From positions 1,364,001 through 1,428,000 of the forward strand of contig NZ_AFEJ02000001.1 of assembly GCF_000238775.2 (NCBI RefSeq): DNA of 64,000 nt. The letters are read 5' to 3'. A model generated the notes under the pieces. That model was given only the letters and a program-made list of their open reading frames with translations, did no database searches and was not told the DNA's origin. The position numbers and the translations under genes are program-made. Position 1 is the stretch's first letter, and every line of letters starts with the position of its first letter. Source of the stretch: Acaryochloris sp. CCMEE 5410 (lineage in GTDB: Bacteria > Cyanobacteriota > Cyanobacteriia > Thermosynechococcales > Thermosynechococcaceae). Shown here piece by piece: positions 1 through 64,000 of this stretch.

Positions 1-101
1 AATATACCAATTCTTTTTTTGGCTTTGCAATAATCTGCCTGATATTCCTCTTGCTTATAGGGCCGAATGACATAACCTGATGGGATAGATTTCCTTTTCA
101 T
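1..101 (-). CDS. Possible GNAT acetyltransferase, N-terminal part only (runs off the left edge)
   Basis: Reading leftward from an ATG at 99-101 gives 33 codons that stay open to the window edge. The start contains GYVIRPYKQEEY; a short polar leader followed by I-R-P and a run of charged residues is how many GNAT N-acetyltransferases begin. The acetyl-CoA binding loop that would settle the family lies outside the window. This is inference from a short stretch; a chance open frame is possible. Confidence 0.3.
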   Translation of the reverse strand, partial: MKRKSIPSGYVIRPYKQEEYQADYCKAKKRIGI

Positions 102-211
102 ATGCTGTCGACTTCAGACTCTATAATCATGCGATCAAAAGAGGTTCCACGAATTACCCAATACTCCAAGCTCGCTAAAGCTAAATGACTTGGGCAGACA
201 GTTAGCCTATC

Positions 212-1354
212 GGGAGCATGTCACCTTTGCAGATTGTTTTGAAATCGTTCAGGATACAAGTGTTGCCCAGAAGTCTTCATCAATGAACTCCGAAAAAGCA
301 GCTCAACTCAAAGTCCATCTTGATGCGATAGCCCAATTACTGTACGAAGAAAGCGATCCAGAGAACCTGAAGACGCTAGAAGGTATTGAGATGACGGTGC
401 GTCAGCAATTCAGACCCATGTCAGTCCCGAACTCGGTCATTTTTATCCGCACAGCTACTGGCACAGCAGCAGGCCGCAACCGACGCCTGAAAAGCACCTT
501 GGGCGTTCTAAGCATTACAACTCAACAGGCACAGCATCTAGCCGTTTCCCCCTATCGTCAAATCAGTCCTCATTTAGAGAATTGTTGCTTGCGCATCAGT
601 GCCAATGTCTCCTATGCTCAACTGCTAAAGATGTGGCTTATTTAACTGGGATTCAGGTACCAGCCAAAACCCAGCAGCGATTGGTGCATCAACAACGGTT
701 TCCTACCCCCCAGGCTCATGAAGCTTTAACCGAAGTGAGTGTAGATGGTGGCAAAGTGCGCATCCGCACCCCTTTAGGACACCCTTGTCAGTGGAAAGAC
801 TATAAAACCCTGGCAACGCATGTGGGACTCATCGCGGATTATCACAATAATGCCCGGCTCATTGACTGGACTCACCAGCAACCGTTAGCCTCTCCACTGA
901 CTTGTTTAGGGGATGGTCATGATGGCATTTGGAATATCATTCGTCAGCTGAGCATACCTGAGCAACGGCGAGAGATTCTGGACTGGTACCATCTGGTGGA
1001 AAATCTTCATAAGGTCGGTGGGTCCCTCAAACGTCTGCACCAGGCTGAGCAGCTCTTATGGCAGGGGAAGGTTGATGAAACCTTGGCTCTATTTGAGTCA
1101 TTGAAGAAAAGCAGGCCCAAGTCTTTTGCAACTATGTTCGCAAACATCGGCATCGGATCGTCAATTATGACTATTACCAGAGTGAGCAAATCTGCTCTAT
1201 TGGGTCTGGGGCTGTTGAATCTGCTATCAAGCAGATTAGTCGCAGAGTCAAAATTTCAGGGGCGCAGTGGAATGAAAGTAATGTCCCGCAAGTGCTGGCA
1301 CATCGGTGTGCTTACCTCAATGGCTTAATTGGAATGCAAAGGTGACATGCTCCC
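212..1354 (+). mobile_element. ISKra4-type insertion sequence with intact ends and 9-bp target duplication
   Basis: The element is bounded by perfect 20-bp inverted repeats, GGGAGCATGTCACCTTTGCA at 212-231 and its reverse complement at 1335-1354. The direct repeat TAGCCTATC flanks it at 203-211 and 1355-1363, a 9-bp target duplication. It holds one transposase gene, broken by frameshifts (separate entry). At 1143 bp it is short for the family. Ends and duplication are still perfect while the transposase has decayed, so it can probably move only if a related transposase acts in trans. I could not recognise the interrupted sequence on either side. Confidence 0.9.
283..1345 (+). pseudogene. ISKra4-family transposase, frameshifted
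   Basis: Translation from ATG 283 gives the family's N-terminal region (MNSEKAAQLKVHLDAI), and later segments give SPHLENCCLRISANVSYAQ, then VDGGKVRIRTPLGHP, GDGHDGIWNI and SGAQWNESNVPQVLAHR, which I recognise as ISKra4-type transposase. These lie in different frames. Breaks fall near 410-470, near 625 (after the SYAQ segment) and near 1130, where the catalytic tail (IGSGAVESAIKQI) continues in another frame to a TGA at 1343-1345. Some family members use one programmed frameshift, but three breaks point to decay. Confidence 0.8.
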
Positions 1355-1606
1355 TAGCCTATCGGATAGGATAAAACAAACATAAGTCGATGAAGTGGTC
1401 CAGAAACTTGAGCTTTTGGGAAATGCACGAAACCACATTGAGTGTAGAAAGGGATTTAGCTTTTTACCTGCTTTAATAAAACTGCTACTCGACATCTATT
1501 ATCGACCTATTCAAAGAGCTGGTCTGGAATAATTTAAGCGATTGCAGATGAATGCCCACGCATAAGTATATTGATGCATATAATAGTGACAACTCCATCA
1601 ATCCAT

Positions 1607-2443
1607 TCATACTGCAACACCGCTAACAAAATCTAAAGTTAAGTCAGATAATACCTGACAACATTTCGTGGGGAGTTGATGATCTGCACCTGGAATAACA
1701 TGCAATGTTGCGTTAGAAATGTTCGCTTCAAGGTGTTTCCCAAATTCAACTGGAATTGTTTCGTCTGACTCGCCGCAAATAATGAACGTTGGAGAATGAA
1801 TGTTTTTTGCAACCTCATGAATCAGTTCATCGCTAATTTCTAGGCGAAATGCTCTTTGTATCCAGGCTTGAAAGACAGGATCATGCAAAAACCTCTCTCT
1901 AATAAACTTGATCTCCTGTACTAGATTTCCAGCCCCTGTCAATTTCAACACAGGGGAGACTAAGCTAATTAACCAATCAACAACTGGTGTTTCCCAAGAG
2001 AAAGGGACGAGTATACGATACGGTTCCAGATATTCTCCAACGCCTGCAGGAGCTAACAGAACAAGACCTAACACTGACTCAGAGGCAGCAAGTTCTAAAC
2101 GGGATGCGGTCCAACTCCCTAAAGAATGGCCAACAACAAAGAAACGCTCAATCCCCAGCGTTTCCATAAATTTCTTAGCAAAAGCGACCTGTGAATCAAC
2201 TTTATATTCAATCTCTAACTTAGAAGAACGGCCAAAACCTAACAGATCCAGGCTGATACAGCGATATTTATCTTTAAGGTTCGTGATGATACCTTCCCAG
2301 ACCATTGCATCTGAGAAAAAACCATGAAGGAATAAAATGGCTGGGCCATTCCCGATGTCAATATATGCTGCACTGACGTTACTTTTAGGTTTTCCTTCAA
2401 CACTGAGTTCGAATGAGATATGAGATTTTTTCAGGTCAACCAT
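1607..2443 (-). CDS. Alpha/beta-fold hydrolase
   Basis: A 278-residue protein with the complete catalytic layout of the alpha/beta hydrolase fold: an oxyanion-hole segment LFLHGFFSDAMVW near residue 40, nucleophile elbow GHSLGSW near residue 106, an acid in CGESDETIP and a histidine in PGADHQLP near the C-terminus. Relatives include small esterases, haloperoxidase-like and meta-cleavage hydrolases. There is no signal peptide, so it is probably cytoplasmic. The substrate cannot be read from the sequence. It stands alone between an insertion sequence and the STAND gene on the other strand. Confidence 0.85.
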   Translation of the reverse strand: MVDLKKSHISFELSVEGKPKSNVSAAYIDIGNGPAILFLHGFFSDAMVWEGIITNLKDKYRCISLDLLGFGRSSKLEIEYKVDSQVAFAKKFMETLGIERFFVVGHSLGSWTASRLELAASESVLGLVLLAPAGVGEYLEPYRILVPFSWETPVVDWLISLVSPVLKLTGAGNLVQEIKFIRERFLHDPVFQAWIQRAFRLEISDELIHEVAKNIHSPTFIICGESDETIPVEFGKHLEANISNATLHVIPGADHQLPTKCCQVLSDLTLDFVSGVAV

Positions 2444-2816
2444 TACCTACCGTAATTCGACTATTTTGTGATGCGAGACCATTTCTGCCAACTGTCAAGG
2501 GGCCACCGCTAGGGACAATGGACTTTAACATTTCAGATGCTGCCTGATTAAACCACCTTTCCCCTTCCATTTAAGGGATTTCTTAGAAGCATTCAACTTC
2601 TGTGGGTACTTTCTATAATTTGCCTGCGAATGCAGTCCAGCAAATTTACCAGCATTCGCCCCTCTTCCAAACCATGGTTCAGCCGCTGAATTCATAGGTA
2701 TAGGTAGTAGAGCTGCTTATGAAATGGGCAATCCGGTTGACTTGGAAATAGTGGAAGCCACGCCCCAGTGAATGGGTATACCCTGGTGTTTGAAGGGAAT
2801 TGTTGTGCGATCGCAA
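2444..2816. other. Intergenic region between divergent genes
   Basis: These 373 bases separate the hydrolase start from the STAND gene start, which point away from each other, so promoters for both should lie here. I see no RNA gene, strong hairpin or recognisable coding remnant. A HIP1 octamer GCGATCGC sits at 2807-2814, immediately before the preferred ATG of the STAND gene. Confidence 0.6.
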
Positions 2817-5800
2817 ATGCCGCAATCACCACAAAGGCGAAGACGAGGCGTTGTTCTAACCAGCATTGGCTTAGAGCGGTTACAAGCCGCCATCCAGGAC
2901 AGCGAAGCCCAGGACAATCAGGAAGTTCGCTATACCCTGCAAGACCTCAGCGACCGCACCCAGCTCGATGCCAAAACCGTTGCCAAAGTCCTCGACGGAG
3001 AAGTGGGGCTAGATAAACGCACCCTGTCGTTATTCTTTACTGCTTTTGAGTTACCCCTACAAGACGAAGACTTTCGCCGTCCTGGAGCAAAGCCTAGGCC
3101 AGACAAAGCCCTGGCAAATTCAGTATCCACTGATCACCGACTAGATTTAGGGGAAGCGGTCGATATTTCCAACTTCTATGGCCGCATTCAAGAACTCGCC
3201 ACTCTTAGTCAGTGGCTGAGCAATGAACGTTGTCAGCTCGTGGCTCTGCTAGGCATCGGCGGCATCGGCAAAACCTCCCTGTCAGTAAAGCTGGTTAAAC
3301 ATCTGCACCCTGAGTTTGAAGCAGTCGTATGGCGCTCGGTGCGCCATGGCCCCAAAACCGAAGACTTGCTGGTGGATATTTTGCAATCCCTCGATCCAGA
3401 GCTGACCCGCATTAGCCCACCCCAAACCCTGCTTTCGCAATTAATGGCCTACCTGCGGCAGCATCGCTGTTTATTGGTGTTGGATAACTGGGAGACGCTA
3501 CTGGAGAGTGGCGCTGACAATACTCACCCCCAAGCGGGCCAACATAAACCGAACTATCAAGGCTATGAAACGTTGTTGCGATCGCTCGGGGAAACCCCTC
3601 ATCAAAGTTGCCTGGTGATCACCAGCCGCGAGAAGCCCGCCACCCTCGCTGAATTAGAAGGCCCCACCGTGCGGGCCTTAGCCATGGCCGGACTGGAACC
3701 GGAAAAGGCCTTGCCCTTGCTCACCCAAAAAGGGCTAACGGGGGATATAGATGCCTTTCAACAATTGATCCAGTTTTACGAAGGCCACCCTTTGGGCCTC
3801 AAGATTGTCGCCACCGCCATTCAAGATATTTTTGCTGGAGACGTTCAAGCTTTTTTAGCAGAAGGCATCACCATCTTTAACGGCCTACGCATCCTCCTCG
3901 ATCAGCAGTTTCAGCGCCTGTCTCCTCTAGAGCAGGACGTCATGTATTGGCTAGCGATTAATCGCGCCCCCTTGACCTTGGCGGACCTGCGCCATGACCT
4001 GGTGTTTCCTGTAGCGATGCCCAAATTACTGGAAGCCATGGAGGCTCTACGGCGGCGATCATTATGCGTGGTGATTAAGTCTGGCACGGAGTTGCCTCAA
4101 TTCACCCTGCAGCCCGTGTTGATGGAATATGTGACCCAGCGACTGATTGAAGATATTGGCCAGAGTTTTTTGCAGCCGCAGGGGGCAGAGCCCTCCCGTT
4201 TACAGAGTCATGCTCTGCTGAAAGCCCAGGCCAAAGATAGTATCCGCCACAGCCAGCGCCAGGTGATCCTGCAACCTGTGATCGATATGCTCTTATCGGA
4301 GCTACACTCTACAGCAGCCATCGCAGCCCAATTACGAGATCGATTACAGGAGCTTGCCCATTGCAAAGACTATGCCGCTGGAAATTGCCTGAATCTACTG
4401 GTGCGGCTACAGGTGGACTTAACGGGCATTGATTTGTCACACCTCTCTCTCTGGCAAGCCGATCTCCGGGACACGGCCCTGATGAAAGTAAATATGGCCG
4501 GAGCCGACCTCAAAGATACGGTCTTTGCTACCGCCTTTCCCCATGTTGCCGCCACCGCCTTTGATCCGCAGGGCAAACGATTGGCAACGGGCCATTTTGC
4601 CAACGTGATTATGCTGTGGGATGTACAGAATCCCAAGCAAGGCAGCCAAGCCATCGGCATCTTTAAAGGTCATCAGAATAATGTATGGTCCGTGGCCTTT
4701 AGTGTCGATGGCTCCATTCTGGCCAGCGCCAGCGAGGATCAAACGATTCGGCTCTGGCAGGTGGACACAGGACAATGCTTAAGCATCTTCACTGGCCATA
4801 CCGACTGCGTCCGTTCGGTAGTCATGCATCCCGATGGCCAGCGGTTAATCAGCGCTGGGGAAGATCGGACCTGGCGTATTTGGGATTTGCAAACGGGAGA
4901 CTGTTTACAATCCACCCCAGGTCACGAGCAAGGAATCTGGGAAATCGCCCTTAGCCCCGATGGCCATACCCTCGCCAGTGCTAGTCATGATGCCACGGTC
5001 AAACTCTGGGACTTAGAAACAGGGCGCTGTCTGCGCACCCTAAAGGGTCATACGGATTGGCTGCGGACGGTGGCCTTTAGTGACGATGGTCAGTGGTTGG
5101 TGAGTGGAGGATGCGATCGCACCCTCCGTATCTGGAAAGTTAGCTCTGGTCAATGCGTCCAAATCCTTACTCCCCATACCCAGGCTATCTTTTCCGCATC
5201 GTTTTTGCCTCATCGCTCTGTTGTCGCGAGTGCGGGACTCGACAGCACCATTTGCATCACTGATCTAGAAACGGGCATTTGCCAGCGCCGCCTGCTCGGA
5301 CACCATAGCTGTATCAATAGTGTCACCTGCCACCCCCAGGGCAACCTGTTAGCCAGTGGGGGCGATGAACCCATGATTCGGTTATATGACTTAACCACAG
5401 GACAAGCCCTGCAATCCTGGCGGGCACAAGTCAATAGCACCTTGAGCATTCGCCATAGCCCGGATGGCCAGACGATAGTAAGTGGGAGTACAGATGGGGC
5501 GATTCGCTTCTGGCAGGTGGCAACCGGCACCTATCAAACCTACTGGCAACATCAGGGCTGGGTCTATGGACTCACCTTCCATCCCCAGGGGCATCTACTG
5601 GCGAGCGCAGGCAATGATCAGCAAATTCGGCTTTGGGATGTCGCCACCAAAGAAGTCCTACAGGTCTTGCCCGGCCATGGAGCCACCATCGCTTCCCTCG
5701 CCTTTAGCCCCGATGGTCAGTGGCTAGCGAGTGGCAGTTGGGATGGCACCTGGCGACTCTGGGACGTTGCCAAGGGGCAGATGGTTCAGGCCATCCCCGG

Positions 5801-6398
5801 ACACTTTGTCAGCGGCTTAAGCTGGAGCCCCAATAGTCAACAGATCGCTATTGGTTCCTTTGATGCCCATGTGCAAATTTATGATGTGCCGTCTGCCACC
5901 TTATCCCAAACCTTGGTTGGGCACCCGTTTTGGGCTTGGTATGTGACCTGGAGTCCCCTGGGCGATCGCATAGCCACAGGTGGAGCCGATCAGACCCTCC
6001 GCATCTGGGATGTAGACTCTGGAGAATGTCTCCATGTCCTCACAGACCATACGGACTGGGTGATGGGGGTCGCCTTTAGTCCCGATGGCCAAACCGTGGC
6101 CAGCTGTAGCAAAGATGAAACGGCCCGATTATGGTCGGTGGAAACGGGGCAATGTCTGGCTAAGCTATCTGGACATCCGAGTTGGGTCACGGCGGTTGAG
6201 TATAGTCCCGACGGTCAAACTTTAGTGACGGGGAGTAGCGATTTGGAACTCAGATTTTGGGATGTGCAGACTGGAACTTGCCGGGAGACTTGGCGGGCCG
6301 CTCGCCTCTGTGAAGGCTTAAACCTTACTAACTGCCAAAACTTAACGCCTCCCCAACAAGAAATGCTCGCATTCCTCGGCGCAATTAGTCAGTCTTGA
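2817..6398 (+). CDS. STAND ATPase: HTH-like domain, NB-ARC, pentapeptide segment, 14 WD40 repeats
   Basis: A large signal-transduction ATPase of about 1193 residues from ATG 2817; an upstream in-frame start at 2772 is possible, but the segment from MPQSPQRRRR matches how I expect relatives to begin. Residues 1-90 look like a helix-turn-helix-type domain (LSDRTQLDAKTVAKVLDG). The NB-ARC ATPase follows, with Walker A GIGGIGKT near 146-153, LLVLDNWE as Walker B, and the ITSREKP sensor motif. A pentapeptide-like segment (LWQADLRDTALMK) links to 14 WD40 units, enough for two seven-bladed propellers, and a tail (LTPPQQEMLAFLGA) common in such proteins. By family knowledge, ligand binding to the repeats triggers nucleotide-dependent oligomerisation; related STAND proteins act in signalling, cell death or phage defence. 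The effector is unclear: no nuclease, protease or TIR motif is visible. Confidence 0.9.
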   Translation: MPQSPQRRRRGVVLTSIGLERLQAAIQDSEAQDNQEVRYTLQDLSDRTQLDAKTVAKVLDGEVGLDKRTLSLFFTAFELPLQDEDFRRPGAKPRPDKALANSVSTDHRLDLGEAVDISNFYGRIQELATLSQWLSNERCQLVALLGIGGIGKTSLSVKLVKHLHPEFEAVVWRSVRHGPKTEDLLVDILQSLDPELTRISPPQTLLSQLMAYLRQHRCLLVLDNWETLLESGADNTHPQAGQHKPNYQGYETLLRSLGETPHQSCLVITSREKPATLAELEGPTVRALAMAGLEPEKALPLLTQKGLTGDIDAFQQLIQFYEGHPLGLKIVATAIQDIFAGDVQAFLAEGITIFNGLRILLDQQFQRLSPLEQDVMYWLAINRAPLTLADLRHDLVFPVAMPKLLEAMEALRRRSLCVVIKSGTELPQFTLQPVLMEYVTQRLIEDIGQSFLQPQGAEPSRLQSHALLKAQAKDSIRHSQRQVILQPVIDMLLSELHSTAAIAAQLRDRLQELAHCKDYAAGNCLNLLVRLQVDLTGIDLSHLSLWQADLRDTALMKVNMAGADLKDTVFATAFPHVAATAFDPQGKRLATGHFANVIMLWDVQNPKQGSQAIGIFKGHQNNVWSVAFSVDGSILASASEDQTIRLWQVDTGQCLSIFTGHTDCVRSVVMHPDGQRLISAGEDRTWRIWDLQTGDCLQSTPGHEQGIWEIALSPDGHTLASASHDATVKLWDLETGRCLRTLKGHTDWLRTVAFSDDGQWLVSGGCDRTLRIWKVSSGQCVQILTPHTQAIFSASFLPHRSVVASAGLDSTICITDLETGICQRRLLGHHSCINSVTCHPQGNLLASGGDEPMIRLYDLTTGQALQSWRAQVNSTLSIRHSPDGQTIVSGSTDGAIRFWQVATGTYQTYWQHQGWVYGLTFHPQGHLLASAGNDQQIRLWDVATKEVLQVLPGHGATIASLAFSPDGQWLASGSWDGTWRLWDVAKGQMVQAIPGHFVSGLSWSPNSQQIAIGSFDAHVQIYDVPSATLSQTLVGHPFWAWYVTWSPLGDRIATGGADQTLRIWDVDSGECLHVLTDHTDWVMGVAFSPDGQTVASCSKDETARLWSVETGQCLAKLSGHPSWVTAVEYSPDGQTLVTGSSDLELRFWDVQTGTCRETWRAARLCEGLNLTNCQNLTPPQQEMLAFLGAISQS

Positions 6399-6424
6399 TC
6401 CTGCTCCACGACGTTAGCGATGCC

Positions 6425-7273
6425 ATGTCTTCTTCACCTGATACACTTCAACGCACCCTTAATGCACCTATATTTGCCAGCCCTGGTTTAGGGTTTGTCT
6501 TTGAGCATTGTCAACAGCCCCGAACCCAATTACCAGAATGTGCCAATGCCGATCATGCCCTCTGTATCGTTCAATCTCATCCTGGCCAAACGCGAATTAC
6601 CGTTAATCACCAGCAGCAACGCCAGGTGGCCCGACCGGGAGAAGTTTGGCTGTTACCCGCCCAGCAGATCACCCAAAGTCAATGGGATGGAAATTTAGAC
6701 TATTTTCGCTTGTTGATTTGTCCCCAGTGGTTAAGGGAGTTGGCCCATGATGAGACGGGGGTTCAGCAATACGCACTAGATTTACAGCTACAAGTCCTCG
6801 ATCCACTGCTGTTTCAAATTGCCTTGGCCCTGAAGACTGAACTGACTGGCTCTACCCAACCTGATTTTTTGTATGTGGAGAGTTTAAGTCATACCTTGGG
6901 ACGGCATCTGTTACGGCGTTATGCGTCCTGCTCACCCGATCTGCCCTTGCAATATTCCAAGGGAGAGTTTCAGGATGCGATCGCATATATTCACGACCAT
7001 CTCCAAGACCCAATTCGCTTAGCGGATCTGGCGAAGGTGGTACATATGAGTCCCAACTATTTTGCGGAACAGTTCAAGCAGGCAATGGGGATTTCTCCCT
7101 ACCGATACGTGACCCAATGCCGTATTCAAACAGCCCAAAGACTTCTACGTAATCAACACTTAGCTATCTCAGAAGTTGCTCATCAAGTCGGCATTGCCAA
7201 TCCCAGCCAATTTTCTCGCCTATTTCGACAGTGGACAGGAATAAGCCCCAGAACCTATAGAGCCAACCTTTGA
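6425..7273 (+). CDS. AraC-family transcriptional regulator
   Basis: A protein of 282 residues from ATG 6425; a TTG at 6395 would overlap the end of the STAND gene by 4 bases and add ten residues. The C-terminal hundred residues hold two helix-turn-helix units of the AraC/XylS type, LADLAKVVHMSPNYFAEQFK and ISEVAHQVGIANPSQFSRLF, followed by the usual GISPRTYR ending. The N-terminal half resembles a cupin-like sensing domain (GQTRITVNHQQQRQ, then a WLLPAQQ segment). It lies 26 bases behind the STAND gene on the same strand, so the two may be co-transcribed. Its target is unknown; control of the neighbouring gene or a stress regulon is guesswork. Confidence 0.88.
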   Translation: MSSSPDTLQRTLNAPIFASPGLGFVFEHCQQPRTQLPECANADHALCIVQSHPGQTRITVNHQQQRQVARPGEVWLLPAQQITQSQWDGNLDYFRLLICPQWLRELAHDETGVQQYALDLQLQVLDPLLFQIALALKTELTGSTQPDFLYVESLSHTLGRHLLRRYASCSPDLPLQYSKGEFQDAIAYIHDHLQDPIRLADLAKVVHMSPNYFAEQFKQAMGISPYRYVTQCRIQTAQRLLRNQHLAISEVAHQVGIANPSQFSRLFRQWTGISPRTYRANL

Positions 7274-7292
7274 AGTTCTTGCTTGATCACTC

Positions 7293-7820
7293 TTGATTCA
7301 AGGGAATCAGCAGGGCGCTCTCAAAGATTGTGACCAGATGATCAGGCTCAATCCAAAGAATGTCGAAGCCTATGATCGTCGTGCCCATGTGCGCCGCTAC
7401 AGTGGGAACCCCCAAGGGGCGCTACAGGACTATCGGATGATCACGAAGATCAATCCTCGCAATTCCCGCGCCTATGAGCAAATTGCGTCCCTGAGTGAAG
7501 ATCAGAATGATATTGAGGGGGCGATTGCGGCCTATGGTCAGCTTCAATCTCTTAAACCGAATGATACGTCGGTCTATCTCAGTCGGGGACAACTGTATGA
7601 AAAACAAGAACGCTACGATGAGGCGATTGCGGACTATACCAAGTTGATTGAGTTACAGCCCTTTCAAACATCTTGGTTTATTATGCGCGGTAGCGCCAGA
7701 GAAAAGGCAGGGCAGCGTGCAGGAGCAAAGGCTGATTATCGTCAGGTGGCGAAGCTTTACCAACAGCAGGGCGATTCGTCCAGTGCCCAAGACTGGCTAG
7801 AGCGGGCGAATAAGTTGTAG
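7293..7820 (+). CDS. TPR-repeat protein, probably a 5'-truncated fragment
   Basis: The frame encodes 175 residues of tandem tetratricopeptide repeats with the usual spacing (IRLNPKNVEAYDRRA, IAAYGQLQSLKPNDTSVYLS, YDEAIADYTKLIEL). It begins at a TTG directly inside a repeat, with an in-frame stop at 7284-7286 and no convincing ribosome site. Relatives usually have a signal peptide or leading domain before the repeats. I therefore read this as the surviving 3' part of a longer gene, perhaps still expressed behind the AraC gene 19 bases upstream. TPR arrays bind protein partners; none can be named. Confidence 0.6.
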   Translation: MIQGNQQGALKDCDQMIRLNPKNVEAYDRRAHVRRYSGNPQGALQDYRMITKINPRNSRAYEQIASLSEDQNDIEGAIAAYGQLQSLKPNDTSVYLSRGQLYEKQERYDEAIADYTKLIELQPFQTSWFIMRGSAREKAGQRAGAKADYRQVAKLYQQQGDSSSAQDWLERANKL

Positions 7821-7891
7821 TTTGCAGAGCAAAAGAATTTGTGAAAGAGCATCAAGAGGGAGACGGCCTACCCCACCTGCCACAATAAAGG

Positions 7892-8800
7892 TTAGGCAAG
7901 CGTATCCATGGAATTGAACTCAAAACCAGTTGTGAGAAAAGCCCCTATTTCTGAGATCGCAACACGCCCCTCTTCCAGCACAGGTGCAAAGAGGTGGAAG
8001 CAGTGAATCATATCTGACCAAACCTTGAGCGTGACCGGGATATCGGCTAATCCAGCCTGACGCGCCAACCGCAACGCATCATCAAGCAGTACCTCAACGG
8101 CTCCAACATGTATCAAGAGTGGCGGTAACCCTGACAAGTCAGCATACAGAGGTGAGAGAAGAGGAGATCGTAAGTCTTTCCCTGGAGCGTACCAATCCGC
8201 AATGGTATCTAACAGCGGGGCCGTGACCATCAGATCTTTCTTAGCATGGCTAACCATCGTTGCACCAGTTCTCATTTGATCGCAGTAGGGTGAAATCAAA
8301 GACACGCAGGCAGGTTGTAACTCTCCCAGATCTTTGAGCGATAGCAGCAAGCCTAGGACAAGATTGCCTCCTGCCGAATCTCCAGTAACGGCGATCTGAC
8401 CAGGCTGGAATCCACGGGTGTGAATTAACCAATGGTAAGCAGTTAGGGCATCCTCTAATCCTGCTGGATAAGGGTGTTCAGGAGCCAGACGATAGTCAAT
8501 AACTAAAATACTTACGCCTGCCGCTTCTGCTAGATCGCTGGCTAGACGACGATAGGCAGGCAAAGACCCCATGATAAATCCGCCACCATGGAGATACAAA
8601 ACGATGCGATCTGATCGGCTATTTGGGTGGGTGATGAGTTCAGCCGCCATGCCATCGACATCCACCCTCTCAACCTGGGCAGTAGGATGAGGTGGCATCG
8701 ACAACCCCATGGTAAAGTTAGCCCTCATCTCAGTGGGAGTGTTTCCCCAAGAAAGACCTTGAAGCTGAGTGATAATTTGGTTCAGTTCTTGTTGACTCAT
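7892..8800 (-). CDS. Hormone-sensitive-lipase-type esterase (alpha/beta hydrolase)
   Basis: A 302-residue esterase of the HSL / acetyl-esterase group. It shows the diagnostic HGGG oxyanion motif (YLHGGGFIMGS) near residue 72, the nucleophile GDSAGG near residue 142, an acid in the VGAVEVLLDDAL region, and a C-terminal histidine in MIHCFH. The family hydrolyses short-chain esters and other carboxylic esters; the substrate here is unknown. There is no signal peptide. It follows a methyltransferase gene on the same strand, 270 bases upstream; that gap contains nothing I recognise. Confidence 0.9.
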   Translation of the reverse strand: MSQQELNQIITQLQGLSWGNTPTEMRANFTMGLSMPPHPTAQVERVDVDGMAAELITHPNSRSDRIVLYLHGGGFIMGSLPAYRRLASDLAEAAGVSILVIDYRLAPEHPYPAGLEDALTAYHWLIHTRGFQPGQIAVTGDSAGGNLVLGLLLSLKDLGELQPACVSLISPYCDQMRTGATMVSHAKKDLMVTAPLLDTIADWYAPGKDLRSPLLSPLYADLSGLPPLLIHVGAVEVLLDDALRLARQAGLADIPVTLKVWSDMIHCFHLFAPVLEEGRVAISEIGAFLTTGFEFNSMDTLA

Positions 8801-9070
8801 AGTGTTTCCTGTTTGAGATGGTCTGTGACCGACCTGAGGCCGTTACCCGACGCCCACCTAAGCTTTCCCTTCAGTGTCAATACTGTTATGGGTGGAATAG
8901 TTGGGGACTGGCTCTCCTTGTCCAGAGGGCTGAGCGGTCAAAATACCCGGTGTCGAATTCCGACGATGATCGATAACAACCAAGGTTGAAAACTGACTTG
9001 TATCTAGTAGCAAGGTAGGGGGGCGAGATTTTAGTTGGTGCTGTCCCAAGCGACAAATTTGGCACATGAT

Positions 9071-10159
9071 CTAGTACTTCCTGACAATGTAGAAGTTGTT
9101 TTGGAAGTCATGCTCAAGCTGCTTGATCTCCACGCGCTTAAATCCAGCTTCTTCAAGCATCTGTAGCGCTTTTTCTTCACCCCAGACCGCACCGAGACCC
9201 ATTCCTCCAGCCGCTAACGAAACAGTCATGCAGTGCAGACAGGAGATGGTGTAAAGCAGCGGTCCAATCGGATGCTCAAGATTTCCACCCACGTCACTAG
9301 AGGCGCGGATGTCTTGCATTAGATAGATGCCATCAGCACGCAAGGCACGGTAGATGTTTTGCAGAACGACATCAGGTTTCGCCTGGTCATGCACAGCGTC
9401 GAAGGTGGTAATGAAATCGTATTCCTCACACAAATCGAGAACTGCTGCATCCTGAATTTTGAACTGAACGTTCTCTAGTCCCAAAGACTGAGCCTCGATA
9501 TTGGCAGTTGCAATCGCATCTTCCGATAGGTCATAGCCTACAAACTGACTCTGGGGAAACAGCGTCGCCATCTTGTTGATAGCCCGACCACTACCGCAGC
9601 CCATATCCATCACCTGAATTCCACGCTTTAGATTGGGAATTAGATCAGGGACCAATGGTAGGATATGCTCGGTTAATGCCGCCACTACAGTTTGACCACT
9701 GTCTTCGGCCATTACCTGATGGAAGCGTTTGTACTCGGAGTAAGGTACCCCGCCACCATGACGAAAGCAGTCTACGATCTGATCTTCAACATTACCTAGC
9801 ACAGGGATGAACTGAGCAATCACTGCGATATTATCGGGGGAGGCATCTCGGGTCAGAAAGGCTGCATGTTCTGGGGGTAAATGATAGGTCTTGTGGGTCG
9901 CATCGTAGTCTACATATCGGGCCGTGGCCATAGAACCCAACCATTCCCGCACATAACGCTCTTGTAAGCCAGCAGTATCAGCAATCCGTTGACTGGTTGC
10001 TGGCGGTAGGTTTTTAAGGGTATCGAATAAGCCAGTTCGGTGACCGACCGAGATCATAAGTGTGAGCGCGCCACTATTAAGTGTATCTAAAAGCCGATTT
10101 GCAAAGACTTCGGCTTTAGTCTCATCAAAAGGTTGGGGAGTTGCGGTAAGCGTTGTCAT
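9071..10159 (-). CDS. Class I SAM-dependent methyltransferase with N-terminal winged helix
   Basis: A 362-residue protein. Residues 20-110 form a winged-helix, dimerisation-type domain (SQRIADTAGLQERYVREWLGSM). From about residue 180 comes a Rossmann methyltransferase fold with motif I VMDMGCGSGRAIN, an acidic strand-2 end (FVGYDLSED) and motif IV-like FDAVHDQAKP. This arrangement resembles Rv2258c-type and small-molecule O-methyltransferases. An AGGAGG-like site (AGGAGGACACC on the minus strand) precedes the ATG. A perfect 9-bp palindrome lies about 70 bases upstream (separate entry). The substrate is unknown. Confidence 0.87.
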   Translation of the reverse strand: MTTLTATPQPFDETKAEVFANRLLDTLNSGALTLMISVGHRTGLFDTLKNLPPATSQRIADTAGLQERYVREWLGSMATARYVDYDATHKTYHLPPEHAAFLTRDASPDNIAVIAQFIPVLGNVEDQIVDCFRHGGGVPYSEYKRFHQVMAEDSGQTVVAALTEHILPLVPDLIPNLKRGIQVMDMGCGSGRAINKMATLFPQSQFVGYDLSEDAIATANIEAQSLGLENVQFKIQDAAVLDLCEEYDFITTFDAVHDQAKPDVVLQNIYRALRADGIYLMQDIRASSDVGGNLEHPIGPLLYTISCLHCMTVSLAAGGMGLGAVWGEEKALQMLEEAGFKRVEIKQLEHDFQNNFYIVRKY

Positions 10160-10225
10160 GGTGTCCTCCTGATGAGCTAAAGGTTAGATTGAGTATAAGT
10201 GGTCAACACTAAGGCCAAAAATCGG

Positions 10226-10249
10226 CATGATGCTCTAGGAAGCATCATG
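10226..10249. promoter_or_regulatory. Palindrome upstream of the methyltransferase gene
   Basis: CATGATGCT, a 6-base spacer and AGCATCATG form a perfect 9-bp inverted repeat in the region where the promoter of the leftward methyltransferase gene should lie. It has no T-run, so a terminator is unlikely. It could be an operator for a dimeric repressor or a transcript hairpin. Function is inferred from position only. Confidence 0.4.
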
Positions 10250-10432
10250 TTTGGCTTCCTCCCTGTTATTCGTCTTGGCTTAAGTTTCCAAGACACTTAA
10301 CCAAAATGCAGTGATCCCGAAAGGTTAAATCTGTGATTCCTGTCAGACTTGCCAACATACAGCCATTGACCCATCTCCAAAATAGGATTCATTGAATCAT
10401 GTTAAGAGGGTGACCGTGGGCTATTCCACTCC

Positions 10433-10579
10433 CTACCCCGACAACACCCCCATGACCTCTCCCTGGAAATCCTTGCGATTATCGTCGTACTGCATCATCA
10501 TTTCTGGATTCGCATGGCGAGAGAGATGCTGCCCTGCCCGGACATTCCCATTCGTAGTATTTAGCGCCGCCGTAATCGA
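10433..10579 (-). pseudogene. C-terminal remnant of a tyrosine recombinase (integrase)
   Basis: On the minus strand 48 codons ending in TAG at 10433-10435 read SSITAALNTTNGNVRAG, then QHLSRHANPEMMMQYDDNR. The LSRH-A-x-P box followed about 9 residues later by the nucleophile tyrosine (MMQYDDNR) is the C-terminal catalytic signature of tyrosine recombinases. The first part matches the region just after the RHS/RHT box. Everything upstream is missing: the reading frame becomes unrelated exactly where a long hairpin arm begins at 10579. This is the tail of a lost phage, island or plasmid integrase. Confidence 0.8.
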
Positions 10580-10628
10580 GGAAGCGGGTCTCGATAAGGA
10601 GACATCACCTTATTGAGACCCGCTTCCT
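10579..10628. repeat. Long imperfect hairpin (21-bp arms) at the integrase break
   Basis: The arms at 10579-10599 and 10608-10628 are inverted copies of AGGAAGCGGGTCTC followed by (G/A)ATAAGG, with one mismatch and an 8-base loop. There is no T-run, so a terminator is not obvious. Its left edge coincides with the end of recognisable integrase code, which fits an inverted duplication formed at a rearrangement breakpoint or one end of a small mobile element. Confidence 0.65.
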
Positions 10629-10960
10629 TGGCAATTTTCCTCATTCACCTCCTCAATATCAAATACTTTTGGGCCAAAATCGCTACCAATCCATTCCTTC
10701 CTCCCTTCGTACTCGGGATGTAGGGATTCTTCATCACTTTCAGCAAATGGGAAGACTCCACAGACCTCCGGTAGACAGGCCCACTTTCATGATCAACCGA
10801 GTGGCTAAAGTATGCCGTTCCCAGTACAACGCCTTGATATCTCTCACCACTACCAGCTTGAACTCAGAGATGCAATGCAACTACCGTATCTATGAAAGCT
10901 CTTTGCTGTCCTTACCCTTGCAAAAGTTGTAGTGCTGGCTTGTTTACTGGAGATGATTGG
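10629..10960. other. Intergenic region with no recognised gene
   Basis: This stretch leads up to the secreted TPR gene. Several short open frames exist on both strands, but none shows a motif, plausible ribosome site or family resemblance. A GGAG followed by ATG at 10961 marks the start of the next gene. It may contain decayed coding sequence from the lost integrase-bearing element. Confidence 0.5.
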
Positions 10961-12232
10961 ATGTTGTTTTTGACGCGCTGGCTAAGCTGCATATTAGTCT
11001 CTGCACTACTACTGAACTTATACAGCTTGCCAGGACGAACTCAGTCACAACGTCCTACATCAACTCCAACAAAACCACGAGAACCACCAGGTTGGGTGAA
11101 GTTGCTAGACCAAGCTCGTCAATACGAGGCATCCCATGACTATCGCAGTGCAGAAAAGATCTACCGTCAACTGCTTGGTCAACCACAACCCAGCTCCATG
11201 AACAACTATATGCATCAATACATTTGGTTGAACCTGGGGTTAAACCTTTCTGAGCAGGGGCAGCTCACAGAGGCGATTAAAGTGTTACAACAGCTTGTAT
11301 CCCTGGATGATGTTAATTCTCACCATGTTGCGAGTGCTAACCATCTCCTAGAACATGTGCAGAAGCAGTTACAGGAGGCGCAAACCAATGTTCAAGATGG
11401 ATTGCGAGACATTAAGGCTGATCCCAATTCAATAAAGGGTTATAAGGACTTAATGACAGGTCTAGCAGCTCAGGGGCAAGCGCTCCAATCTATCTCATTT
11501 CTAGAGCAGCAGCTTGGCTATCCGCTTTCCCCCAATCAACTCTTAGAGCTGGCTAGGGCTGCTAAGTCTTTGCATTGGAAATACGTGTCAAATCACATTC
11601 ACAACCAGCGGTTTGACTTATCGATGGAGCTTTATCAAGAGCTTGTGCAGCGTTTTCCAGATAGCCAAGCCGCCCAATCGGAATATCTCGATTTCTTGGC
11701 TTTATATGGAGCACCCGCAGAGGTGATCTCAGCTTACCAGAACAGAATTCGGCGTAACCCAGAGTTGATTTGGAACTATTGGCAGGCACTCACTCATAAT
11801 CTGGAAGCGGCGGGACGCTTGGAAGAAGCGCGCCAAATTTTTGACCAATTGCTACAGCAAAAACAAACCGAACCCTACGTTTATTTGGCGTTAGGAAGCT
11901 TCTTGGAGCGAACAAAACGGCCTGATGAGGCTGTTCAAGTCTACTTTAAAGCTATTCAAGCCTTTCCTGGCCATAGTCCCAGTGATCGGCGTTGTCATGT
12001 TGTGAAAGCAACAGCCTATGACCGCTTGGTAACGTTGCTAGACCATCAGCATCGCCTTGATCAAGTGCTGAGTCTGTTTCAACATAATTTGCCCAACCTC
12101 ACAGCTTCTATGTATTACAACTTAGGCTTAGCCTTAAGATATGAAGGTTTCCAAGATTTAGAAGCTCAAGTCTCCGATCAAATGCAGACTTCTTTTCCTC
12201 AAGCCCGCGTAGAGAAATCAAGCTTATGTTGA
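10961..12232 (+). CDS. Secreted or membrane-anchored TPR protein
   Basis: From ATG 10961, chosen because GGAG precedes it and it opens directly into a hydrophobic signal (MLFLTRWLSCILVSALLLN), the product has 423 residues. An upstream in-frame ATG at 10892 would put 23 unlikely residues before the signal. The rest is a series of TPR units (YRSAEKIYRQLLGQP, LNLGLNLSEQGQLTEAI, YVYLALGSFLERTKRPDEAV). The protein is probably exported to the periplasm and acts as a protein-binding scaffold. No catalytic domain is visible. Confidence 0.8.
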   Translation: MLFLTRWLSCILVSALLLNLYSLPGRTQSQRPTSTPTKPREPPGWVKLLDQARQYEASHDYRSAEKIYRQLLGQPQPSSMNNYMHQYIWLNLGLNLSEQGQLTEAIKVLQQLVSLDDVNSHHVASANHLLEHVQKQLQEAQTNVQDGLRDIKADPNSIKGYKDLMTGLAAQGQALQSISFLEQQLGYPLSPNQLLELARAAKSLHWKYVSNHIHNQRFDLSMELYQELVQRFPDSQAAQSEYLDFLALYGAPAEVISAYQNRIRRNPELIWNYWQALTHNLEAAGRLEEARQIFDQLLQQKQTEPYVYLALGSFLERTKRPDEAVQVYFKAIQAFPGHSPSDRRCHVVKATAYDRLVTLLDHQHRLDQVLSLFQHNLPNLTASMYYNLGLALRYEGFQDLEAQVSDQMQTSFPQARVEKSSLC

Positions 12233-12538
12233 GCAAAAGCGTGCCTCAAGATCCGGTCTGCTGCACTTGCTCGCAAATCCAAACAGATCGACCGGAAAGA
12301 AAATAGGTCAGTTGCCCAATTTTGGGACGATTGCAGAGGAGATTTGTAACCAGAATCATGTTTTTCGTCATCAAGCCAGTGCAGTCTATTTTTTAGGTTA
12401 TTCAGTTGACACAATTAGTTCTTCTCGGCGGTCCTCCAGGGGTAGGAAAATCTACGGTCCTAAAAACCCCACCTTTAAACGATTTTAGATGTTTGGAAGC
12501 AGATGATATCTGGGCGCCCAATAAAATAGGTCCGAGAC

Positions 12539-14023
12539 GGGCGTAAGCACAGAATCGGGGATGTATGGCTCAAAGAAAAACGGGTCAAGGACAATAGATC
12601 CTGTACCCGAATCAAAAACTTGTCATGAGCCTAACATCGCAATTGCCAACCGTACTAGAGCATCACGAATTTCTAGAACAGGTCGAAGCACTCAAAGAAT
12701 CACCCAGCCTGAGTCAGATGGTTTATATCGTTCTGCAAATGGGTTTGTATTTGGCTCGATGGCTTCTGGAGGATGAACTCTCACGGCGAGCAAAAACAGT
12801 ATTTGAATGGCCTAGGTGTAGCACCTGCGGAACCCGCTTGCACTCGAAGGGATGGGAATCTCGTCAGATGCAGACACTGGTGGGAAATATTTACTGAAAG
12901 CGACGGGTGGGTCGTTGTCCAAAAGGGTGTCCAGGTAGTCTATCAGCTCCTCTGGACCAATCCATTGGGATTACCTCTTACCAGCACAGCAGTAAAGAAC
13001 TGGTGCGTCTAGGCTGCTTGTTAAGTCTATTTATGCCCTATGAACTGGCCAGTTGGATGCTGAGTCAGTGGAGTGGTTTATCCGTCAGTTCATCAAGCTT
13101 GTGGAATTGGGTGCAAGTCATGGGCAACAAAGCTTATCAGGAGCTAGAGGCTCAACTCAAAGCTCAAGCATCAGGTGAACAGGCTCCTAGTGAAGCGATT
13201 TCAGAGGTGTTGTCTGCTCTGCCTTTGGCCATTGCTGCTGACGGTGTGATGGTGCCCTTTCGCCCCACTCCGAAAACCCCCAAGGGAAAAATCCAGTGGC
13301 GAGAAGTTAAAGTCGCTATCTTAGCCCGCCTGGGAACACGGCTCACCCGAGCTAAAAAGAGTGTCCCCCAACTACTGCGTCGAAGACTGGTAGCAGTATT
13401 GGGCGATATCGACCAGTTCATCCCCTTACTGCAACTCGAAGCCCGCAAACAAGACTTTGAATCGGCCCCAAGCGTCATCTGGTTGAGTGATGGGGGGCGA
13501 GGCTTCTGGCGAGTCTACCGCACCTTGTTCTCTCACTGTGCTGTGGCAGTTCTCGATTTTTTCATGCAGCAGGCCATCTTGCACGAGCAACAAAAGTGAT
13601 GTTTGGGGATGTTCGCTCTGCTCAAGCCCAAGCCTGGTTTCGGCGCTGGCGACACCAATTGCGACATGGGCAACACCTATTAGTATTGCGGTCCTTGACG
13701 ATGTTGATTCACTCACAATTGTTTACGGGCAAATCTTTTACGACGTTGCTCCAGGTACAGGCTTATTTCCAGCGCCATCTGCGACACATCCAATATCGCC
13801 ACTTTGAACAACTACAGATACCGCTGGGGTCAGGAATGGTCGAAAGTGCTTGTAAGTGGCTGATTCAACAGCGCTTTAAGGGGGTTGGTATGCGCTGGAG
13901 TGAGGATGGTTTCAATCATCTACTCATGCTGCGGCTTGCCTGGGTCAATCAACGGTTTGACTCCCTATTCCCAGGGGTAACCATTCCGAAGTCTAAGGCA
14001 TCCCCGATCCATTAGCTACGCCC
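12539..14023 (+). mobile_element. Second ISKra4-type insertion sequence, 9-bp target duplication
   Basis: A 1485-bp element flanked by GTCCGAGAC at 12530-12538 and 14024-14032. Its imperfect terminal inverted repeats begin GGGCGTA and share ATCGGGGATG at positions 16-25 of each end. It carries a transposase unlike the one in the element at 212-1354, with different end sequences but the same duplication length. The transposase has a stop and a frameshift, so this copy is probably inactive. It interrupts the P-loop kinase gene. Confidence 0.9.
12625..14015 (+). pseudogene. ISKra4-family transposase with nonsense codon and frameshift
   Basis: The first segment from ATG 12625 has a cysteine pair (CSTCGTRLHSKGWESR) followed in the same frame by a TGA at 12895-12897 where the family usually has tryptophan, then RRVGRCPKGCPGS, so the first lesion is a point nonsense change. 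The middle segment has ADGVMVPFRPTPKTPKGK and VIWLSDGGRGFW. Near 13555-13565 a T-run is one base short; the frame must shift to continue through HAAGHLARATKVMFGD to the catalytic end LGSGMVESACKWLIQQRFKG. These motifs are those I associate with ISKra4 transposases. Confidence 0.82.
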
Positions 14024-14482
14024 GTCCGAGACAGGAAGCAATCCGTGAAGTCATTAGGGCCGTCAAAATAGATCTCAGCTCATCCCAAACAGTCATCTTA
14101 TCTTGGGCCTTCGCTAGATCAGAACTTTACACTCCTTTCTACGACTATTTTACGGACCTAACCTCACTTCAATCGATTTACTTAGTGTGTGATTCAAAAA
14201 CTTTGGTTTCGCGTCTCAAAAATCGAGGTACTGCAACTCAAGAACACTATGCTCTAGAAAAACTCAGGCTAATTCATGCATTACCATTCAAGAAAATAGA
14301 TACTACCGATAAGGCACCTGAAGTTGTCGCAAAAATACTCATTAAAACCATCAAATCTTCTACCTAAAAACTTCTCGTCGAAATATAAATACAGGCTTTC
14401 TTTAGTTGTCAAGATCTAACTAATCTCAGCGTATATATGCTATGAAGGCACAGAAAAAACAAGCTCAGATCTGACTAAACAA

Positions 14483-14812
14483 ATGGATGATGATAAGGAA
14501 TACAAGCTCTCAATTCGGAGCGCTGGCAACACGCAGGTTCCATGCTTACAAGTAATCTACTCTAAAGGATATATTCTCTCGCACTACTACCTGAACAATA
14601 CACCTGGTGAATGGAAAGCTCCACAATGGGATGCAGAAAAGAATGGTCGAAGATTCAGTGCAACGTCCCTTGAAGAACTTCTAGGTCTCATTGCTATGTG
14701 GGAGATCCGTGGTGATGACTGGCGGCATAAAAATGGGGAACAAGAACTTTATGATCAGCTTATAGAGTCTGCCCCCATGTATGACAGTGAAGGTAACATC
14801 ATTGACAATTAA
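14483..14812 (+). CDS. Hypothetical protein, 109 residues
   Basis: A small acidic protein that I do not recognise. It is soluble-looking, with no signal or membrane segment. A central stretch, YILSHYYLNNTPGEWKAPQWD, is rich in aromatic residues, and the C-terminal half (LEELLGLIAMWEIRGDDW) looks helical. The base composition and continuous frame suggest a real gene, but no ribosome site is obvious before ATG 14483. It lies between the disrupted kinase gene and the epimerase gene, in sequence that may have been imported. Confidence 0.55.
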   Translation: MDDDKEYKLSIRSAGNTQVPCLQVIYSKGYILSHYYLNNTPGEWKAPQWDAEKNGRRFSATSLEELLGLIAMWEIRGDDWRHKNGEQELYDQLIESAPMYDSEGNIIDN

Positions 14813-14923
14813 ACAATTTGGCAAACCATATCTGAAGTTCTGCACAGTTTTCCAGAAAAATTGCACATTCACCACAATATGTCCCTTCTAAACTGAAAGC
14901 CAGTTTCAGTCAGGAAAAGGATT

Positions 14924-15976
14924 ATGCGCGTACTAGTGATTGGTGGCACCCATTTTATTGGGCCTTATGTGATTCGATATTTGGTCTCTACGGGACACAC
15001 CGTTAAAGTGTTTCATCGAGGTCAAACCAAGGCGGATTTGCCTTCGAGTGTCACCTACCTTCAAGGCAATCGCCAAGACTTATACCAGTATCAGTCCCAG
15101 ATCCAAACCTTTGCTCCAGATGTCGTCCTGGACATGATTCCCTACACAATAGTAGATGCCCACACCCTGCTCAACACCATCACCGGAATTTGTCCGCGCA
15201 TCGTTGCCATCAGCAGTCAAGATGTCTACCGGGCGAGGGATATTATTTGGGGATTAGAAACAGGCATGGTGGACGCAACACCCCTAACTGAATCTTCGCC
15301 CCTCCGGTCACAGCTCTATCCCTACCAAAATGCGCCTCAGCGACCACTGGGCATCCCTTCCAATTACGACAAAATTTTGGTAGAGCGGACCTACTTGAAT
15401 ACAGCTGATATGGCAGTAACCCTCCTCAGATTGCCTATGGTCTATGGTCCTGGCGATCCCCTTCATCGCTTTTACGCTTATCTTCACCGCATGGACTCAA
15501 AACGTCCTGTAATTGTGCTCGATGCTCGACTGGCTCAGTGGCAGAGCAGCTATGGCTATGTTGAGAACATCGCCTGGGGCATTGCCTTAGCAGTTATACA
15601 GAACCCTGAGTCAGAATCAACGGCTAGTCATCGTATCTATAATCTGTCTGAACTGCATCCACTGAATGAGAAGGAGCGACTGAACTTGCTTGCCCAAGCA
15701 GCAAACTGGCCAGGTCAGATCCTAGCTACAACGCCTGATCAGCTCCCTGCCGATCGGTTTATTCCCTTCAATTTTCACCAAGATTGGACAACTGACTCTT
15801 CCCTTATTCGCCAGGAATTGGGATATCAAGAGCCAGTCTCCATTACGACCGCACTAGCGAGAACCCTCGATTGGGAACGCCAAAACCCACCCGCAGATGT
15901 TCAACAATCTGCCAGTGCAATGGTCCTGCTAGATCCAGACATAGAAGATCGAATTGTTGCGGCTTTAAGCCAGTAG
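14924..15976 (+). CDS. NAD(P)-dependent epimerase/dehydratase family protein
   Basis: A 350-residue extended short-chain dehydrogenase. The N-terminus VLVIGGTHFIGPYVIRYL is the Rossmann nucleotide-binding loop in the GGTxFIG form typical of the atypical SDR group that includes CSP41-like proteins and isoflavone-reductase relatives. FHRG at the end of strand 2 suggests NADP preference. The usual Y-x-x-x-K is represented by SNYDKILVERTYL near residue 145. Expected location is the cytoplasm; the sugar or other substrate is unknown. AGGAAAAGG precedes the ATG. It converges with gltX, only one base apart. Confidence 0.87.
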   Translation: MRVLVIGGTHFIGPYVIRYLVSTGHTVKVFHRGQTKADLPSSVTYLQGNRQDLYQYQSQIQTFAPDVVLDMIPYTIVDAHTLLNTITGICPRIVAISSQDVYRARDIIWGLETGMVDATPLTESSPLRSQLYPYQNAPQRPLGIPSNYDKILVERTYLNTADMAVTLLRLPMVYGPGDPLHRFYAYLHRMDSKRPVIVLDARLAQWQSSYGYVENIAWGIALAVIQNPESESTASHRIYNLSELHPLNEKERLNLLAQAANWPGQILATTPDQLPADRFIPFNFHQDWTTDSSLIRQELGYQEPVSITTALARTLDWERQNPPADVQQSASAMVLLDPDIEDRIVAALSQ

Positions 15977-15977
15977 C

Positions 15978-17432
15978 TTATGCACTCGCGATTTCTAGCG
16001 CTTGTTGGAGGCGCTTGAGATCTTCTCCCCGCTGATGGAGCAGTAACCAAGACTCCATCAAATCGGGACCCTTCATATCGCCAGTGAGTGCAGCACGAAG
16101 CGATCGCATCACCAATCCCTTCTTCAGCTTGTTGGCCTTCACCGTCGAATTAATAAAGGATTTCGCGGTCTCTGCCGACAACTCAAATCCTGCCGCCGCC
16201 AGTGGGTCAATCACCCCTTGTAAAGCCACAGCAACCCCATCTTGACTCAACTGCTTCTGGGCATCCTCACTCCAGGTCAATTCACGAGTAAAGAGGAATT
16301 GCGTCATCTCCGCCGCATCCTTGAGTCTGACCAAACTCGGCTGAATCAAGGCCGTCACTTGGTCGAGCCAAGGCCGATCGGCCACCGGGTCAAAGTCATA
16401 TTTCGCAGCTTGCCAATAGGGCATCAACGCCTCAGCTAACTCCGCCAAAGGCAGCTCATGCAGATATTGACTACTGATCCAATCCAATTTATCCCAATCA
16501 AACTTAGCCCCCGCCTTATTCACCCGTTCAAAATCAAACTGAGCCGCCGCATCACTGAGACTAAAAATCTCTTGGGTCGCATCAGGCGGAGACCAGCCCA
16601 ATAAGGTCATATAGTTCGCCAAGGCCGGGGCCGTAAATCCCATCTCCTGAAAATCAGAAATAGACGTCACGCCATCCCGTTTCGACAGCTTCCGTCCCTC
16701 CTTATTCAGGATTAAGGGAGTATGAGCAAATTCAGGCACCGTACCGCCAAAGGCTTGATAAAGCAGAATTTGTTTGGCCGTATTAGCAATATGGTCTTCC
16801 CCTCGGATCACATGGGAGATGTTTAAATCCATATCGTCTACCACCACTGCCAAATTGTAGAGGGGTTGGCCCACTTCCCCAGAGGCCGTGGCTCTGGCAA
16901 CCACCATATCGCCGCCCAAATCCCTTCCTTGCCAGTGCATAGGGCCACGAACCAAGTCCTTCCAGGTAATGGTCTGGTCATCTTCAATCTTGAAGCGGAT
17001 CACCGGCTGACGACCCTCAGCTTGGAAGGCTGCTTCTTGCTCTGCCGTTAAATTGCGATGGCGATTGTCGTAGCGAGGGGCTTCATTCCGTTCTTTTTGA
17101 GCCGTTCGCATCTCATCCAGCTCTTCAGGTGTGCAGTAGCAGCGATAGGCAAGTCCTTGATCGAGCAGCTTTTGAATCGCATCCCGATATAAGTCCAAGC
17201 GTTCGGACTGGAAATAAGGACCCTCATCCCACTCCATTCCTAGCCAGCGCAACCCTTCCAGAATATTCTCGGTGTATTCCGGTTGCGATCGCTCCTCATC
17301 CGTATCTTCAACCCGCAGGATGAAGGTGCCCTGGTGATGGCGAGCATATAGCCAATTAAAGACTGCAGTTCTAGCAGTGCCAATATGGAGGTTCCCCGTT
17401 GGACTAGGGGCGATACGAACTCGAACGGTCAC
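15978..17432 (-). CDS. gltX: Glutamyl-tRNA synthetase
   Basis: A 484-residue class I aminoacyl-tRNA synthetase that charges tRNA-Glu with glutamate. The catalytic signatures are present: the HIGH-type motif in [16 protein letters not shown] near residue 10-25 and the KMSKS-type loop [10 protein letters not shown] near residue 250. The length is normal for bacterial GluRS. In cyanobacteria, which lack GlnRS, this enzyme is commonly non-discriminating and also forms Glu-tRNA-Gln; I cannot tell that from the sequence alone. Glu-tRNA also feeds tetrapyrrole synthesis. The tRNA-Asp gene lies just upstream on the same strand. Confidence 0.97.
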
Positions 17433-17472
17433 TAAATCTCTCGGTTACATTACAGATTCCATCCTACCGATA

Positions 17473-17513
17473 AAGCCACCCGAATAGAGATCCGAAAATC
17501 TCCCAGGTGGCTT
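17473..17513 (-). terminator. Two-tier hairpin between tRNA-Asp and gltX
   Basis: AAGCCACC at 17473-17480 pairs with GGTGGCTT at 17506-17513, and inside it GAGAT pairs with ATCTC around a small loop. There is no long T-run on either side, so it may be an imperfect terminator for the tRNA transcript, an RNA processing site, or a leader structure for gltX. Confidence 0.45.
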
Positions 17514-17536
17514 CATACAGAAATATGGGACGAGAA

Positions 17537-17610
17537 CGGGACTGACGGGATTCGAACCCGCAACTTCCGCCGTGACAGGGCGGTGCTCTAACCAGTTGAA
17601 CTACAGTCCC
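17537..17610 (-). tRNA. tRNA-Asp (anticodon GTC)
   Basis: The minus strand folds as a complete cloverleaf of 74 bases. The acceptor stem is GGGACTG / CAGTCCC with discriminator G, the D-arm holds AGTTCAACTGGTTAGAGC, the anticodon stem-loop is CCGCC CTGTCAC GGCGG with anticodon GTC, and the T-arm is GCGGG TTCGAAT CCCGT. CCA is not encoded. Anticodon GTC and discriminator G are both expected for aspartate. Confidence 0.97.
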
Positions 17611-17704
17611 TTGCGTTGAGCAATCTTTATTGTGCTTACAGAAACGGCATTTGTCAAACAAATCGTATGAAATGCCAGAAAGTTATCCTGCTGAGAGGAT
17701 CAAA

Positions 17705-18052
17705 TTAGTGAACACGTTGAGCAATAAGCTGCTCCTCTAACGCTGCAATACGGTTGTAAGCAGCGGTCAGTTGAGCCGTCAATCGCTGAATCTGAATTTC
17801 AGGCGTGATGGGTCTCTCACCATGCTGCTCTCTCGAATCAAAGGAGTTATCTTCTGCCAGCACATCCTTATGGCTCAAACTTGGGCTGGTATGTAGCGAA
17901 GATTCATTAATGATGGCCCCAGGGAGCGGACGTTGGTGCGATTCTTGCTGAGAAAGGGTTGACGTCAGTTTATGATCAAGCTGCTCGATCACCTGGTGCA
18001 GGGCATCAACCTTATTACTCACCAGGGTGAGTTGTTCTTGCATTGGATCCAT
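17705..18052 (-). CDS. Hypothetical coiled-coil protein
   Basis: A 115-residue protein with heptad-rich helices at both ends (VSNKVDALHQVIEQLDHKL and LTAQLTAAYNRIAALEEQL) and a polar, serine- and histidine-rich middle that looks disordered. There is no signal or membrane segment. It is probably a small self-associating or adaptor protein; no family is recognised. It reads away from the solute-binding protein gene. Confidence 0.6.
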   Translation of the reverse strand: MDPMQEQLTLVSNKVDALHQVIEQLDHKLTSTLSQQESHQRPLPGAIINESSLHTSPSLSHKDVLAEDNSFDSREQHGERPITPEIQIQRLTAQLTAAYNRIAALEEQLIAQRVH

Positions 18053-18427
18053 GGTCTTTCCCTACTGATTTGACTTTATTCCATGTTAAGGATTTTTGGA
18101 GGTAAAAGGAGTCTTTATGAAGGCACAAAACGGAATTAAATCTAAAGTCTCGTCGCCATAAATTGGGTATTAGATCCGCATTTTTACCTATTCGACATCA
18201 CTAAATCCTTAGAACATCTACTGGGATTGAAAGTTGAGTACTTCTATTTTCAAAAAACTTACAGAAAACATCATTCCATGTTTGTTGAACCGGGACTCGA
18301 ATAGTCATAATTCGTTAGAAAATAAGAGCCACTTCCCTGATGGCATGCATTATCGACCGTTTGAGTCCTCTAATATAGGTTTCTAATCCAGCAGCGTTAT
18401 CCTAATAGAGGTGATGAATAAAAAGTG
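18053..18427. other. Intergenic region between divergent genes
   Basis: About 375 bases between the coiled-coil gene and the solute-binding lipoprotein gene. Promoters of both genes must lie here, but I see no diagnostic operator, RNA gene or stable hairpin. A GAGGTGATG at about 18408-18416 acts as the ribosome site region of the downstream gene. Confidence 0.5.
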
Positions 18428-19543
18428 ATGGATCGACGTTCTTTTTTACAGACCTTAGGTGCAGTAACCTTGAGTCAATTATTAGGGGCCTGTCAACAGA
18501 ACAACCGCACCGGATTACAAGTAAATTTGTTGCAGAAGACCCTACCCCCTCAATTGGTAGATAAATTCCGCTCAAACTCAAATATTCCTTTACAAATTTC
18601 CCTTAAATCCTCTACCCAGGAAATTTTTACTCAGCTTCAAAAATGGCACAAAGAAGAGCATAAACAAGAGGCTGAGAAATTGCCTCCAGAGGATAAGCCC
18701 AAACTCCCATCCCGATTAGCCAGCCTCGGAGATTATTGGTTACCCCAAGCGATCCAGCAAAACCTAATCCAACCCCTATCCGTCGATGATCTGAATCGAT
18801 GGTCTGCCTTAGCACCTCAATGGCAGCAGCTCGTTCGTCGCGATCTCCAGGGCAATCCCAGCACCGAAGGCAAAATTTGGGGGGCTCCCTATCGGTGGGG
18901 GGCCACCATGATTGCCTTTCGAAAGGACAAATTCAGAGATTTAGGATGGCAACCTCAAGATTGGTCAGACTTATGGCGCTCTGAACTGAAGGGGCACATT
19001 AGCCTCCCCGATCAACCCCGAGAGGTCATTGGTCTTACCCTCAAAAAACTGGGCCAGTCCTACAACTTAGAGGATTTAGACACCATTTCAGAACTCCCCC
19101 AAACCCTTAAGGAACTGAATGAGCAAACCCTCTTTTATGCCTCTAGCCAATATTTAGAGCCCCTAATCTTGGGAGATACCTGGGCTGCAGTGGGATGGTC
19201 ATCTGACATATTACCCGCTCTAGCCCGAGAACCTGATTTGGACGCAGTCTTACCTGCATCTGGCTCAGCCTTGTGGGCGGATCTATGGGTCCAGGTCCAA
19301 CCAAGTGAAACGATTAATCAATGGATTAATTACTGGTGGGAAGACACCGTTGCCAATAATTTATCCAAATTTACAGATACCATCTCCCCGCTGTTATCCA
19401 CCACACTTCCGGTCAAGTCGCAAAGCCATCGACTCATTGCCGCTCCTAAGCAGTTCGAAAGGAGTGAGTTCTTGTTACCCCTCTCGCCCTCCACCCTGCA
19501 ACAATACGAACGTCTGTGGCAAGCTATGCGAATACTAGTCTAA
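18428..19543 (+). CDS. Extracellular solute-binding lipoprotein (ABC-type)
   Basis: From ATG 18428 (a GTG directly before it is an alternative) the product has 371 residues. The N-terminus MDRRSFLQTLGAVTLSQLLGAC combines a twin-arginine-like motif with a lipobox ending at cysteine, so it should be a lipid-anchored periplasmic protein. The body resembles PotD/iron-type binding proteins of cyanobacteria (WGAPYRWGATMIAFRK; then a DLWRSELKGHISLPD segment). Such proteins hand a polyamine, iron or similar solute to an ABC importer, but no permease or ATPase gene is next to it. The ligand is unknown. The stop overlaps the convergent downstream gene by four bases. Confidence 0.8.
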   Translation: MDRRSFLQTLGAVTLSQLLGACQQNNRTGLQVNLLQKTLPPQLVDKFRSNSNIPLQISLKSSTQEIFTQLQKWHKEEHKQEAEKLPPEDKPKLPSRLASLGDYWLPQAIQQNLIQPLSVDDLNRWSALAPQWQQLVRRDLQGNPSTEGKIWGAPYRWGATMIAFRKDKFRDLGWQPQDWSDLWRSELKGHISLPDQPREVIGLTLKKLGQSYNLEDLDTISELPQTLKELNEQTLFYASSQYLEPLILGDTWAAVGWSSDILPALAREPDLDAVLPASGSALWADLWVQVQPSETINQWINYWWEDTVANNLSKFTDTISPLLSTTLPVKSQSHRLIAAPKQFERSEFLLPLSPSTLQQYERLWQAMRILV

Positions 19544-20217
19544 AACACACTTCGAGGATAATTTGGATTTAACCAAAGCTGACAAGGTAAAGCCTGGGTG
19601 GACTTAGGATCTGCATAGTCCGGAATCGGTTGAGATCGTTCATCCAGCATGTTGGGAATGAAATGTGGATCGCTTTGAGCAAAGTCACAGGTATAGGCCC
19701 CTAAGACAAAATCTTGGGAATCTAGCACCATCAGCTGATAGCCAAAATTGCTAGCATCGGCCCCAAACTTGAGCACAAATGCATACCGTTCAAAGTAAGT
19801 ATATCGAGTCCATAATTCGGGTCGAACCCTCACATTAATTTGTTGGTTGCCCACCTGCCCAACCCCATAGGCTTTCCAGTCCGAGACTAACTTTTCTCCG
19901 AATTGCTCATTGGTCCACCAAAGACTGGGCACTGTAAACCCTTTTTGGGATGGGGTATCTGCAGAAATAATCGGCCCATCCGGACGATTTTCGATCAAGG
20001 TTTGTAATTCCATTGGTAGGGCATCCGAGACCGGTTGGCGACGGGGTTGAGCTATGGCAATGTCGCTGATCAAGTGAGTCAAACAGACCATCCCTCCCCA
20101 GCAGCATCCCATCATGCCAGCCCTCAGGCCCAGTCGTGGGGTCCCAAGCTGAAGCTTACGGGATGCCTGGCGGACGGTAGCTAGCCGACCTTTCAGTAGG
20201 AGGAATAATCTTGACAT
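19540..20217 (-). CDS. Conserved secreted protein of cyanobacterial type, function unknown
   Basis: Starting from the ATG at 20215-20217 gives 225 residues; an earlier ATG at 20289 is also in frame, but the later one is closer to the exported segment (MMGCCWGGMVCLTHLISDI, ending in an AQP cleavage-like site). The mature part has a compact, tryptophan-rich domain (TVPSLWWTNEQFGEKLVSDW; later ELWTRYTYFERYAFVLKFG). I recall similar uncharacterised secreted proteins in cyanobacteria, but no function. It is probably periplasmic or thylakoid-lumenal. Confidence 0.7.
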   Translation of the reverse strand: MSRLFLLLKGRLATVRQASRKLQLGTPRLGLRAGMMGCCWGGMVCLTHLISDIAIAQPRRQPVSDALPMELQTLIENRPDGPIISADTPSQKGFTVPSLWWTNEQFGEKLVSDWKAYGVGQVGNQQINVRVRPELWTRYTYFERYAFVLKFGADASNFGYQLMVLDSQDFVLGAYTCDFAQSDPHFIPNMLDERSQPIPDYADPKSTQALPCQLWLNPNYPRSVF

Positions 20218-20289
20218 TACCTCAACTCTTGGGATAGTAGGGTTGAATGCACTTCCAATCCCGAAATATCGCCATAAAACAACAGCCAA

Positions 20290-20819
20290 CTAGGCTAAAG
20301 ACGCTTGTGATCAATAGTGGCCAGTTAAGGCTTAAAAAGTCAATGCAATCCATCTAAATACTTTAGTCAATCCTTCAAATAGACTAAAGCATTTAGAAAT
20401 TAGCCAGATATGTGATGCGATCAAGAACCGGGTGCAATCCACTCATAGCCACCATTACAAGAAACAAAAAATATCAGTCCCTGATACAAGGAAGCTGCTT
20501 TTTAACTAGCAGGATACAAAATAGGGAAGCAGAAACGAATACAGAAATATTTTAATCGCCAAAGAGTAATAATCACAAATATGCATAAGTCTACCTCTAT
20601 TACCCTTCGGCAAAACTAGCAGTTTTCCCCCTACAAAAGAGTAAGTTTAACTGACCAGAAGGTCCAATTATCCCTTTTGGAGATTGGCCTCCAGCCCAGT
20701 GGAAACTATTTTTGGTAGTCGAATTTTATTTTCTTAAAAATATTCAAACAAGGGGACCGAAAATGATACAGTTTTTTTCTGGAAATGAAAATATTTTCTT
20801 GATCTAGATACCATTATTA
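20290..20819. other. AT-rich intergenic region upstream of the giant hybrid kinase
   Basis: About 530 bases between divergent genes, clearly more AT-rich than the flanking genes. I see only a weak hairpin (AAAACT / AGTTTT near 20612-20626) and no RNA gene or riboswitch fold that I recognise. It probably holds the promoters of both neighbours. Confidence 0.5.
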
Positions 20820-23800
20820 ATGGGCATATTCAATATATTACATTCCTTCAAAGCTAACGACAGCTCTAGCATCTGTGAAGATACTATCCATGCGTTTAAC
20901 GATGGCCTGACCATGACGGTTGACCCCATCACCCTAAGTCGATACCAAATTCTAGAGCAACTATATGAAAGCTCTAGGACATTGGTTTATCGCGCCCACA
21001 ATCAGGTCACTCAGACGGATGTTGTCCTTAAGATACTTAAGACGCCTTACCCCACCGCTCAAGAATTAGCTGAATTCCGACATGAATATGAGATAGCCCG
21101 CAAGCTTGATGTCCCTGGAGTCGTTCAGCCGACTGCGCTTTTACCTTATAACAACGGCTTGGCGATTGAGATGCCTGACTTCGGCGGGATCTCCCTCTCC
21201 GATTTTGCAACCCCTTCGACCGAGCATGGGAAGCCCCGTTCTCCCATGGCTGTCCATATATTTTTAGATATTGCTCTTCAGTTAGCGAAAGCGTTAGAGA
21301 ATCTAAGTCAGTATCAGATTATTCATAAGGATATTAAGCCTCACAATATTGTTGTCCACCCTCAAACATTAGAAACAAAACTAATTGATTTCAGCCTGGC
21401 ATCTCTATTGCCTCGAGAAAGCACCGCTTTACTGAGTCCTAAATTGCTAGAAGGAACGCTACTCTATCTTTCTCCAGAGCAAACGGGACGCATGAACCGG
21501 AAGGTGGACTATCGAACAGACTTTTACTCTTTAGGCATTACGTTTTATGAGTTGCTAACGGGCCAACTCCCTTTTCAGGCCCAAGATCCAATGGAATTGG
21601 TACATTGCCATATTGCTCAGGTCCCTGTTGCGCCGATCGTTATCAATCCTAATATTCCCGAAGTCCTCAACCAGATTGTCCTGAAGCTGATCGCTAAAAT
21701 GGCTGAGGATCGGTATCAGACCGCCTATGGGCTCCATTACGACCTAGCCTACTGCCGTCATTTACTGCAGGAGCAAGGGCAAGTGAGTTCTTTTGCCCTT
21801 GCTCAAGGAGATCAACCGACGGATTTTGTCATTCCTGAAAAATTGTATGGCCGAACCCAAGAGGTTGAGATATTACTCAATACCTTTGAGCGGGTTGCTC
21901 AAGGGGCCAGCGAACTGATGCTGGTCTCAGGGCATTCTGGTGTTGGCAAAACAGCCGTAATTAGCGAAATTCATAAGCCCATTGTTCGGCGACGGGGCTA
22001 TTTTATTCAGGGCAAGTTTGATCAACTGCAGCAGAGCATGCCCTTCGCGGCTCTGCTACAAGCCTTCCAAGATCTATGTCAGCAGTTATTGATGGAAAGC
22101 CCTGAGAGCGTCAAGCAGTGGCAAACCAAAATCCTGACTGCAGTGGGTGACAATGGCCAAGTCATTATTGATGTAATCCCTGAAGTAGAGCTGCTCATTG
22201 GTCCCCAAACCCCTGTGGCTGAACTCGAGCCTGGACCTACTTTAAATCGATTTAACCTTGTTTTTCAGCAGTTTTTCCAGATCTTTCCGGGGGTCGATCA
22301 TCCTCTGGTTCTCTTCCTAGACGATTTGCAATGGATTGATTCTGCCTCCTTAAAGTTCTTGCAATCTCTGTTAGAAGAGTCAGAACGAGGGTATCTATTG
22401 CTGATCGGGACGTATCGAGACAACGAAGTTTTGGACGCTCATCCGTTGATGCAGACCCTAAGACGGCTCGAACAATCAGAACTCACCATCAGTCGGCTCC
22501 ATCTAACAGCTTTACAAGCCAAGGACTTGAATGCACTGATCTCAGACACCTTGGCCTGCTCACCAGAGCAAACCTGTACCCTCTCCCAATACTTGTTTCA
22601 GAAGACTCAGGGGAACCCCTTCTTTAGTCGACAATTCTTGCAAACGCTGGAGAAAGAACAGCTGATTCGGTTTAACCAAACCCTGCGATCTTGGGAATGG
22701 GATATTACTGAAATTCAGGCCTTGGCTCTGACAGGGGATGTCGTTGAATTTATGCGACGTCAGTTACTCAAACTCTCGCCAGAAACGCAAGAAAGTCTCA
22801 AACTCGCGGCATGCATTGGTAATCGTTTTACCTTGAAGACTTTGGCCATTGTCTCTGGCACTAGCGAGGAGAAAACTGCCCAAACTTTATGGGAAGCTTT
22901 GCAGGCTGGTTTACTTGAAGGTATTAAAAATGTCAATCTGACAGAACAAATCCAAGCGGCTGTAGACGAGAATCAACCTCTATCAAGAGAGTCTCGAACA
23001 TCAGGATTAGCCCCATCCATCAGCACCTATACATTCCTCCATGACCGGATTCAGCAAGCGGCTTATTCCTTAATTCCATCGGGACAAAAACGAGCCACTC
23101 ACTTAATGATTGGTCAACAGTTACTCAAGCTAGTTCCGGAGATGGAGCGGGATGAGCAGATCTTTGAGCTAGTCAATCAGCTCAACCGCGGGGCGACTCT
23201 GCTGCAAACATCAGAAGAACAGGTGAACCTGGCTGAACTCAACCGAGTTGCAGCCAAAAAGGCACGGACCTCTACTGCCTATGATCTCGCTGCTGAATAT
23301 GCCTCAATGGGCTTGACCCTTTTGGGGAAAGACGGATGGCAGCAGCACTATGATCTGATGCTGGCCTTATCTGAGCTGGCCGCGGAAGCGGCTTACTTGC
23401 ACAGTGCGATTGGGACCATGGAATCATTGGTCGAGTCAATTCTTGCCCATGCCGCTCACCCCCTCGATCAGGTGAGGGCGTATGAAATCCAAATCCAAGC
23501 CTACACCTCCCATAACCGACTCTTAGACGCTCTCTCTACAGCCCGACAAGCCCTGGCTCGCTTTGGTATCCATTTCCCAGAATCACCTCAGCCAGAAGAT
23601 ATCCAAGCTGCCTTTCAAGATCTTGCCCAAGAAACGGCACTATTCAACGTTGCAGAGTTTGGCAACTTGCCAGTGATGTTTGAACAACAGCAGCTTGCGG
23701 TGATGGGAATTGCGGCCAGTATGATCCCAGCAGCCTACATTGCTGCACCTGATTTATTTCCCTTAGTGACGGTATTGGGGGTTAAAACCAGCATTCGCCA

Positions 23801-26800
23801 TGGCAACTCCCCGCTGGGGGCTTTCTTTTATGCCACCTACAGTATTTTACTCACAGGGGTGTTGCAGGATATTGACCTGGCAACAGAGTACAGTCACTTG
23901 GCACTCCAGGTGATGGAGAAGTTTGATGCCAAACCCGTTCAGCCCGCTGTCCTATATAGCTTGGGCGCGTTTGTTACTCATGATTCAGTGCATCTCCAAA
24001 ATGCGATCGCACTCCTGCGCGAGGGCTATCAAATTGCATTGGACACAGGCAATCTGGAATTTGTCGGCTACTGTGCCAAAGACATTTGCCAATATTCCTA
24101 TTTCTGTGGTCAAGACTTAGCTTCCTTAACCTCGGACATCCAAGCCTATGTCAAGATTCTAGACAAATTTCAAATCGCCACCACTTCCTCTTTTACCCGC
24201 CTGTTTTTGCAAGTGGTCCTCAATCTGCAAGGCCAAAACCAAAATCCTACAGCGTTAGTGGGCAAAGCCTATAACGAAACTGATGTCTTGCCTCAGATGA
24301 TCAGTAACAGCAATGTTGCGGGGCTGCACTTTTACAGTGTGCATAAACTTGTTCTGGGCTATTTATTCCAAGATCGCGATCAGCTTCAGGCTCTGGCAGA
24401 TCAGGCTCGTTTCTATCTAGACGGCGGTCCCGGCTATTTTACGGGAACGATTTATCACTTTTATGACTCCTTAGCCTTATTGGCCCTCGTGCCCACCGGA
24501 TCGCGTATTTCCGAATCGTGGCAAGACAGAATTGAGCAGAACCAGGCGTACCTGCTGCGACACGCTCAATATGGCCCCATGAATGTCCAGCATAAGTATC
24601 ATTTAGTGGAGGCGGAGCGCTATCGAGTTTTAGGTGCCCATCTTGAGGCGATTGATGCTTACGATCTCGCTATTGCCTTAGCAACAGAGCATCATTTCAC
24701 CCAAGAAGCCGCCCTAGCCCAAGAACTTGCCGCTCGGTTTTATTTGCAATGGGGCAAAACCACCATTGCCCAGACCTATATGGTGAATGCCTATTACGCC
24801 TACGAGCGTTGGGGGGCAATCGCCAAGTTAGCAGACCTGGAACGTAACCATGCCCAGTTACTCGCCCCATTCCTGAATAGTGGCTTGCGCATTCAGGCGT
24901 TAGAGTCCTTTAGCTTAGCCCGAACCCAGCCCACCCACTCCAGCCACCAAGGTGGATTTAAAGGCCTGGACTGGGCTGCAGTCATGAAAGCCTGCCAAGC
25001 CCTATCTGAAGAAATTGAAATCGAGCGACTCCTGGCCACCACAATGCAGGTGGTCATCGAGAATGCGGGTGCAGAGCGGGGCTGTCTGTTGTTATACCAA
25101 GACCACCAGCTCTGTCTAATGGCTCAATATCCGGAGCAGGCAACCCAGTTGCCCATTTCTTTGAACCATGTGGGGATTAATGGTCATTTGCCTCTATCCT
25201 TGATTCACTATAGTGAACGAACCCGAGAAACCCTGGTTATTCAGGATGGTCGCACAGAAACCAAATTTGCCGGTGACCCTTACCAAAGTGATCGAGCCCC
25301 TTTGTCTCAACTGTGCATGCCGATTCTGCGGCAAGGGGATCTAGTTGGATTACTCTATCTAGAGAATAATTTAACCCCTGGAGCGTTCACCTCCAATCAC
25401 TTAGAAGTACTCCACCTGCTAGCCGCCCAAGCCGCTATTTCCATCGATAATGCCCAACTCTATGCCTCAGTTGAGAAAAAAGTCGCCCAACGGACCCAGC
25501 AACTCCATACAGCCCAGCTCGAAGCCGAACATGCCAATCAAGCTAAAAGTGACTTTCTGGCTAGCATGAGTCATGAATTGCGCACTCCCTTGAATGCAAT
25601 TTTGGGATTTAGCCAGTTAATGGCCCAAGATGCGAGATTACCGCAGCATCTGGATGAATCTCTCGCCATTATCAATCGTAGTGGTGAGCATTTACTCGAT
25701 CTGATTAACGATGTATTGGCCCTCTCCAAAATTGAAGCTGGAAAAACCACCCTTCAACTCGATACCTTTAACTTCCATGAATTTTTACAGGCCATTCATG
25801 GCATGTTGCAGCTTAGGGCTAAATCTAAGAACCTAGACTTTCAATTCGAACAATCCCCTGATGTTCCTGAAGTCATTCAAGCGGATGAGCGCAAACTGCG
25901 CCAAATTCTGATTAATTTGTTAGGGAACGCCATTAAATTTACGGAACAAGGGCGGGTGACATTGCGAGTCACAAACGCCCACTCAGAATCAGAGGAATTG
26001 ACTCCCCCAGATATTTATGTCCTCCAATTTGAAGTAGAAGACACAGGAGCTGGAATTGCCAAGGATGAACTCGATAGCGTTTTTGAAGCCTTTGTCCAAA
26101 CCCAATCAGGGGTCAAATCCCGACAGGGTACTGGCCTAGGGCTCCCCATAAGCCAAAGCTTTGTGGAGCTGATGGGAGGCCAACTCCAGGTCCGCAGTGA
26201 AGAGGGCATTGGAACTTGCTTCTTTTTCAACTTGCCAGTGTTGGTCACGACCACCCCAGTCATCCATAAACCGTCCCAGCAGAAAATTCTCCGGTTAGCT
26301 GAGGATCAGCCGATTTACCGCATTTTAGTGGTGGAAGACCAAGCCGATAACCAACGCCTCTTGATCGATCATTTATCCCCCCTCGGTTTTATGGTGGCTG
26401 CCGTCAATGACGGTCCATCAGCCATTGAAAGTTGGCAGTCTTGGCGCCCTGATTTAATCTGGATGGACATACAGCTACCTGGGATGAATGGGCTAGAAGT
26501 TGCCAAAAAGATCAAGGACTTAGCCGCCGCTAGTAACAGCCCTCCGCCCATCATCATCGCCCTTACCGCTAATGCATTTGATGATGTTCGTATTCAAGCC
26601 CTGGCCAATGGTTGTGACGGATTTGTCAGCAAGCCTTATATTTTGATGGAGATATTGGATTTAATGGCTGAGAAACTCAATCTCAGCTGGATTTATGAAG
26701 AGTCGACCCCTGTTCAGCCTCAGACCATTCCCTTACGAGCCCTTGACCCTGAACATCTCAACCGACTGCCGCTCACTTGGCGAGAGCAGCTCAATCAGGC

Positions 26801-26942
26801 TGCCCTATTTTTGGATGAAGGTAAAGTGGTTGACCTTATCTCAGAAATTGAACCGAACCATCAAGAAATTGCCGCAAGCCTCTACCAACTCGTCAAGGAC
26901 TATCAGTTTGAAAGACTGATTCATTTAACTGAGTCTAGCTGA
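20820..26942 (+). CDS. Giant hybrid sensor: Ser/Thr kinase, AAA ATPase, GAF, histidine kinase, receiver
   Basis: A 2040-residue multidomain sensor; a start at 20910 (MTVDPITLSRYQIL) is a good alternative. Order: Ser/Thr kinase fold, residues 40-310, with VVLKIL lysine, catalytic HKDIKPHNIVV and a DFS in place of DFG; AAA-type ATPase, about 350-700, with SGHSGVGKTAV; a long helical TPR-like region, about 750-1350; GAF, about 1400-1550; HisKA with MSHELRTPLN; HATPase with NLLGNAIKFTEQG and GTGLGLPI; receiver with VVEDQADN and phosphoacceptor in WMDIQLPGMNG. This architecture is frequent in cyanobacteria; the Anabaena homologues couple Ser/Thr and His/Asp signalling. The stimulus is unknown. No partner regulator is adjacent, so output is probably through phosphotransfer elsewhere. 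Confidence 0.93.
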   Translation: MGIFNILHSFKANDSSSICEDTIHAFNDGLTMTVDPITLSRYQILEQLYESSRTLVYRAHNQVTQTDVVLKILKTPYPTAQELAEFRHEYEIARKLDVPGVVQPTALLPYNNGLAIEMPDFGGISLSDFATPSTEHGKPRSPMAVHIFLDIALQLAKALENLSQYQIIHKDIKPHNIVVHPQTLETKLIDFSLASLLPRESTALLSPKLLEGTLLYLSPEQTGRMNRKVDYRTDFYSLGITFYELLTGQLPFQAQDPMELVHCHIAQVPVAPIVINPNIPEVLNQIVLKLIAKMAEDRYQTAYGLHYDLAYCRHLLQEQGQVSSFALAQGDQPTDFVIPEKLYGRTQEVEILLNTFERVAQGASELMLVSGHSGVGKTAVISEIHKPIVRRRGYFIQGKFDQLQQSMPFAALLQAFQDLCQQLLMESPESVKQWQTKILTAVGDNGQVIIDVIPEVELLIGPQTPVAELEPGPTLNRFNLVFQQFFQIFPGVDHPLVLFLDDLQWIDSASLKFLQSLLEESERGYLLLIGTYRDNEVLDAHPLMQTLRRLEQSELTISRLHLTALQAKDLNALISDTLACSPEQTCTLSQYLFQKTQGNPFFSRQFLQTLEKEQLIRFNQTLRSWEWDITEIQALALTGDVVEFMRRQLLKLSPETQESLKLAACIGNRFTLKTLAIVSGTSEEKTAQTLWEALQAGLLEGIKNVNLTEQIQAAVDENQPLSRESRTSGLAPSISTYTFLHDRIQQAAYSLIPSGQKRATHLMIGQQLLKLVPEMERDEQIFELVNQLNRGATLLQTSEEQVNLAELNRVAAKKARTSTAYDLAAEYASMGLTLLGKDGWQQHYDLMLALSELAAEAAYLHSAIGTMESLVESILAHAAHPLDQVRAYEIQIQAYTSHNRLLDALSTARQALARFGIHFPESPQPEDIQAAFQDLAQETALFNVAEFGNLPVMFEQQQLAVMGIAASMIPAAYIAAPDLFPLVTVLGVKTSIRHGNSPLGAFFYATYSILLTGVLQDIDLATEYSHLALQVMEKFDAKPVQPAVLYSLGAFVTHDSVHLQNAIALLREGYQIALDTGNLEFVGYCAKDICQYSYFCGQDLASLTSDIQAYVKILDKFQIATTSSFTRLFLQVVLNLQGQNQNPTALVGKAYNETDVLPQMISNSNVAGLHFYSVHKLVLGYLFQDRDQLQALADQARFYLDGGPGYFTGTIYHFYDSLALLALVPTGSRISESWQDRIEQNQAYLLRHAQYGPMNVQHKYHLVEAERYRVLGAHLEAIDAYDLAIALATEHHFTQEAALAQELAARFYLQWGKTTIAQTYMVNAYYAYERWGAIAKLADLERNHAQLLAPFLNSGLRIQALESFSLARTQPTHSSHQGGFKGLDWAAVMKACQALSEEIEIERLLATTMQVVIENAGAERGCLLLYQDHQLCLMAQYPEQATQLPISLNHVGINGHLPLSLIHYSERTRETLVIQDGRTETKFAGDPYQSDRAPLSQLCMPILRQGDLVGLLYLENNLTPGAFTSNHLEVLHLLAAQAAISIDNAQLYASVEKKVAQRTQQLHTAQLEAEHANQAKSDFLASMSHELRTPLNAILGFSQLMAQDARLPQHLDESLAIINRSGEHLLDLINDVLALSKIEAGKTTLQLDTFNFHEFLQAIHGMLQLRAKSKNLDFQFEQSPDVPEVIQADERKLRQILINLLGNAIKFTEQGRVTLRVTNAHSESEELTPPDIYVLQFEVEDTGAGIAKDELDSVFEAFVQTQSGVKSRQGTGLGLPISQSFVELMGGQLQVRSEEGIGTCFFFNLPVLVTTTPVIHKPSQQKILRLAEDQPIYRILVVEDQADNQRLLIDHLSPLGFMVAAVNDGPSAIESWQSWRPDLIWMDIQLPGMNGLEVAKKIKDLAAASNSPPPIIIALTANAFDDVRIQALANGCDGFVSKPYILMEILDLMAEKLNLSWIYEESTPVQPQTIPLRALDPEHLNRLPLTWREQLNQAALFLDEGKVVDLISEIEPNHQEIAASLYQLVKDYQFERLIHLTESS

Positions 26943-26998
26943 GGTGAACCGCTCTCACCGTCCACCTTTTTCAAGACATTACACCTATTAATTGCGGT

Positions 26999-28234
26999 TT
27001 ACTTTGCACCTATAATTTCTGACTGCTGATACCAAGCTACTAAAGCAGCCTGATGAACCCGTTGCCAAGATAAATGATGCGTTTGGGCTATCTGAGCACA
27101 GTCTTCATATTCGGGCTGAACGTTGACCAGCTGGTGATCATGATAGGCCAGCTTAATCTGGACTGGACCATAGGTCGTGTCAATCGTTTTAATGGCTCGT
27201 TGGAGGGCGGTGCGTTGCTGTTGCGATCGCCGAATACCCAGGGTACTCGTTTCTTTAAATATCACCGTTTCACAAGCTGAGACGGTTTCAGGGGGGCAAA
27301 TTACCGTCAATAGAATGCCGGGGCGGGATTTCTTCATACCCACTGCCTGGGTAAACACATCTAAGGCCCCAGCTTGAAACAGGGCATCAAAAACATAGCC
27401 AAAGACTTGGGGGTTGAGGTCATCGATTTGCGTCTCCAGTACAGCTACGGTTTCAGGGTGAGTCGCTGAAGCTGGAGATGCTGCCGATTCCCCCAGCCAA
27501 ATGCGGAGGATATTCGGTAAAGACAAGTCCAGGGTGCCTGCCCCCAAACCGATCTGGTGGAGAGACAGGGGGGGAGGAGGACCAAAAGTTTGAGCCAGGG
27601 TGGTTGCGATCGCAGCTCCCGTTGGCGTCACCAATTCCTTATGAATACCATTGTCATAAACCGGTACTTGTCGCGTTTGCCAAAGCTGTAAAACCGCTGG
27701 GACTGGAACCGATAATTTTCCATGAGCTGCTTTGACTGTCCCGCCTCCTGTGGGGAGGGCCGAACAGAATATCTCTTCAACCCCCAACCAATGTAGACCT
27801 ATGCAAGTGCCAACAATATCCACAATGGCATCCGTGGCCCCCACTTCATGGAAATGCACCCGATTGGGCTCAATTCCATGTACCTTCCCCTCAGCAAGGG
27901 CTAAATTTCGGAAAATATCTAAACTCCAGATTTCTACCTGCTTGGGCAATCCCGCTCCCAGAATCAGACGTTCAATTTCCGGCAAATGTCGGTGGTGGGA
28001 ATGCTGATGTTCCCCTGACGGCCCAGGCTCAGCTCCCAGCTCAACTCGAACATAGGTGGCTTGTTGGCTTTGTCGGTGAACGGAACTGACCTGTAATTCA
28101 AATTCTTGCTCAATGTCCAAACGCCTGAAATAGTCTTGGAGTAAGGAAAGGGGCACCCCCAAATCTAAGAGCGCTCCCAAGCACATATCCCCGGCAATGC
28201 CTGTAGGGCACTCGAAATAAGCTAGTTTGGTCAT
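26999..28234 (-). CDS. larC: LarC-type nickel insertion protein (pincer cofactor biosynthesis)
   Basis: A 411-residue protein from the ATG at 28232-28234, chosen because TKLAYFECPTGIAGDM is the conserved LarC start; an upstream start at 28285 would add 17 residues of low plausibility. Further family landmarks are HFHEVGATDAIVDIVG and LETQIDDLNPQ. LarC inserts nickel into the pincer mononucleotide made by LarB and LarE, giving the cofactor of lactate racemase and related enzymes. No other lar gene is in the window. A single continuous frame is present, whereas some species split larC by programmed frameshifting. It diverges from the YrdC-type gene. Confidence 0.93.
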   Translation of the reverse strand: MTKLAYFECPTGIAGDMCLGALLDLGVPLSLLQDYFRRLDIEQEFELQVSSVHRQSQQATYVRVELGAEPGPSGEHQHSHHRHLPEIERLILGAGLPKQVEIWSLDIFRNLALAEGKVHGIEPNRVHFHEVGATDAIVDIVGTCIGLHWLGVEEIFCSALPTGGGTVKAAHGKLSVPVPAVLQLWQTRQVPVYDNGIHKELVTPTGAAIATTLAQTFGPPPPLSLHQIGLGAGTLDLSLPNILRIWLGESAASPASATHPETVAVLETQIDDLNPQVFGYVFDALFQAGALDVFTQAVGMKKSRPGILLTVICPPETVSACETVIFKETSTLGIRRSQQQRTALQRAIKTIDTTYGPVQIKLAYHDHQLVNVQPEYEDCAQIAQTHHLSWQRVHQAALVAWYQQSEIIGAK

Positions 28235-28344
28235 AGAGGGCAGTCCCCGCGCGGGAGCATCGAATTTTAGTGTACCTGTCCTCATGGCTGGAAAGCCAAC
28301 TGGTTTTGCTCATGGAACAAGGCCAGATGACAAAGGAGAAGATC

Positions 28345-29007
28345 ATGGCCCAAATTTATACTGTTCATCCCCAAGATCCCCAACAGCGAACGATTGACGC
28401 TATTCGGGCTGATCTACTGAATGGAGCGGTCATGCTCTATCCTACAGACACGGTTTATGCCATTGGCTGTGATATCAACGCCAAGGCTGCGGTTCAACGG
28501 GTTCGGCAAATCAAACAGATGTCCAATGACAAACCGTTGACGTTCTTATGTTCATCTCTCTCGAATATCGCTCAGTATGCCCGAGTGAGCGATCCAGCCT
28601 ACAGAATCATGCGGAAGCTGATTCCAGGTCCCTATACCTTTTTGTTACCGGCCACCAAGCTCGTCCCTAAATTGGTCCAAAATCCCAAGCGAAAAACCAC
28701 TGGCATTCGAGTGCCGGATCATCCAGTCTGCCTATCCCTATTGGACTCCCTAGCCACTCCGATTATCTCTACATCTGCGCATTTCTCAGATCAGGAAAGT
28801 GTTCACGGTTGGTCAAAAAAACAAGAGCCCCTCTCCCCAGCTGAACTCTTTGATCATTTTGATAAGCAAGTGGATCTAATTATCGAAAATGGTCAAGACC
28901 TGAGCACCAAAGTCTCAACGATATTAGATCTCTGCCAAGACCAACCCGCAGTGGTGCGCGAGGGTCTGGGTTGGGATACCCTCTCATCCGAATTCGCCTG
29001 GGTTTAG
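28345..29007 (+). CDS. YciO/YrdC-family protein (threonylcarbamoyl-AMP synthase type)
   Basis: From ATG 28345, preceded by a strong AAGGAG at 28331-28336, the product has 220 residues; an upstream in-frame ATG at 28270 overlaps the divergent larC N-terminus and is less likely. The YrdC fold is shown by VMLYPTDTVYAIGCD, IKQMSNDKPLTFLC, PGPYTFLLPA and TTGIRVPDHPV. TsaC/Sua5 enzymes make threonylcarbamoyl-AMP for the t6A modification of tRNAs that read ANN codons. The length and sequence are closer to the YciO branch, whose activity is less certain, so the exact role is inferred. The last four bases overlap the end of the convergent cobT-like gene. Confidence 0.88.
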   Translation: MAQIYTVHPQDPQQRTIDAIRADLLNGAVMLYPTDTVYAIGCDINAKAAVQRVRQIKQMSNDKPLTFLCSSLSNIAQYARVSDPAYRIMRKLIPGPYTFLLPATKLVPKLVQNPKRKTTGIRVPDHPVCLSLLDSLATPIISTSAHFSDQESVHGWSKKQEPLSPAELFDHFDKQVDLIIENGQDLSTKVSTILDLCQDQPAVVREGLGWDTLSSEFAWV

Positions 29008-30112
29008 CCTGAGTTCCGCAAACGGTAGTAGTCTTCTACGGTTTGCTCCACAGCGTTCACAATATCGTTTTGCTGCCACCCCTGGTAGAGGTGAGCTGCG
29101 ATCGCACATCCCCCCGCACCAACTCCTTCTTTCACAAACCCCTGCTCAAATATCTGTAACTGTGGATAGCGTGAGGTGGCGAAACTGAGCTGAGTCGCTA
29201 CCAAGGGCACCTCCCCCACCTGATTCGCGAGGGCAACCGTATCCCCAGAGGGATCCTCAACAACCCAACGGGTGGTCCCCACCAGCATATTGTCAGGGGT
29301 CCAAGGCAGTCGAAACGCCTGGGAAATCTGCCTCGCCAAGGCATACACCGCCAGCATTTGCGTCCCCCCGCCAACATCACCCCACAGGCTCGACTGGCCG
29401 TAATCATCATCCCGGCCACCACAATCTGCATCGGATCGCCCACTGCAGCCACTAGCGCCAACGGATGAGCCAGCCAGTCCTGCAGCCCTGCTTGAGCTAA
29501 ACCTGCCTCGACCAACTGATGCTTTTGCTGATGATTGCAGACTGGATGACTGCTGTTCACTTGGCCTGCTACCGAAAAGCCTAACCCTGTCAATATCCCT
29601 TGGGCTGTTGTCGTCCCTCCCACTACGCATTCAGCCAAGATGAGATATCCATCTGCCGCTTGCTTCGCCAGGGTTTCCCCCCACTCCAGCCCTTGTTGGA
29701 ATAACAGCTCAACAATTGGCAGGGGCAGAGCCATACCTGAACTAAGACAACAGGCCGCTTGTCCCCCCAAATCTACTGTAGGTACCGAGGGCGACTGCTT
29801 TAAACCTGCATTGAAAAGCTGGAGAGGAAAACGTTGAGTGGTATAAATGGCCCATGAAATCATGGCTGGAGACACGCCATAAGCCAAATCAGGTAAAGGA
29901 TACATGGGTCGAGCCTGAGGGCCATTGAACAGAAATTCGGCGTCTGCAAGGGCCGTTAAACATCGAGCCGCTGGTGTTGCCCCCGCCGTCGAAATATTAG
30001 GAATCAATCCTGTCTCCGTAAATCCCAAAACACAGGCAAAAATCGGTGAACGTCCTTCGTGTTGCTTCAGCCACTGATTCCCCCGTTCTAGCTGGGTATA
30101 CACCCGCAGCAT
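29004..30112 (-). pseudogene. cobT: CobT-like phosphoribosyltransferase, one-base frameshift in a G-run
   Basis: From ATG 30112 the frame gives the N-terminal two thirds of a nicotinate-nucleotide:dimethylbenzimidazole phosphoribosyltransferase-like protein (LGFTETGLIPNISTAGA, VGGTTTAQGILTGLGF). It continues through SRACGVMLAGG and then slips into nonsense at a run of six G (C at 29364-29369 on the plus strand). One more G gives GGTQMLAVYALARQIS and the expected C-terminus (GVGAGGCAIAAHLYQGW) to 29004, a 369-residue product. The family activates the lower ligand in cobamide synthesis; cyanobacterial versions with a DUF2232 neighbour are known. Whether this is a true mutation, a slippery tract or a sequencing error is undecided. 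Confidence 0.85.
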
Positions 30113-30115
30113 AGG

Positions 30116-30763
30116 TTACTCATCCTGATATTCAAGAAAGGTTTGCAGCCATAGGGGCGGATCAGGGATAGATACACCGATGCGATCAAAAACAAGCCAA
30201 GCTACTAAGTGGACCAACAATATATATAAAAAGGCATTCAACAGGATCAAACCAACAGCAAATAGCTGTATGACAATCACATCGGGCTGAAGAAGCAGAC
30301 CTAACTTAATCACCACCCAATCTAAAAAGCCCGTAATTTGACGGTTGATGTAGATCCAAAGATTGGTCCCGACCAATAGCGACAGTAAGTTGAGCTGGAA
30401 GAAAAATCCAATGGCCATAATCAGGATGCTCCAACCCATCGAAATGGCCCAGCTGACCTGCCGTTTCCACAACCCACCCAGCATGACCCCCACCACGCCG
30501 TAAGGCATTAGAAACTGAATACTCCGAGGAGGCCCCATCAAAACGGTAATGAGAAGGGTGGTCACCCAAGCGCTCATCCAGGCAGAACGATTGCCCCATC
30601 GCAGATAGATCAAAGCGGTGGGAATAGGGAAAAAAATCCGTAGTAACGGTCCCAAGGGGAAATAGGTATTGATATACCAAATTAATGCTGTTGCACTAGC
30701 CAAAAAAGCCGTTTCTACCATGGGTAGTGGCTTATCGACTGGATTGGGAGGGACCTTGGACAT
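30116..30763 (-). CDS. DUF2232 family integral membrane protein
   Basis: A 215-residue protein with about six membrane segments (for example ETAFLASATALIWYINTYF and WVTTLLITVLMGPP; also VIVIQLFAVGLILLNAFLY). The motif FPIPTALIYLRWGNRSAW is typical of the DUF2232 family, which resembles the substrate-binding S components of energy-coupling-factor transporters. It ends 3 bases before the cobT-like gene on the same strand, so the two are very probably co-transcribed. This pairing suggests uptake of a vitamin-like compound, perhaps a cobamide precursor, but that is inference from position. Confidence 0.85.
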   Translation of the reverse strand: MSKVPPNPVDKPLPMVETAFLASATALIWYINTYFPLGPLLRIFFPIPTALIYLRWGNRSAWMSAWVTTLLITVLMGPPRSIQFLMPYGVVGVMLGGLWKRQVSWAISMGWSILIMAIGFFFQLNLLSLLVGTNLWIYINRQITGFLDWVVIKLGLLLQPDVIVIQLFAVGLILLNAFLYILLVHLVAWLVFDRIGVSIPDPPLWLQTFLEYQDE

Positions 30764-30935
30764 TACCGGCGTAAACTGAGGACGTTATTCTTCCGACGCT
30801 GAAGACTGAAATTAATCTGGCTAATTCGCTGGTGGATCAAACCCCCAAGAGTATGCTCACCCATATACGTTTACGCAAGCATCAACTTTTCGATCCGACT
30901 GGAATAAGCCAGTCCACAGATGGATAACCCAACAG

Positions 30936-31637
30936 CTATAGAATCAAATCTTCTAGGGCATCAGTATCGATGATGCACAGCACATCCTGATTGCGTTGAA
31001 TAAGGCCTTTGTTTTCCAGTTTACCTAATTGGCGGGTTACCGTCTCTCGGGCCATGCCGCTAAGACTGCTCAACTCTCGATGGGGTAAGTTGGGAATCTC
31101 TATGCCCCCTTTCCCTTCTATGCCTTGACCTTCTGCTAAGAACAGAAGGATATCGGCCACGCGGGATTGAGCATCTGCCTCTCTCAATCGTAACCGCCGA
31201 TTAAGCTGCCGCAAACGACGTGCCATTAGCTTGGCCAAACGGATACCAGCTTGAGGCTGCGTCTGCATTAAGTTCACAAAATCCGTAGAAGGCATATTCG
31301 CTACAGTTGTGGGAGTAAGGGTAATCACATCTGTAGAACGGGGAACCTCGTCTAAGGGAGCCATTTCGCCAAAAATCTCACCCTTGCCAACAATATTTAA
31401 GGTGACTTCTTTGCCATCAATGTTGTAGGTTCGGATTTTGACCCACCCATTTAGAATGAAGTAAACGGAACTTCCCCAATCATTTTCTAGGAGAATCACC
31501 CTATTTGCGGGATGTTCGCGGGTCACAACTTGAGCAACCGCTTGATCAACTACTGAATCCGGTAGACCAGCAAAAAAGGGCGTTGAACGAAGCTGAGTTT
31601 CTAGTTTGTCGTCACGGGAACTGTGCCGATCATCCAT
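30936..31637 (-). CDS. Crp/Fnr-family transcriptional regulator
   Basis: A 233-residue regulator from the ATG at 31635-31637; an ATG at 31688 would add 17 residues. The cyclic-nucleotide-binding beta-roll spans residues 25-140 (VYFILNGWVKIRT, GKGEIFGEMAPLDEVPRST), followed by a dimer helix (ARRLRQLNRRLRLREADAQS) and a winged helix-turn-helix with recognition helix LSGMARETVTRQLGKLE. It is not NtcA: the characteristic NtcA sequence is absent. The phosphate-binding arginine-serine pair (PRST) is present, so cAMP or a similar ligand is possible. Targets are unknown. Confidence 0.9.
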   Translation of the reverse strand: MDDRHSSRDDKLETQLRSTPFFAGLPDSVVDQAVAQVVTREHPANRVILLENDWGSSVYFILNGWVKIRTYNIDGKEVTLNIVGKGEIFGEMAPLDEVPRSTDVITLTPTTVANMPSTDFVNLMQTQPQAGIRLAKLMARRLRQLNRRLRLREADAQSRVADILLFLAEGQGIEGKGGIEIPNLPHRELSSLSGMARETVTRQLGKLENKGLIQRNQDVLCIIDTDALEDLIL

Positions 31638-31688
31638 AGACGTTTTAGGGGGGAGAAATGAGACGGTATCAAAAGGAGTGAAGCACAA

Positions 31689-32178
31689 TTACTGGCTTGA
31701 AGCAACCATAACAAACAAACTTCCCTCCTTGAGGAAATCTTGAAGGAAAGTTGCAGACCCTAACATTGTGTGTTACATTTCTTAATATTGAAGGTTTTCT
31801 TGATTGATGAGCTATCTTCTCCCTCTACATATCAGGCCTTCCTCTTCCCAACACAGCTTATTGAACCAGTCGATTTCTTCCGGCTGGTTCTTCCCAGTTC
31901 ATGAATATTCCCTAAGCAGATAACAGTTGTTTAGATTTCATTACTTTGCGGTCTTAGACCGTGATACCTTAAAAGCTGGTGCGCTTTGTAATAGAGACTT
32001 TTTTCAAAAGCTTTTTACATAAGGCTGTGACTAGATTCAACCCCTGTGAAATCTACTTTCCTGAATATTCACCTAAGTTTTTTGCGGCAAGTGGGCTGCA
32101 AGATTCAGAACGGTTCTCATATTTACTAGGCTTATCAATAGAGAATTCAGTGGTAATCATACGGCAGAGTAGCGTGGC
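31689..32178. other. Long intergenic region between Crp-type and RRM genes
   Basis: The genes diverge, so both promoters lie here. The region is AT-rich and includes several T-runs. An open frame at 31979-32332 overlaps the RRM gene start and shows no family resemblance. A GGTTCTTCC-type repeat near 31870-31895 is only local. The right part forms the leader of the RRM gene (next entry). Confidence 0.5.
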
Positions 32179-32267
32179 GGTGGGCACTTGGTTTATGCCA
32201 AGTCACCTCCTGTTCAAATCTAGTGTCCTTTTATTTTTTTTAGCTCATATATCAATCTTCTGGAGGT
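32179..32267 (+). promoter_or_regulatory. Structured 5' leader of the RRM gene with anti-ribosome-site element
   Basis: GGTG and ACTTGG at 32179-32191 pair with CCAAGT and CACC at 32198-32207 around a TTTATG loop. The sequence ACCTCC at 32205-32210 lies at the foot of this hairpin and is perfectly complementary to the ribosome-binding site GGAGGT at 32262-32267, seven bases before the ATG. The two pairings share bases 32205-32207, so they compete: an upstream hairpin would free the ribosome site, and the long-range pairing would hide it. Cyanobacterial RRM genes are often cold-induced, so temperature-dependent switching is a reasonable but untested idea. Confidence 0.4.
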
Positions 32268-32274
32268 ATTCTCA

Positions 32275-32688
32275 ATGTCCATCCGCCTATACATCGGTAA
32301 TTTACCCAAAGAGTTGGACCGGGACGAACTAGCTGCGTTATTCACTGCAGAGGTGGGTGAACTCACGTCCACGAAAGTAGTTACCGATCGGAAGACCGGT
32401 AAATGTCGTGGGTTTGGTTTTGTCACAGTGGAAACAGATGAGCAAGCAGACCAAGTGATTGCCAAGTTAAATGGGCATGTGTTCAAAGACAATGCCTTGA
32501 AAATTGAGAAAGCCTTACCGAAGAGCAAGGAAGCGAATAACCAAGGGGCAGGCAATAACACCCCCCGTCGTGGCAACAAGAATAAATCCCGCTCTTACAC
32601 TCAAGCAGAAGCAGCTCAACCTGATCCAAGATGGGCTGACGAGTTAGAAAAGCTCAAGGAAATGTTATTTGCTCAAACTCAGTCTTAA
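32275..32688 (+). CDS. RRM-type RNA-binding protein (cyanobacterial Rbp family)
   Basis: A 137-residue protein with one RNA-recognition motif at residues 1-80. RNP2 is LYIGNL and RNP1 is RGFGFVTV, both with the aromatic residues that stack on RNA. The C-terminal tail is basic and polar (NTPRRGNKNKSRSY). Proteins of this family in cyanobacteria are often induced by cold and bind single-stranded RNA; some help localise photosynthesis mRNAs. A strong ribosome site GGAGGT lies seven bases before the ATG. The last four bases overlap the end of the convergent ferredoxin gene. Confidence 0.95.
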   Translation: MSIRLYIGNLPKELDRDELAALFTAEVGELTSTKVVTDRKTGKCRGFGFVTVETDEQADQVIAKLNGHVFKDNALKIEKALPKSKEANNQGAGNNTPRRGNKNKSRSYTQAEAAQPDPRWADELEKLKEMLFAQTQS

Positions 32689-33026
32689 GTCGTCTTCATA
32701 TCTTCGGATTTTTGATATAAAGACCCTTGATACAGTGTTTGCTCTTGATGAGTCTCTAACACGCAATCTGAACGGGGATAGGCCACACAGGTAACGGTAT
32801 AACCTTGGCCCATCTCCGTTGAGTTTAAAAATTTCTGTTCTGCCTGATCGACAGTTCCACTCACGAGTCGGGCAACACACGTTGAACAATCCCCCTGTCT
32901 GCAGGCAGCAGGGATAGGTACGTTATTCTCTTCGGCAATATCGAGAATGTATTCATCCTCTGGAATGGTGATCGTTTGATCCAGCCTCAGATCAGGGTTG
33001 ATAAATCGGACTTGGTAGGTTGTCAT
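32685..33026 (-). CDS. [2Fe-2S] ferredoxin-like protein
   Basis: From the ATG at 33024-33026 the product has 113 residues with a plant-type ferredoxin fold. The cluster ligands are visible as C-R-Q-G-D-C-S-T-C followed by a fourth cysteine in GYTVTCVAYP, the C-x4-C-x2-C ... C pattern. An extra C-terminal tail of about 20 residues distinguishes it from the main photosynthetic ferredoxin. It starts two bases after the trpE stop, so it is probably co-transcribed with trpE. Role: electron carrier in the cytoplasm; the partner is unknown. Confidence 0.92.
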   Translation of the reverse strand: MTTYQVRFINPDLRLDQTITIPEDEYILDIAEENNVPIPAACRQGDCSTCVARLVSGTVDQAEQKFLNSTEMGQGYTVTCVAYPRSDCVLETHQEQTLYQGSLYQKSEDMKTT

Positions 33027-33028
33027 GA

Positions 33029-34573
33029 TCAGGTGGCAGCACCCTGTACGCAATGAATGGCTTGTAACAGTCCCCTAGCCTTATTGAGGGTCTCTTCATA
33101 TTCTCGAATAGGTTCAGAATCCGCCACAATTCCTGCTCCTGCCTGCACGGTTACAAGATGTTGACCCTTGGTTTGTTGTTGGACGACCATGGTACGGATC
33201 GAAATGGCTGTATTCAGCTGCCCTTCAAAATCGTAGTAGCCATATACTCCTGAATAAGGCCCCCGCCGACATCCTTCTAATTCATGGATAATTTCCATGG
33301 CTCGGATCTTAGGTGCACCACTGACGGTACCTGCCGGAAAGCAGGCTTTGAGCAAATCCCAGGCGGTTTTCTCGTCTTCAAGTTCTCCTACAACATTGCT
33401 CACAATATGCATGACATGGGAGTAGCGTTCGATCACCATCAGATCCGCTGATTTCACCTGAACCGATCCTTTACTACAGACCCGTCCTAAGTCATTCCGT
33501 CCTAGATCGACGAGCATGACATGCTCTGCAATTTCTTTTGGATCTTGGAGGAGTTCTGTCGCTAAAGCTATATCCTCTTGGGAGGTTTGCCCACGGGGAC
33601 GAGTCCCAGCGATGGGTCGCACGGTTGCAGCTAATCCTCCCTTCTCCTGGGTGCTATGTTCCGCTTTCACCATCACTTCAGGACTGGAACCAATAATTTG
33701 CCAATCTTTAAAGTGCAGGTAGGACATATAGGGCGATGGATTGATCAAACGCAAGGAGCGGTATAGCTCAAACGGGTCCCCCTGATAGGCTGTAGATAGC
33801 CGTTGAGATAAAACCACCTGGAAAATATCGCCAGCCTTGATATAGTCCTTAGCCTGCTGAACATTGTGACAAAATCCGGCTTGGGTCGTATTGCTAGTAA
33901 AGTCCGCCGTAACGGCCTGGGTGGGCGTCATCCCCGTCAGCTCCAAGCTTTGTCGATCAAGGGGCTGCTGTAGTTTTTGGACCAGATACTCAACGCGATC
34001 GCAAGCTTGCTGATAAGCGGCCTTTAAATCAGGCGTTTGTTGCAGATCAGCATAGGCAATAACCCATATTTTGCGCTGGACCTGATCAAAAATCATTAAA
34101 TTATCCACCTGCATCCATAGCCCATCCGGTAAGTCTGAGCTAGAAGCGGGATAGATCGGTACCCGAGGTTCAATCCAATTAATGAGTTCGTATCCCCAGA
34201 AACCAACCAGGCCACCAATCCCAGCAGGAAGCTGAGGAAGGGTGACGGGGTGATAGGGCGCTAAACAATCTTGCAAAATTTGAAAGGGGTTACCGGTAAA
34301 AGGCACCACCGATCCATCTCGATGGGTCTGGGTTGTTTGCTGACCGCGAGTTTCCAAAATCCAGACTGGATCACATCCCAAAAGACTATATCGAGCCAAA
34401 TGTTCTCCCCCCTCAACGGATTCCAGTAAGAAACTGTAGGGTTGATCGGCACAGACCCGATACCAAGCTGAGACTGGCGTATCTAAATCCGCAATCCACT
34501 CTCGATAAACAGGAACAAAATTGCCCGATTGGGCCAATGCTTCAAATTGACTAAAGTCAGGCAAAATCGTCAC
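33029..34573 (-). CDS. trpE: Anthranilate synthase component I
   Basis: A 514-residue chorismate-utilising enzyme that makes anthranilate, the first step of tryptophan synthesis. The chorismate-binding domain shows GDIFQVVLSQRL, VRPIAGTRPRG, LVDLGRNDLGRV, FPAGTVSGAPKIRAME and VQAGAGIVADS, all family hallmarks. The N-terminal half includes the tryptophan-feedback region (SFLLESVEGGEHLARYSLLG; the LLES motif is intact). Cyanobacterial psaD and trpE are often neighbours; here trpE follows psaD on the same strand, but a strong terminator stands between them. Confidence 0.95.
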   Translation of the reverse strand: MTILPDFSQFEALAQSGNFVPVYREWIADLDTPVSAWYRVCADQPYSFLLESVEGGEHLARYSLLGCDPVWILETRGQQTTQTHRDGSVVPFTGNPFQILQDCLAPYHPVTLPQLPAGIGGLVGFWGYELINWIEPRVPIYPASSSDLPDGLWMQVDNLMIFDQVQRKIWVIAYADLQQTPDLKAAYQQACDRVEYLVQKLQQPLDRQSLELTGMTPTQAVTADFTSNTTQAGFCHNVQQAKDYIKAGDIFQVVLSQRLSTAYQGDPFELYRSLRLINPSPYMSYLHFKDWQIIGSSPEVMVKAEHSTQEKGGLAATVRPIAGTRPRGQTSQEDIALATELLQDPKEIAEHVMLVDLGRNDLGRVCSKGSVQVKSADLMVIERYSHVMHIVSNVVGELEDEKTAWDLLKACFPAGTVSGAPKIRAMEIIHELEGCRRGPYSGVYGYYDFEGQLNTAISIRTMVVQQQTKGQHLVTVQAGAGIVADSEPIREYEETLNKARGLLQAIHCVQGAAT

Positions 34574-34631
34574 TGCAACAACCTATCCACTGAGAGAAAT
34601 GGCCAAAAACACGTTAATGGCTAGACAATAT

Positions 34632-34667
34632 TAAAAAAAAATTTGAACCCCACCAATGGAGGGGTTC
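34632..34667 (-). terminator. Rho-independent terminator behind psaD
   Basis: On the minus strand GAACCCC, a nine-base loop TCCATTGGT and GGGGTTC form a perfect 7-bp stem, followed by AAATTTTTTTTT. The position, about 70 bases after the psaD stop, and the U-run make it a convincing intrinsic terminator that limits read-through into trpE. Confidence 0.88.
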
Positions 34668-34739
34668 ATAAATAGAAGAAAAAAAGCGTAACGCCATCAT
34701 CAATCTAAGTTGACGGCGTTGTCTGGGTGACTAATCAGC

Positions 34740-35159
34740 CTAATCGTAGGCTTTCTTGCCTGTGTATTTGATGGCACCAGGGTTGGGGTTTTCACCAATG
34801 GAGCGAGCGACGCTATTGACTGCCGTACGGCCTTCATTGGATTTTTCAGGAAAGACCCCATCTTTTGGATGCAGGAGAGTATTCGATCCATCCGGTAACA
34901 CCCGGTAGATCTTATAGTCCATGATCTTCTTGGTACGCAGTTGTCGAAGCCCCAGAGCAAGACATTGTTCTTTGCGAGCAAGATACAAGAGATTTTCTCC
35001 CTCGTTCATCACCGCTGCGCCACCCGTAGGCATTTCGAAGACCTGTTGCTTCGGACTTGTCCAGGTGATGGCATATTTTTCTTCTGTTTCAGCGCTCGAG
35101 AGCAATCCGCCAGTGCTGCCGCCGAACAATGGAGTTTGTCCAGTCAGTGTTTCTGCCAT
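34740..35159 (-). CDS. psaD: Photosystem I reaction centre subunit II (PsaD)
   Basis: A 139-residue stromal-side subunit of photosystem I that docks ferredoxin. The start at 35157-35159 ([18 protein letters not shown]) is the expected one; an in-frame ATG at 35246 adds 29 residues not found in PsaD. Conserved segments are [55 protein letters not shown] and [16 protein letters not shown]. The length matches the family. A GGGAGAAAAG lies before the ATG. A strong terminator follows. Its presence shows that the host is an oxygenic phototroph. Confidence 0.98.
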
Positions 35160-35278
35160 TAACTTTTCTCCCAATACGGTACTGATTGAGGTACCTAAAT
35201 CTCTTCTAGAGGGCATCCTATCATCGCGTCCGTCCCCTTTAATCAAGTTCAGCTGGATCTGTTACAGTTCTTCAGGGA

Positions 35279-37285
35279 TCAAGGGCGGGAGGAATCTACA
35301 GACCGATGATTCGGTAAAGAAATCTGAGGCGAAGAAAAGGGCATGTGAGACTGGGGAGGCGTCTGTACACTATGAATCGTAAAGTGCATCGTAGTCCCCT
35401 GATTACGTCCTTGGGATGAGGCCCAAATTCTTCCTCCTAGGTTATGAATAATTTGGCGACAGATGGCCAACCCTAAGCCAGTTCCCCCGGTGGTTCGCCT
35501 GAGGGCTCCTTCCTCTTGATAAAACCGCTCAAAGATTGAACCTAAACAATCTGGATCGATACCCCGACCCGTATCAGCGATGGTCACTTCTAACATCTGT
35601 TTAGAGGCAACTTTCGCATCAATTTTGATGTGGCCATCAGCCTCGGTGAATTTGCAGGCATTGTCCAATAATTTGGCCAACACCTCAACTAGCCACTCAC
35701 CATCCACTTGAGCCAGGGGTAAATTTTCAGGAATATGAGTCTCGATTTTAGGAAGGGGCTGATTCAAATGCTGCGCCTTGATATTACTGAGGGCTAAATT
35801 TACACATTCTTTCAGGGCTAAGGGTTCAGAGTTCCACTCAATTCTGCCGCTTTCTAAGCGAGATAAGGTTAAAAAGTCTTGGATGAGTTTGCGCATGCGT
35901 TCAGCGTCGGCAAGCGCTGTGCTCAACATGATTTGCTGTAGCTCAGGGGCCATATCTGGCTCATTGGTCAGACTTTCTAGACAGATCTGAATGGTTGATA
36001 GGGGGGTTCGCAATTCATGGCCTGTGATCGCAATTAAGTTACTTCGAGCTTGTTCTAGATCTGCCAACTGCTGGTTCAGAATGCCTAAGTCAGCAAAGGA
36101 TTGGGCTTGAATAAGAGCAATGCTGATTTGAGATGCGATCGCATCCACCAACGAAATTTCATCGTCCTTCCACACCATCTCTTTTTGTGGATCCGACTGG
36201 TGGAGTTCAACCATGCCCAGTAATTGCCCTTGGTACCACATGGGAACCAGCAGAAGAGACTCAATTTGAACCGTCTTTACCCAATCCTGAAGCAGCGCTG
36301 ACTGCTGTAAGCGGACATCTGCCGTTGCATCCCTAACATATACCCACTGCTGAGTGTGAAGCACATCCTGAAACCAGGGGTTATCGTGCAAGGGCCAGGT
36401 TTGTCCTTTCAGAACAGGCTGCCCAGGTTGGACAAACTCATATTGAAGTTGCGTGACCTGATCCTTGGCCAAGCATCGGTAGATTAAACAGCGGGTTGTC
36501 CCAAGGATTTGTCCAAGCTCTTGTACCGCGACCCCTAACACATGATCTGGGTCCAGGGATCGGCGGATTGCAGCCGTAATGGAGTTGACTAAGTGTTCTT
36601 TACGGGCTTGAGTGGCAATCTGGCGGTAAGCTTTTTGCTGGCGATACTGGCTGGCCTGCAGATAAGTGACCAATCTGTCCGTAAACGGACCGGGCTCCGT
36701 TTGCCGAACGGTCGAAGCCACATAAGGAACAATCTGAGCGAGGGCCTGAGTCACCTTGGGGGTGAGGTGGGGACAATATTGGCTGATTCTCTGCAAAAAC
36801 AAATGAGCCGCTTGACAACTCACCCGCCGATCAAAGGTCCAGATGCCTTCGTAACGACGGGCTTGATCCATCCGTGGGGCATTTAAGGCATCTGAAGTCT
36901 GGAGTTTAGGGTGTTCACGACAAGCAAGGCAAGCAGCATATTGTTGGCCCACAACAATCACGTGCCATTCCTGAGTCAAGGGATCGGCTTCGTCAAAGGC
37001 AATCGTTTCATAGGGCTCGGCCCCATCCCCAAACTCTTGTTCAGGAGTCGCCAGAATATACACCTGTGGTGAGCGAGCGGCTAGGCGGGCGTAGCGATGG
37101 AGAGCTTTTCGATAGTAGCGTTCCCGTTGACAGCTAATAATCACTAAAGGGTGATCAGTCCCTGCAAGTACCTGATCTTCCATGGCCCGCGATAAAGCCG
37201 TGAGGGAAGACTTAAAATACATTTGCGGTCTAAGCTGGGGCTGTGCCTCCAGAAGCTCCTGTATCAGGGAGGTAGCAATGAGCAT
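35279..37285 (-). CDS. DICT-GAF sensor histidine kinase
   Basis: From the ATG at 37283-37285 the product has 668 residues; a TTG at 37324 is also in frame. The N-terminal region with LRPQMYFKSSLTALSRAMED is the DICT sensory domain, common beside GAF and kinase domains in cyanobacteria. A GAF domain follows (residues about 240-400, with SLLLVPMWYQGQLLGMVELH), then HisKA with phosphoacceptor in GHELRTPLSTIQ and an HATPase with LLDNACKFTEADG, DTGRGIDPD and GGTGLGLAI. All catalytic boxes are intact. No cognate response regulator lies next to it. DICT domains are proposed to sense light or redox, but the signal here is unknown. Confidence 0.92.
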   Translation of the reverse strand: MLIATSLIQELLEAQPQLRPQMYFKSSLTALSRAMEDQVLAGTDHPLVIISCQRERYYRKALHRYARLAARSPQVYILATPEQEFGDGAEPYETIAFDEADPLTQEWHVIVVGQQYAACLACREHPKLQTSDALNAPRMDQARRYEGIWTFDRRVSCQAAHLFLQRISQYCPHLTPKVTQALAQIVPYVASTVRQTEPGPFTDRLVTYLQASQYRQQKAYRQIATQARKEHLVNSITAAIRRSLDPDHVLGVAVQELGQILGTTRCLIYRCLAKDQVTQLQYEFVQPGQPVLKGQTWPLHDNPWFQDVLHTQQWVYVRDATADVRLQQSALLQDWVKTVQIESLLLVPMWYQGQLLGMVELHQSDPQKEMVWKDDEISLVDAIASQISIALIQAQSFADLGILNQQLADLEQARSNLIAITGHELRTPLSTIQICLESLTNEPDMAPELQQIMLSTALADAERMRKLIQDFLTLSRLESGRIEWNSEPLALKECVNLALSNIKAQHLNQPLPKIETHIPENLPLAQVDGEWLVEVLAKLLDNACKFTEADGHIKIDAKVASKQMLEVTIADTGRGIDPDCLGSIFERFYQEEGALRRTTGGTGLGLAICRQIIHNLGGRIWASSQGRNQGTTMHFTIHSVQTPPQSHMPFSSPQISLPNHRSVDSSRP

Positions 37286-37408
37286 CAACGTTGGCTTTGA
37301 TCGAAATACAGTAAATGCCGCCAAAACCAGCCTACTCGATTCTCCCAGCCTTACAGCACTCTAGAAAAAGGCAAAATATCGTTATTACATGCAAAAAGTT
37401 GATTAGTT

Positions 37409-37882
37409 ATGAATTTGGCGTCTTTCCCTTGGCTAGAAGCTGAAATAATTCGTCATAGTTTGAGACTAATAAAGAGTTATCAGAACTGGACAGGAAAACC
37501 ACTGACGGGGGATGCTCCTTCTCCTGCCGAGATCGCCCATGATTTATTTCATGCCTCTTTTGTACTGCTATCCCACGGTACAGAGACTGACCCCGTTCTT
37601 AATTACGGAAACCAGCCTGCCCTTGATCTCTGGGAAACAACCTGGCCTGAACTGACTGCTATGCCCTCTCGCTTGACCGCAGAGCCACATGAGTGGCAAA
37701 GCCGAGCTCAGCTCCTTAATCAAGCAGCCCAGCAGCATTATATTCAAAACTATCAAGGGATCCGGATCTCCACCACAGGCCGCCGATTTAGAATCAGCAA
37801 TGCGGAAATATGGGATATCTGGGATGAGCAAGGGCAAAAATGTGGACAAGCAGCCAAGTTCAGCCAGTGGGAATGGCTATAA
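37409..37882 (+). CDS. MEKHLA-domain protein
   Basis: A 157-residue single-domain protein. The patterns SFVLLSHGTETDPVLNYGNQ and ALDLWETTWPELTAMPSR, then GIRISTTGRRFRISNAEIW, match the MEKHLA domain, a PAS-like fold also found at the C-terminus of plant HD-ZIP III factors. Stand-alone versions occur in cyanobacteria and bacteria. It may bind a small ligand or redox signal. It is transcribed away from the DICT kinase gene, and the two promoters share about 120 bases. Confidence 0.88.
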   Translation: MNLASFPWLEAEIIRHSLRLIKSYQNWTGKPLTGDAPSPAEIAHDLFHASFVLLSHGTETDPVLNYGNQPALDLWETTWPELTAMPSRLTAEPHEWQSRAQLLNQAAQQHYIQNYQGIRISTTGRRFRISNAEIWDIWDEQGQKCGQAAKFSQWEWL

Positions 37883-37960
37883 ATCCCTGTATCACCGCTG
37901 GCTAGATCTCAACTGGCCCAACTAACTGGTCCAATCATCAGGTTACTCACCCAGAAGACT

Positions 37961-39151
37961 TTAGTTATTCTTGCTTAGTTGAGCGGGTAGAGGTCCAGGT
38001 TTAACGGCAATGGTTTGCTCCTTGCCATTGCGCGTAATGCCTAACTTCAAGGAGTTGCCCAAGGATGTGGCATCGACCTTCTGCTGAACTTGGCTAGCCT
38101 TACTAATGGATTGGCCATCAATTTCACGAATAATGTCCCCAGGACGCAAGCCCGCCGTTGCTGCTGGAGACTTAGGAATCACTTCAAAGATTAAGACACC
38201 TTTCTCGTCTTTGACTTGAAAATCCACGTCTGGACTGCTGTTAATGCGCTCTTTTAGTTCAGGGGTCAAACCAGCCATCCGAATACCCAGGAAGGGATGA
38301 TCGACTTTACCTTTGGCTATCAGTTGATCGGCAATTCGCTGGGCTGTTTTGATGGGAATGGCAAATCCGAGGCCCTGAGCCCCGCCAATAATGGCGGTGT
38401 TCATGCCAATGACTTCGCCAGCCTGGTTAAGCAAGGGTCCCCCTGAATTACCCGGATTAATGGCCGCGTCCGTTTGAATAAAGCCAACCCGCTTATCTGG
38501 AACACCCACATCATTGCTGGTACGCCCCGTTGCGCTGATAATGCCGGCGGTCACGGTGTTATCTAATCCGAGGGGGTTACCAATGGCGATCGCCCATTCA
38601 CCCGGCTGCAGCTCATCCGACTTGCCCATTTTTACCGCGGGCAGATCTTTGGCTTTAATTTTAATGACTGCAACATCCGTCAAGGAATCTTCTCCCATCA
38701 CGGTGCCTTCAAAGCTACGGCCATCTTTGAGAACGACTGTAACTTTATCCGCCCCGTTCACCACGTGGGCATTGGTGAGGACCAAGCCATCATCACTGAT
38801 GATAAATCCAGACCCTGTTCCCCGTTGAACCCGTGTGCGAGGTTGTTGACTAGGAATATCTCGACCAAAGAATTCACGGAAGAAGGGATCGTCAAAAAGC
38901 CTTGATCGACGACGGCTCACAGTGCGAGCAGAGTCAATCCGGACTACAGCTGGTCCCACCTTTTCCACCGCACGGGCGATAAAGTTGGTATCCGTTTGCC
39001 CCGGGAGTGGCTTCGGCAATTGGGCAACGCTCGGTTGAGGTAAAAGACTGTTACTCGGAATAACCTGTGTTCCCAGGAGCGTACCTAAGGAACCGACTAG
39101 TAATAAAGATAGATAGGTCGCGGACCTTTGGACTGAAAATTTCGCTGGCAT
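37961..39151 (-). CDS. HtrA/DegP-family serine protease with PDZ domain
   Basis: A 396-residue protease, probably periplasmic or in the thylakoid lumen, that degrades damaged proteins. A hydrophobic N-terminal signal or anchor ([16 protein letters not shown]) is followed by a trypsin-like domain with the triad His in LTNAHVV, Asp in [11 protein letters not shown] and Ser in [11 protein letters not shown]. One PDZ domain occupies the last 100 residues ([20 protein letters not shown]). This is one of the HhoA/HhoB/HtrA group of cyanobacteria; I cannot say which. It diverges from recQ. Confidence 0.94.
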
Positions 39152-39324
39152 ATCGAACGATAACTAAAGGACTATGGGATAGCAGTGACTTAAGGGAACA
39201 GAATGGATCGGGTGGGGAATAAAAACTTAGCCTTTAAGGGAGAGAGTGCTCCGGTTGAACAGGCTTACCTTGGCAATGACATTAGCTTCTTGGACTTTGT
39301 TACTTCTAAGAATGTTTCCTGAAG

Positions 39325-40791
39325 ATGAGGCTTGACCATTCACAGGCTTGGGATAAAGCCATTGCTGGGCTACAGAAGTTTTGGGGATACAGCGAGTTTC
39401 GCCCTTTACAGGGAGAGGCCGTCACCAGTTTACTGAGACACCAAGATGCCTTGGTGATGCTGCCAACTGGCTCGGGTAAATCAGTCTGCTTTCAGCTTCC
39501 AGCACTGTTACAGTCTGGCCTAACGATTGTGATCTCTCCTTTGATTGCTCTGATGGAGGATCAAGTGCAAGCACTCCAGGCAAAAAAGCTACCTGCTGGG
39601 ATGATCCACAGCCAGCTCTCTTCTCAGAAACGTCGGCAGACATTGCGACAAATAGAACAGCAGCAATTACGCCTATTATATCTATCTCCCGAATCCTTGT
39701 TGAGCCCACCCATTTGGCAGCGGTTAGGGGATCCGCACTTGCAGATTCGATGTTTAATTGTGGATGAAGCCCACTGCATTGAGCAATGGGGGAGCAGTTT
39801 TCGCCCCGTCTATCGCCGCTTAGGGGCGATTCGGGATGCACTATTGCCAACGAACGCTGCCTCACCCATTACCGTGGCGGCCTATACAGCGACCGCTAAA
39901 CCCTCAACGCAATCCACGATTCAGGCCGTACTTCAACTGCATCAGCCTCAGGTTCTAAGCTGTAGTCCCTATCGGCAGAATCTAGATTTGACGGTTGAAG
40001 TGGCCTGGACCCCCACCTGTCGTCGACAAAAGCTTTTGAGATTTATTGGCCGTCAGGCCCATTCGGCAGGACTGGTATATACCTCTAACCGACGATTATG
40101 TGAGAGTTTAGCCGCTTGGTTCTGTCAGCAACATCAACCCACGGTGGCCTACCATGCAGGCCTCAGTGCGCCTGAACGTCGCTGCATCGAAGCCCAGTGG
40201 CTTCAGGGGGAACTGCCGTTTGTGATTTGTACGAGTGCATTTGGCATGGGAATTGATAAACCTGATGTCCGGTGGATCGCGCATTATCATCCCCCTTTGA
40301 GCTTAAGTGCTTATCTACAAGAAATCGGTCGGGCTGGTCGAGACAACTTGCGATCGCAAACCCTGCTGCTAGCTAGTGAACCCACCGGTTGGCTGGATCC
40401 TCAAGATCGGCAAATGCGACAATATTTCCTCAAACAGTTGAAGGGACAACAAGAATCCGCCCAGCGGTTGGTCCATCAACTTCCCCGCCAAGGTCATATT
40501 GACACCATCACAAAAGCCTTCCCAGGGGCCGACCTCGCCCTAGCCCTCCTACATCAATCAGGCCTTCTCGTCTGGGAGGATCCATTTCACTTTCGAATTG
40601 TGGCTGCTCAGGGGTTCATTCCTCCCCCCATTCCCACCAAGCTGGATATCACGGATTATCTCTACACCCGCCAATGCCGTTGGCAATTCATCTTGCAACA
40701 GTTTGGTTTTGACCAAGAAGCGTATCACTTTCGATGCGGCCATTGTGATCGCTGCTGTTCCCGCACATCCAAGTCCAGATCCTTCCATTAA
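39325..40791 (+). CDS. recQ: RecQ-family ATP-dependent DNA helicase (short form)
   Basis: A 488-residue superfamily 2 helicase acting 3' to 5' in recombination and fork repair. The motifs are complete: ALVMLPTGSGKSVCFQLPA (I), VDEAHCIEQWGSSFRPVY (II, DEAH, with the aromatic-rich loop), TATAK (III), YTSNRRLCE (IV), VICTSAFGMGIDKPDVR (V) and QEIGRAGRD (VI). The zinc site is suggested by the C-terminal CGHCDRCC. The HRDC domain is absent and the RQC winged helix is short, as in many cyanobacterial RecQ proteins. Confidence 0.92.
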   Translation: MRLDHSQAWDKAIAGLQKFWGYSEFRPLQGEAVTSLLRHQDALVMLPTGSGKSVCFQLPALLQSGLTIVISPLIALMEDQVQALQAKKLPAGMIHSQLSSQKRRQTLRQIEQQQLRLLYLSPESLLSPPIWQRLGDPHLQIRCLIVDEAHCIEQWGSSFRPVYRRLGAIRDALLPTNAASPITVAAYTATAKPSTQSTIQAVLQLHQPQVLSCSPYRQNLDLTVEVAWTPTCRRQKLLRFIGRQAHSAGLVYTSNRRLCESLAAWFCQQHQPTVAYHAGLSAPERRCIEAQWLQGELPFVICTSAFGMGIDKPDVRWIAHYHPPLSLSAYLQEIGRAGRDNLRSQTLLLASEPTGWLDPQDRQMRQYFLKQLKGQQESAQRLVHQLPRQGHIDTITKAFPGADLALALLHQSGLLVWEDPFHFRIVAAQGFIPPPIPTKLDITDYLYTRQCRWQFILQQFGFDQEAYHFRCGHCDRCCSRTSKSRSFH

Positions 40792-40944
40792 GCCCCTCAT
40801 AAAGGGCCAAGGCGTTGGCTGTAATTCCCTCCAAGAAGGAAAAGTGTGGGTCTAGCCCATCTGCCTAATATTCAGGGTTAAGAGAGGTTGTCTGGTCCCA
40901 GCCAGCATGATTTGATAGGGATGATCTAAGTTAAGTGTGTACCC

Positions 40945-41163
40945 ATGCCTCTTCTTATTCGAGTCCTTGAATCCATTGGTTGGACCTTCTTAAGTGTCGT
41001 GCTGTTCTATGTGGGATTAAGACTGTATGACATTTTAGACCCGATTGATCACCGCGCCGAAATCCGCAAAGGCAACCTAGCCTCCGGCATTTTGCAGGCT
41101 GCCATTGTGATTGCCCTTGCAGCCATCGTCATTGCCGTTATCTTGACCCCAGATATCTCCTAA
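40945..41163 (+). CDS. DUF350-type small membrane protein
   Basis: A 72-residue protein with two membrane helices (GWTFLSVVLFYVGLRLYDIL and ILQAAIVIALAAIVIAVIL) separated by the charged segment DHRAEIRKGNLASG. That layout, including the R-K-G-N-L-A motif, is typical of DUF350 proteins, which normally have four helices; this is a half-length, two-helix form. Function is unknown. It converges with the ArsC-type gene, three bases apart. Confidence 0.75.
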   Translation: MPLLIRVLESIGWTFLSVVLFYVGLRLYDILDPIDHRAEIRKGNLASGILQAAIVIALAAIVIAVILTPDIS

Positions 41164-41165
41164 CA

Positions 41166-41522
41166 TTAGAGACTCAAGCGCTCCTTGAGTACCTCATCGG
41201 AAGCCCGGAACCCAACCAAAACAGGGGCGCCATCTTTCAGAATTAAGGGACGCTTCAGGAGCATGGCATCTTCAGCAAATGCGGCAATCCACTGGTCTTC
41301 GCTCCAGGTTTTCTTTTGTTCTCCTAACGCCCGATAGGCTCCACCGGACGTATTCCGCATGGGCTTAGAGCCAAACGTATCGACCCAAGCAGAAATTTGT
41401 TGAATGCTGGGGGGTTCTTCCTTCGTATTAATAAACTCAAACTCTAGCTGATTCTCTTGCAGCCATTTCAATGCCTTCTTGCAGGTGCCGCAAGTGGGGA
41501 TGCCATAGACCTGAATAGTCAT
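41166..41522 (-). CDS. ArsC/Spx/MgsR-family thioredoxin-fold protein
   Basis: A 118-residue thioredoxin-fold protein. The N-terminus VYGIPTCGTCKKALKWLQEN carries a C-x-x-C motif, and later segments (SGGAYRALGEQ, LLKRPLILKDGAPVLVGF) are those of the ArsC/YffB/Spx group. Arsenate reductases of this family use the first cysteine; Spx proteins bind RNA polymerase. The sequence alone does not separate the two; no arsenic-resistance gene is adjacent, so a redox-stress role is more likely. Confidence 0.88.
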   Translation of the reverse strand: MTIQVYGIPTCGTCKKALKWLQENQLEFEFINTKEEPPSIQQISAWVDTFGSKPMRNTSGGAYRALGEQKKTWSEDQWIAAFAEDAMLLKRPLILKDGAPVLVGFRASDEVLKERLSL

Positions 41523-42109
41523 GTATTGGTGATTACTAAGTCAACGAAATTATGGAACGAATTTAAACGAGTATTATTTATTTGTACATCCCGACTTTCC
41601 ATAAACTTCATTAGTTTATGAAACTTTGGGAATAAATCTAGGACGCTATCAAGATTAAACGCGAAATTTTTTATCTATCAAAGGCAGAAGCTGATCCATT
41701 GCCGTAGCAGCTTGAAAGTAGTATCCCTGATAGTGAGAACATCCTAATCTTTGCAGGCAGTGCAACTGAGACGAGGACTCAATCCCCTCAGCTACACAGG
41801 TTACCCCTAAGCTATTCGCGATCGTCAGAATACCTTTCATGATGCCTTCCTTGGCTGGATCATTGTCAATATCACTGACAAAAGTGCGGTCTATCTTAAG
41901 GGTATCGAAGGATAAATTCAATAAGTAAGCCAAGGACGAGAAACCTGTTCCAAAATCATCGATGGCAATTCGAACTCCCTCATTTTTTAGGGCAGTCAAC
42001 AATTGACTTGGGACTTCCCCTGGATGTAGAAACACACTTTCTGTAATTTCTAGTTCTAATGCAGAGCCGGGTAGTTTGGCGGCGGCTAAGGCTCTCCGGC
42101 ACTGGTCTA

Positions 42110-42845
42110 CTAACAGGGCACATACCTAAACCCTTTATTGGTGAGGAGTTCTAGTGTGCTCAACGGACGAGAACAAAATCCCATCTCCATTGCTGGTGTG
42201 GTCTGCTTACTGAGCCCCCAATGGGGTCTAACCCAGTTATGAATCAGGCGTTGTACATCTAGCACTCGCTGTAACCCCGACCGCTTCTTAGCGTAGAGAT
42301 TCTGCCGTCTTCGATAAGCACTACATCGTCTCCTCAAGGCAGCATTGTGAGCCTCATTATGATTGGCATGGACCTCAGACCCTAGACTGATAGCGGTAAA
42401 GGGATGCTCTGCTTTCACCCACTCTACTCGCCGATTCCCCTGAGACCCTTTAACTTTCATCGCGACTTCTAACCCCTCTCGCCAAACCTTGCGATGCCCA
42501 TAGTCAGGATGACACTCCTCACCATTGAGATAGACATTGGCGAGCTTCCAAAGTTCTTGTCCATAACGCCTCTCACCATCGGTAAACCATCGAATCCCAT
42601 CACAGGCTTTGACCCACTCCCAAGCTGAGTAAACGCCATTTGCAAAAAGTTGTGCATCCTTGAGGCCAGCTTGTGCTGTCAACCAATAGCGGCTTTCGCG
42701 TTCAAGGAAATGGATGGTCCAGCCCTGGGATTGGCTGGGGGGAAGATTTTGCCTACACGCGTGTAAACTTCATCCCCTTCTACCGTCACATCAGAGGCTG
42801 CTGGTGCGGGAGGTGACCAGTTCTGTGCTTGGTCTGCTAGGCGTT
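42110..42845 (-). pseudogene. IS1-type InsB transposase, frameshifted
   Basis: Translation in the frame -1 to InsA reads LADQAQNWSPPAPAASDVTV then EGDEVYTRVG, with the catalytic region beginning. Near 42748-42752 an A-run is one base short (AAAA where five would keep the frame), and the rest (SQSQGWTIHFLERESRYWL; DGERRYGQELWKLANVYLN; AISLGSEVHANHNEAHNAAL) lies in a third frame ending inside the terminal repeat. The IS1-type DDE core is otherwise complete. The lesion is in addition to the expected InsA/InsB shift, so the enzyme is inactive unless two shifts occur. Confidence 0.8.
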
Positions 42846-43103
42846 TTCCCAACGCATAATGGTGGTATGAGATTTACCGAAAGTTCGACCTGCAGCACGA
42901 ATACCCATCCCTTCGGTGCGAGCTTTGATGGCATAGCTCACTACTGAACTAGCGGTGCGTAAGCGAGCCATTGGGGTACCCGTGCGTTCGTTGAAACGCC
43001 GATTGCAATCCTTACACTGATATCGCTGGACTAATGTCCCATCTTGCAGGCTATCAAAGCCGCGCTTTAGGATCTTCTCGCTTAGACAATATGGGCATTC
43101 CAT
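42837..43103 (-). CDS. IS1-type InsA protein
   Basis: An 88-residue protein with an N-terminal zinc ribbon (C-P-Y-C near residue 3 and C-K-D-C near residue 30, YQCKDCNRRFNERTG) and a helix-turn-helix (IRAAGRTFGKSHTTIMRWE). This is the DNA-binding InsA partner of IS1 elements. The frame ends at a TAG just after TGGGAAAACGCC, and the InsB frame continues one base back from that A-run, so a programmed -1 shift would make the fusion transposase. Confidence 0.85.
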   Translation of the reverse strand: MECPYCLSEKILKRGFDSLQDGTLVQRYQCKDCNRRFNERTGTPMARLRTASSVVSYAIKARTEGMGIRAAGRTFGKSHTTIMRWENA

Positions 43104-44960
43104 TGATCTACATTAGGTTGCGTCGGAAGCATTATAGCTAGATCCTGCTAACAGACCAGTGCCGGCTCTCCTCACCCGCTTAGCTAACGTACAGGGCGCT
43201 AAAAATTCCTGAGCAGAGATATTCACCGCCACGTAGAGATGGGGATAGGCACTGTTAAGGGGAGCAAGGATGGCTAGGCTATGGTCCAGAACCCAATCCG
43301 TGAGGGCAGCAATCAGGTGACTTTCTTCAGCAATGGGAATAAAGGTCGAGGGGGGAACAATACCTAAGGTTGGATGATGCCATCGGACTAATGCTTCTAA
43401 ACCCAAAATTTGCCCTTCAGGTCCGACCTGGGGTTGAAACACTAGGTGTAGTTCATCCTTCTCAATAGCAGTCCTTAAAGCATGCTCAATGGCCAACTTG
43501 CGCTGTAGGGTTGCAGAGAGCTGAGCACTATAGAACTGATAATTATTGCGCCCTTGCGCCTTCGCCCGATACATGGCCAGGTCTGCCTGCTTCATAAGTT
43601 CACTGGAGGTTTTTCCTTGAGCTGGATAAAGGCTAATGCCAATACTGCCACCAATAAAGATATCGTGGTTTTGAACTTGAAACGGGGTTCGTAATTGCTG
43701 AAGAATGGTCTGAGCCATTTTGGCCGCTGCATCTGGGGATGTGGCCTGGGGAAGTAAGACCACAAATTCATCTCCGCCCAGGCGAGCCACGGTATCGGAT
43801 GAAGTCACAGCCCCCTGGAGCCGATGAGCCACTTGACAGAGCAATTCATTCCCAATCGCATGACTCAAGCTGTCATTCACCTTTTTAAAGCCATCTAGAT
43901 CGATGAAGAGCATGGCAAAGGGCGTGGGTTGAACCGCCGTCTTAGCAATGAGGGCTTCTAAGGTATGGCGAAATAAGGTGTGATTGGGAAGAGCTGTCAA
44001 GGCATCATGATGGGCCATAAAGTGAAGCTGATCCGTGAGGGAACGCACCTTGGAAATATCTTCACAGGCCAACAAAAGTTGAGGAATTCCTCGATGGTCA
44101 TGGACTCTACGGGCATTTTGACGAGCCCAGATCAGGGTGCCATCAGCTTGGAACATTTGCGCTTCGCGGCTATGAATCTCGCCAATTTCTAAGTTAGAGA
44201 GGGTTTGTAAGTAAGTCTGAATTTCTGCAGTCTGGTCATCCGGGTGGAGGATACTAAACGGGGAACCAATCAGGTGATCCACTAAATATCCCAGTTGACT
44301 CGCCCCAAAATGGCTGACATGGTGAATCAAGCCCTGTGAATCAAGGGCCAGCAGCAGTAGAGGACTGCCGTCGATAAAGAGGCGTACTTGCTCTTCACTA
44401 TCTCGAAGAACGGCGGCGGCTTGATCTTGTAAGCGAATACGCTCAAAGGTTGAGCCCATTAGTTCGGCCAAGGTCGTTAGAATTGACAGTAGCTGATTGC
44501 CATCTTTGATCCGTTTGGACGAGGCAGCATTGAGAATACCCGTAATCTCACCCATTACATGAACAGGAACGCTCCAGCCACAGTGCAATCCTGCTTCCAT
44601 AAGCATGGCATGTTCGATAAAATCGCTTTCACCCAACTGAGCAAAGAAATAGGGTTGGCCTAGCTCATAAATAAACCCCAAGCCTGATTTCTCTTTGGGT
44701 AAAACAATGTCCGTGGGTAAATAGGCATCTCCAGTAAATCGAAAAATGCGAAATCCCTTTAATTCTGGGGCCGGTTCAGCATAGCTAACGCGATCCACCG
44801 GAATAATTTGTTTGATGGCCTTTGCGATCGCATCAAAGACTTCCTCATCAGAAATGGCGGCGGATAGTGGCTTTGTTCAGAAATGGCCCAAAATGGGTAA
44901 CACTCGCACGACAAACCAGGCCATCTCCAGAAATGACCAGTCCAGAATTTATTCCTTTTG

Positions 44961-46435
44961 CTAAGCCCTTTTGAAGAGTTTGAATCCTAGCAGCTCTAGC
45001 CAGTGAGGATGGCTCTGTCCTGTCATCACTTCTCTAGGACTTTTTCCCTTCCTATCTTCACAACCACTACTCATGAATTGTCGGTGATTGAGAAAGAATT
45101 GAAGCAGTCCTAAATAGGGTGTTCCAAGATGTTTGCGAAGCGTGAAATAATTGCGCAGCCTGGAGTTGAGATTCTCTACCAAAGAACTGGCTCTTGGTGT
45201 CTGTTTCATCGCATTTAGGATCGCTTCATGGAGTTGAAAGAACTTCCAACTCAGCCTCTGATGCAGATCGCCCCAGCTCCTCCAGTAGGCTTCGGAGGTA
45301 GCCTGTTTCCGGAAAAAGCGCACCATCTGTCTGACGAGAAACAGCGGTGTCTCGAATTGCTGGGCAATCTCAGCCAGCTTGCCATCAAATACCTTGGCAA
45401 AGGCCAACAGATCATCGCGTTGATTCTTTAATGCTTTGCGCAAGACTCGAATCTGCTTACCTCCTAGATGCTCACGCTGCTGAAATTCTGCAACGATAAA
45501 GTCATAGAGTTCCAGCCGTTCTGAATGACAGGGACCCGCGAGTTGGAGGACATCATGATTGAGCCACTCTATCAGGGTCTTAATGTCTCTGGCCAGTTGC
45601 ACCGATTGTTTCTCCTGGGTTCTCGCTTTTCCTAAACGGACACAGAGGGGATGCCATTGTCCTTGCTGCTTGGCCTCTGCCATCTTAGCTTCTAGCTCTT
45701 GGCGTCGAGATTTAGCGCCCATTGCTTTTCGATTGAGACTGTTAGCCAGGGTCTGACACTGATGCTGGATGTGGAATACATCCCCATGGCAAGGCTTGTC
45801 TCCAAAGGCTTCCTTCTGTCCAGCCCGCAAGCCTGAGCCAGCGTCAGCAATAGTGTGTGTCGGGTCGAGTCCTTGCTCTGCAGCATTGAGTAGGTGATAG
45901 CCCCAGGTATCCGCATCTCGATGTTCTGCGGCTTCCAGGAGATAGCAATAGGTGGAAGCAGCATCAATGCCGACTAAAACTGGTTTTGAGCCATGGAAGA
46001 TCTCATCGTGCAAACCCACCTCTATCGCAGATAGGTCTTGGGATTGATTGACCTTTATAGCGGATTGTGAGGCAACGGCAAGCCGGTTGTGGATCGTGCC
46101 GACACATGTTGGAAAATCAAAAGATCGCGCAGCAATTCGACGACACCGCGAAAAGAACTATGGCAGATTAGCACCAAGGCTAGAATCAGTTGGAACAACC
46201 AAGCTTTCGTGATGGGTAAATGGAAAAGCACATCATCGTCATTATTATTAGATGGCGAGAAAGCTGCTTCCAAAGCGTCATTTGCCTTGTTGGATTGTTG
46301 ATAGAGAAACTTGCGACTGACTTGGTGTTCTTTAGCGAGGTTGGTGACGGGTTCAGTCTTGGTCAAAACCTGAAGGGCTAACTCCTGGCGCTGGCATGGA
46401 GAAAGAGTAGAGGCGACACAGGAAGAGGAATTCAT
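44961..46435 (-). pseudogene. DDE transposase of an unassigned family, frameshifted
   Basis: Two frames on the minus strand make one transposase of about 490 residues. The first, from ATG 46435, has an N-terminal helix-turn-helix (VTNLAKEHQVSRKFLYQQ) and SSFRGVVELLRDLL; the second supplies DFPTCVGTIHNRLAVASQS, then VLVGIDAASTYCYLLEA, TIADAGSGLRAGQ, HGDVFHIQHQ and SSLVENLNSRLRNYFTLRK, a plausible D-D-E set. The frame must change near 46125, where a base appears to be missing. I do not recognise the IS family. I could not define terminal repeats or a target duplication; the element probably ends within about 90 bases left of 44961, where it removed the start of the GGDEF-EAL gene. Confidence 0.75.
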
Positions 46436-46832
46436 CTTTAGGATTTGTTGGGCAGAAGTTTACGACATTGAAAGAGTATCCCTGATCGCCATACCCGAGA
46501 TCTCAAAATGTCTTGATTTCATTCAACTGTGGACTAGATCTGTAACCCTGAAATGAACAGTGCCAAGCAAACTTGCAATGCGCAGTAGTTGTAGAATCAC
46601 TAGCCAGTAGTGAACGATATCTTTTACCTCACTCTTGGCCCCCGAAAATGGAGTCCCATCACTTCAAAGGTGGGATAGTGTCGCAAGTAGAGCAGGCACA
46701 GGCAAACCTCTTCTGCAGCCGATAATAGAGGTTCTCGTCCTCCTCCTTTGGCATTGACCCGGCTTTTTATGTCGTTCTATCTCAGCTTTTTGCTTGTTGT
46801 ACTTCAACTCGGCTTGTTTCAACAGTTGGGGG

Positions 46833-47998
46833 CAGGGTTGTTTTACGTTACTCCTAGAAAAAATAGGATGGTTCTACTGACCAACAGTAGAGAGACCGAT
46901 GAGCCATCTAATCGATACTTTGAAGCAAGTCCCGGATTTCCGCAGTGCCCATGGCCGTATTCATCCGTTATGGCTGCTGTTGCTATTGATGGTGATGGGC
47001 ATGCTTGCTGGATATCAAGGGTACCGTCCGTTAGAAACCTTTGTGAGCGATTATCGCCAGCCTTTAAGTGAGCTATTGGGGCTTGAGAGCCTCGAAGTTC
47101 CGTCTCACTGTACCTTTCGTCGAGTGATGAAGGGTCTTGACTTCCAAGCGTTGAGCCACCAATTTGAAGCATGGATGCTCTCGAAAGCCCAGACTCACTC
47201 TCCCGATAATTATGCAGCCTCCATTGATGGCAAACGGATTCGTCAGGGGCTGACAGATGCCAAGGGGAAGCAGCGTTTTGTAGGGTTGGTGAGTTTATTT
47301 GCGGTGGAAGCAGGCATCACCCTCAAGCTCGAAGCCCTCACTCAGGAGGATAATAGCGAAATCAAAGTCGTCCAGGCACTGTTGGAAACCCTTCAACTCG
47401 ATGGCTTGCTGATTACCATGGATGCCTTACACGCCCAAAAAAACACTTGAGAAGATTGTGGCCTCGGGTAACGACTATCTTGTGGCGGTCAAATCCAATC
47501 AGGGAAGACTTTACGACCACCTCCAGACTTACTTTGAGTGTCTTAAACCCATGGCTGAGCACATCCACTCCGCCCAAAGTAGAGGACGAGATGAACATCG
47601 GTGTATACAGGTTTATGAGCCTGTCGGCATAGCCCTACAAGAATGGGAGGCAATTCGCTCTGTACTTTGTGTCCAACGATGGGGTACTCGCAAAGGAAAG
47701 GAGTATCACAATACGGCCTATTACATCAGTTCAGCTGCCACCTCACCCCAGCATTGGCAATCTCTGGTCCGAGAACATTGGGGCATTGAAAATCGGTTGC
47801 ATTGGCCGAAGGATGTTGTTTTTGGCGAAGATGATTATCGACTCGAAGATGAACAAGCACTGCTCAATTGGTCAGTGCTTAGAACTATTGGGATTAATAT
47901 CCTGCGGCTAAACGACTATCAATCCCTCAAAACCGCGATGACTAAGCTGGCTAATCGGGTCGATATTATTTTTTCGCTGCTAACTTAAAACAGCCCTG
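46833..47998 (+). mobile_element. ISAs1-family insertion sequence with 10-bp target duplication
   Basis: A 1166-bp element. The 18-bp ends CAGGGTTGTTTTACGTTA (46833-46850) and, read inward from 47998, CAGGGCTGTTTTAAGTTA differ at two positions. The direct repeat CAGTTGGGGG flanks it at 46823-46832 and 47999-48008. CAGGG ends and 8-10 bp duplications are typical of ISAs1. It lies inside the IS5-type relic, making a nested pair, and is therefore the younger insertion. Confidence 0.92.
46899..47988 (+). pseudogene. ISAs1-family transposase with one frameshift
   Basis: The first frame, from ATG 46899, reads LKQVPDFRSAHGRIHPLW, then YRPLETFVSDYR and NYAASIDGKRIRQGLTD, up to ITMDALHAQK. The second resumes with TLEKIVASGNDYLVAVKSNQ, then HWGIENRLHWPKDVVFGEDD and NILRLNDYQ to TAA at 47988. 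The break is at an A-run of seven (47439-47445); six or nine A would keep the frame. These are the DDE motifs of H-repeat/ISAs1 transposases. Apart from this one lesion the gene is complete, so inactivation may be recent. Confidence 0.88.
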
Positions 47999-48099
47999 CA
48001 GTTGGGGGTACTCAATGTCCCAACACTTGCTTGCTGCGAGTGAATATGATCAAGGAGATTTTTAAACATTGGTAAAGTGGTAAAACTCCGTTCTACCAT

Positions 48100-48310
48100 C
48101 TTTATTTCTCCATCCTTTATATTTCGGACGGGTCTATTTAGAAACAATTGCTTTACCTCGGCAATCAGAAAGAATTGCAACCATCTATAAACTGAGTCCT
48201 GAAACCACCACGTATTTAGGCCATTCAAGTTTATTTTGGAAAGATGGCGTTTTCAGCCGCAAGCGCAGAAGCACCATTACGGGGGAACACAGTTGTCGAT
48301 AAACTAACCG
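48100..48310. other. Flank of the IS island with an orphan coding-like frame
   Basis: A plus-strand frame runs from the IS5-type relic to a TAA at about 48302, reading YFGRVYLETIALPRQSERI, then SPETTTYLGHSSLFWKDG. Its composition looks like coding sequence, but I do not recognise the family and it has no start. It ends just before the ATG of the next gene and may be the surviving 3' end of a gene destroyed by the IS5-type insertion. Confidence 0.35.
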
Positions 48311-49873
48311 ATGAGTTCGTTCTCCATCTTCACCCTCCTCTACATGACCGCCTTCCTGCTAGAAATGCAGGAAAAGTGGAAAGCTCCAGGCTTTGCCCTC
48401 GCCTTTTTGGGACTAATCACCGTCTTCATTTTCACCCGCATAACCCGGATCAAGTTTTTTGCCTTCCTGGTCCTCTCCACCGCCTATTTCCTGATTTTTC
48501 GCTTCCCCGACGTTGCCAACCACGTCAACTTCCTGATTTACCTCAACCTCGCTCTGATGGTGGGTATGGTCTACGCCTGGATCAAACAGGCCAGCGCTGA
48601 CCATTACTACGCCATGATGCGTCCTCTCCTTAGGGCCTCCTTACTTGGCGTCTACTTCTGGGCCGGATTCCATAAACTCAACACCGACTTTCTCAACCCC
48701 CAAGTCTCCTGCTCCAGCATGATGCTGTATCGGATTTTGGATATGGTCCAATCCAACCTCCTGGGCATTCCAGTTATGGTCATCGTGATTGCCCTGGCCT
48801 TGTTTAGACTTTGGCAAGGACTGATTCACAACAGACTCAAATTCTCAAAACTTCCAAAAATCCTGCTGCTCACCTTACTCACCTGTGGCGGCATTCTGCT
48901 GTACTATTTTGGCTTTGCCTATCGAGATTATGTCCTGCTACCCGACCTAATCTTGCTTACAAATATCTACTTTGTTCTCGCTTGGGAATTGCTGGGTAGC
49001 ATTTTACTGTTTGTTCCCAGATTGCAGGCTCCGATTCTGCTGCTCTCGTGGTTAATGCATGCCTTTATCGCCATGATCGGCTTTGTTGATTTCAGTGCTT
49101 TAGCCGGAAGTTTACTCTTTACCTTTATTCCCGATCGCTACCTTCAACTTTGGCAAGAACAATCCGAGATCTCCTTGAGGGGACGACAGATTCACCGAGC
49201 ATACCTGTACTTCGGCCTCAATGTGATGGCAGGTCTATTCTCTGCCCTGTATTACCTTGCCTATTTGGATTTCGACATCAAAGTTACCGCTGGGGCCATC
49301 TTCAACCTCGCTTCAGTCATTTTCCTCTGGCCGATACTCACCCAGCTCTTTAAACCAAAAAATAGACCCGATTGGAAAGGACTCCCCATTCTCAATGCCT
49401 CCATGCCCAAATTTATGGCGGTGTTTTTGCTTGGGCTGTGCTGCTTCGGCCTGATGCCATATCTGGGACTTCGCACCGCCGGGACCTTCTCCATGTTCAG
49501 CAATCTCCGCACCGAAGGCTCCCGCTCCAACCATTTACTACTAGCCACCAATCCCCTTAAACGCTGGGGCTATCAGGAAGATGTGGTCTGGATCTTGAAC
49601 TTGCCACCAGAAGTGGTAGACATGGATCCAAAAAATGCAGAGCTAGAGGGCAGTGCCCTTCCCGTGGTTGAATTCAAGAAAATGATTTACGACTGGACCC
49701 AAGCGGGTCAGACTGTGCCTGTGGTATTTAAATATCAAGGGCAAACCTACGACAGCCCCAATATTGTTCAAGAACCTGAATGGCAAACGCCTCGCCGCAA
49801 CTGGGAGATGTATTTTCTGGATTTTCGGGTGATTGAACCGGAAAATTCGGGTCCCAATTTATGTCGATGGTAG
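48311..49873 (+). CDS. HTTM-like polytopic membrane protein
   Basis: A 520-residue protein with about 11 membrane segments and a soluble C-terminal region. Family landmarks are LGVYFWAGFHKLNTDFLNP followed by SC, a pair WLMHAFIAMIGFVDFSAL, and SMFSNLRTEGSRSNHLLL. These resemble the HTTM domain of vitamin K-dependent gamma-carboxylase-related proteins, a large bacterial group of mostly unknown function. I see no evidence of the full carboxylase active site. No ribosome site is obvious; upstream genes were disrupted by insertion sequences. The last 15 bases overlap the end of the convergent MFS gene. Confidence 0.75.
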   Translation: MSSFSIFTLLYMTAFLLEMQEKWKAPGFALAFLGLITVFIFTRITRIKFFAFLVLSTAYFLIFRFPDVANHVNFLIYLNLALMVGMVYAWIKQASADHYYAMMRPLLRASLLGVYFWAGFHKLNTDFLNPQVSCSSMMLYRILDMVQSNLLGIPVMVIVIALALFRLWQGLIHNRLKFSKLPKILLLTLLTCGGILLYYFGFAYRDYVLLPDLILLTNIYFVLAWELLGSILLFVPRLQAPILLLSWLMHAFIAMIGFVDFSALAGSLLFTFIPDRYLQLWQEQSEISLRGRQIHRAYLYFGLNVMAGLFSALYYLAYLDFDIKVTAGAIFNLASVIFLWPILTQLFKPKNRPDWKGLPILNASMPKFMAVFLLGLCCFGLMPYLGLRTAGTFSMFSNLRTEGSRSNHLLLATNPLKRWGYQEDVVWILNLPPEVVDMDPKNAELEGSALPVVEFKKMIYDWTQAGQTVPVVFKYQGQTYDSPNIVQEPEWQTPRRNWEMYFLDFRVIEPENSGPNLCRW

Positions 49874-51043
49874 AGTGGAGTTGTTGCTAGATGCGATCGC
49901 AATCATCGCTACCCCAAAACTAACAATCGCGACCGTCGTCATCATTAAAGGGGACAAAGCATCTGGCTGTTGGAAAAAAGCCCCAAATAAACTGGCAGAC
50001 AAGGCTCCACCACTAAAAAACATCCCGGTTCCCAAACCCGCTTTCTGGGCAGGCACCATCGAAAGAGCAAAGGGCAACGTGCCATTATTCACCAAACTCA
50101 AACAAGTACCAACGGCTATCGCTACGCCCACCGCTGCCCAAGTCTGGCCTACCCCATTCATCACGACTAACGTTAAGGCTAATCCCAGTAATCCTAAGAG
50201 AATGGCTTGACGATTCCCCAGTTTACGAGCCACCGTTCCCGCTGGAATGGCCGTTATCCCCAAGGCGATAAAGATTATGCCCATTGTCAGGCCTACATTT
50301 TGGCCTGGAATGGTTTTGAGGATTTTGGGAAACGTCGTCATCAATAATCGAAACCCCAACGAGGTGCCCCATCCCACTGTAAACACCAGGGCTAAATTTC
50401 TGATGGATGGACGAGCCCCAACGCCAGAAGGTTGATGGGGCATCTTCACCTCTGTATTGACAGACCTGAGAATGGCCGCAGCCCCTAGCAAAATGAGTGA
50501 CGCGAGGCCAAAGGCAATCCCTGGCCCTAACTCCAGAATATATTTATTGGCCAAAGGCCCCATCGCCCCAGCAATCGCCCCCATGACGGTCAATACACTT
50601 GCCGCTTGCGGTAGACCACTGCCAAAGGCATATCGACTTAGTAAGGACAGAGCTGGACTGCGAAACACCGTCATGGAAATAGCCCAGGTCACGAGTAATA
50701 TGGGCAAAAGCCAGCGAAAGATTCCCTCTGGCTGACCAAAGGTGACCAGCATCGCCGTCGCCATCAGTAATCCCGATGCCAAAATCACCCCTGCTGCAAT
50801 AAAGGGAAATCGACTGCCTAGCCAGCGTTGGGCGCGGTCGGAATAGTTTCCCATTAGGGGTTCCATCAGCATCGCCAGACCGTTTTCCAGCAGTAAGACA
50901 CCCGTGATAAATACAGAGGTAAACCCAAACTCACCCAGCAGTTTTCCCAGGTAAAGGTTGTAGATCACCCACATCAATACAATTGCCCCTTGCACTAGAG
51001 CTAGGGCAAAGACTTGTACCCACAGAATTCTTTGCTGATGCAC
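49859..51043 (-). CDS. Major facilitator superfamily transporter
   Basis: A 394-residue protein starting at a GTG (minus strand, 51041-51043), with about 12 membrane helices. The loop between helices 2 and 3, EPLMGNYSDRAQRWLGSRFP, is the MFS signature region in the form seen in GPH/SUC-like sugar transporters and cyanobacterial relatives. The middle loop is basic (MPHQPSGVGARPSIRN). It lies in the cytoplasmic membrane; the substrate is unknown. Its 3' end overlaps the HTTM-like gene by 15 bases. Confidence 0.87.
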   Translation of the reverse strand: MHQQRILWVQVFALALVQGAIVLMWVIYNLYLGKLLGEFGFTSVFITGVLLLENGLAMLMEPLMGNYSDRAQRWLGSRFPFIAAGVILASGLLMATAMLVTFGQPEGIFRWLLPILLVTWAISMTVFRSPALSLLSRYAFGSGLPQAASVLTVMGAIAGAMGPLANKYILELGPGIAFGLASLILLGAAAILRSVNTEVKMPHQPSGVGARPSIRNLALVFTVGWGTSLGFRLLMTTFPKILKTIPGQNVGLTMGIIFIALGITAIPAGTVARKLGNRQAILLGLLGLALTLVVMNGVGQTWAAVGVAIAVGTCLSLVNNGTLPFALSMVPAQKAGLGTGMFFSGGALSASLFGAFFQQPDALSPLMMTTVAIVSFGVAMIAIASSNNSTLPST

Positions 51044-51279
51044 AATTGGTATTTCCTCTCTTTATGGGGTAAACCGGCTTGAAACCAATAGCCTGATCTG
51101 ATTAAAGATTCCCCACCGTACCACCAAATAGATGCTTTCTCAGGCTTAGTTCTGATTTGGAGCCCCATCGATACCCCGTCAGTCTGCCCCATTTTTTCCC
51201 TGAAACCAACCGATTCACTCCCGAGCATTGACGTCAAAGGGATCGAGAAACCGAAGGTTTCGATATGCTGCGCTGTTAT

Positions 51280-52095
51280 TCAGTCCAGAACGAGCTTTTG
51301 AAACTCATTCAACGCCTGGAAATACCGCTCACCAGCGACTTGAGGAAAATTATTGTGACCCGCTCCTGCCACCCACAAGGATCGCTTGGGGCCAGATGCT
51401 GCTGCAAACAACTGCCGACCGTGGTCAATAGGAATCACCTGATCGTTTTCTCCATGCATCACTAATACGGGGACTTTAACCTGCTTTAGCCGATCCAGAC
51501 TGGTGAATTTATCGAAAGGAAAAATCGGAATAGGCACCACCACTCGAAAGATAGACGTAAACGTGCTTTCCAAAATCACCCCAGCCAAAGGATATTGGGT
51601 CGCTAAATAGACTGCAGATCCGCCCCCCAGGGAGCGCCCCTGGACTAACAACCGCTGGGGCTTTACCCCCAACTCTTGGGTTAGATAGGCATAGGCTTGT
51701 TTGGCATCTTGATAGGCATTTTGTTCGCTGGGCTGTCCATCACTGGTGCCATAACCTCGGTAGTCGTAGGCAAACACGCTGAGGCCAGATTGCTGAAGCT
51801 GCTTTAGTCGGGGACGAATATCCCCCAAATCTTCGGCATTGCCGTGGATATAGAGCAGGGTAAAGGTCGCCTGGGGATTGGGGAAGTAGAGGGCCGAGAT
51901 CTGCTCTTGGTCATTAACGGGGAGCTTTAGGACCTCATCTGTGTCTCGATAACTGGTAGGTTGGGGCAGAAAAATCATGCTATCTGCCCGAAAAAAGACA
52001 TATAGTCCAACGCAACCGTAGATCAGCAGAGGAGCCAGAACCAATCTGGACCAGCTAAAGGACCCTAGCAAAATTTGTCGATAGTTTAGCTTCAC
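51280..52095 (-). CDS. Membrane-anchored alpha/beta hydrolase (S33/BEM46-like)
   Basis: A 271-residue hydrolase with an N-terminal membrane anchor (LVLAPLLIYGCVGLYVFF). The catalytic elements are the HG segment LLYIHGNAEDLGDIRP, nucleophile GRSLGGGSAVYLA near residue 148, acid in MHGENDQVIPIDHG and histidine in AGAGHNNFPQV. The overall pattern is that of the BEM46/ABHD13-like group with the serine aminopeptidase S33 fold; many act on unknown esters or peptides at membranes. It is a single gene with 236 bases of non-coding sequence on its 3' side. Confidence 0.88.
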   Translation of the reverse strand: MKLNYRQILLGSFSWSRLVLAPLLIYGCVGLYVFFRADSMIFLPQPTSYRDTDEVLKLPVNDQEQISALYFPNPQATFTLLYIHGNAEDLGDIRPRLKQLQQSGLSVFAYDYRGYGTSDGQPSEQNAYQDAKQAYAYLTQELGVKPQRLLVQGRSLGGGSAVYLATQYPLAGVILESTFTSIFRVVVPIPIFPFDKFTSLDRLKQVKVPVLVMHGENDQVIPIDHGRQLFAAASGPKRSLWVAGAGHNNFPQVAGERYFQALNEFQKLVLD

Positions 52096-52184
52096 GATCC
52101 TTGCCCTTCTGACGTCTGCCCCTTTGTTGCTACTAGTTTAGGCAATTAAGCTATGGTTGAAACGACAGCAACGCCAGTAAACCT

Positions 52185-52679
52185 ATGAAACTCAGTCGAG
52201 ACGAATTAAGCCGTCGCTACGCATCCGGAGAACGGCGATTTGCCGGAGCCGATCTCACGGCCCTGGATCTACATCAGCTGGATCTGAGCCAAGCTGATTT
52301 TAGTGGGGCTGAGTTCTGTGGCTGTAATTTGAGTGAGGTTAATCTGAGCCAAGCTGATTTGAGTGGTGCGGATCTGAGCGATGCGAACTTAGCCCAAACT
52401 GATTTACGTAAGGCCGATTTGAGTGGGGTGGATTTAAGTGCCGCTAATCTCACTAAGGCCAATCTCAAGGATGCCGATTTGAGCGGCGTGGATTTGAGTG
52501 AAGCCAATCTGACCGATGCAGATCTCCAGAATGCTGATCTGAGCGGCGTGGATCTAAGTGAATCCAATCTGCAAGGGGCCAACTTACGAGGGGCGGATAT
52601 GAGTGGGGCTGATGTCAGCAATAGCCGCTATTGCCAAACCATTTTTCCCAGTGGAAAAATTCGCAATGACCATTGTTGA
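52185..52679 (+). CDS. Pentapeptide-repeat protein
   Basis: A 164-residue protein in which nearly every fifth position from residue 20 to 150 fits A(D/N)L-x-x, for example LSQADFSGAEF, LSQADLSGADLSDANLAQTD and LSGVDLSEANL. Such repeats form a right-handed quadrilateral beta-helix. DNA-level copies are similar (AGCCAAGCTGATTTGAGTG-like units), indicating growth by repeat duplication. Roles known in the family range from gyrase protection to unknown thylakoid or cytoplasmic functions. There is no signal peptide. GXATE-type specificity cannot be read. Confidence 0.92.
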   Translation: MKLSRDELSRRYASGERRFAGADLTALDLHQLDLSQADFSGAEFCGCNLSEVNLSQADLSGADLSDANLAQTDLRKADLSGVDLSAANLTKANLKDADLSGVDLSEANLTDADLQNADLSGVDLSESNLQGANLRGADMSGADVSNSRYCQTIFPSGKIRNDHC

Positions 52680-52814
52680 GGGGCTATCCCGATAGCCTAG
52701 GCTGGTGTAACAGTTCGACGTCAGCACACCATTCCAAAAAGATCAGCATGATTTCAGACTCTTATCATGTCGCCCTTGAATAATGGGTGAGGTGCAAGTT
52801 TGCCTATCTCTGAG

Positions 52815-54758
52815 ATGCTGTATCGACGACCATTCCGGCCCGTTCAAGGCTTTCTAATTCTGTTGTTCAGTCTGACCCTCTTCCTGACTGGATTTTCCCT
52901 ACCATCCCAAGCAGAAATTACCATTGGTCGCAGCTTCGATACCGCTCCAATTGTGCTAGATGGCAAAGTCCTGTTTCAAGTCAGCAAGCTCAGGGAGTTC
53001 TCGGCCAAAGACCGGGCTAAGCAGGCCAACGATAGCCTAGCCCAAGCCATACGGGATTTTGCCGCAGCCCAGGATTCCCCTGGTGTTCCCACGGTGAAGG
53101 TGACGCCAGGCGCTTTACCGACCTTGCGCTTAGCTGACCGTCACCTCTTAACGGTGACGGATCGCGATGTCAAGTTGGGCCAGGATGCCATGGAACAAGC
53201 CGTGGAGTGGCAGCGCACGATTAATCGGGCGATTGCCACGGGTCTGAAGGAACGCACCCCCAGTTATCGACGCCAGGCCATCCTCAAGAGTGGGTTGGGG
53301 CTGTTGCTAGCGATTCTCCTGCATTGCGGTATTCAATGGATCCGACTGCGCTGGCGGCGGCAACAGCTGCGAACGATGCAGGATACGAAGCGTCCCCTAG
53401 CGCTATTGGGGTTGACGAGCCTTCAGCTATTGGTTTGGGTTGGGGTGGGTTACTATATTTGCGAACTATTCCCCCAATTCCGTACCCTGCTGTACTTGGT
53501 GTTACGGAGTTTTGACGAACCCATCTTGATCCTGACAGAGCAGGAACAGGGATACGGCATTGTTGACCTGTTGATTGTGGTGGGATTGATTCTGGGGTTG
53601 TGGGTGATTGTACGGGGGTTGACGCTCCTACTCAAGTCGAGAATTTTGCCGCTCTTGGGGGTGAATCGGGGATTGCAAGATGCGATCGCAATTCTCACCC
53701 AATACGTCCTTACCGGGCTGGGAGTGGTGGTCATCCTCCAAGTGCTGGGGGTGGATATCAGCGCCCTGCTGATTGTTGGCAGTGCCCTGGGCTTGGGCAT
53801 TGGCTTTGGTCTCCAAAATATCGTCAGCAATTTTATTAGCGGTATCATCCTGCTTCTGGATCGCCCCATCGAAGCCGGAGATTTTATCCAAGTGGGAGAG
53901 CTAGTGGGTTCCGTCGAGAAAATTGGGACCCGCAGCACCGAATTGCGCACCCACGATGAAGTGACGATCATTGTCCCCAACTCCCATTTTTTAGAAAAAG
54001 AAGTGGTGAACTGGAGCCATAGCAGCCCCGTCTCCCGCCTGCACCTGCCCGTGGACGTGGCCTATGGTTGCGATGTGGATCGCGTCCAAACGGCCCTGAT
54101 TGAATCTGTCAGTCATCATCCAGAAGTTCTGGCCCATCCTCAACCCCAAGTTCAGTTCTTGGGGTTTGGAGAGAGTGCCCTGAATTTTGAAGTCTTGGTA
54201 TGGTTTCGCGAACCTCGGCAGCAGTATCGTCTTAAAAGCGATTTGTACTTCCGTATCGAAGCTATGCTTCGCCAGTACCAGATCGAAATTCCATTCCCCC
54301 AGCGAGATTTACATGTGCGATCGCCCCATCTAGACCAGCTGATCGATTTGCTCGTGCAGCAGCGGACAGAGAATGCCCCTCATTTGTACTATCCAGGCTC
54401 TGTGCGATCGCAACCGTCATCCCAGCCGATCCTGACTTCCACCCCATACAGCCCTCAGTCCATCTCTCGGTCATCCGCCCCCCAAATCAACCTGCCAGAA
54501 TTGGTAGCCCAGATGAAAGGAGAACAGGGACTGGATATTCAAGATCGTCGTCATCGGCTGAATATTTATCCCCAATGTTTTGTAGGCTCAGAAGCCGTGA
54601 TTTGGTTGATGCGGACCCAGCGGGCCACCCGTAAAGAAGCTCTACGCATTGGGCAGCTTCTGATGCGCAAACGAATTATTCATCACGTTTTGGATGAGCA
54701 CCCCTTTGATGATGCCTACTTGTTTTATCGTTTCTACGAAGATGAACAGCAGGAGTAA
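52815..54758 (+). CDS. MscS-family mechanosensitive channel with C-terminal DEP domain
   Basis: From ATG 52815 (a TTG at 52800 is also in frame) the product has 647 residues. It starts with a signal (GFLILLFSLTLFLTGF), then a periplasmic region and membrane helices. The pore helix and MscS beta domain are clear: LLIVGSALGLGIGFGLQNIV, then SNFISGIILLLDRPIEAGDF and VGSVEKIGTRSTELRT, with HDEVTIIVPNSHFL. After a linker, residues about 565-645 form a DEP domain (GLDIQDRRHRLNIYPQCFVG, SEAVIWLMRTQ, KRIIHHVLDEHPFDD). DEP domains link signalling proteins to membranes or receptors and are unusual on an MscS channel. The fusion suggests a second, cytoplasmic control on an osmotic channel. Confidence 0.9.
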   Translation: MLYRRPFRPVQGFLILLFSLTLFLTGFSLPSQAEITIGRSFDTAPIVLDGKVLFQVSKLREFSAKDRAKQANDSLAQAIRDFAAAQDSPGVPTVKVTPGALPTLRLADRHLLTVTDRDVKLGQDAMEQAVEWQRTINRAIATGLKERTPSYRRQAILKSGLGLLLAILLHCGIQWIRLRWRRQQLRTMQDTKRPLALLGLTSLQLLVWVGVGYYICELFPQFRTLLYLVLRSFDEPILILTEQEQGYGIVDLLIVVGLILGLWVIVRGLTLLLKSRILPLLGVNRGLQDAIAILTQYVLTGLGVVVILQVLGVDISALLIVGSALGLGIGFGLQNIVSNFISGIILLLDRPIEAGDFIQVGELVGSVEKIGTRSTELRTHDEVTIIVPNSHFLEKEVVNWSHSSPVSRLHLPVDVAYGCDVDRVQTALIESVSHHPEVLAHPQPQVQFLGFGESALNFEVLVWFREPRQQYRLKSDLYFRIEAMLRQYQIEIPFPQRDLHVRSPHLDQLIDLLVQQRTENAPHLYYPGSVRSQPSSQPILTSTPYSPQSISRSSAPQINLPELVAQMKGEQGLDIQDRRHRLNIYPQCFVGSEAVIWLMRTQRATRKEALRIGQLLMRKRIIHHVLDEHPFDDAYLFYRFYEDEQQE

Positions 54759-54912
54759 TGGGCCAATAACGCCCCGTTCTCTTATCCAATAGCCGTAGAA
54801 ATATCTAGATATCTGGGTGGGAAATGCGGATCACCCCAGAAAATCGATAGTTTTACTGATGTCGATCGCATTGAAATTGGAAGAACATTGTAACGTCGCG
54901 ACCCCATGATCC

Positions 54913-57609
54913 GTGCCAACAGACCTCAATGATCCGCAACGTAAAATCCGACATCTCCTAATCCTTGAGGATTTGGATGGTTTTCGCTTAGTGCCTTTGG
55001 AGGAATCTTCCTATTTCCTAGGCCGCGACGTCACGAATTCCATCGTCGTCCGTTCCCAGGGGATCTCTCGTCAGCATGCCTTGTTTTTACGCGTGACGAA
55101 TGCGGATCCCAACAGCTACGGATTTATGCTCATTGATGGCAACTTGCAGGGCGAACCCAGCACCAACGGCACCGCTGTCAATGGCGAGAAATGTGCCTCC
55201 ACCAAGCTCAATCATGGAGATCGGATTGTGTTTGGCCGCCAAATGAAGGCCAAATACCTCGTTTTAGGGGCATTGACCGATCTCGAATTTGGCGATTTTT
55301 GCAAAAACTTCGATTTTGAAGAAGCCGTCACCCGAGATATTAATCCTCGGGAAACCTTTGTCCATGAAGGGGATGAGCCTCCCAGCTTCGCCGCCACATC
55401 ATTGGTTCGATTGGCCTCTTTCCCTGAGATTCTGCCTAGCCCCATGTTTGAAGTCAATCTTAAAGGAGATTTGACCTATATCAATCCTGCTGCCTATAAT
55501 GCCTTTCCTCGCCTGCAAGTTCTGGGGGTAGACCATCCCACGGTTCAGGGACTCATTGCCCTCACCCAATCCACTAAACAAAAAATCCTTAGCCGGGAAG
55601 TGACGGTTGATCAGCAGGTTTATGAGCAGTCCATCCACTTTATCTCTGAGAATGGTCTGATCCGCTGTTGCTTATCCGACATTACCGAACGAAAAAAAGT
55701 CGAGGCAGAATTATTCAAGCGGGATCGGTTGCTGCAAAGCGTTGCCGAAGCCACCACCCACCTGCTCGCCAATGGCAGTTATGAAGAAGCCATTGATGCA
55801 GCCCTAGCCCGATTTGGCACCACCGCTGGGGTAGATCGCATCTGTATTAGCGAGAACCATGTCCATGCCGAGACCCATCGGCTAGCCACGAGCATTCGCT
55901 ACGAATGGACCGGCCCTCAGATTGCTTCAATCCGTCATTTAGAACATCGGCAAAACCAGCTTTATAGCAATCCCCACTTGCAGCGATGGTATACCACGTT
56001 AGCGGGGGGAGCTGCCATTAACGGTATCACCCAAAGCTTTTCCACCGCTGAACAAGCCGTGCTCTCCCAAGAGAAGGTTCAATCGGTGCTAGCGGTTCCC
56101 ATCCTTGTCAAAAACAACTTTTGGGGATTTGTAGAACTCCATGACTGTAATGACCATTACCAATGGTCTGACCAAGAAGAGGCCATTCTACGAACCATGG
56201 CAGCTAGCGTCAGTGCTGCCCTAGAGCGACAGGATAAGGATGAAATTATTCATCGGCAAGCCTTTCACGATGCCTTAACAGGATTGCCCAACCGAGTGCT
56301 CTTTGCCGAAAGATTGGATCAGGCCCTAACGGATGCCCTCCGCAATCAAGATAATCTGGCGGTCATGTTTATGGATTTGGATAAATTCAAAACCATCAAT
56401 GACACCTTGGGCCACTCCGTCGGAGATGAACTACTCAAAGAAGTGGCCAATCGATTGCAACATTGCTTGCGAGGTGGGGATACGGTCGCTCGATGGGGCG
56501 GTGATGAGTTCACCCTATTACTGGCAAAGATCAGAACCATTGCCGATGCAACAGGCACGGCCCAGCGAATCTTAGATGCCTTTAAGGAAGTGGTGAAAAT
56601 TGATCGCCATGAGATCTATATCAATGCCAGTATCGGTATTGCCTGCTTCCCAGATGATGGGCAAGAAGCAGAAGTGCTCCTCCAAAATGCTGACGTGGCC
56701 CTCTATCAATGCAAAGAACAAGGGCGAGGCATTTTTCGAGTTTATGATGCCGATATGAATTCAGAAGCCACGGAGTTATTTGCTCTGCAAAATAACCTCC
56801 GCCATGCGTTAGAACGTCAAGAATTTATGCTGTACTATCAACCCCAAATCAATTTACAGTCTGGGGGAATTACAGGTTTAGAAGCGCTGATTCGTTGGCA
56901 ACATCCTGAACAAGGGCTGGTTTCTCCTGCCACCTTTATCCCTCTGGCCGAAGAGTCGGATTTAATTGTAGAAATTGGCAAATGGGTATTGGAAAAGGCC
57001 TGCCAACAGATCGTGGAATGGCAACAGATTACGGGGCTACCCTTGACGATTTCCGTCAACCTATCGACTCGGCAATTTTATGACCCGACTTTGGTGGAAA
57101 CCATTTCCCAGGTGTTAAGGCAAACTCAACTTGACCCCAAATATTTGGAACTCGAAATTACCGAAACCATTGCCATTAAGAATATTTCCCTGGCCCAACA
57201 AGTTCTGAAACAGCTTCAGGGGATGGGAATTAAGATTGCCATGGATGATTTTGGTACGGGCTTTTCGTCTCTGAACTATCTCACTCAGCTCCCCTTAGAT
57301 ACCCTAAAAATTGATCAATCTTTTATCAAGCGATTGACGTCGGATGCTAAAGAGCTAGAGGTGATTAATGCGGTGCTGTCTCTAGGGCGGGGGCTGCATT
57401 TAAGCGTGGTAGCAGAAGGGGTAGACACCCCTGAACAATTAGAATTGCTGAAGTCTTTAAAATGTGAAACCGTGCAGGGGTTCTTGATTAGTCCTCCCCT
57501 CCCGGTTCTGGAAGCCACTAGCAAACTCCAGGCTAAAAGCTTGCAATATCAAATGTCAGAACAGGATATTAAGCAGACTTTGCCCCAACCTGCGTTGCTG
57601 GTGAATTGA
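54913..57609 (+). CDS. FHA-GAF-GGDEF-EAL cyclic-di-GMP protein
   Basis: An 898-residue signalling protein starting at GTG 54913. An N-terminal FHA domain (FLGRDVTNSIVVRSQGISRQ, then GTAVNGEKC) would bind a phosphothreonine partner. A PAS-like segment (LPSPMFEVNLKGDLTYINPA), a GAF domain, a GGDEF domain (VARWGGDEFTLLLAKI) and an EAL domain (GLEALIRWQHPEQGLVSPAT; MDDFGTGFSSLNYLTQLP) follow. Both catalytic signatures are intact, so it could make or break cyclic-di-GMP; the balance is unknown. The FHA input ties it to Ser/Thr kinase signalling, of which this genome has examples (the giant hybrid kinase in this window). Confidence 0.92.
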   Translation: MPTDLNDPQRKIRHLLILEDLDGFRLVPLEESSYFLGRDVTNSIVVRSQGISRQHALFLRVTNADPNSYGFMLIDGNLQGEPSTNGTAVNGEKCASTKLNHGDRIVFGRQMKAKYLVLGALTDLEFGDFCKNFDFEEAVTRDINPRETFVHEGDEPPSFAATSLVRLASFPEILPSPMFEVNLKGDLTYINPAAYNAFPRLQVLGVDHPTVQGLIALTQSTKQKILSREVTVDQQVYEQSIHFISENGLIRCCLSDITERKKVEAELFKRDRLLQSVAEATTHLLANGSYEEAIDAALARFGTTAGVDRICISENHVHAETHRLATSIRYEWTGPQIASIRHLEHRQNQLYSNPHLQRWYTTLAGGAAINGITQSFSTAEQAVLSQEKVQSVLAVPILVKNNFWGFVELHDCNDHYQWSDQEEAILRTMAASVSAALERQDKDEIIHRQAFHDALTGLPNRVLFAERLDQALTDALRNQDNLAVMFMDLDKFKTINDTLGHSVGDELLKEVANRLQHCLRGGDTVARWGGDEFTLLLAKIRTIADATGTAQRILDAFKEVVKIDRHEIYINASIGIACFPDDGQEAEVLLQNADVALYQCKEQGRGIFRVYDADMNSEATELFALQNNLRHALERQEFMLYYQPQINLQSGGITGLEALIRWQHPEQGLVSPATFIPLAEESDLIVEIGKWVLEKACQQIVEWQQITGLPLTISVNLSTRQFYDPTLVETISQVLRQTQLDPKYLELEITETIAIKNISLAQQVLKQLQGMGIKIAMDDFGTGFSSLNYLTQLPLDTLKIDQSFIKRLTSDAKELEVINAVLSLGRGLHLSVVAEGVDTPEQLELLKSLKCETVQGFLISPPLPVLEATSKLQAKSLQYQMSEQDIKQTLPQPALLVN

Positions 57610-57650
57610 GGCTGACACTGCCATCGCTTTTTAGAACCCTTACCCCCAAG

Positions 57651-58181
57651 ATGCAGATTTTAGAAACAGAACGCCTACAGCTGCGACAGTTTGGTGCTGC
57701 CGATTTAGATGCCTATGCGGCCATGCTGGCAGATCCTGAGGTGGTCGCTTATGTCGGGGCTGGCGAAACCTTATCTCGAGCCCAAGCCTGGAAAAATATG
57801 GCCATGGTATTGGGGCATTGGGCTATCCGAGGCTATGGCTTATGGGCGGTAGAGGAAAAAGCCACACAAACGCTGATTGGTCGGGTCGGCCTCTACTATC
57901 CCGAAGGATGGCCGGGGTTAGAAGTGGGCTGGATGCTGGCAAGATCTCACTGGGGATATGGCTATGCCCTAGAAAGTGCAAAAGTAGCCGTCGATGCGGC
58001 TTTTAACCAGTTACAGTGCCCCACCCTGATTAGCTTGATTCATCCTGAGAATGTGCGATCGCAACGGGTTGCCCAACGGTTGGGCAGCCAAAAAACGACG
58101 ACCCTCACCCTCAATGGCATGCCCATCTGGCAATATGAGCTGTTGCCATCTGTCATGAACCGATCTCAAGATCTCCATTGA
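57651..58181 (+). CDS. GNAT-family N-acetyltransferase (RimJ/RimL-like)
   Basis: From ATG 57651 the product has 176 residues; a TTG at 57606 that overlaps the upstream stop would add 15. The start ILETERLQLRQFGAADLDAY is typical of the RimJ/RimL/PaiA-like GNAT branch, with acetyl-CoA-site segments WMLARSHWGYGYALESAKVA and LISLIHPENVRSQRVAQRLG. It is compact and cytoplasmic. It follows the FHA-GGDEF-EAL gene closely and precedes recG by 34 bases. The acceptor, a protein N-terminus or small molecule, is unknown. Confidence 0.9.
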   Translation: MQILETERLQLRQFGAADLDAYAAMLADPEVVAYVGAGETLSRAQAWKNMAMVLGHWAIRGYGLWAVEEKATQTLIGRVGLYYPEGWPGLEVGWMLARSHWGYGYALESAKVAVDAAFNQLQCPTLISLIHPENVRSQRVAQRLGSQKTTTLTLNGMPIWQYELLPSVMNRSQDLH

Positions 58182-58215
58182 TCATTACAATGGGGGCAAT
58201 ATCGCTGCAACGTCT

Positions 58216-60693
58216 ATGGGTGATTCTGTTCCAGTTGTGTCCACCTCCAACCTGCCCGATTGGGTGAGGTTGCAACAGGCCCTCTCTGTAGAAGCGGATC
58301 GCGGATTTTGTGACCTAGAAGGCAAGCAATTTCGCTTTAGTCAATTTCTCCAACAGAGTTTGGCCAGTACGGTCCCGCCCCATTCCGAGTCTGCGGTGCA
58401 GGAACGGTGGCAGTCAACGGCTCAGAAGTTTGGTGGTTACGCAGACCTGACCCTGAATCAGCGCCAGCACCTAGTGGCTGAGACTCGACGTCTCCTCTAC
58501 TCCACCCAGAAAGACTACCGTCAGGCCACGGATCCGCCCCCCCAACCCCGGAAGCCAGCCACCCAAAAACTCAAGGCCACTCCTCAGAAACTATCCCTCG
58601 ATCTGCCCATTCTGTCCTTGTCCGGCATTGGTCCTAAAAGTGCTCAGAAGCTAGAGAAGCTGGGGCTGTATAGCGTGCGGGATTTGCTGTTTTACTATCC
58701 CCGTGACCACATTGACTATGCTCGCCAAGTCTCTATTCGAGATTTGGAAGAAGGGGCAACGGTCACTCTAGTGGCGACAGTGCGGCGAGTCAATTGCTTT
58801 AGCAGTCCTCGCAATCCCAAACTCACTATCTTTGAGCTAGTGGTCAAAGATGCCACCGGCCAAGTCAAGCTCAGCCGCTTCTATGCCGGTAATCGCTTTC
58901 GTAGTCGCGGGTGGCAAGAACAACAAAAGCGTCTTTACCCTCCTGGAGCGGTGGTGGCGGCCTCTGGTTTGGTCAAAAGCAGCAAGTATGGCATCACCCT
59001 AGATAACCCTGACCTAGAGGTACTCAACCACTCTGGAGACAAAATTGAGTCCATGGTGATTGGGCGAGTGGTGCCCATCTATGCCCTGACGGAAGGGGTG
59101 ACCCCGGATCTGGTGAGGCGAGCGGTAGTGGCGGCCTTGCCCGCTGCCAAAAGCCTGCGTGATCCCTTACCCGAGGGGCTGCGGCAGCAGAATAATTTAA
59201 CGGATTTGCCGAGTGCGATCGCAGATGTGCATTTCCCTCCCGATAGCGATGCCTTGGATCGGGCTCGTCGTCGTCTGATCTTCGACGAATTCTTTTACCT
59301 ACAGCTCGGGATGCTGGTCCGCCGCCAACAGCAGCGCCAAACCCAAGAAAGTGTGCCCCTCAGCGTCCATGGGGAATTACTGGAGCGATTTTATGAGGTG
59401 CTGCCCTTTACCCTGACCGGGGCGCAACAGCGGGTGCTCCAGGATATTCTGGCAGATTTGCAATCCTCTAAGCCGATGAACCGTCTGGTCCAGGGAGATG
59501 TGGGGTCGGGTAAAACCGTAGTGGCAGTGATTGCTCTCCTCTCAGCCATCCAGTCCGGGTATCAAACCGCCCTGATGGCCCCCACGGAAGTCCTAGCTGA
59601 GCAGCATTATCACAAACTCGTGGAATGGTTTAATCAGCTCCATCTACCCGTTGACTTGTTGACGGGTTCTACCAAAGCGGCCAAACGCCGACAAATTGCT
59701 GAACAGCTTAAAACAGGCGAATTGCCTCTGTTGGTGGGCACCCATGCCCTGATTCAAGACAACGTTGAATTTGATCGCTTGGGCTTAGCTGTCATTGATG
59801 AACAACATCGCTTTGGCGTTCAACAGCGAGCCATGCTGCAGCAAAAAGGTCAGCATCCCCATGTGCTCACCATGACTGCTACTCCTATTCCCCGCACCCT
59901 GGCTCTAACCCTTCATGGCGACCTGGATGTCAGTCAGATTGACGAGCTGCCGCCGGGACGACAGGCGATTCAAACCACCATGTTGACGACCCGCGATCGC
60001 GCCCATGCCTATGACCTGATGCGGCGGGAAATTGCCCAGGGGCGGCAAATTTATATTGTCTTACCCCTAGTCGAGGAATCCGAGAAACTCGATTTGCGCT
60101 CAGCGGTACAAGAGCATGATCGCCTGCAAACCACCATTTTCCCCAACTTCCAGGTGGGGCTGCTGCATGGACGGCTCACCTCTGCCGAAAAAGAGGAGGT
60201 GATTTCCCAGTTCCGGGAGCATACCCTGCATATTTTGGTTTCAACCACTGTAGTAGAAGTGGGCGTCGATATTCCCAATGCCACGGTGATGTTAATTGAA
60301 CATGCCGATCGGTTTGGCCTATCCCAGCTCCACCAGCTCCGAGGTCGAGTCGGTCGAGGAGCCCATCAATCCTATTGCCTACTGATGAATAGTTCGAAAA
60401 CAGAAACGGCTCGCCAGCGGTTAGCGGTATTGGAACAGTCCCAAGATGGCTTCTTTATTGCTGAGATGGATCTCCGCTTTCGGGGACCAGGAGAAGTTTT
60501 AGGCACCCGCCAATCGGGACTGCCTGACCTAGCCCTAGCGAGCTTAGTGGACGATCAAGAGACCCTAGAATTAGCCCGTCAAGCGGCTGAAAAAGTATTG
60601 GAAAAAGACAGCACTTTAGGGGCTTGGCCCCTGATGCAATCCGAATTAAATCTTCGCTATCAAAAACTCATGGGCGGGGCAATTTTTACATAG
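58216..60693 (+). CDS. recG: ATP-dependent DNA helicase RecG
   Basis: An 825-residue fork-reversal helicase. It has an N-terminal extension of about 120 residues, common in cyanobacterial RecG, then the wedge/OB domain (LSGIGPKSAQKLEKLGLYSV; DLLFYYPRDHIDY; VTLVATVRRVN). Helicase motifs are complete: VQGDVGSGKTVVAV (I), MAPTEVLAEQHYHKL (Ia), DEQHRFGVQQR (II), MTATPIPRTLAL (III), STTVVEVGVDIPNAT (V) and QLRGRVGRG (VI). The C-terminal RecG region (DLRFRGPGEVLGTRQSGLPD) is present. It restarts stalled forks and branch-migrates Holliday junctions. Confidence 0.96.
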   Translation: MGDSVPVVSTSNLPDWVRLQQALSVEADRGFCDLEGKQFRFSQFLQQSLASTVPPHSESAVQERWQSTAQKFGGYADLTLNQRQHLVAETRRLLYSTQKDYRQATDPPPQPRKPATQKLKATPQKLSLDLPILSLSGIGPKSAQKLEKLGLYSVRDLLFYYPRDHIDYARQVSIRDLEEGATVTLVATVRRVNCFSSPRNPKLTIFELVVKDATGQVKLSRFYAGNRFRSRGWQEQQKRLYPPGAVVAASGLVKSSKYGITLDNPDLEVLNHSGDKIESMVIGRVVPIYALTEGVTPDLVRRAVVAALPAAKSLRDPLPEGLRQQNNLTDLPSAIADVHFPPDSDALDRARRRLIFDEFFYLQLGMLVRRQQQRQTQESVPLSVHGELLERFYEVLPFTLTGAQQRVLQDILADLQSSKPMNRLVQGDVGSGKTVVAVIALLSAIQSGYQTALMAPTEVLAEQHYHKLVEWFNQLHLPVDLLTGSTKAAKRRQIAEQLKTGELPLLVGTHALIQDNVEFDRLGLAVIDEQHRFGVQQRAMLQQKGQHPHVLTMTATPIPRTLALTLHGDLDVSQIDELPPGRQAIQTTMLTTRDRAHAYDLMRREIAQGRQIYIVLPLVEESEKLDLRSAVQEHDRLQTTIFPNFQVGLLHGRLTSAEKEEVISQFREHTLHILVSTTVVEVGVDIPNATVMLIEHADRFGLSQLHQLRGRVGRGAHQSYCLLMNSSKTETARQRLAVLEQSQDGFFIAEMDLRFRGPGEVLGTRQSGLPDLALASLVDDQETLELARQAAEKVLEKDSTLGAWPLMQSELNLRYQKLMGGAIFT

Positions 60694-61002
60694 ATTTGCA
60701 ACAATGCAATTTTATGGGTATCATAAGTTATTATCATGTGTGTGCTCCGGGGATCCGCGACTTTAGACTCCGTAATTGTCGTTCCCGGGGCAATTTATTT
60801 TTAAATTGGCTAATAGAGCGTCTTCCCTTCATCTTTTAGACCTGCTCTTTCTTGAAAACGCAGAAACCTCTCTAGAACTTATCCAGCAAGAGTTTGGAGG
60901 TTCGCTTCCTGGGGAGACGAAAGATCTAACAAATAATTTCACTGCTCTTTGAACCTTTCTAGAACCGTGCCAGTCTAAGCAGTAGCGTTACACAATTGAC
61001 TT
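60694..61002. other. Intergenic region upstream of the octapeptide-repeat gene
   Basis: About 310 bases behind recG. I see no RNA gene. A CCGGGG / CCCGGGG pair and an AATTTATTTTTAAATT stretch at 60745-60810 suggest weak secondary structure but no good terminator. The promoter for the next gene probably lies near 60940-60990. Confidence 0.5.
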
Positions 61003-61275
61003 ATGACTAAAAAATTCCTTGTTTTAGCGGCTGTTCTAGTACTAGGTTCGGCTGGAATTGCGATCCCAGCTAATGCGAAACCCATTATTCGTAAAGGCCC
61101 CAAAAGAACCTTAGTTCGGAGTCCCAAGCGCACCTTCTATAGCGGCCCTAAACGGACATTTTATAGTGGTCCGAAGCGTACTTTTTACGATGGTCCGAAG
61201 CGCACGGTCTTCAATGGTCCCAAAGGCATTGTTGTGAAGGGACCTAACAAAACGATTGTTAAACCCCATCGATAA
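61003..61275 (+). CDS. Small secreted basic protein built of GPKRTFYS-like octapeptide repeats
   Basis: A 90-residue protein. Residues 1-25 form a clear signal peptide (KKFLVLAAVLVLGSAG, ending in an ANA cleavage site). The mature 65 residues are seven consecutive eight-residue units: GPKRTLVR, SPKRTFYS, GPKRTFYS, GPKRTFYD, GPKRTVFN, GPKGIVVK, GPNKTIVK, with a closing PHR. There are no cysteines. The mature chain is very basic and lysine/arginine-rich. At DNA level the repeats use different synonymous codons for the same residues, so they are not a recent tandem copy. I recognise no family. No modifying enzyme or protease gene is adjacent (recG before, dut after). It may bind an anionic surface such as exopolysaccharide, membrane or nucleic acid, but this is a guess. 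Confidence 0.8.
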   Translation: MTKKFLVLAAVLVLGSAGIAIPANAKPIIRKGPKRTLVRSPKRTFYSGPKRTFYSGPKRTFYDGPKRTVFNGPKGIVVKGPNKTIVKPHR

Positions 61276-61362
61276 TCACTGTCTTAACTCACTGCCTTGA
61301 GGTTGGATATCTCCTCACCCATCAACGCTTGGCCAAGCATTTGTGTTTCCCGTTGATCCGCT

Positions 61363-61794
61363 TTAAGCATATCCAGTTGAACCAAATCCCCCTTCCCCTC
61401 TTTGGGTGGTGCTTAATTCAGATACTTCTTCAATCTCGGCGCGCATAATTGGTGCAATCACCATTTGAGCAATTTTCATTCCCTCAACCACCTGAAAGGC
61501 TTCTTGACCGTGGTTAATTAAGATCACCCCAATTTCACCGCGATACCCCGCATCAATGGTTCCTGGTGAATTCAATACCGTAATGGAATGCTTGAGCGCT
61601 AAACCGCTCCTGGGACGCACCTGGGCTTCTGTCCCTTGGGGCAACTCGATGGCAATTCCAGTTGGGATCAGTGCCGATTTACCTGGCGAAATTTGCTGGG
61701 CTTGAATGGCAAATAGATCCAGTCCTGCATCATCGGCGTGGCTGTAACAAGGAACTTGGGCCGATTCGTTTAACTTGATAATTTTGATTTTCAT
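61363..61794 (-). CDS. dut: Deoxyuridine 5'-triphosphate nucleotidohydrolase (dUTPase)
   Basis: A 143-residue trimeric dUTPase from the ATG at 61792-61794; an ATG at 61806 would add four residues. The five family motifs are visible: [10 protein letters not shown] (1), PRSGLALKH (2), [15 protein letters not shown] (3), [10 protein letters not shown] (4) and [10 protein letters not shown] (5). It converts dUTP to dUMP, keeping uracil out of DNA and supplying thymidylate synthesis. Its ATG overlaps the stop of the upstream hicA-like remnant as ATGA, so translation may be coupled. Confidence 0.96.
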
Positions 61795-61892
61795 CGTTTT
61801 TGGCACATTAGCTTATAGCCTTCTACGGTCCAGGCAATTTTGAGTAGTGCTGTAAAAGCTCGCTTGGATTGAGTACTGCTCCATTTACTCAT
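61791..61892 (-). pseudogene. hicA: Truncated HicA-like toxin remnant
   Basis: A 33-residue frame starting at the ATG at 61890-61892, overlapping the hicB stop as ATGA, and ending in TGA at 61791-61793, overlapping the dut start as ATGA. It reads [19 protein letters not shown], which resembles the beginning of HicA proteins (K-x-L-x-x-L-x-x-x-G-W). A normal HicA has about 60-80 residues with an active-site histidine in GSH, missing here. The toxin is therefore probably dead, but the double overlap keeps the translation unit intact. Confidence 0.6.
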
Positions 61893-62101
61893 GCAGCATT
61901 CAAAGTAACACTTACCAACATAGATGGAGTTTCACCATTTTCGAGTCTTTCTACAAGTACCATCAGTGCCAGAGTTTGCAGTTTAGATATCGCTTCTTTT
62001 AGGCCTTGGTCATAGAGCATTACACCAGATAGGGTTGGAATCTTTGCAATCCAGCGACCATCTTCTTCTTGCTCCATTTCAAAGATCATGGCTGCAGCCA
62101 C
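61889..62101 (-). CDS. hicB: HicB-type antitoxin / DUF1902-like protein
   Basis: A 70-residue protein. MIFEMEQEEDGRWIAKIPTL followed by SGVMLYDQGLKEAISKLQ matches the HicB/DUF1902 fold, in which the partial RNase H-like domain neutralises HicA. The DNA-binding C-terminal extension of longer HicB proteins is absent. A start at 62089 (fifth codon) is also possible. The neighbour downstream is a shortened hicA frame, so this may be an orphan antitoxin kept for cross-neutralisation or simply a relic. Confidence 0.75.
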   Translation of the reverse strand: MAAAMIFEMEQEEDGRWIAKIPTLSGVMLYDQGLKEAISKLQTLALMVLVERLENGETPSMLVSVTLNAA

Positions 62102-62224
62102 TCAATAACCATGATCATAGTAGCAAGGACAGATATCACAAACCCTAATAGCTCCGTTGAGCAACCCGTAAAACCTTTGGCGTTCACATATTCAACACTC
62201 GACAAATCACTTCAAGTTAAATGA

Positions 62225-62836
62225 TTAGATGGAGTTTATTCTCTGGGGAAGCACAAATTCTTGAGCCCAGCCACAATCAAGCAATACTCCTCCTTCTACA
62301 TCAATAATCGCAGCATTCAGGTCATGCGCTAGGCTTCCCGCATCGACTGCAGTCCGCTCAAAAACCTTATCAGCTATGAAATGGAGTTCTGGTCCCCACT
62401 GTACCCAGTAAGTACTTCCCCCTCTTTCACTAACTCTATTCTCATCAGGATTGACAATTGTTGGTGGGAAAAAGCCTCGATAAAATGAGTGCGTTAAAAA
62501 GGGGTAAGGCTGTGAATTTCTGACTGAGAAAAACAATTCTGCAAGATGGATGCTTTGGCGGTGCTTAAGCAAATGGAGAAAGACTTTCTCGAAGGCTGAA
62601 TACCCTTCGCTCCAACCTATCCTTGCTTGGACTCTTACAACAATATGGTCCTCAGTTCCAGCATTAAGCGCGACAAAGACTTTATGTTGCTCTAATGTCA
62701 CGCTATCCCAAGACCTAATGTGAGTCGTGAGCATGTCTGTTCCAGTAAAACCCGAAAGTGTGAGAGCAGAGTTGAGAAGCTCCAATATAGTTTGAGGTAT
62801 TGAGTTGTAAAACCAAGCTTCAACTACAAGTCTCAT
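62225..62836 (-). CDS. Hypothetical protein, 203 residues
   Basis: A soluble-looking protein without signal or membrane segments that I do not recognise. Notable stretches are TDMLTTHIRSWDSVTLEQHK, VVRVQARIGWSEGYSAFEKV and GPELHFIADKVFERTAVDAG. Length, composition and a clean single frame support a real gene. It stands alone, with 120 bases to the hicB-like gene. It could be a locally conserved orphan. Confidence 0.6.
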   Translation of the reverse strand: MRLVVEAWFYNSIPQTILELLNSALTLSGFTGTDMLTTHIRSWDSVTLEQHKVFVALNAGTEDHIVVRVQARIGWSEGYSAFEKVFLHLLKHRQSIHLAELFFSVRNSQPYPFLTHSFYRGFFPPTIVNPDENRVSERGGSTYWVQWGPELHFIADKVFERTAVDAGSLAHDLNAAIIDVEGGVLLDCGWAQEFVLPQRINSI

Positions 62837-62939
62837 GGAGGCTTATCTGAGTTACTACGCCATCTAAACTACTGGGTCGTGGCGAACGAAATTTATTTCA
62901 GATTCCGCCAAAGCTGTGGCTCCGAGGCCAAGACTTGGT

Positions 62940-63230
62940 TTAATTGCTCTGAGCAACTAGAACAAAGGGTTGCACAATCAAGGTGCTGAATTGTGTGTCG
63001 GGTTGGGCGTTCCAGTCGCTCAACTGTTGAGCCGAGGGTTTGTAAATCAGACTTTCGCTAATCCAATGCTGGACCGATTGGGTATTGTCGCTTGCGATCG
63101 CAACTCCCACATCCAGCAAATCTAAATGAGGCGTCACCACGATAATGGCATCCCGTTGAGAATGGGGAATCAGGTCTTTCCATTCAATATCCGCAACGTC
63201 TTCAGCGAGTTTGTCTTTGATATCTTGCAT
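62940..63230 (-). CDS. DUF2288 family protein
   Basis: A 96-residue protein with the DUF2288 pattern: a start DKLAEDVADIEWKDLIPHSQR, then AIIVVTPHLDLLDVGVAIAS, a tryptophan in VQHWISES, and QLSDWNAQPDTQF. The family is small, mostly cyanobacterial and proteobacterial, and of unknown function. It is cytoplasmic by absence of signal. A HIP1 site lies inside the gene near 63096-63103. Confidence 0.8.
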   Translation of the reverse strand: MQDIKDKLAEDVADIEWKDLIPHSQRDAIIVVTPHLDLLDVGVAIASDNTQSVQHWISESLIYKPSAQQLSDWNAQPDTQFSTLIVQPFVLVAQSN

Positions 63231-63374
63231 AGTTAGCTAGGGATTCAGATGGATCCATCATCTCAGGTCAAGCTAAGTTTGGAAAATCCCGACCCTAGCC
63301 TTAAGATGATTTTCCTTCAACCTAGCAAAAGGTTAATCGGTATACGATTAAAGAGCCGTTGACTTGGACCCTGT

Positions 63375-64000
63375 ATGAGTAATTCTCGACCCTATGATGT
63401 CGTCCTCTACGGAGCGAGTGGGTTTACTGGGCGGCAGACGGTTGAATATTTTGCCCAAAATGTGGGCGAGCAAATCCGATGGGCGATCGCAGGTCGGAAT
63501 CGCCAAAAACTTGAGCAGGTTAAAGCGGACTTTGCGGCTGCGGTGGATGTTTTGGTGGCCGATAGTCAGGACCAAGAAGGACTAGATACCATTGCGGGAC
63601 AGGCCCACGTCATTCTCAATACGGCGGGTCCATTTGCCTTATATGGGGATTTCTTGGTGGATGCCTGTGTCCGTAAGCAAACTCACTATGTCGATATCAC
63701 CGGCGAAACCCCTTGGGTCAAATCATTGATCCAGCGCTACCATGCCAAAGCTTCAGCGGATGGCACCCGCATTATTCCCTTCTGTGGGTTTGATTCGGTG
63801 CCCTCGGACCTCGGCACCTACTTAGTGGTGCGGTTTATGCAGCAAGAATTGGGCGTCTCCTGTCGACAAGTCAAAGCCTGCTTCAAAGCGGCAGGCGGCT
63901 TTAATGGCGGCACCTTGGCGTCGGCCATCAACTTAATGCAGTCAGGGGAGTCCTCCCAAATGGCGGACCCCTATTTGCTCAATCCCCAGGAAGAGTCCCC
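63375..64000 (+). CDS. Saccharopine dehydrogenase-like / trans-acting enoyl reductase family, 5' part
   Basis: An open frame from ATG 63375 continues to the right edge, giving 208 residues. The start YDVVLYGASGFTGRQTVEYF is a Rossmann NADP-binding loop, followed by WAIAGRNRQKLEQV, LNTAGPFALYGDFLVDACV, YVDITGETPWV and IPFCGFDSVPSDLGTYL. This order matches saccharopine dehydrogenase-like proteins, including mycobacterial trans-acting enoyl reductases. In cyanobacteria the substrate is unknown. The C-terminal half lies outside the window. Confidence 0.9.
   Translation, partial: MSNSRPYDVVLYGASGFTGRQTVEYFAQNVGEQIRWAIAGRNRQKLEQVKADFAAAVDVLVADSQDQEGLDTIAGQAHVILNTAGPFALYGDFLVDACVRKQTHYVDITGETPWVKSLIQRYHAKASADGTRIIPFCGFDSVPSDLGTYLVVRFMQQELGVSCRQVKACFKAAGGFNGGTLASAINLMQSGESSQMADPYLLNPQEES

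Follow-up and report, generated by a model that had tools for sequence, protein, structure and literature searches.

The octad gene and its product

The window, i.e., the whole stretch of DNA that was analysed (64,000 nucleotides; C1:1364001-1428000), belongs to the 8.09 Mb genome of Acaryochloris sp. CCMEE 5410. At 61003-61275 its forward strand carries an open reading frame (ORF) for an octad-repeat protein of 90 amino acids, which is predicted to be exported. Residues 1-25 (61003-61077, forward strand; MTKKFLVLAAVLVLGSAGIAIPANA) constitute a putative Sec-type signal peptide with the cleavage motif ...PANA/K. It was assigned by eye and by its hydropathy (best 12-mer 2.75), and the sequence around the site (ANA/KPIIR) is the same in four orthologues, i.e., the window protein and its three counterparts described below. 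These features support export of the protein via the general Sec route. A signal peptide is evidence that a protein crosses the inner membrane and does not imply its release from the cell. The term secreted, which was used in a preliminary description of this DNA, is hence justified for the export but not for the release, and exported is the fitting word.

Of the 65 residues of the mature part, 56 fall into seven octads which are all in register (residues 32-87; 61096-61263, forward strand). At the DNA level they appear as a tandem repeat with a period of 24 nt and 73-80% matches. Starting from residue 32, the units read GPKRTLVR, SPKRTFYS, GPKRTFYS, GPKRTFYD, GPKRTVFN, GPKGIVVK and GPNKTIVK, and are followed by the C-terminal residues PHR (61264-61272, forward strand), which are invariant in the four orthologues. 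The mature part contains 32 identical residue pairs at a distance of eight, a number that was reached by none of 100,000 shuffled sequences (shuffle maximum: 16). It comprises 19 lysines and arginines, one aspartate and no glutamate, resulting in a pI of 11.8 and a net charge of about +18 at pH 7; seven aromatic residues (F/Y/W) are present in the window protein. The preliminary description had given the position, the reading frame, the number of units and the very basic character correctly. Its statement that the mature part consists almost only of GPKRTFYS-like units holds for the presence of seven octads, but only units 2-4, and to a lesser degree unit 5, are close to this sequence, and the last two units are degenerate.

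Identical residues in different units are frequently encoded by different synonymous codons, as had been pointed out before. The Lys-Arg pairs, for example, are encoded by AAAAGA, AAGCGC, AAACGG, AAGCGT and AAGCGC. In total, 21 of 88 same-residue pairs between units share an identical codon, compared to 32.7 expected from random draws based on the codon usage of the neighbouring genes recG and dut. This divergence, together with the modest identity of the repeats at the DNA level, suggests that the repeats are old. AlphaFold, run with four sequences, yielded a mean pLDDT of 50.6 and a pTM of 0.18, with helix being confined to the signal peptide. The block means of 40-45 for residues 41-90 would agree with a largely unfolded mature chain, but could likewise result from the shallow alignment of four close sequences. 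A search of PDB sequences with the window protein gave no meaningful match (best E-value: 0.17).

The octad gene is located between two housekeeping genes which are regarded as not belonging to the system. Upstream lies recG (58216-60693, forward strand; NF008170, 1359 bits at a cut-off of 975), and the convergent downstream neighbour is dut, encoding a dUTP diphosphatase (61363-61806, reverse strand; NF001862, 197 bits at a cut-off of 103). Beyond these two lie a GNAT acetyltransferase gene, on the recG side, and two ORFs without Pfam family. Elsewhere in the window, inspection by eye revealed a GGDEF/EAL-like protein (43113-44798, reverse strand) which is seemingly cut short within its EAL part and is flanked by transposase-like ORFs (42110-42682 and 44961-46019). 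Two overlapping frames of 208 and 304 amino acids at 29004-30112 (reverse strand) seem to form a single nicotinate-nucleotide phosphoribosyltransferase-like gene interrupted by a frame change, and two overlapping frames at 46899-47988 (forward strand) resemble an IS transposase split in the same manner (both by eye).

Conservation in Acaryochloris

Orthologues were found in three of six other Acaryochloris genomes: L032 in G002 (97% identity), L033 in G001 (91%) and L034 in G004 (79%). Each of them consists of 90 amino acids with seven units and is encoded beside recG; the named records for the closest orthologues belong to Acaryochloris metagenome-assembled genomes (MAGs). Pairwise dN/dS values (Nei-Gojobori, four orthologues) range from 0.05 to 0.13 for the whole gene and from 0.03 to 0.13 for the mature part, with dS being saturated for the pair L033-L034. 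Among the 91 codon columns (stop codon included), 39 vary only synonymously and 21 alter the residue. Only one of the six frames, the forward coding frame, is free of stops in all four carriers. These comparisons support well that the gene is real and under purifying selection. The preliminary description, which had considered the repeats as old and preserved at the protein level, is borne out in this respect. A lack of homologues or broken frames, which it had named as signs of a spurious or strain-specific frame, was not observed, all frames in the orthologues being open.

The number of seven units is constant in all four carrying genomes; a varying copy number, which would have pointed to slippage, was therefore dropped from consideration. 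The earlier expectation of a variable copy number with an unchanged GPKRT is contradicted in both parts, as GPKRT is replaced by SPKWT, RPKRT, GPQRT or GPKHT in some orthologous units. Proline is the sole residue which is invariant in all seven units of the four orthologues. In addition, FYD of unit 4, VFN of unit 5 and the C-terminal IVKPHR are invariant among them. The Lys-Arg pair is missing from units 2 and 5 of L034 and from unit 5 of L032. L034 contains 17 lysines and arginines versus two acidic residues, as well as seven aromatic residues; its [GS]P spacing includes one gap of 16, owing to a unit that starts with RP, and the final unit starts with EP. Across the orthologues, units at the same position differ on average by 4.64 bases (n = 42) and units at different positions by 10.20 bases (n = 252), and in 74 of 84 directed octad comparisons between species the unique best match was the positional counterpart. 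The units are not homogenised and each of them keeps its own identity. The prolines, most of the basic residues and the order of the units are maintained by selection.

Directly adjacent to the start codon lies a conserved block of 32 nt (60971-61002, forward strand), which is likely to represent a promoter or 5′ leader. It is identical in three of the four carriers and differs at a single position in the fourth. Each carrying genome has one copy of it, whose upstream DNA varies among the carriers, and no copy with three or fewer mismatches was found in G003, G005 and G006, the Acaryochloris genomes without an octad gene. A scan for sigma-70 promoters (60600-61500) yielded no site near the octad gene; it yielded three sites, all of them at 60695-60737, compared to an average of 1.6 in shuffled sequences. 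No Rfam match was obtained for 60400-61900 at E-values up to 1. Just past recG, at 60744-60812, the sequence reads GCTCCGGGGATC, then GACTTTAGACTCCGTAATTGTCGT and then CCGGGGCAA plus a T-rich stretch. The four carriers share this segment in almost identical form; it is also present 3′ of recG in G005 and, in a diverged form, in G006. It may be a terminator hairpin of recG with a conserved loop; a terminator scan, which covered only loops of 3-8, gave no hit there, and neither did Rfam.

In G005 and G006 other genes are located downstream of recG, and no octad ORF is found at this place. In G003 the contig stops within recG, so that the octad locus is beyond view, and no orthologue was found elsewhere in this genome. 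Given a completeness of 82-92% for the six other genomes, absence outside of the checked recG locus is weaker evidence. The dut gene was found in the four octad carriers and not in G003, G005 and G006 (E-value threshold: 1e-10), and a joint gain or loss of dut and the octad gene in one segment is possible. In G001 the dut homologue is divided between two contigs, C136 and C128: the C-terminal 34 residues are encoded beside the octad gene near a contig end and the remainder on the other contig, which is perhaps due to the insertion of a mobile element or to an assembly break.

Octad proteins in other cyanobacteria

A class-wide draw of 388 genomes was searched with profiles from two alignments (A2 and A3), which matched 9 and 18 genomes, respectively. 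Seven of the 388 genomes were accepted after the matched frames had been read by eye, namely the four Acaryochloris carriers and G035, G116 and G073. All accepted genomes have a best match of at least 59 bits; the matches to rejected repeats did not exceed 39 bits, with E-values as low as 1e-8 to 1e-9. In a draw from the phylum (386 genomes, overlapping with the class draw) three matches were obtained at an E-value of 1e-6, of which only that to the window's own genome was real, the other octad carriers evidently lying outside of this draw. This scarcity (7/388 and 1/386) suggests that the protein is dispensable for most cyanobacteria. In the order of G073, two of nine genomes (G073 and G116) carry an octad gene; G035 is the single genome of its order. 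G073 and G116 are presumably Gloeobacterales, and G073, as well as G041 from the same order, we take to be Gloeobacter species.

The proteins L006 (G035), L036 (G116) and L037 (G073) resemble the window protein in having an N-terminal signal peptide, being encoded by a single ORF, being net basic and showing a period of eight, in which [GS]P recurs and positions 6 and 7 of the unit are mostly occupied by aromatic or beta-branched residues. Typical units are GPNRTFFN, GPNRTYYN and GPNVDYYN, following the pattern [N/S/D]GP[N/K]RT[F/Y][Y/F]. The shared skeleton consists of the GP turn, threonine (or aspartate) at position 5 and large hydrophobic residues at positions 6 and 7. In contrast to the window protein, these proteins have asparagine instead of lysine at position 3, contain 9 to about 14 units rather than seven, are more aromatic and less basic, and have different gene neighbours. 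Basic and acidic residues (K+R/D+E) amount to 19/5 in L036, 13/4 in L037 and 11/7 in L006 (pI 11.5, 10.2 and 9.2, respectively), and F/Y/W to 20, 20 and 25. Basicity is thus strongest in Acaryochloris, and as the charge falls and the aromatic content rises in the distant proteins, charge may not be what these proteins have in common functionally. Consecutive [GS]P pairs are always eight residues apart in the window protein, L036 and L037. L006 mostly keeps this spacing, except for distances of 16 and 20 at a unit without proline or at a spacer; unlike the window protein, L006 also often has valine at position 4 and aspartate at position 5. The match of G035 reached an E-value of 4.3e-13 at 37% identity, a value to be read with the inflation of E-values by repeats in mind, as this profile also matched repeats of other proteins at 1e-8 to 1e-9. 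The resemblance of the distant proteins may stem from common ancestry or from convergence.

Pfam searches of the neighbouring genes identified DUF1800 and HGSNAT_cat (an HGSNAT-type acyltransferase) for G073, and a HAD hydrolase, a DUF1822 protein and one protein without family for G035. The neighbours in G116 are UPF0047 and a circularly permuted ATP-grasp protein (PF14403; 541 bits at a cut-off of 32). At this locus (L071), the latter gene (9644-11086) follows the octad gene (9158-9544) on the same strand at a distance of 100 nt.

Eleven of the 18 matched genomes of the class draw were rejected upon reading of the frames. The match of G006, as well as second loci in G001 and G002, represent DPxxTQLQ-type repeats in long proteins, and G001 and G002 remain accepted for their orthologues. 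These long Acaryochloris proteins (L058 in G006, L065 in G001 and L043 in G002) carry the repeats as a tail with a period of eight and are, as far as seen, unrelated to the octad protein. G356, which was matched in both the class and the phylum draw, has SPNPTSIN repeats within a long protein; the matches of G070, G114, G257, G276 and G298 are out-of-frame readings of repeats from other genes, and those of G106, G367, G135 and G045 lack GP octads. The match of G106 was the third one in the order of G073 and is without octads. In the phylum draw, EPTEAPTQ repeats of G444 had been read out of frame. Ten loci from weaker matches (E-values from 0.04 to 1) were read and none was accepted. A match on a viral contig (L093) is due to one chance unit, FSGPKRTFYD, in an unrelated protein of 230 amino acids, and phage sequences gave no match, which is weak evidence as the low-complexity filter was on. 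In G041, from the same genus as G073, a gene on the reverse strand (L012, 1492-2301) encodes a signal-peptide-like stretch followed by nonapeptide repeats of the GPxGxxxYx type; it was left out of the octad count because of its different period.

Possible function and comparison with known systems

The reading that we prefer, with a probability of about 0.4, is that the octad protein is a small exported structural polycation, probably unfolded, which would bind anionic polymers of the envelope or the extracellular matrix. This is based on the seven exported units, the charge of about +18 at pH 7, the lack of a predicted fold and the lack of partner genes at this locus. A polyanion-binding or matrix role was also among the functions offered in the preliminary description, and it remains plausible. 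After Sec export and cleavage of the signal peptide, a largely unfolded polycation of 65 residues would remain, in which each unit might form a turn ([S/N/D/K]-G-P-K) and a short extended segment (R-T-[F/V]-[Y/V]). The repeated lysines and arginines together with the aromatic residues could bind many sites on exopolysaccharide, LPS or extracellular DNA, and the protein would glue or coat rather than catalyse. Turn and strand anatomy, polyanion binding and the location in matrix or envelope are features that we infer. Neighbours of a housekeeping nature (recG and dut, and the GNAT gene beyond recG) are what would be expected for a stand-alone structural protein, and it also counts for the structural polycation that the distant octad proteins are likewise exported, net basic and rich in aromatic residues. 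The ATP-grasp gene adjoining the octad gene of G116 speaks against a purely structural reading in that genome, but it is not common to the other carriers. The rarity of octad genes among the sampled cyanobacteria and the lower charge of the distant proteins also weigh against the structural polycation. A role specific for the thylakoid lumen appears less likely, given that two of the distant carriers look like Gloeobacterales and that lumen and periplasm are a single space in Gloeobacter violaceus (PMC12341915).

Rather doubtful is the wider idea that exported octad "glue" proteins with the unit [N/S/D]GP[N/K]RT[F/Y][Y/F] form an undescribed class of their own in cyanobacteria. They would condense with anionic exopolysaccharide via repeated contacts of Arg/Lys and Tyr, would be kept unit by unit in Acaryochloris and would recur in distant, perhaps early-branching, cyanobacteria. 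If true, a compact and selectable repeat unit would be added to the few known structural proteins of cyanobacterial matrices and envelopes, and the protein is short enough for direct synthesis and testing. Tandem-repeat units that are held in place individually by selection over the four genomes compared also differ from the fast turnover which is usually expected of low-complexity repeats. At present the finding amounts to a readily testable curiosity and not to an established new system.

Among the other explanations, the one closest behind the structural polycation, owing to the individual preservation of the units, is a periplasmic or lumenal helper which docks on one specific partner (peptidoglycan, an outer-membrane protein or a membrane surface) and not on bulk matrix. 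Unit-specific preserved residues and positional identity resemble a defined binding surface more than an interchangeable polymer, but the gene neighbours hint at no partner and no fold is predicted, so that this explanation is regarded as tentative. That the frame is low-complexity DNA which is open by chance could be argued from the lack of a family model at cut-off; with the low dN/dS, the sole frame open in four genomes and the conserved start block, the probability of this is negligible. A cationic antimicrobial peptide-like effector, released against competitors, would agree with a short, exported protein of pI 11.8 that is rich in proline, arginine and lysine. It appears quite unlikely, since neither an adjoining immunity gene nor a dedicated export gene was recognised (mostly by eye), the protein has a signal peptide of the general Sec kind, and the exact length and number of units are constrained over four genomes rather than diversifying.

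A multi-copy precursor, which had been proposed in the preliminary description, would be an exported chain from which octapeptide signals or modified peptides (RiPPs) are excised, e.g., by cleavage at Lys-Arg. The Lys-Arg pair is present in five of the seven window units, and ATP-grasp enzymes are an enzyme class able to act on peptides, so that the ATP-grasp gene following the octad gene of G116 slightly raises the odds of this explanation and slightly lowers those of a structural polycation. Moreover, the distant proteins score below the cut-offs of precursor models, i.e., 31.9 (L006), 18.7 (L036) and 16.8 bits (L037) for the thiovarsolin precursor model NF033878 (cut-off 35) and 14.6 bits (L037) for the GrrA cyclophane RiPP model TIGR04260 (cut-off 31). 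As in the octad proteins, the units of the thiovarsolin precursor family contain proline, and thiovarsolin precursors carry repeated cores (PMC6511847). However, the window protein had no NCBIfam match at E-values up to 10 and L034 none up to 1, the octad proteins have a Sec signal peptide, and no YcaO or TfuA was recognised nearby. YcaO, TfuA and radical SAM proteins were found neither beside the gene in the window (nearest genes by Pfam, the rest by eye for ORFs of at least 130 amino acids), where recG, dut, the GNAT gene and two family-less ORFs are the neighbours, nor among seven Pfam-scanned neighbours of the distant octad genes, and the ATP-grasp gene is shared by neither G073 nor G035. 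The GrrM radical SAM model TIGR04261 had no match in six Acaryochloris genomes (the four carriers and the non-carriers G005 and G006) and G116 (E-value threshold: 1e-5). G035 has one match over the cut-off on another contig and G073 three below it, and matches below the cut-off also occur in eight of 14 control genomes. Finally, the units are not homogenised as would be expected for a precursor releasing identical peptides, and Lys-Arg is lost in several orthologous units. A precursor is thus disfavoured and considered improbable.

None of the known families accounts for the octad proteins, in agreement with the preliminary description, as no Pfam or NCBIfam cut-off was reached by the window protein, L034 or the distant proteins. 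The window protein scored 19.0 bits for DUF4774 (cut-off 25) and 15.1 bits for DUF3432 (cut-off 26.7), and both remained below cut-off in all six octad proteins scanned. DUF4774 comprises repeats of insect proteins and DUF3432 repeats of the tail of EGR transcription factors, and the likeness is most likely convergence. L006 scored 12.3 bits for YbgS (cut-off 27). No description of such a protein was found in the literature searched, including searches for octad strings in full text; in the family libraries and literature searched, the octad protein is undescribed. Outside of cyanobacteria, the conjugative plasmid pSX1_LC6 of Shewanella sp. LC6 carries an unannotated ORF (L045, 1956-2357) which matches the window protein at an E-value of 2e-3 and L037 at 2e-7. 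It shares a signal peptide and octads (GPGGPAYD type) with the octad proteins but is acidic (pI 4.1; four K/R, nine D/E), glycine-rich and contains cysteine, and its octads are probably convergent. An annotated copper resistance protein B on a plasmid of Comamonadaceae OTU4NAUVB1 matches L037 (E-value 9e-5; 34.7% over 71% of the query), probably due to its composition.

With regard to function, mussel foot proteins are repetitive adhesive proteins, and the putative class of octad "glue" proteins would be a bacterial counterpart of them. Within the cyanobacteria, a comparison can be made with the small secreted EbfG matrix proteins of Synechococcus elongatus, which are encoded in an operon of four genes and of which EbfG1-3 form amyloid (PMC9981879). 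The octad gene, in contrast, is a single gene, and the EbfG proteins, likened here by their description and by their place at the cell surface or in the matrix, would be functional analogues at most.
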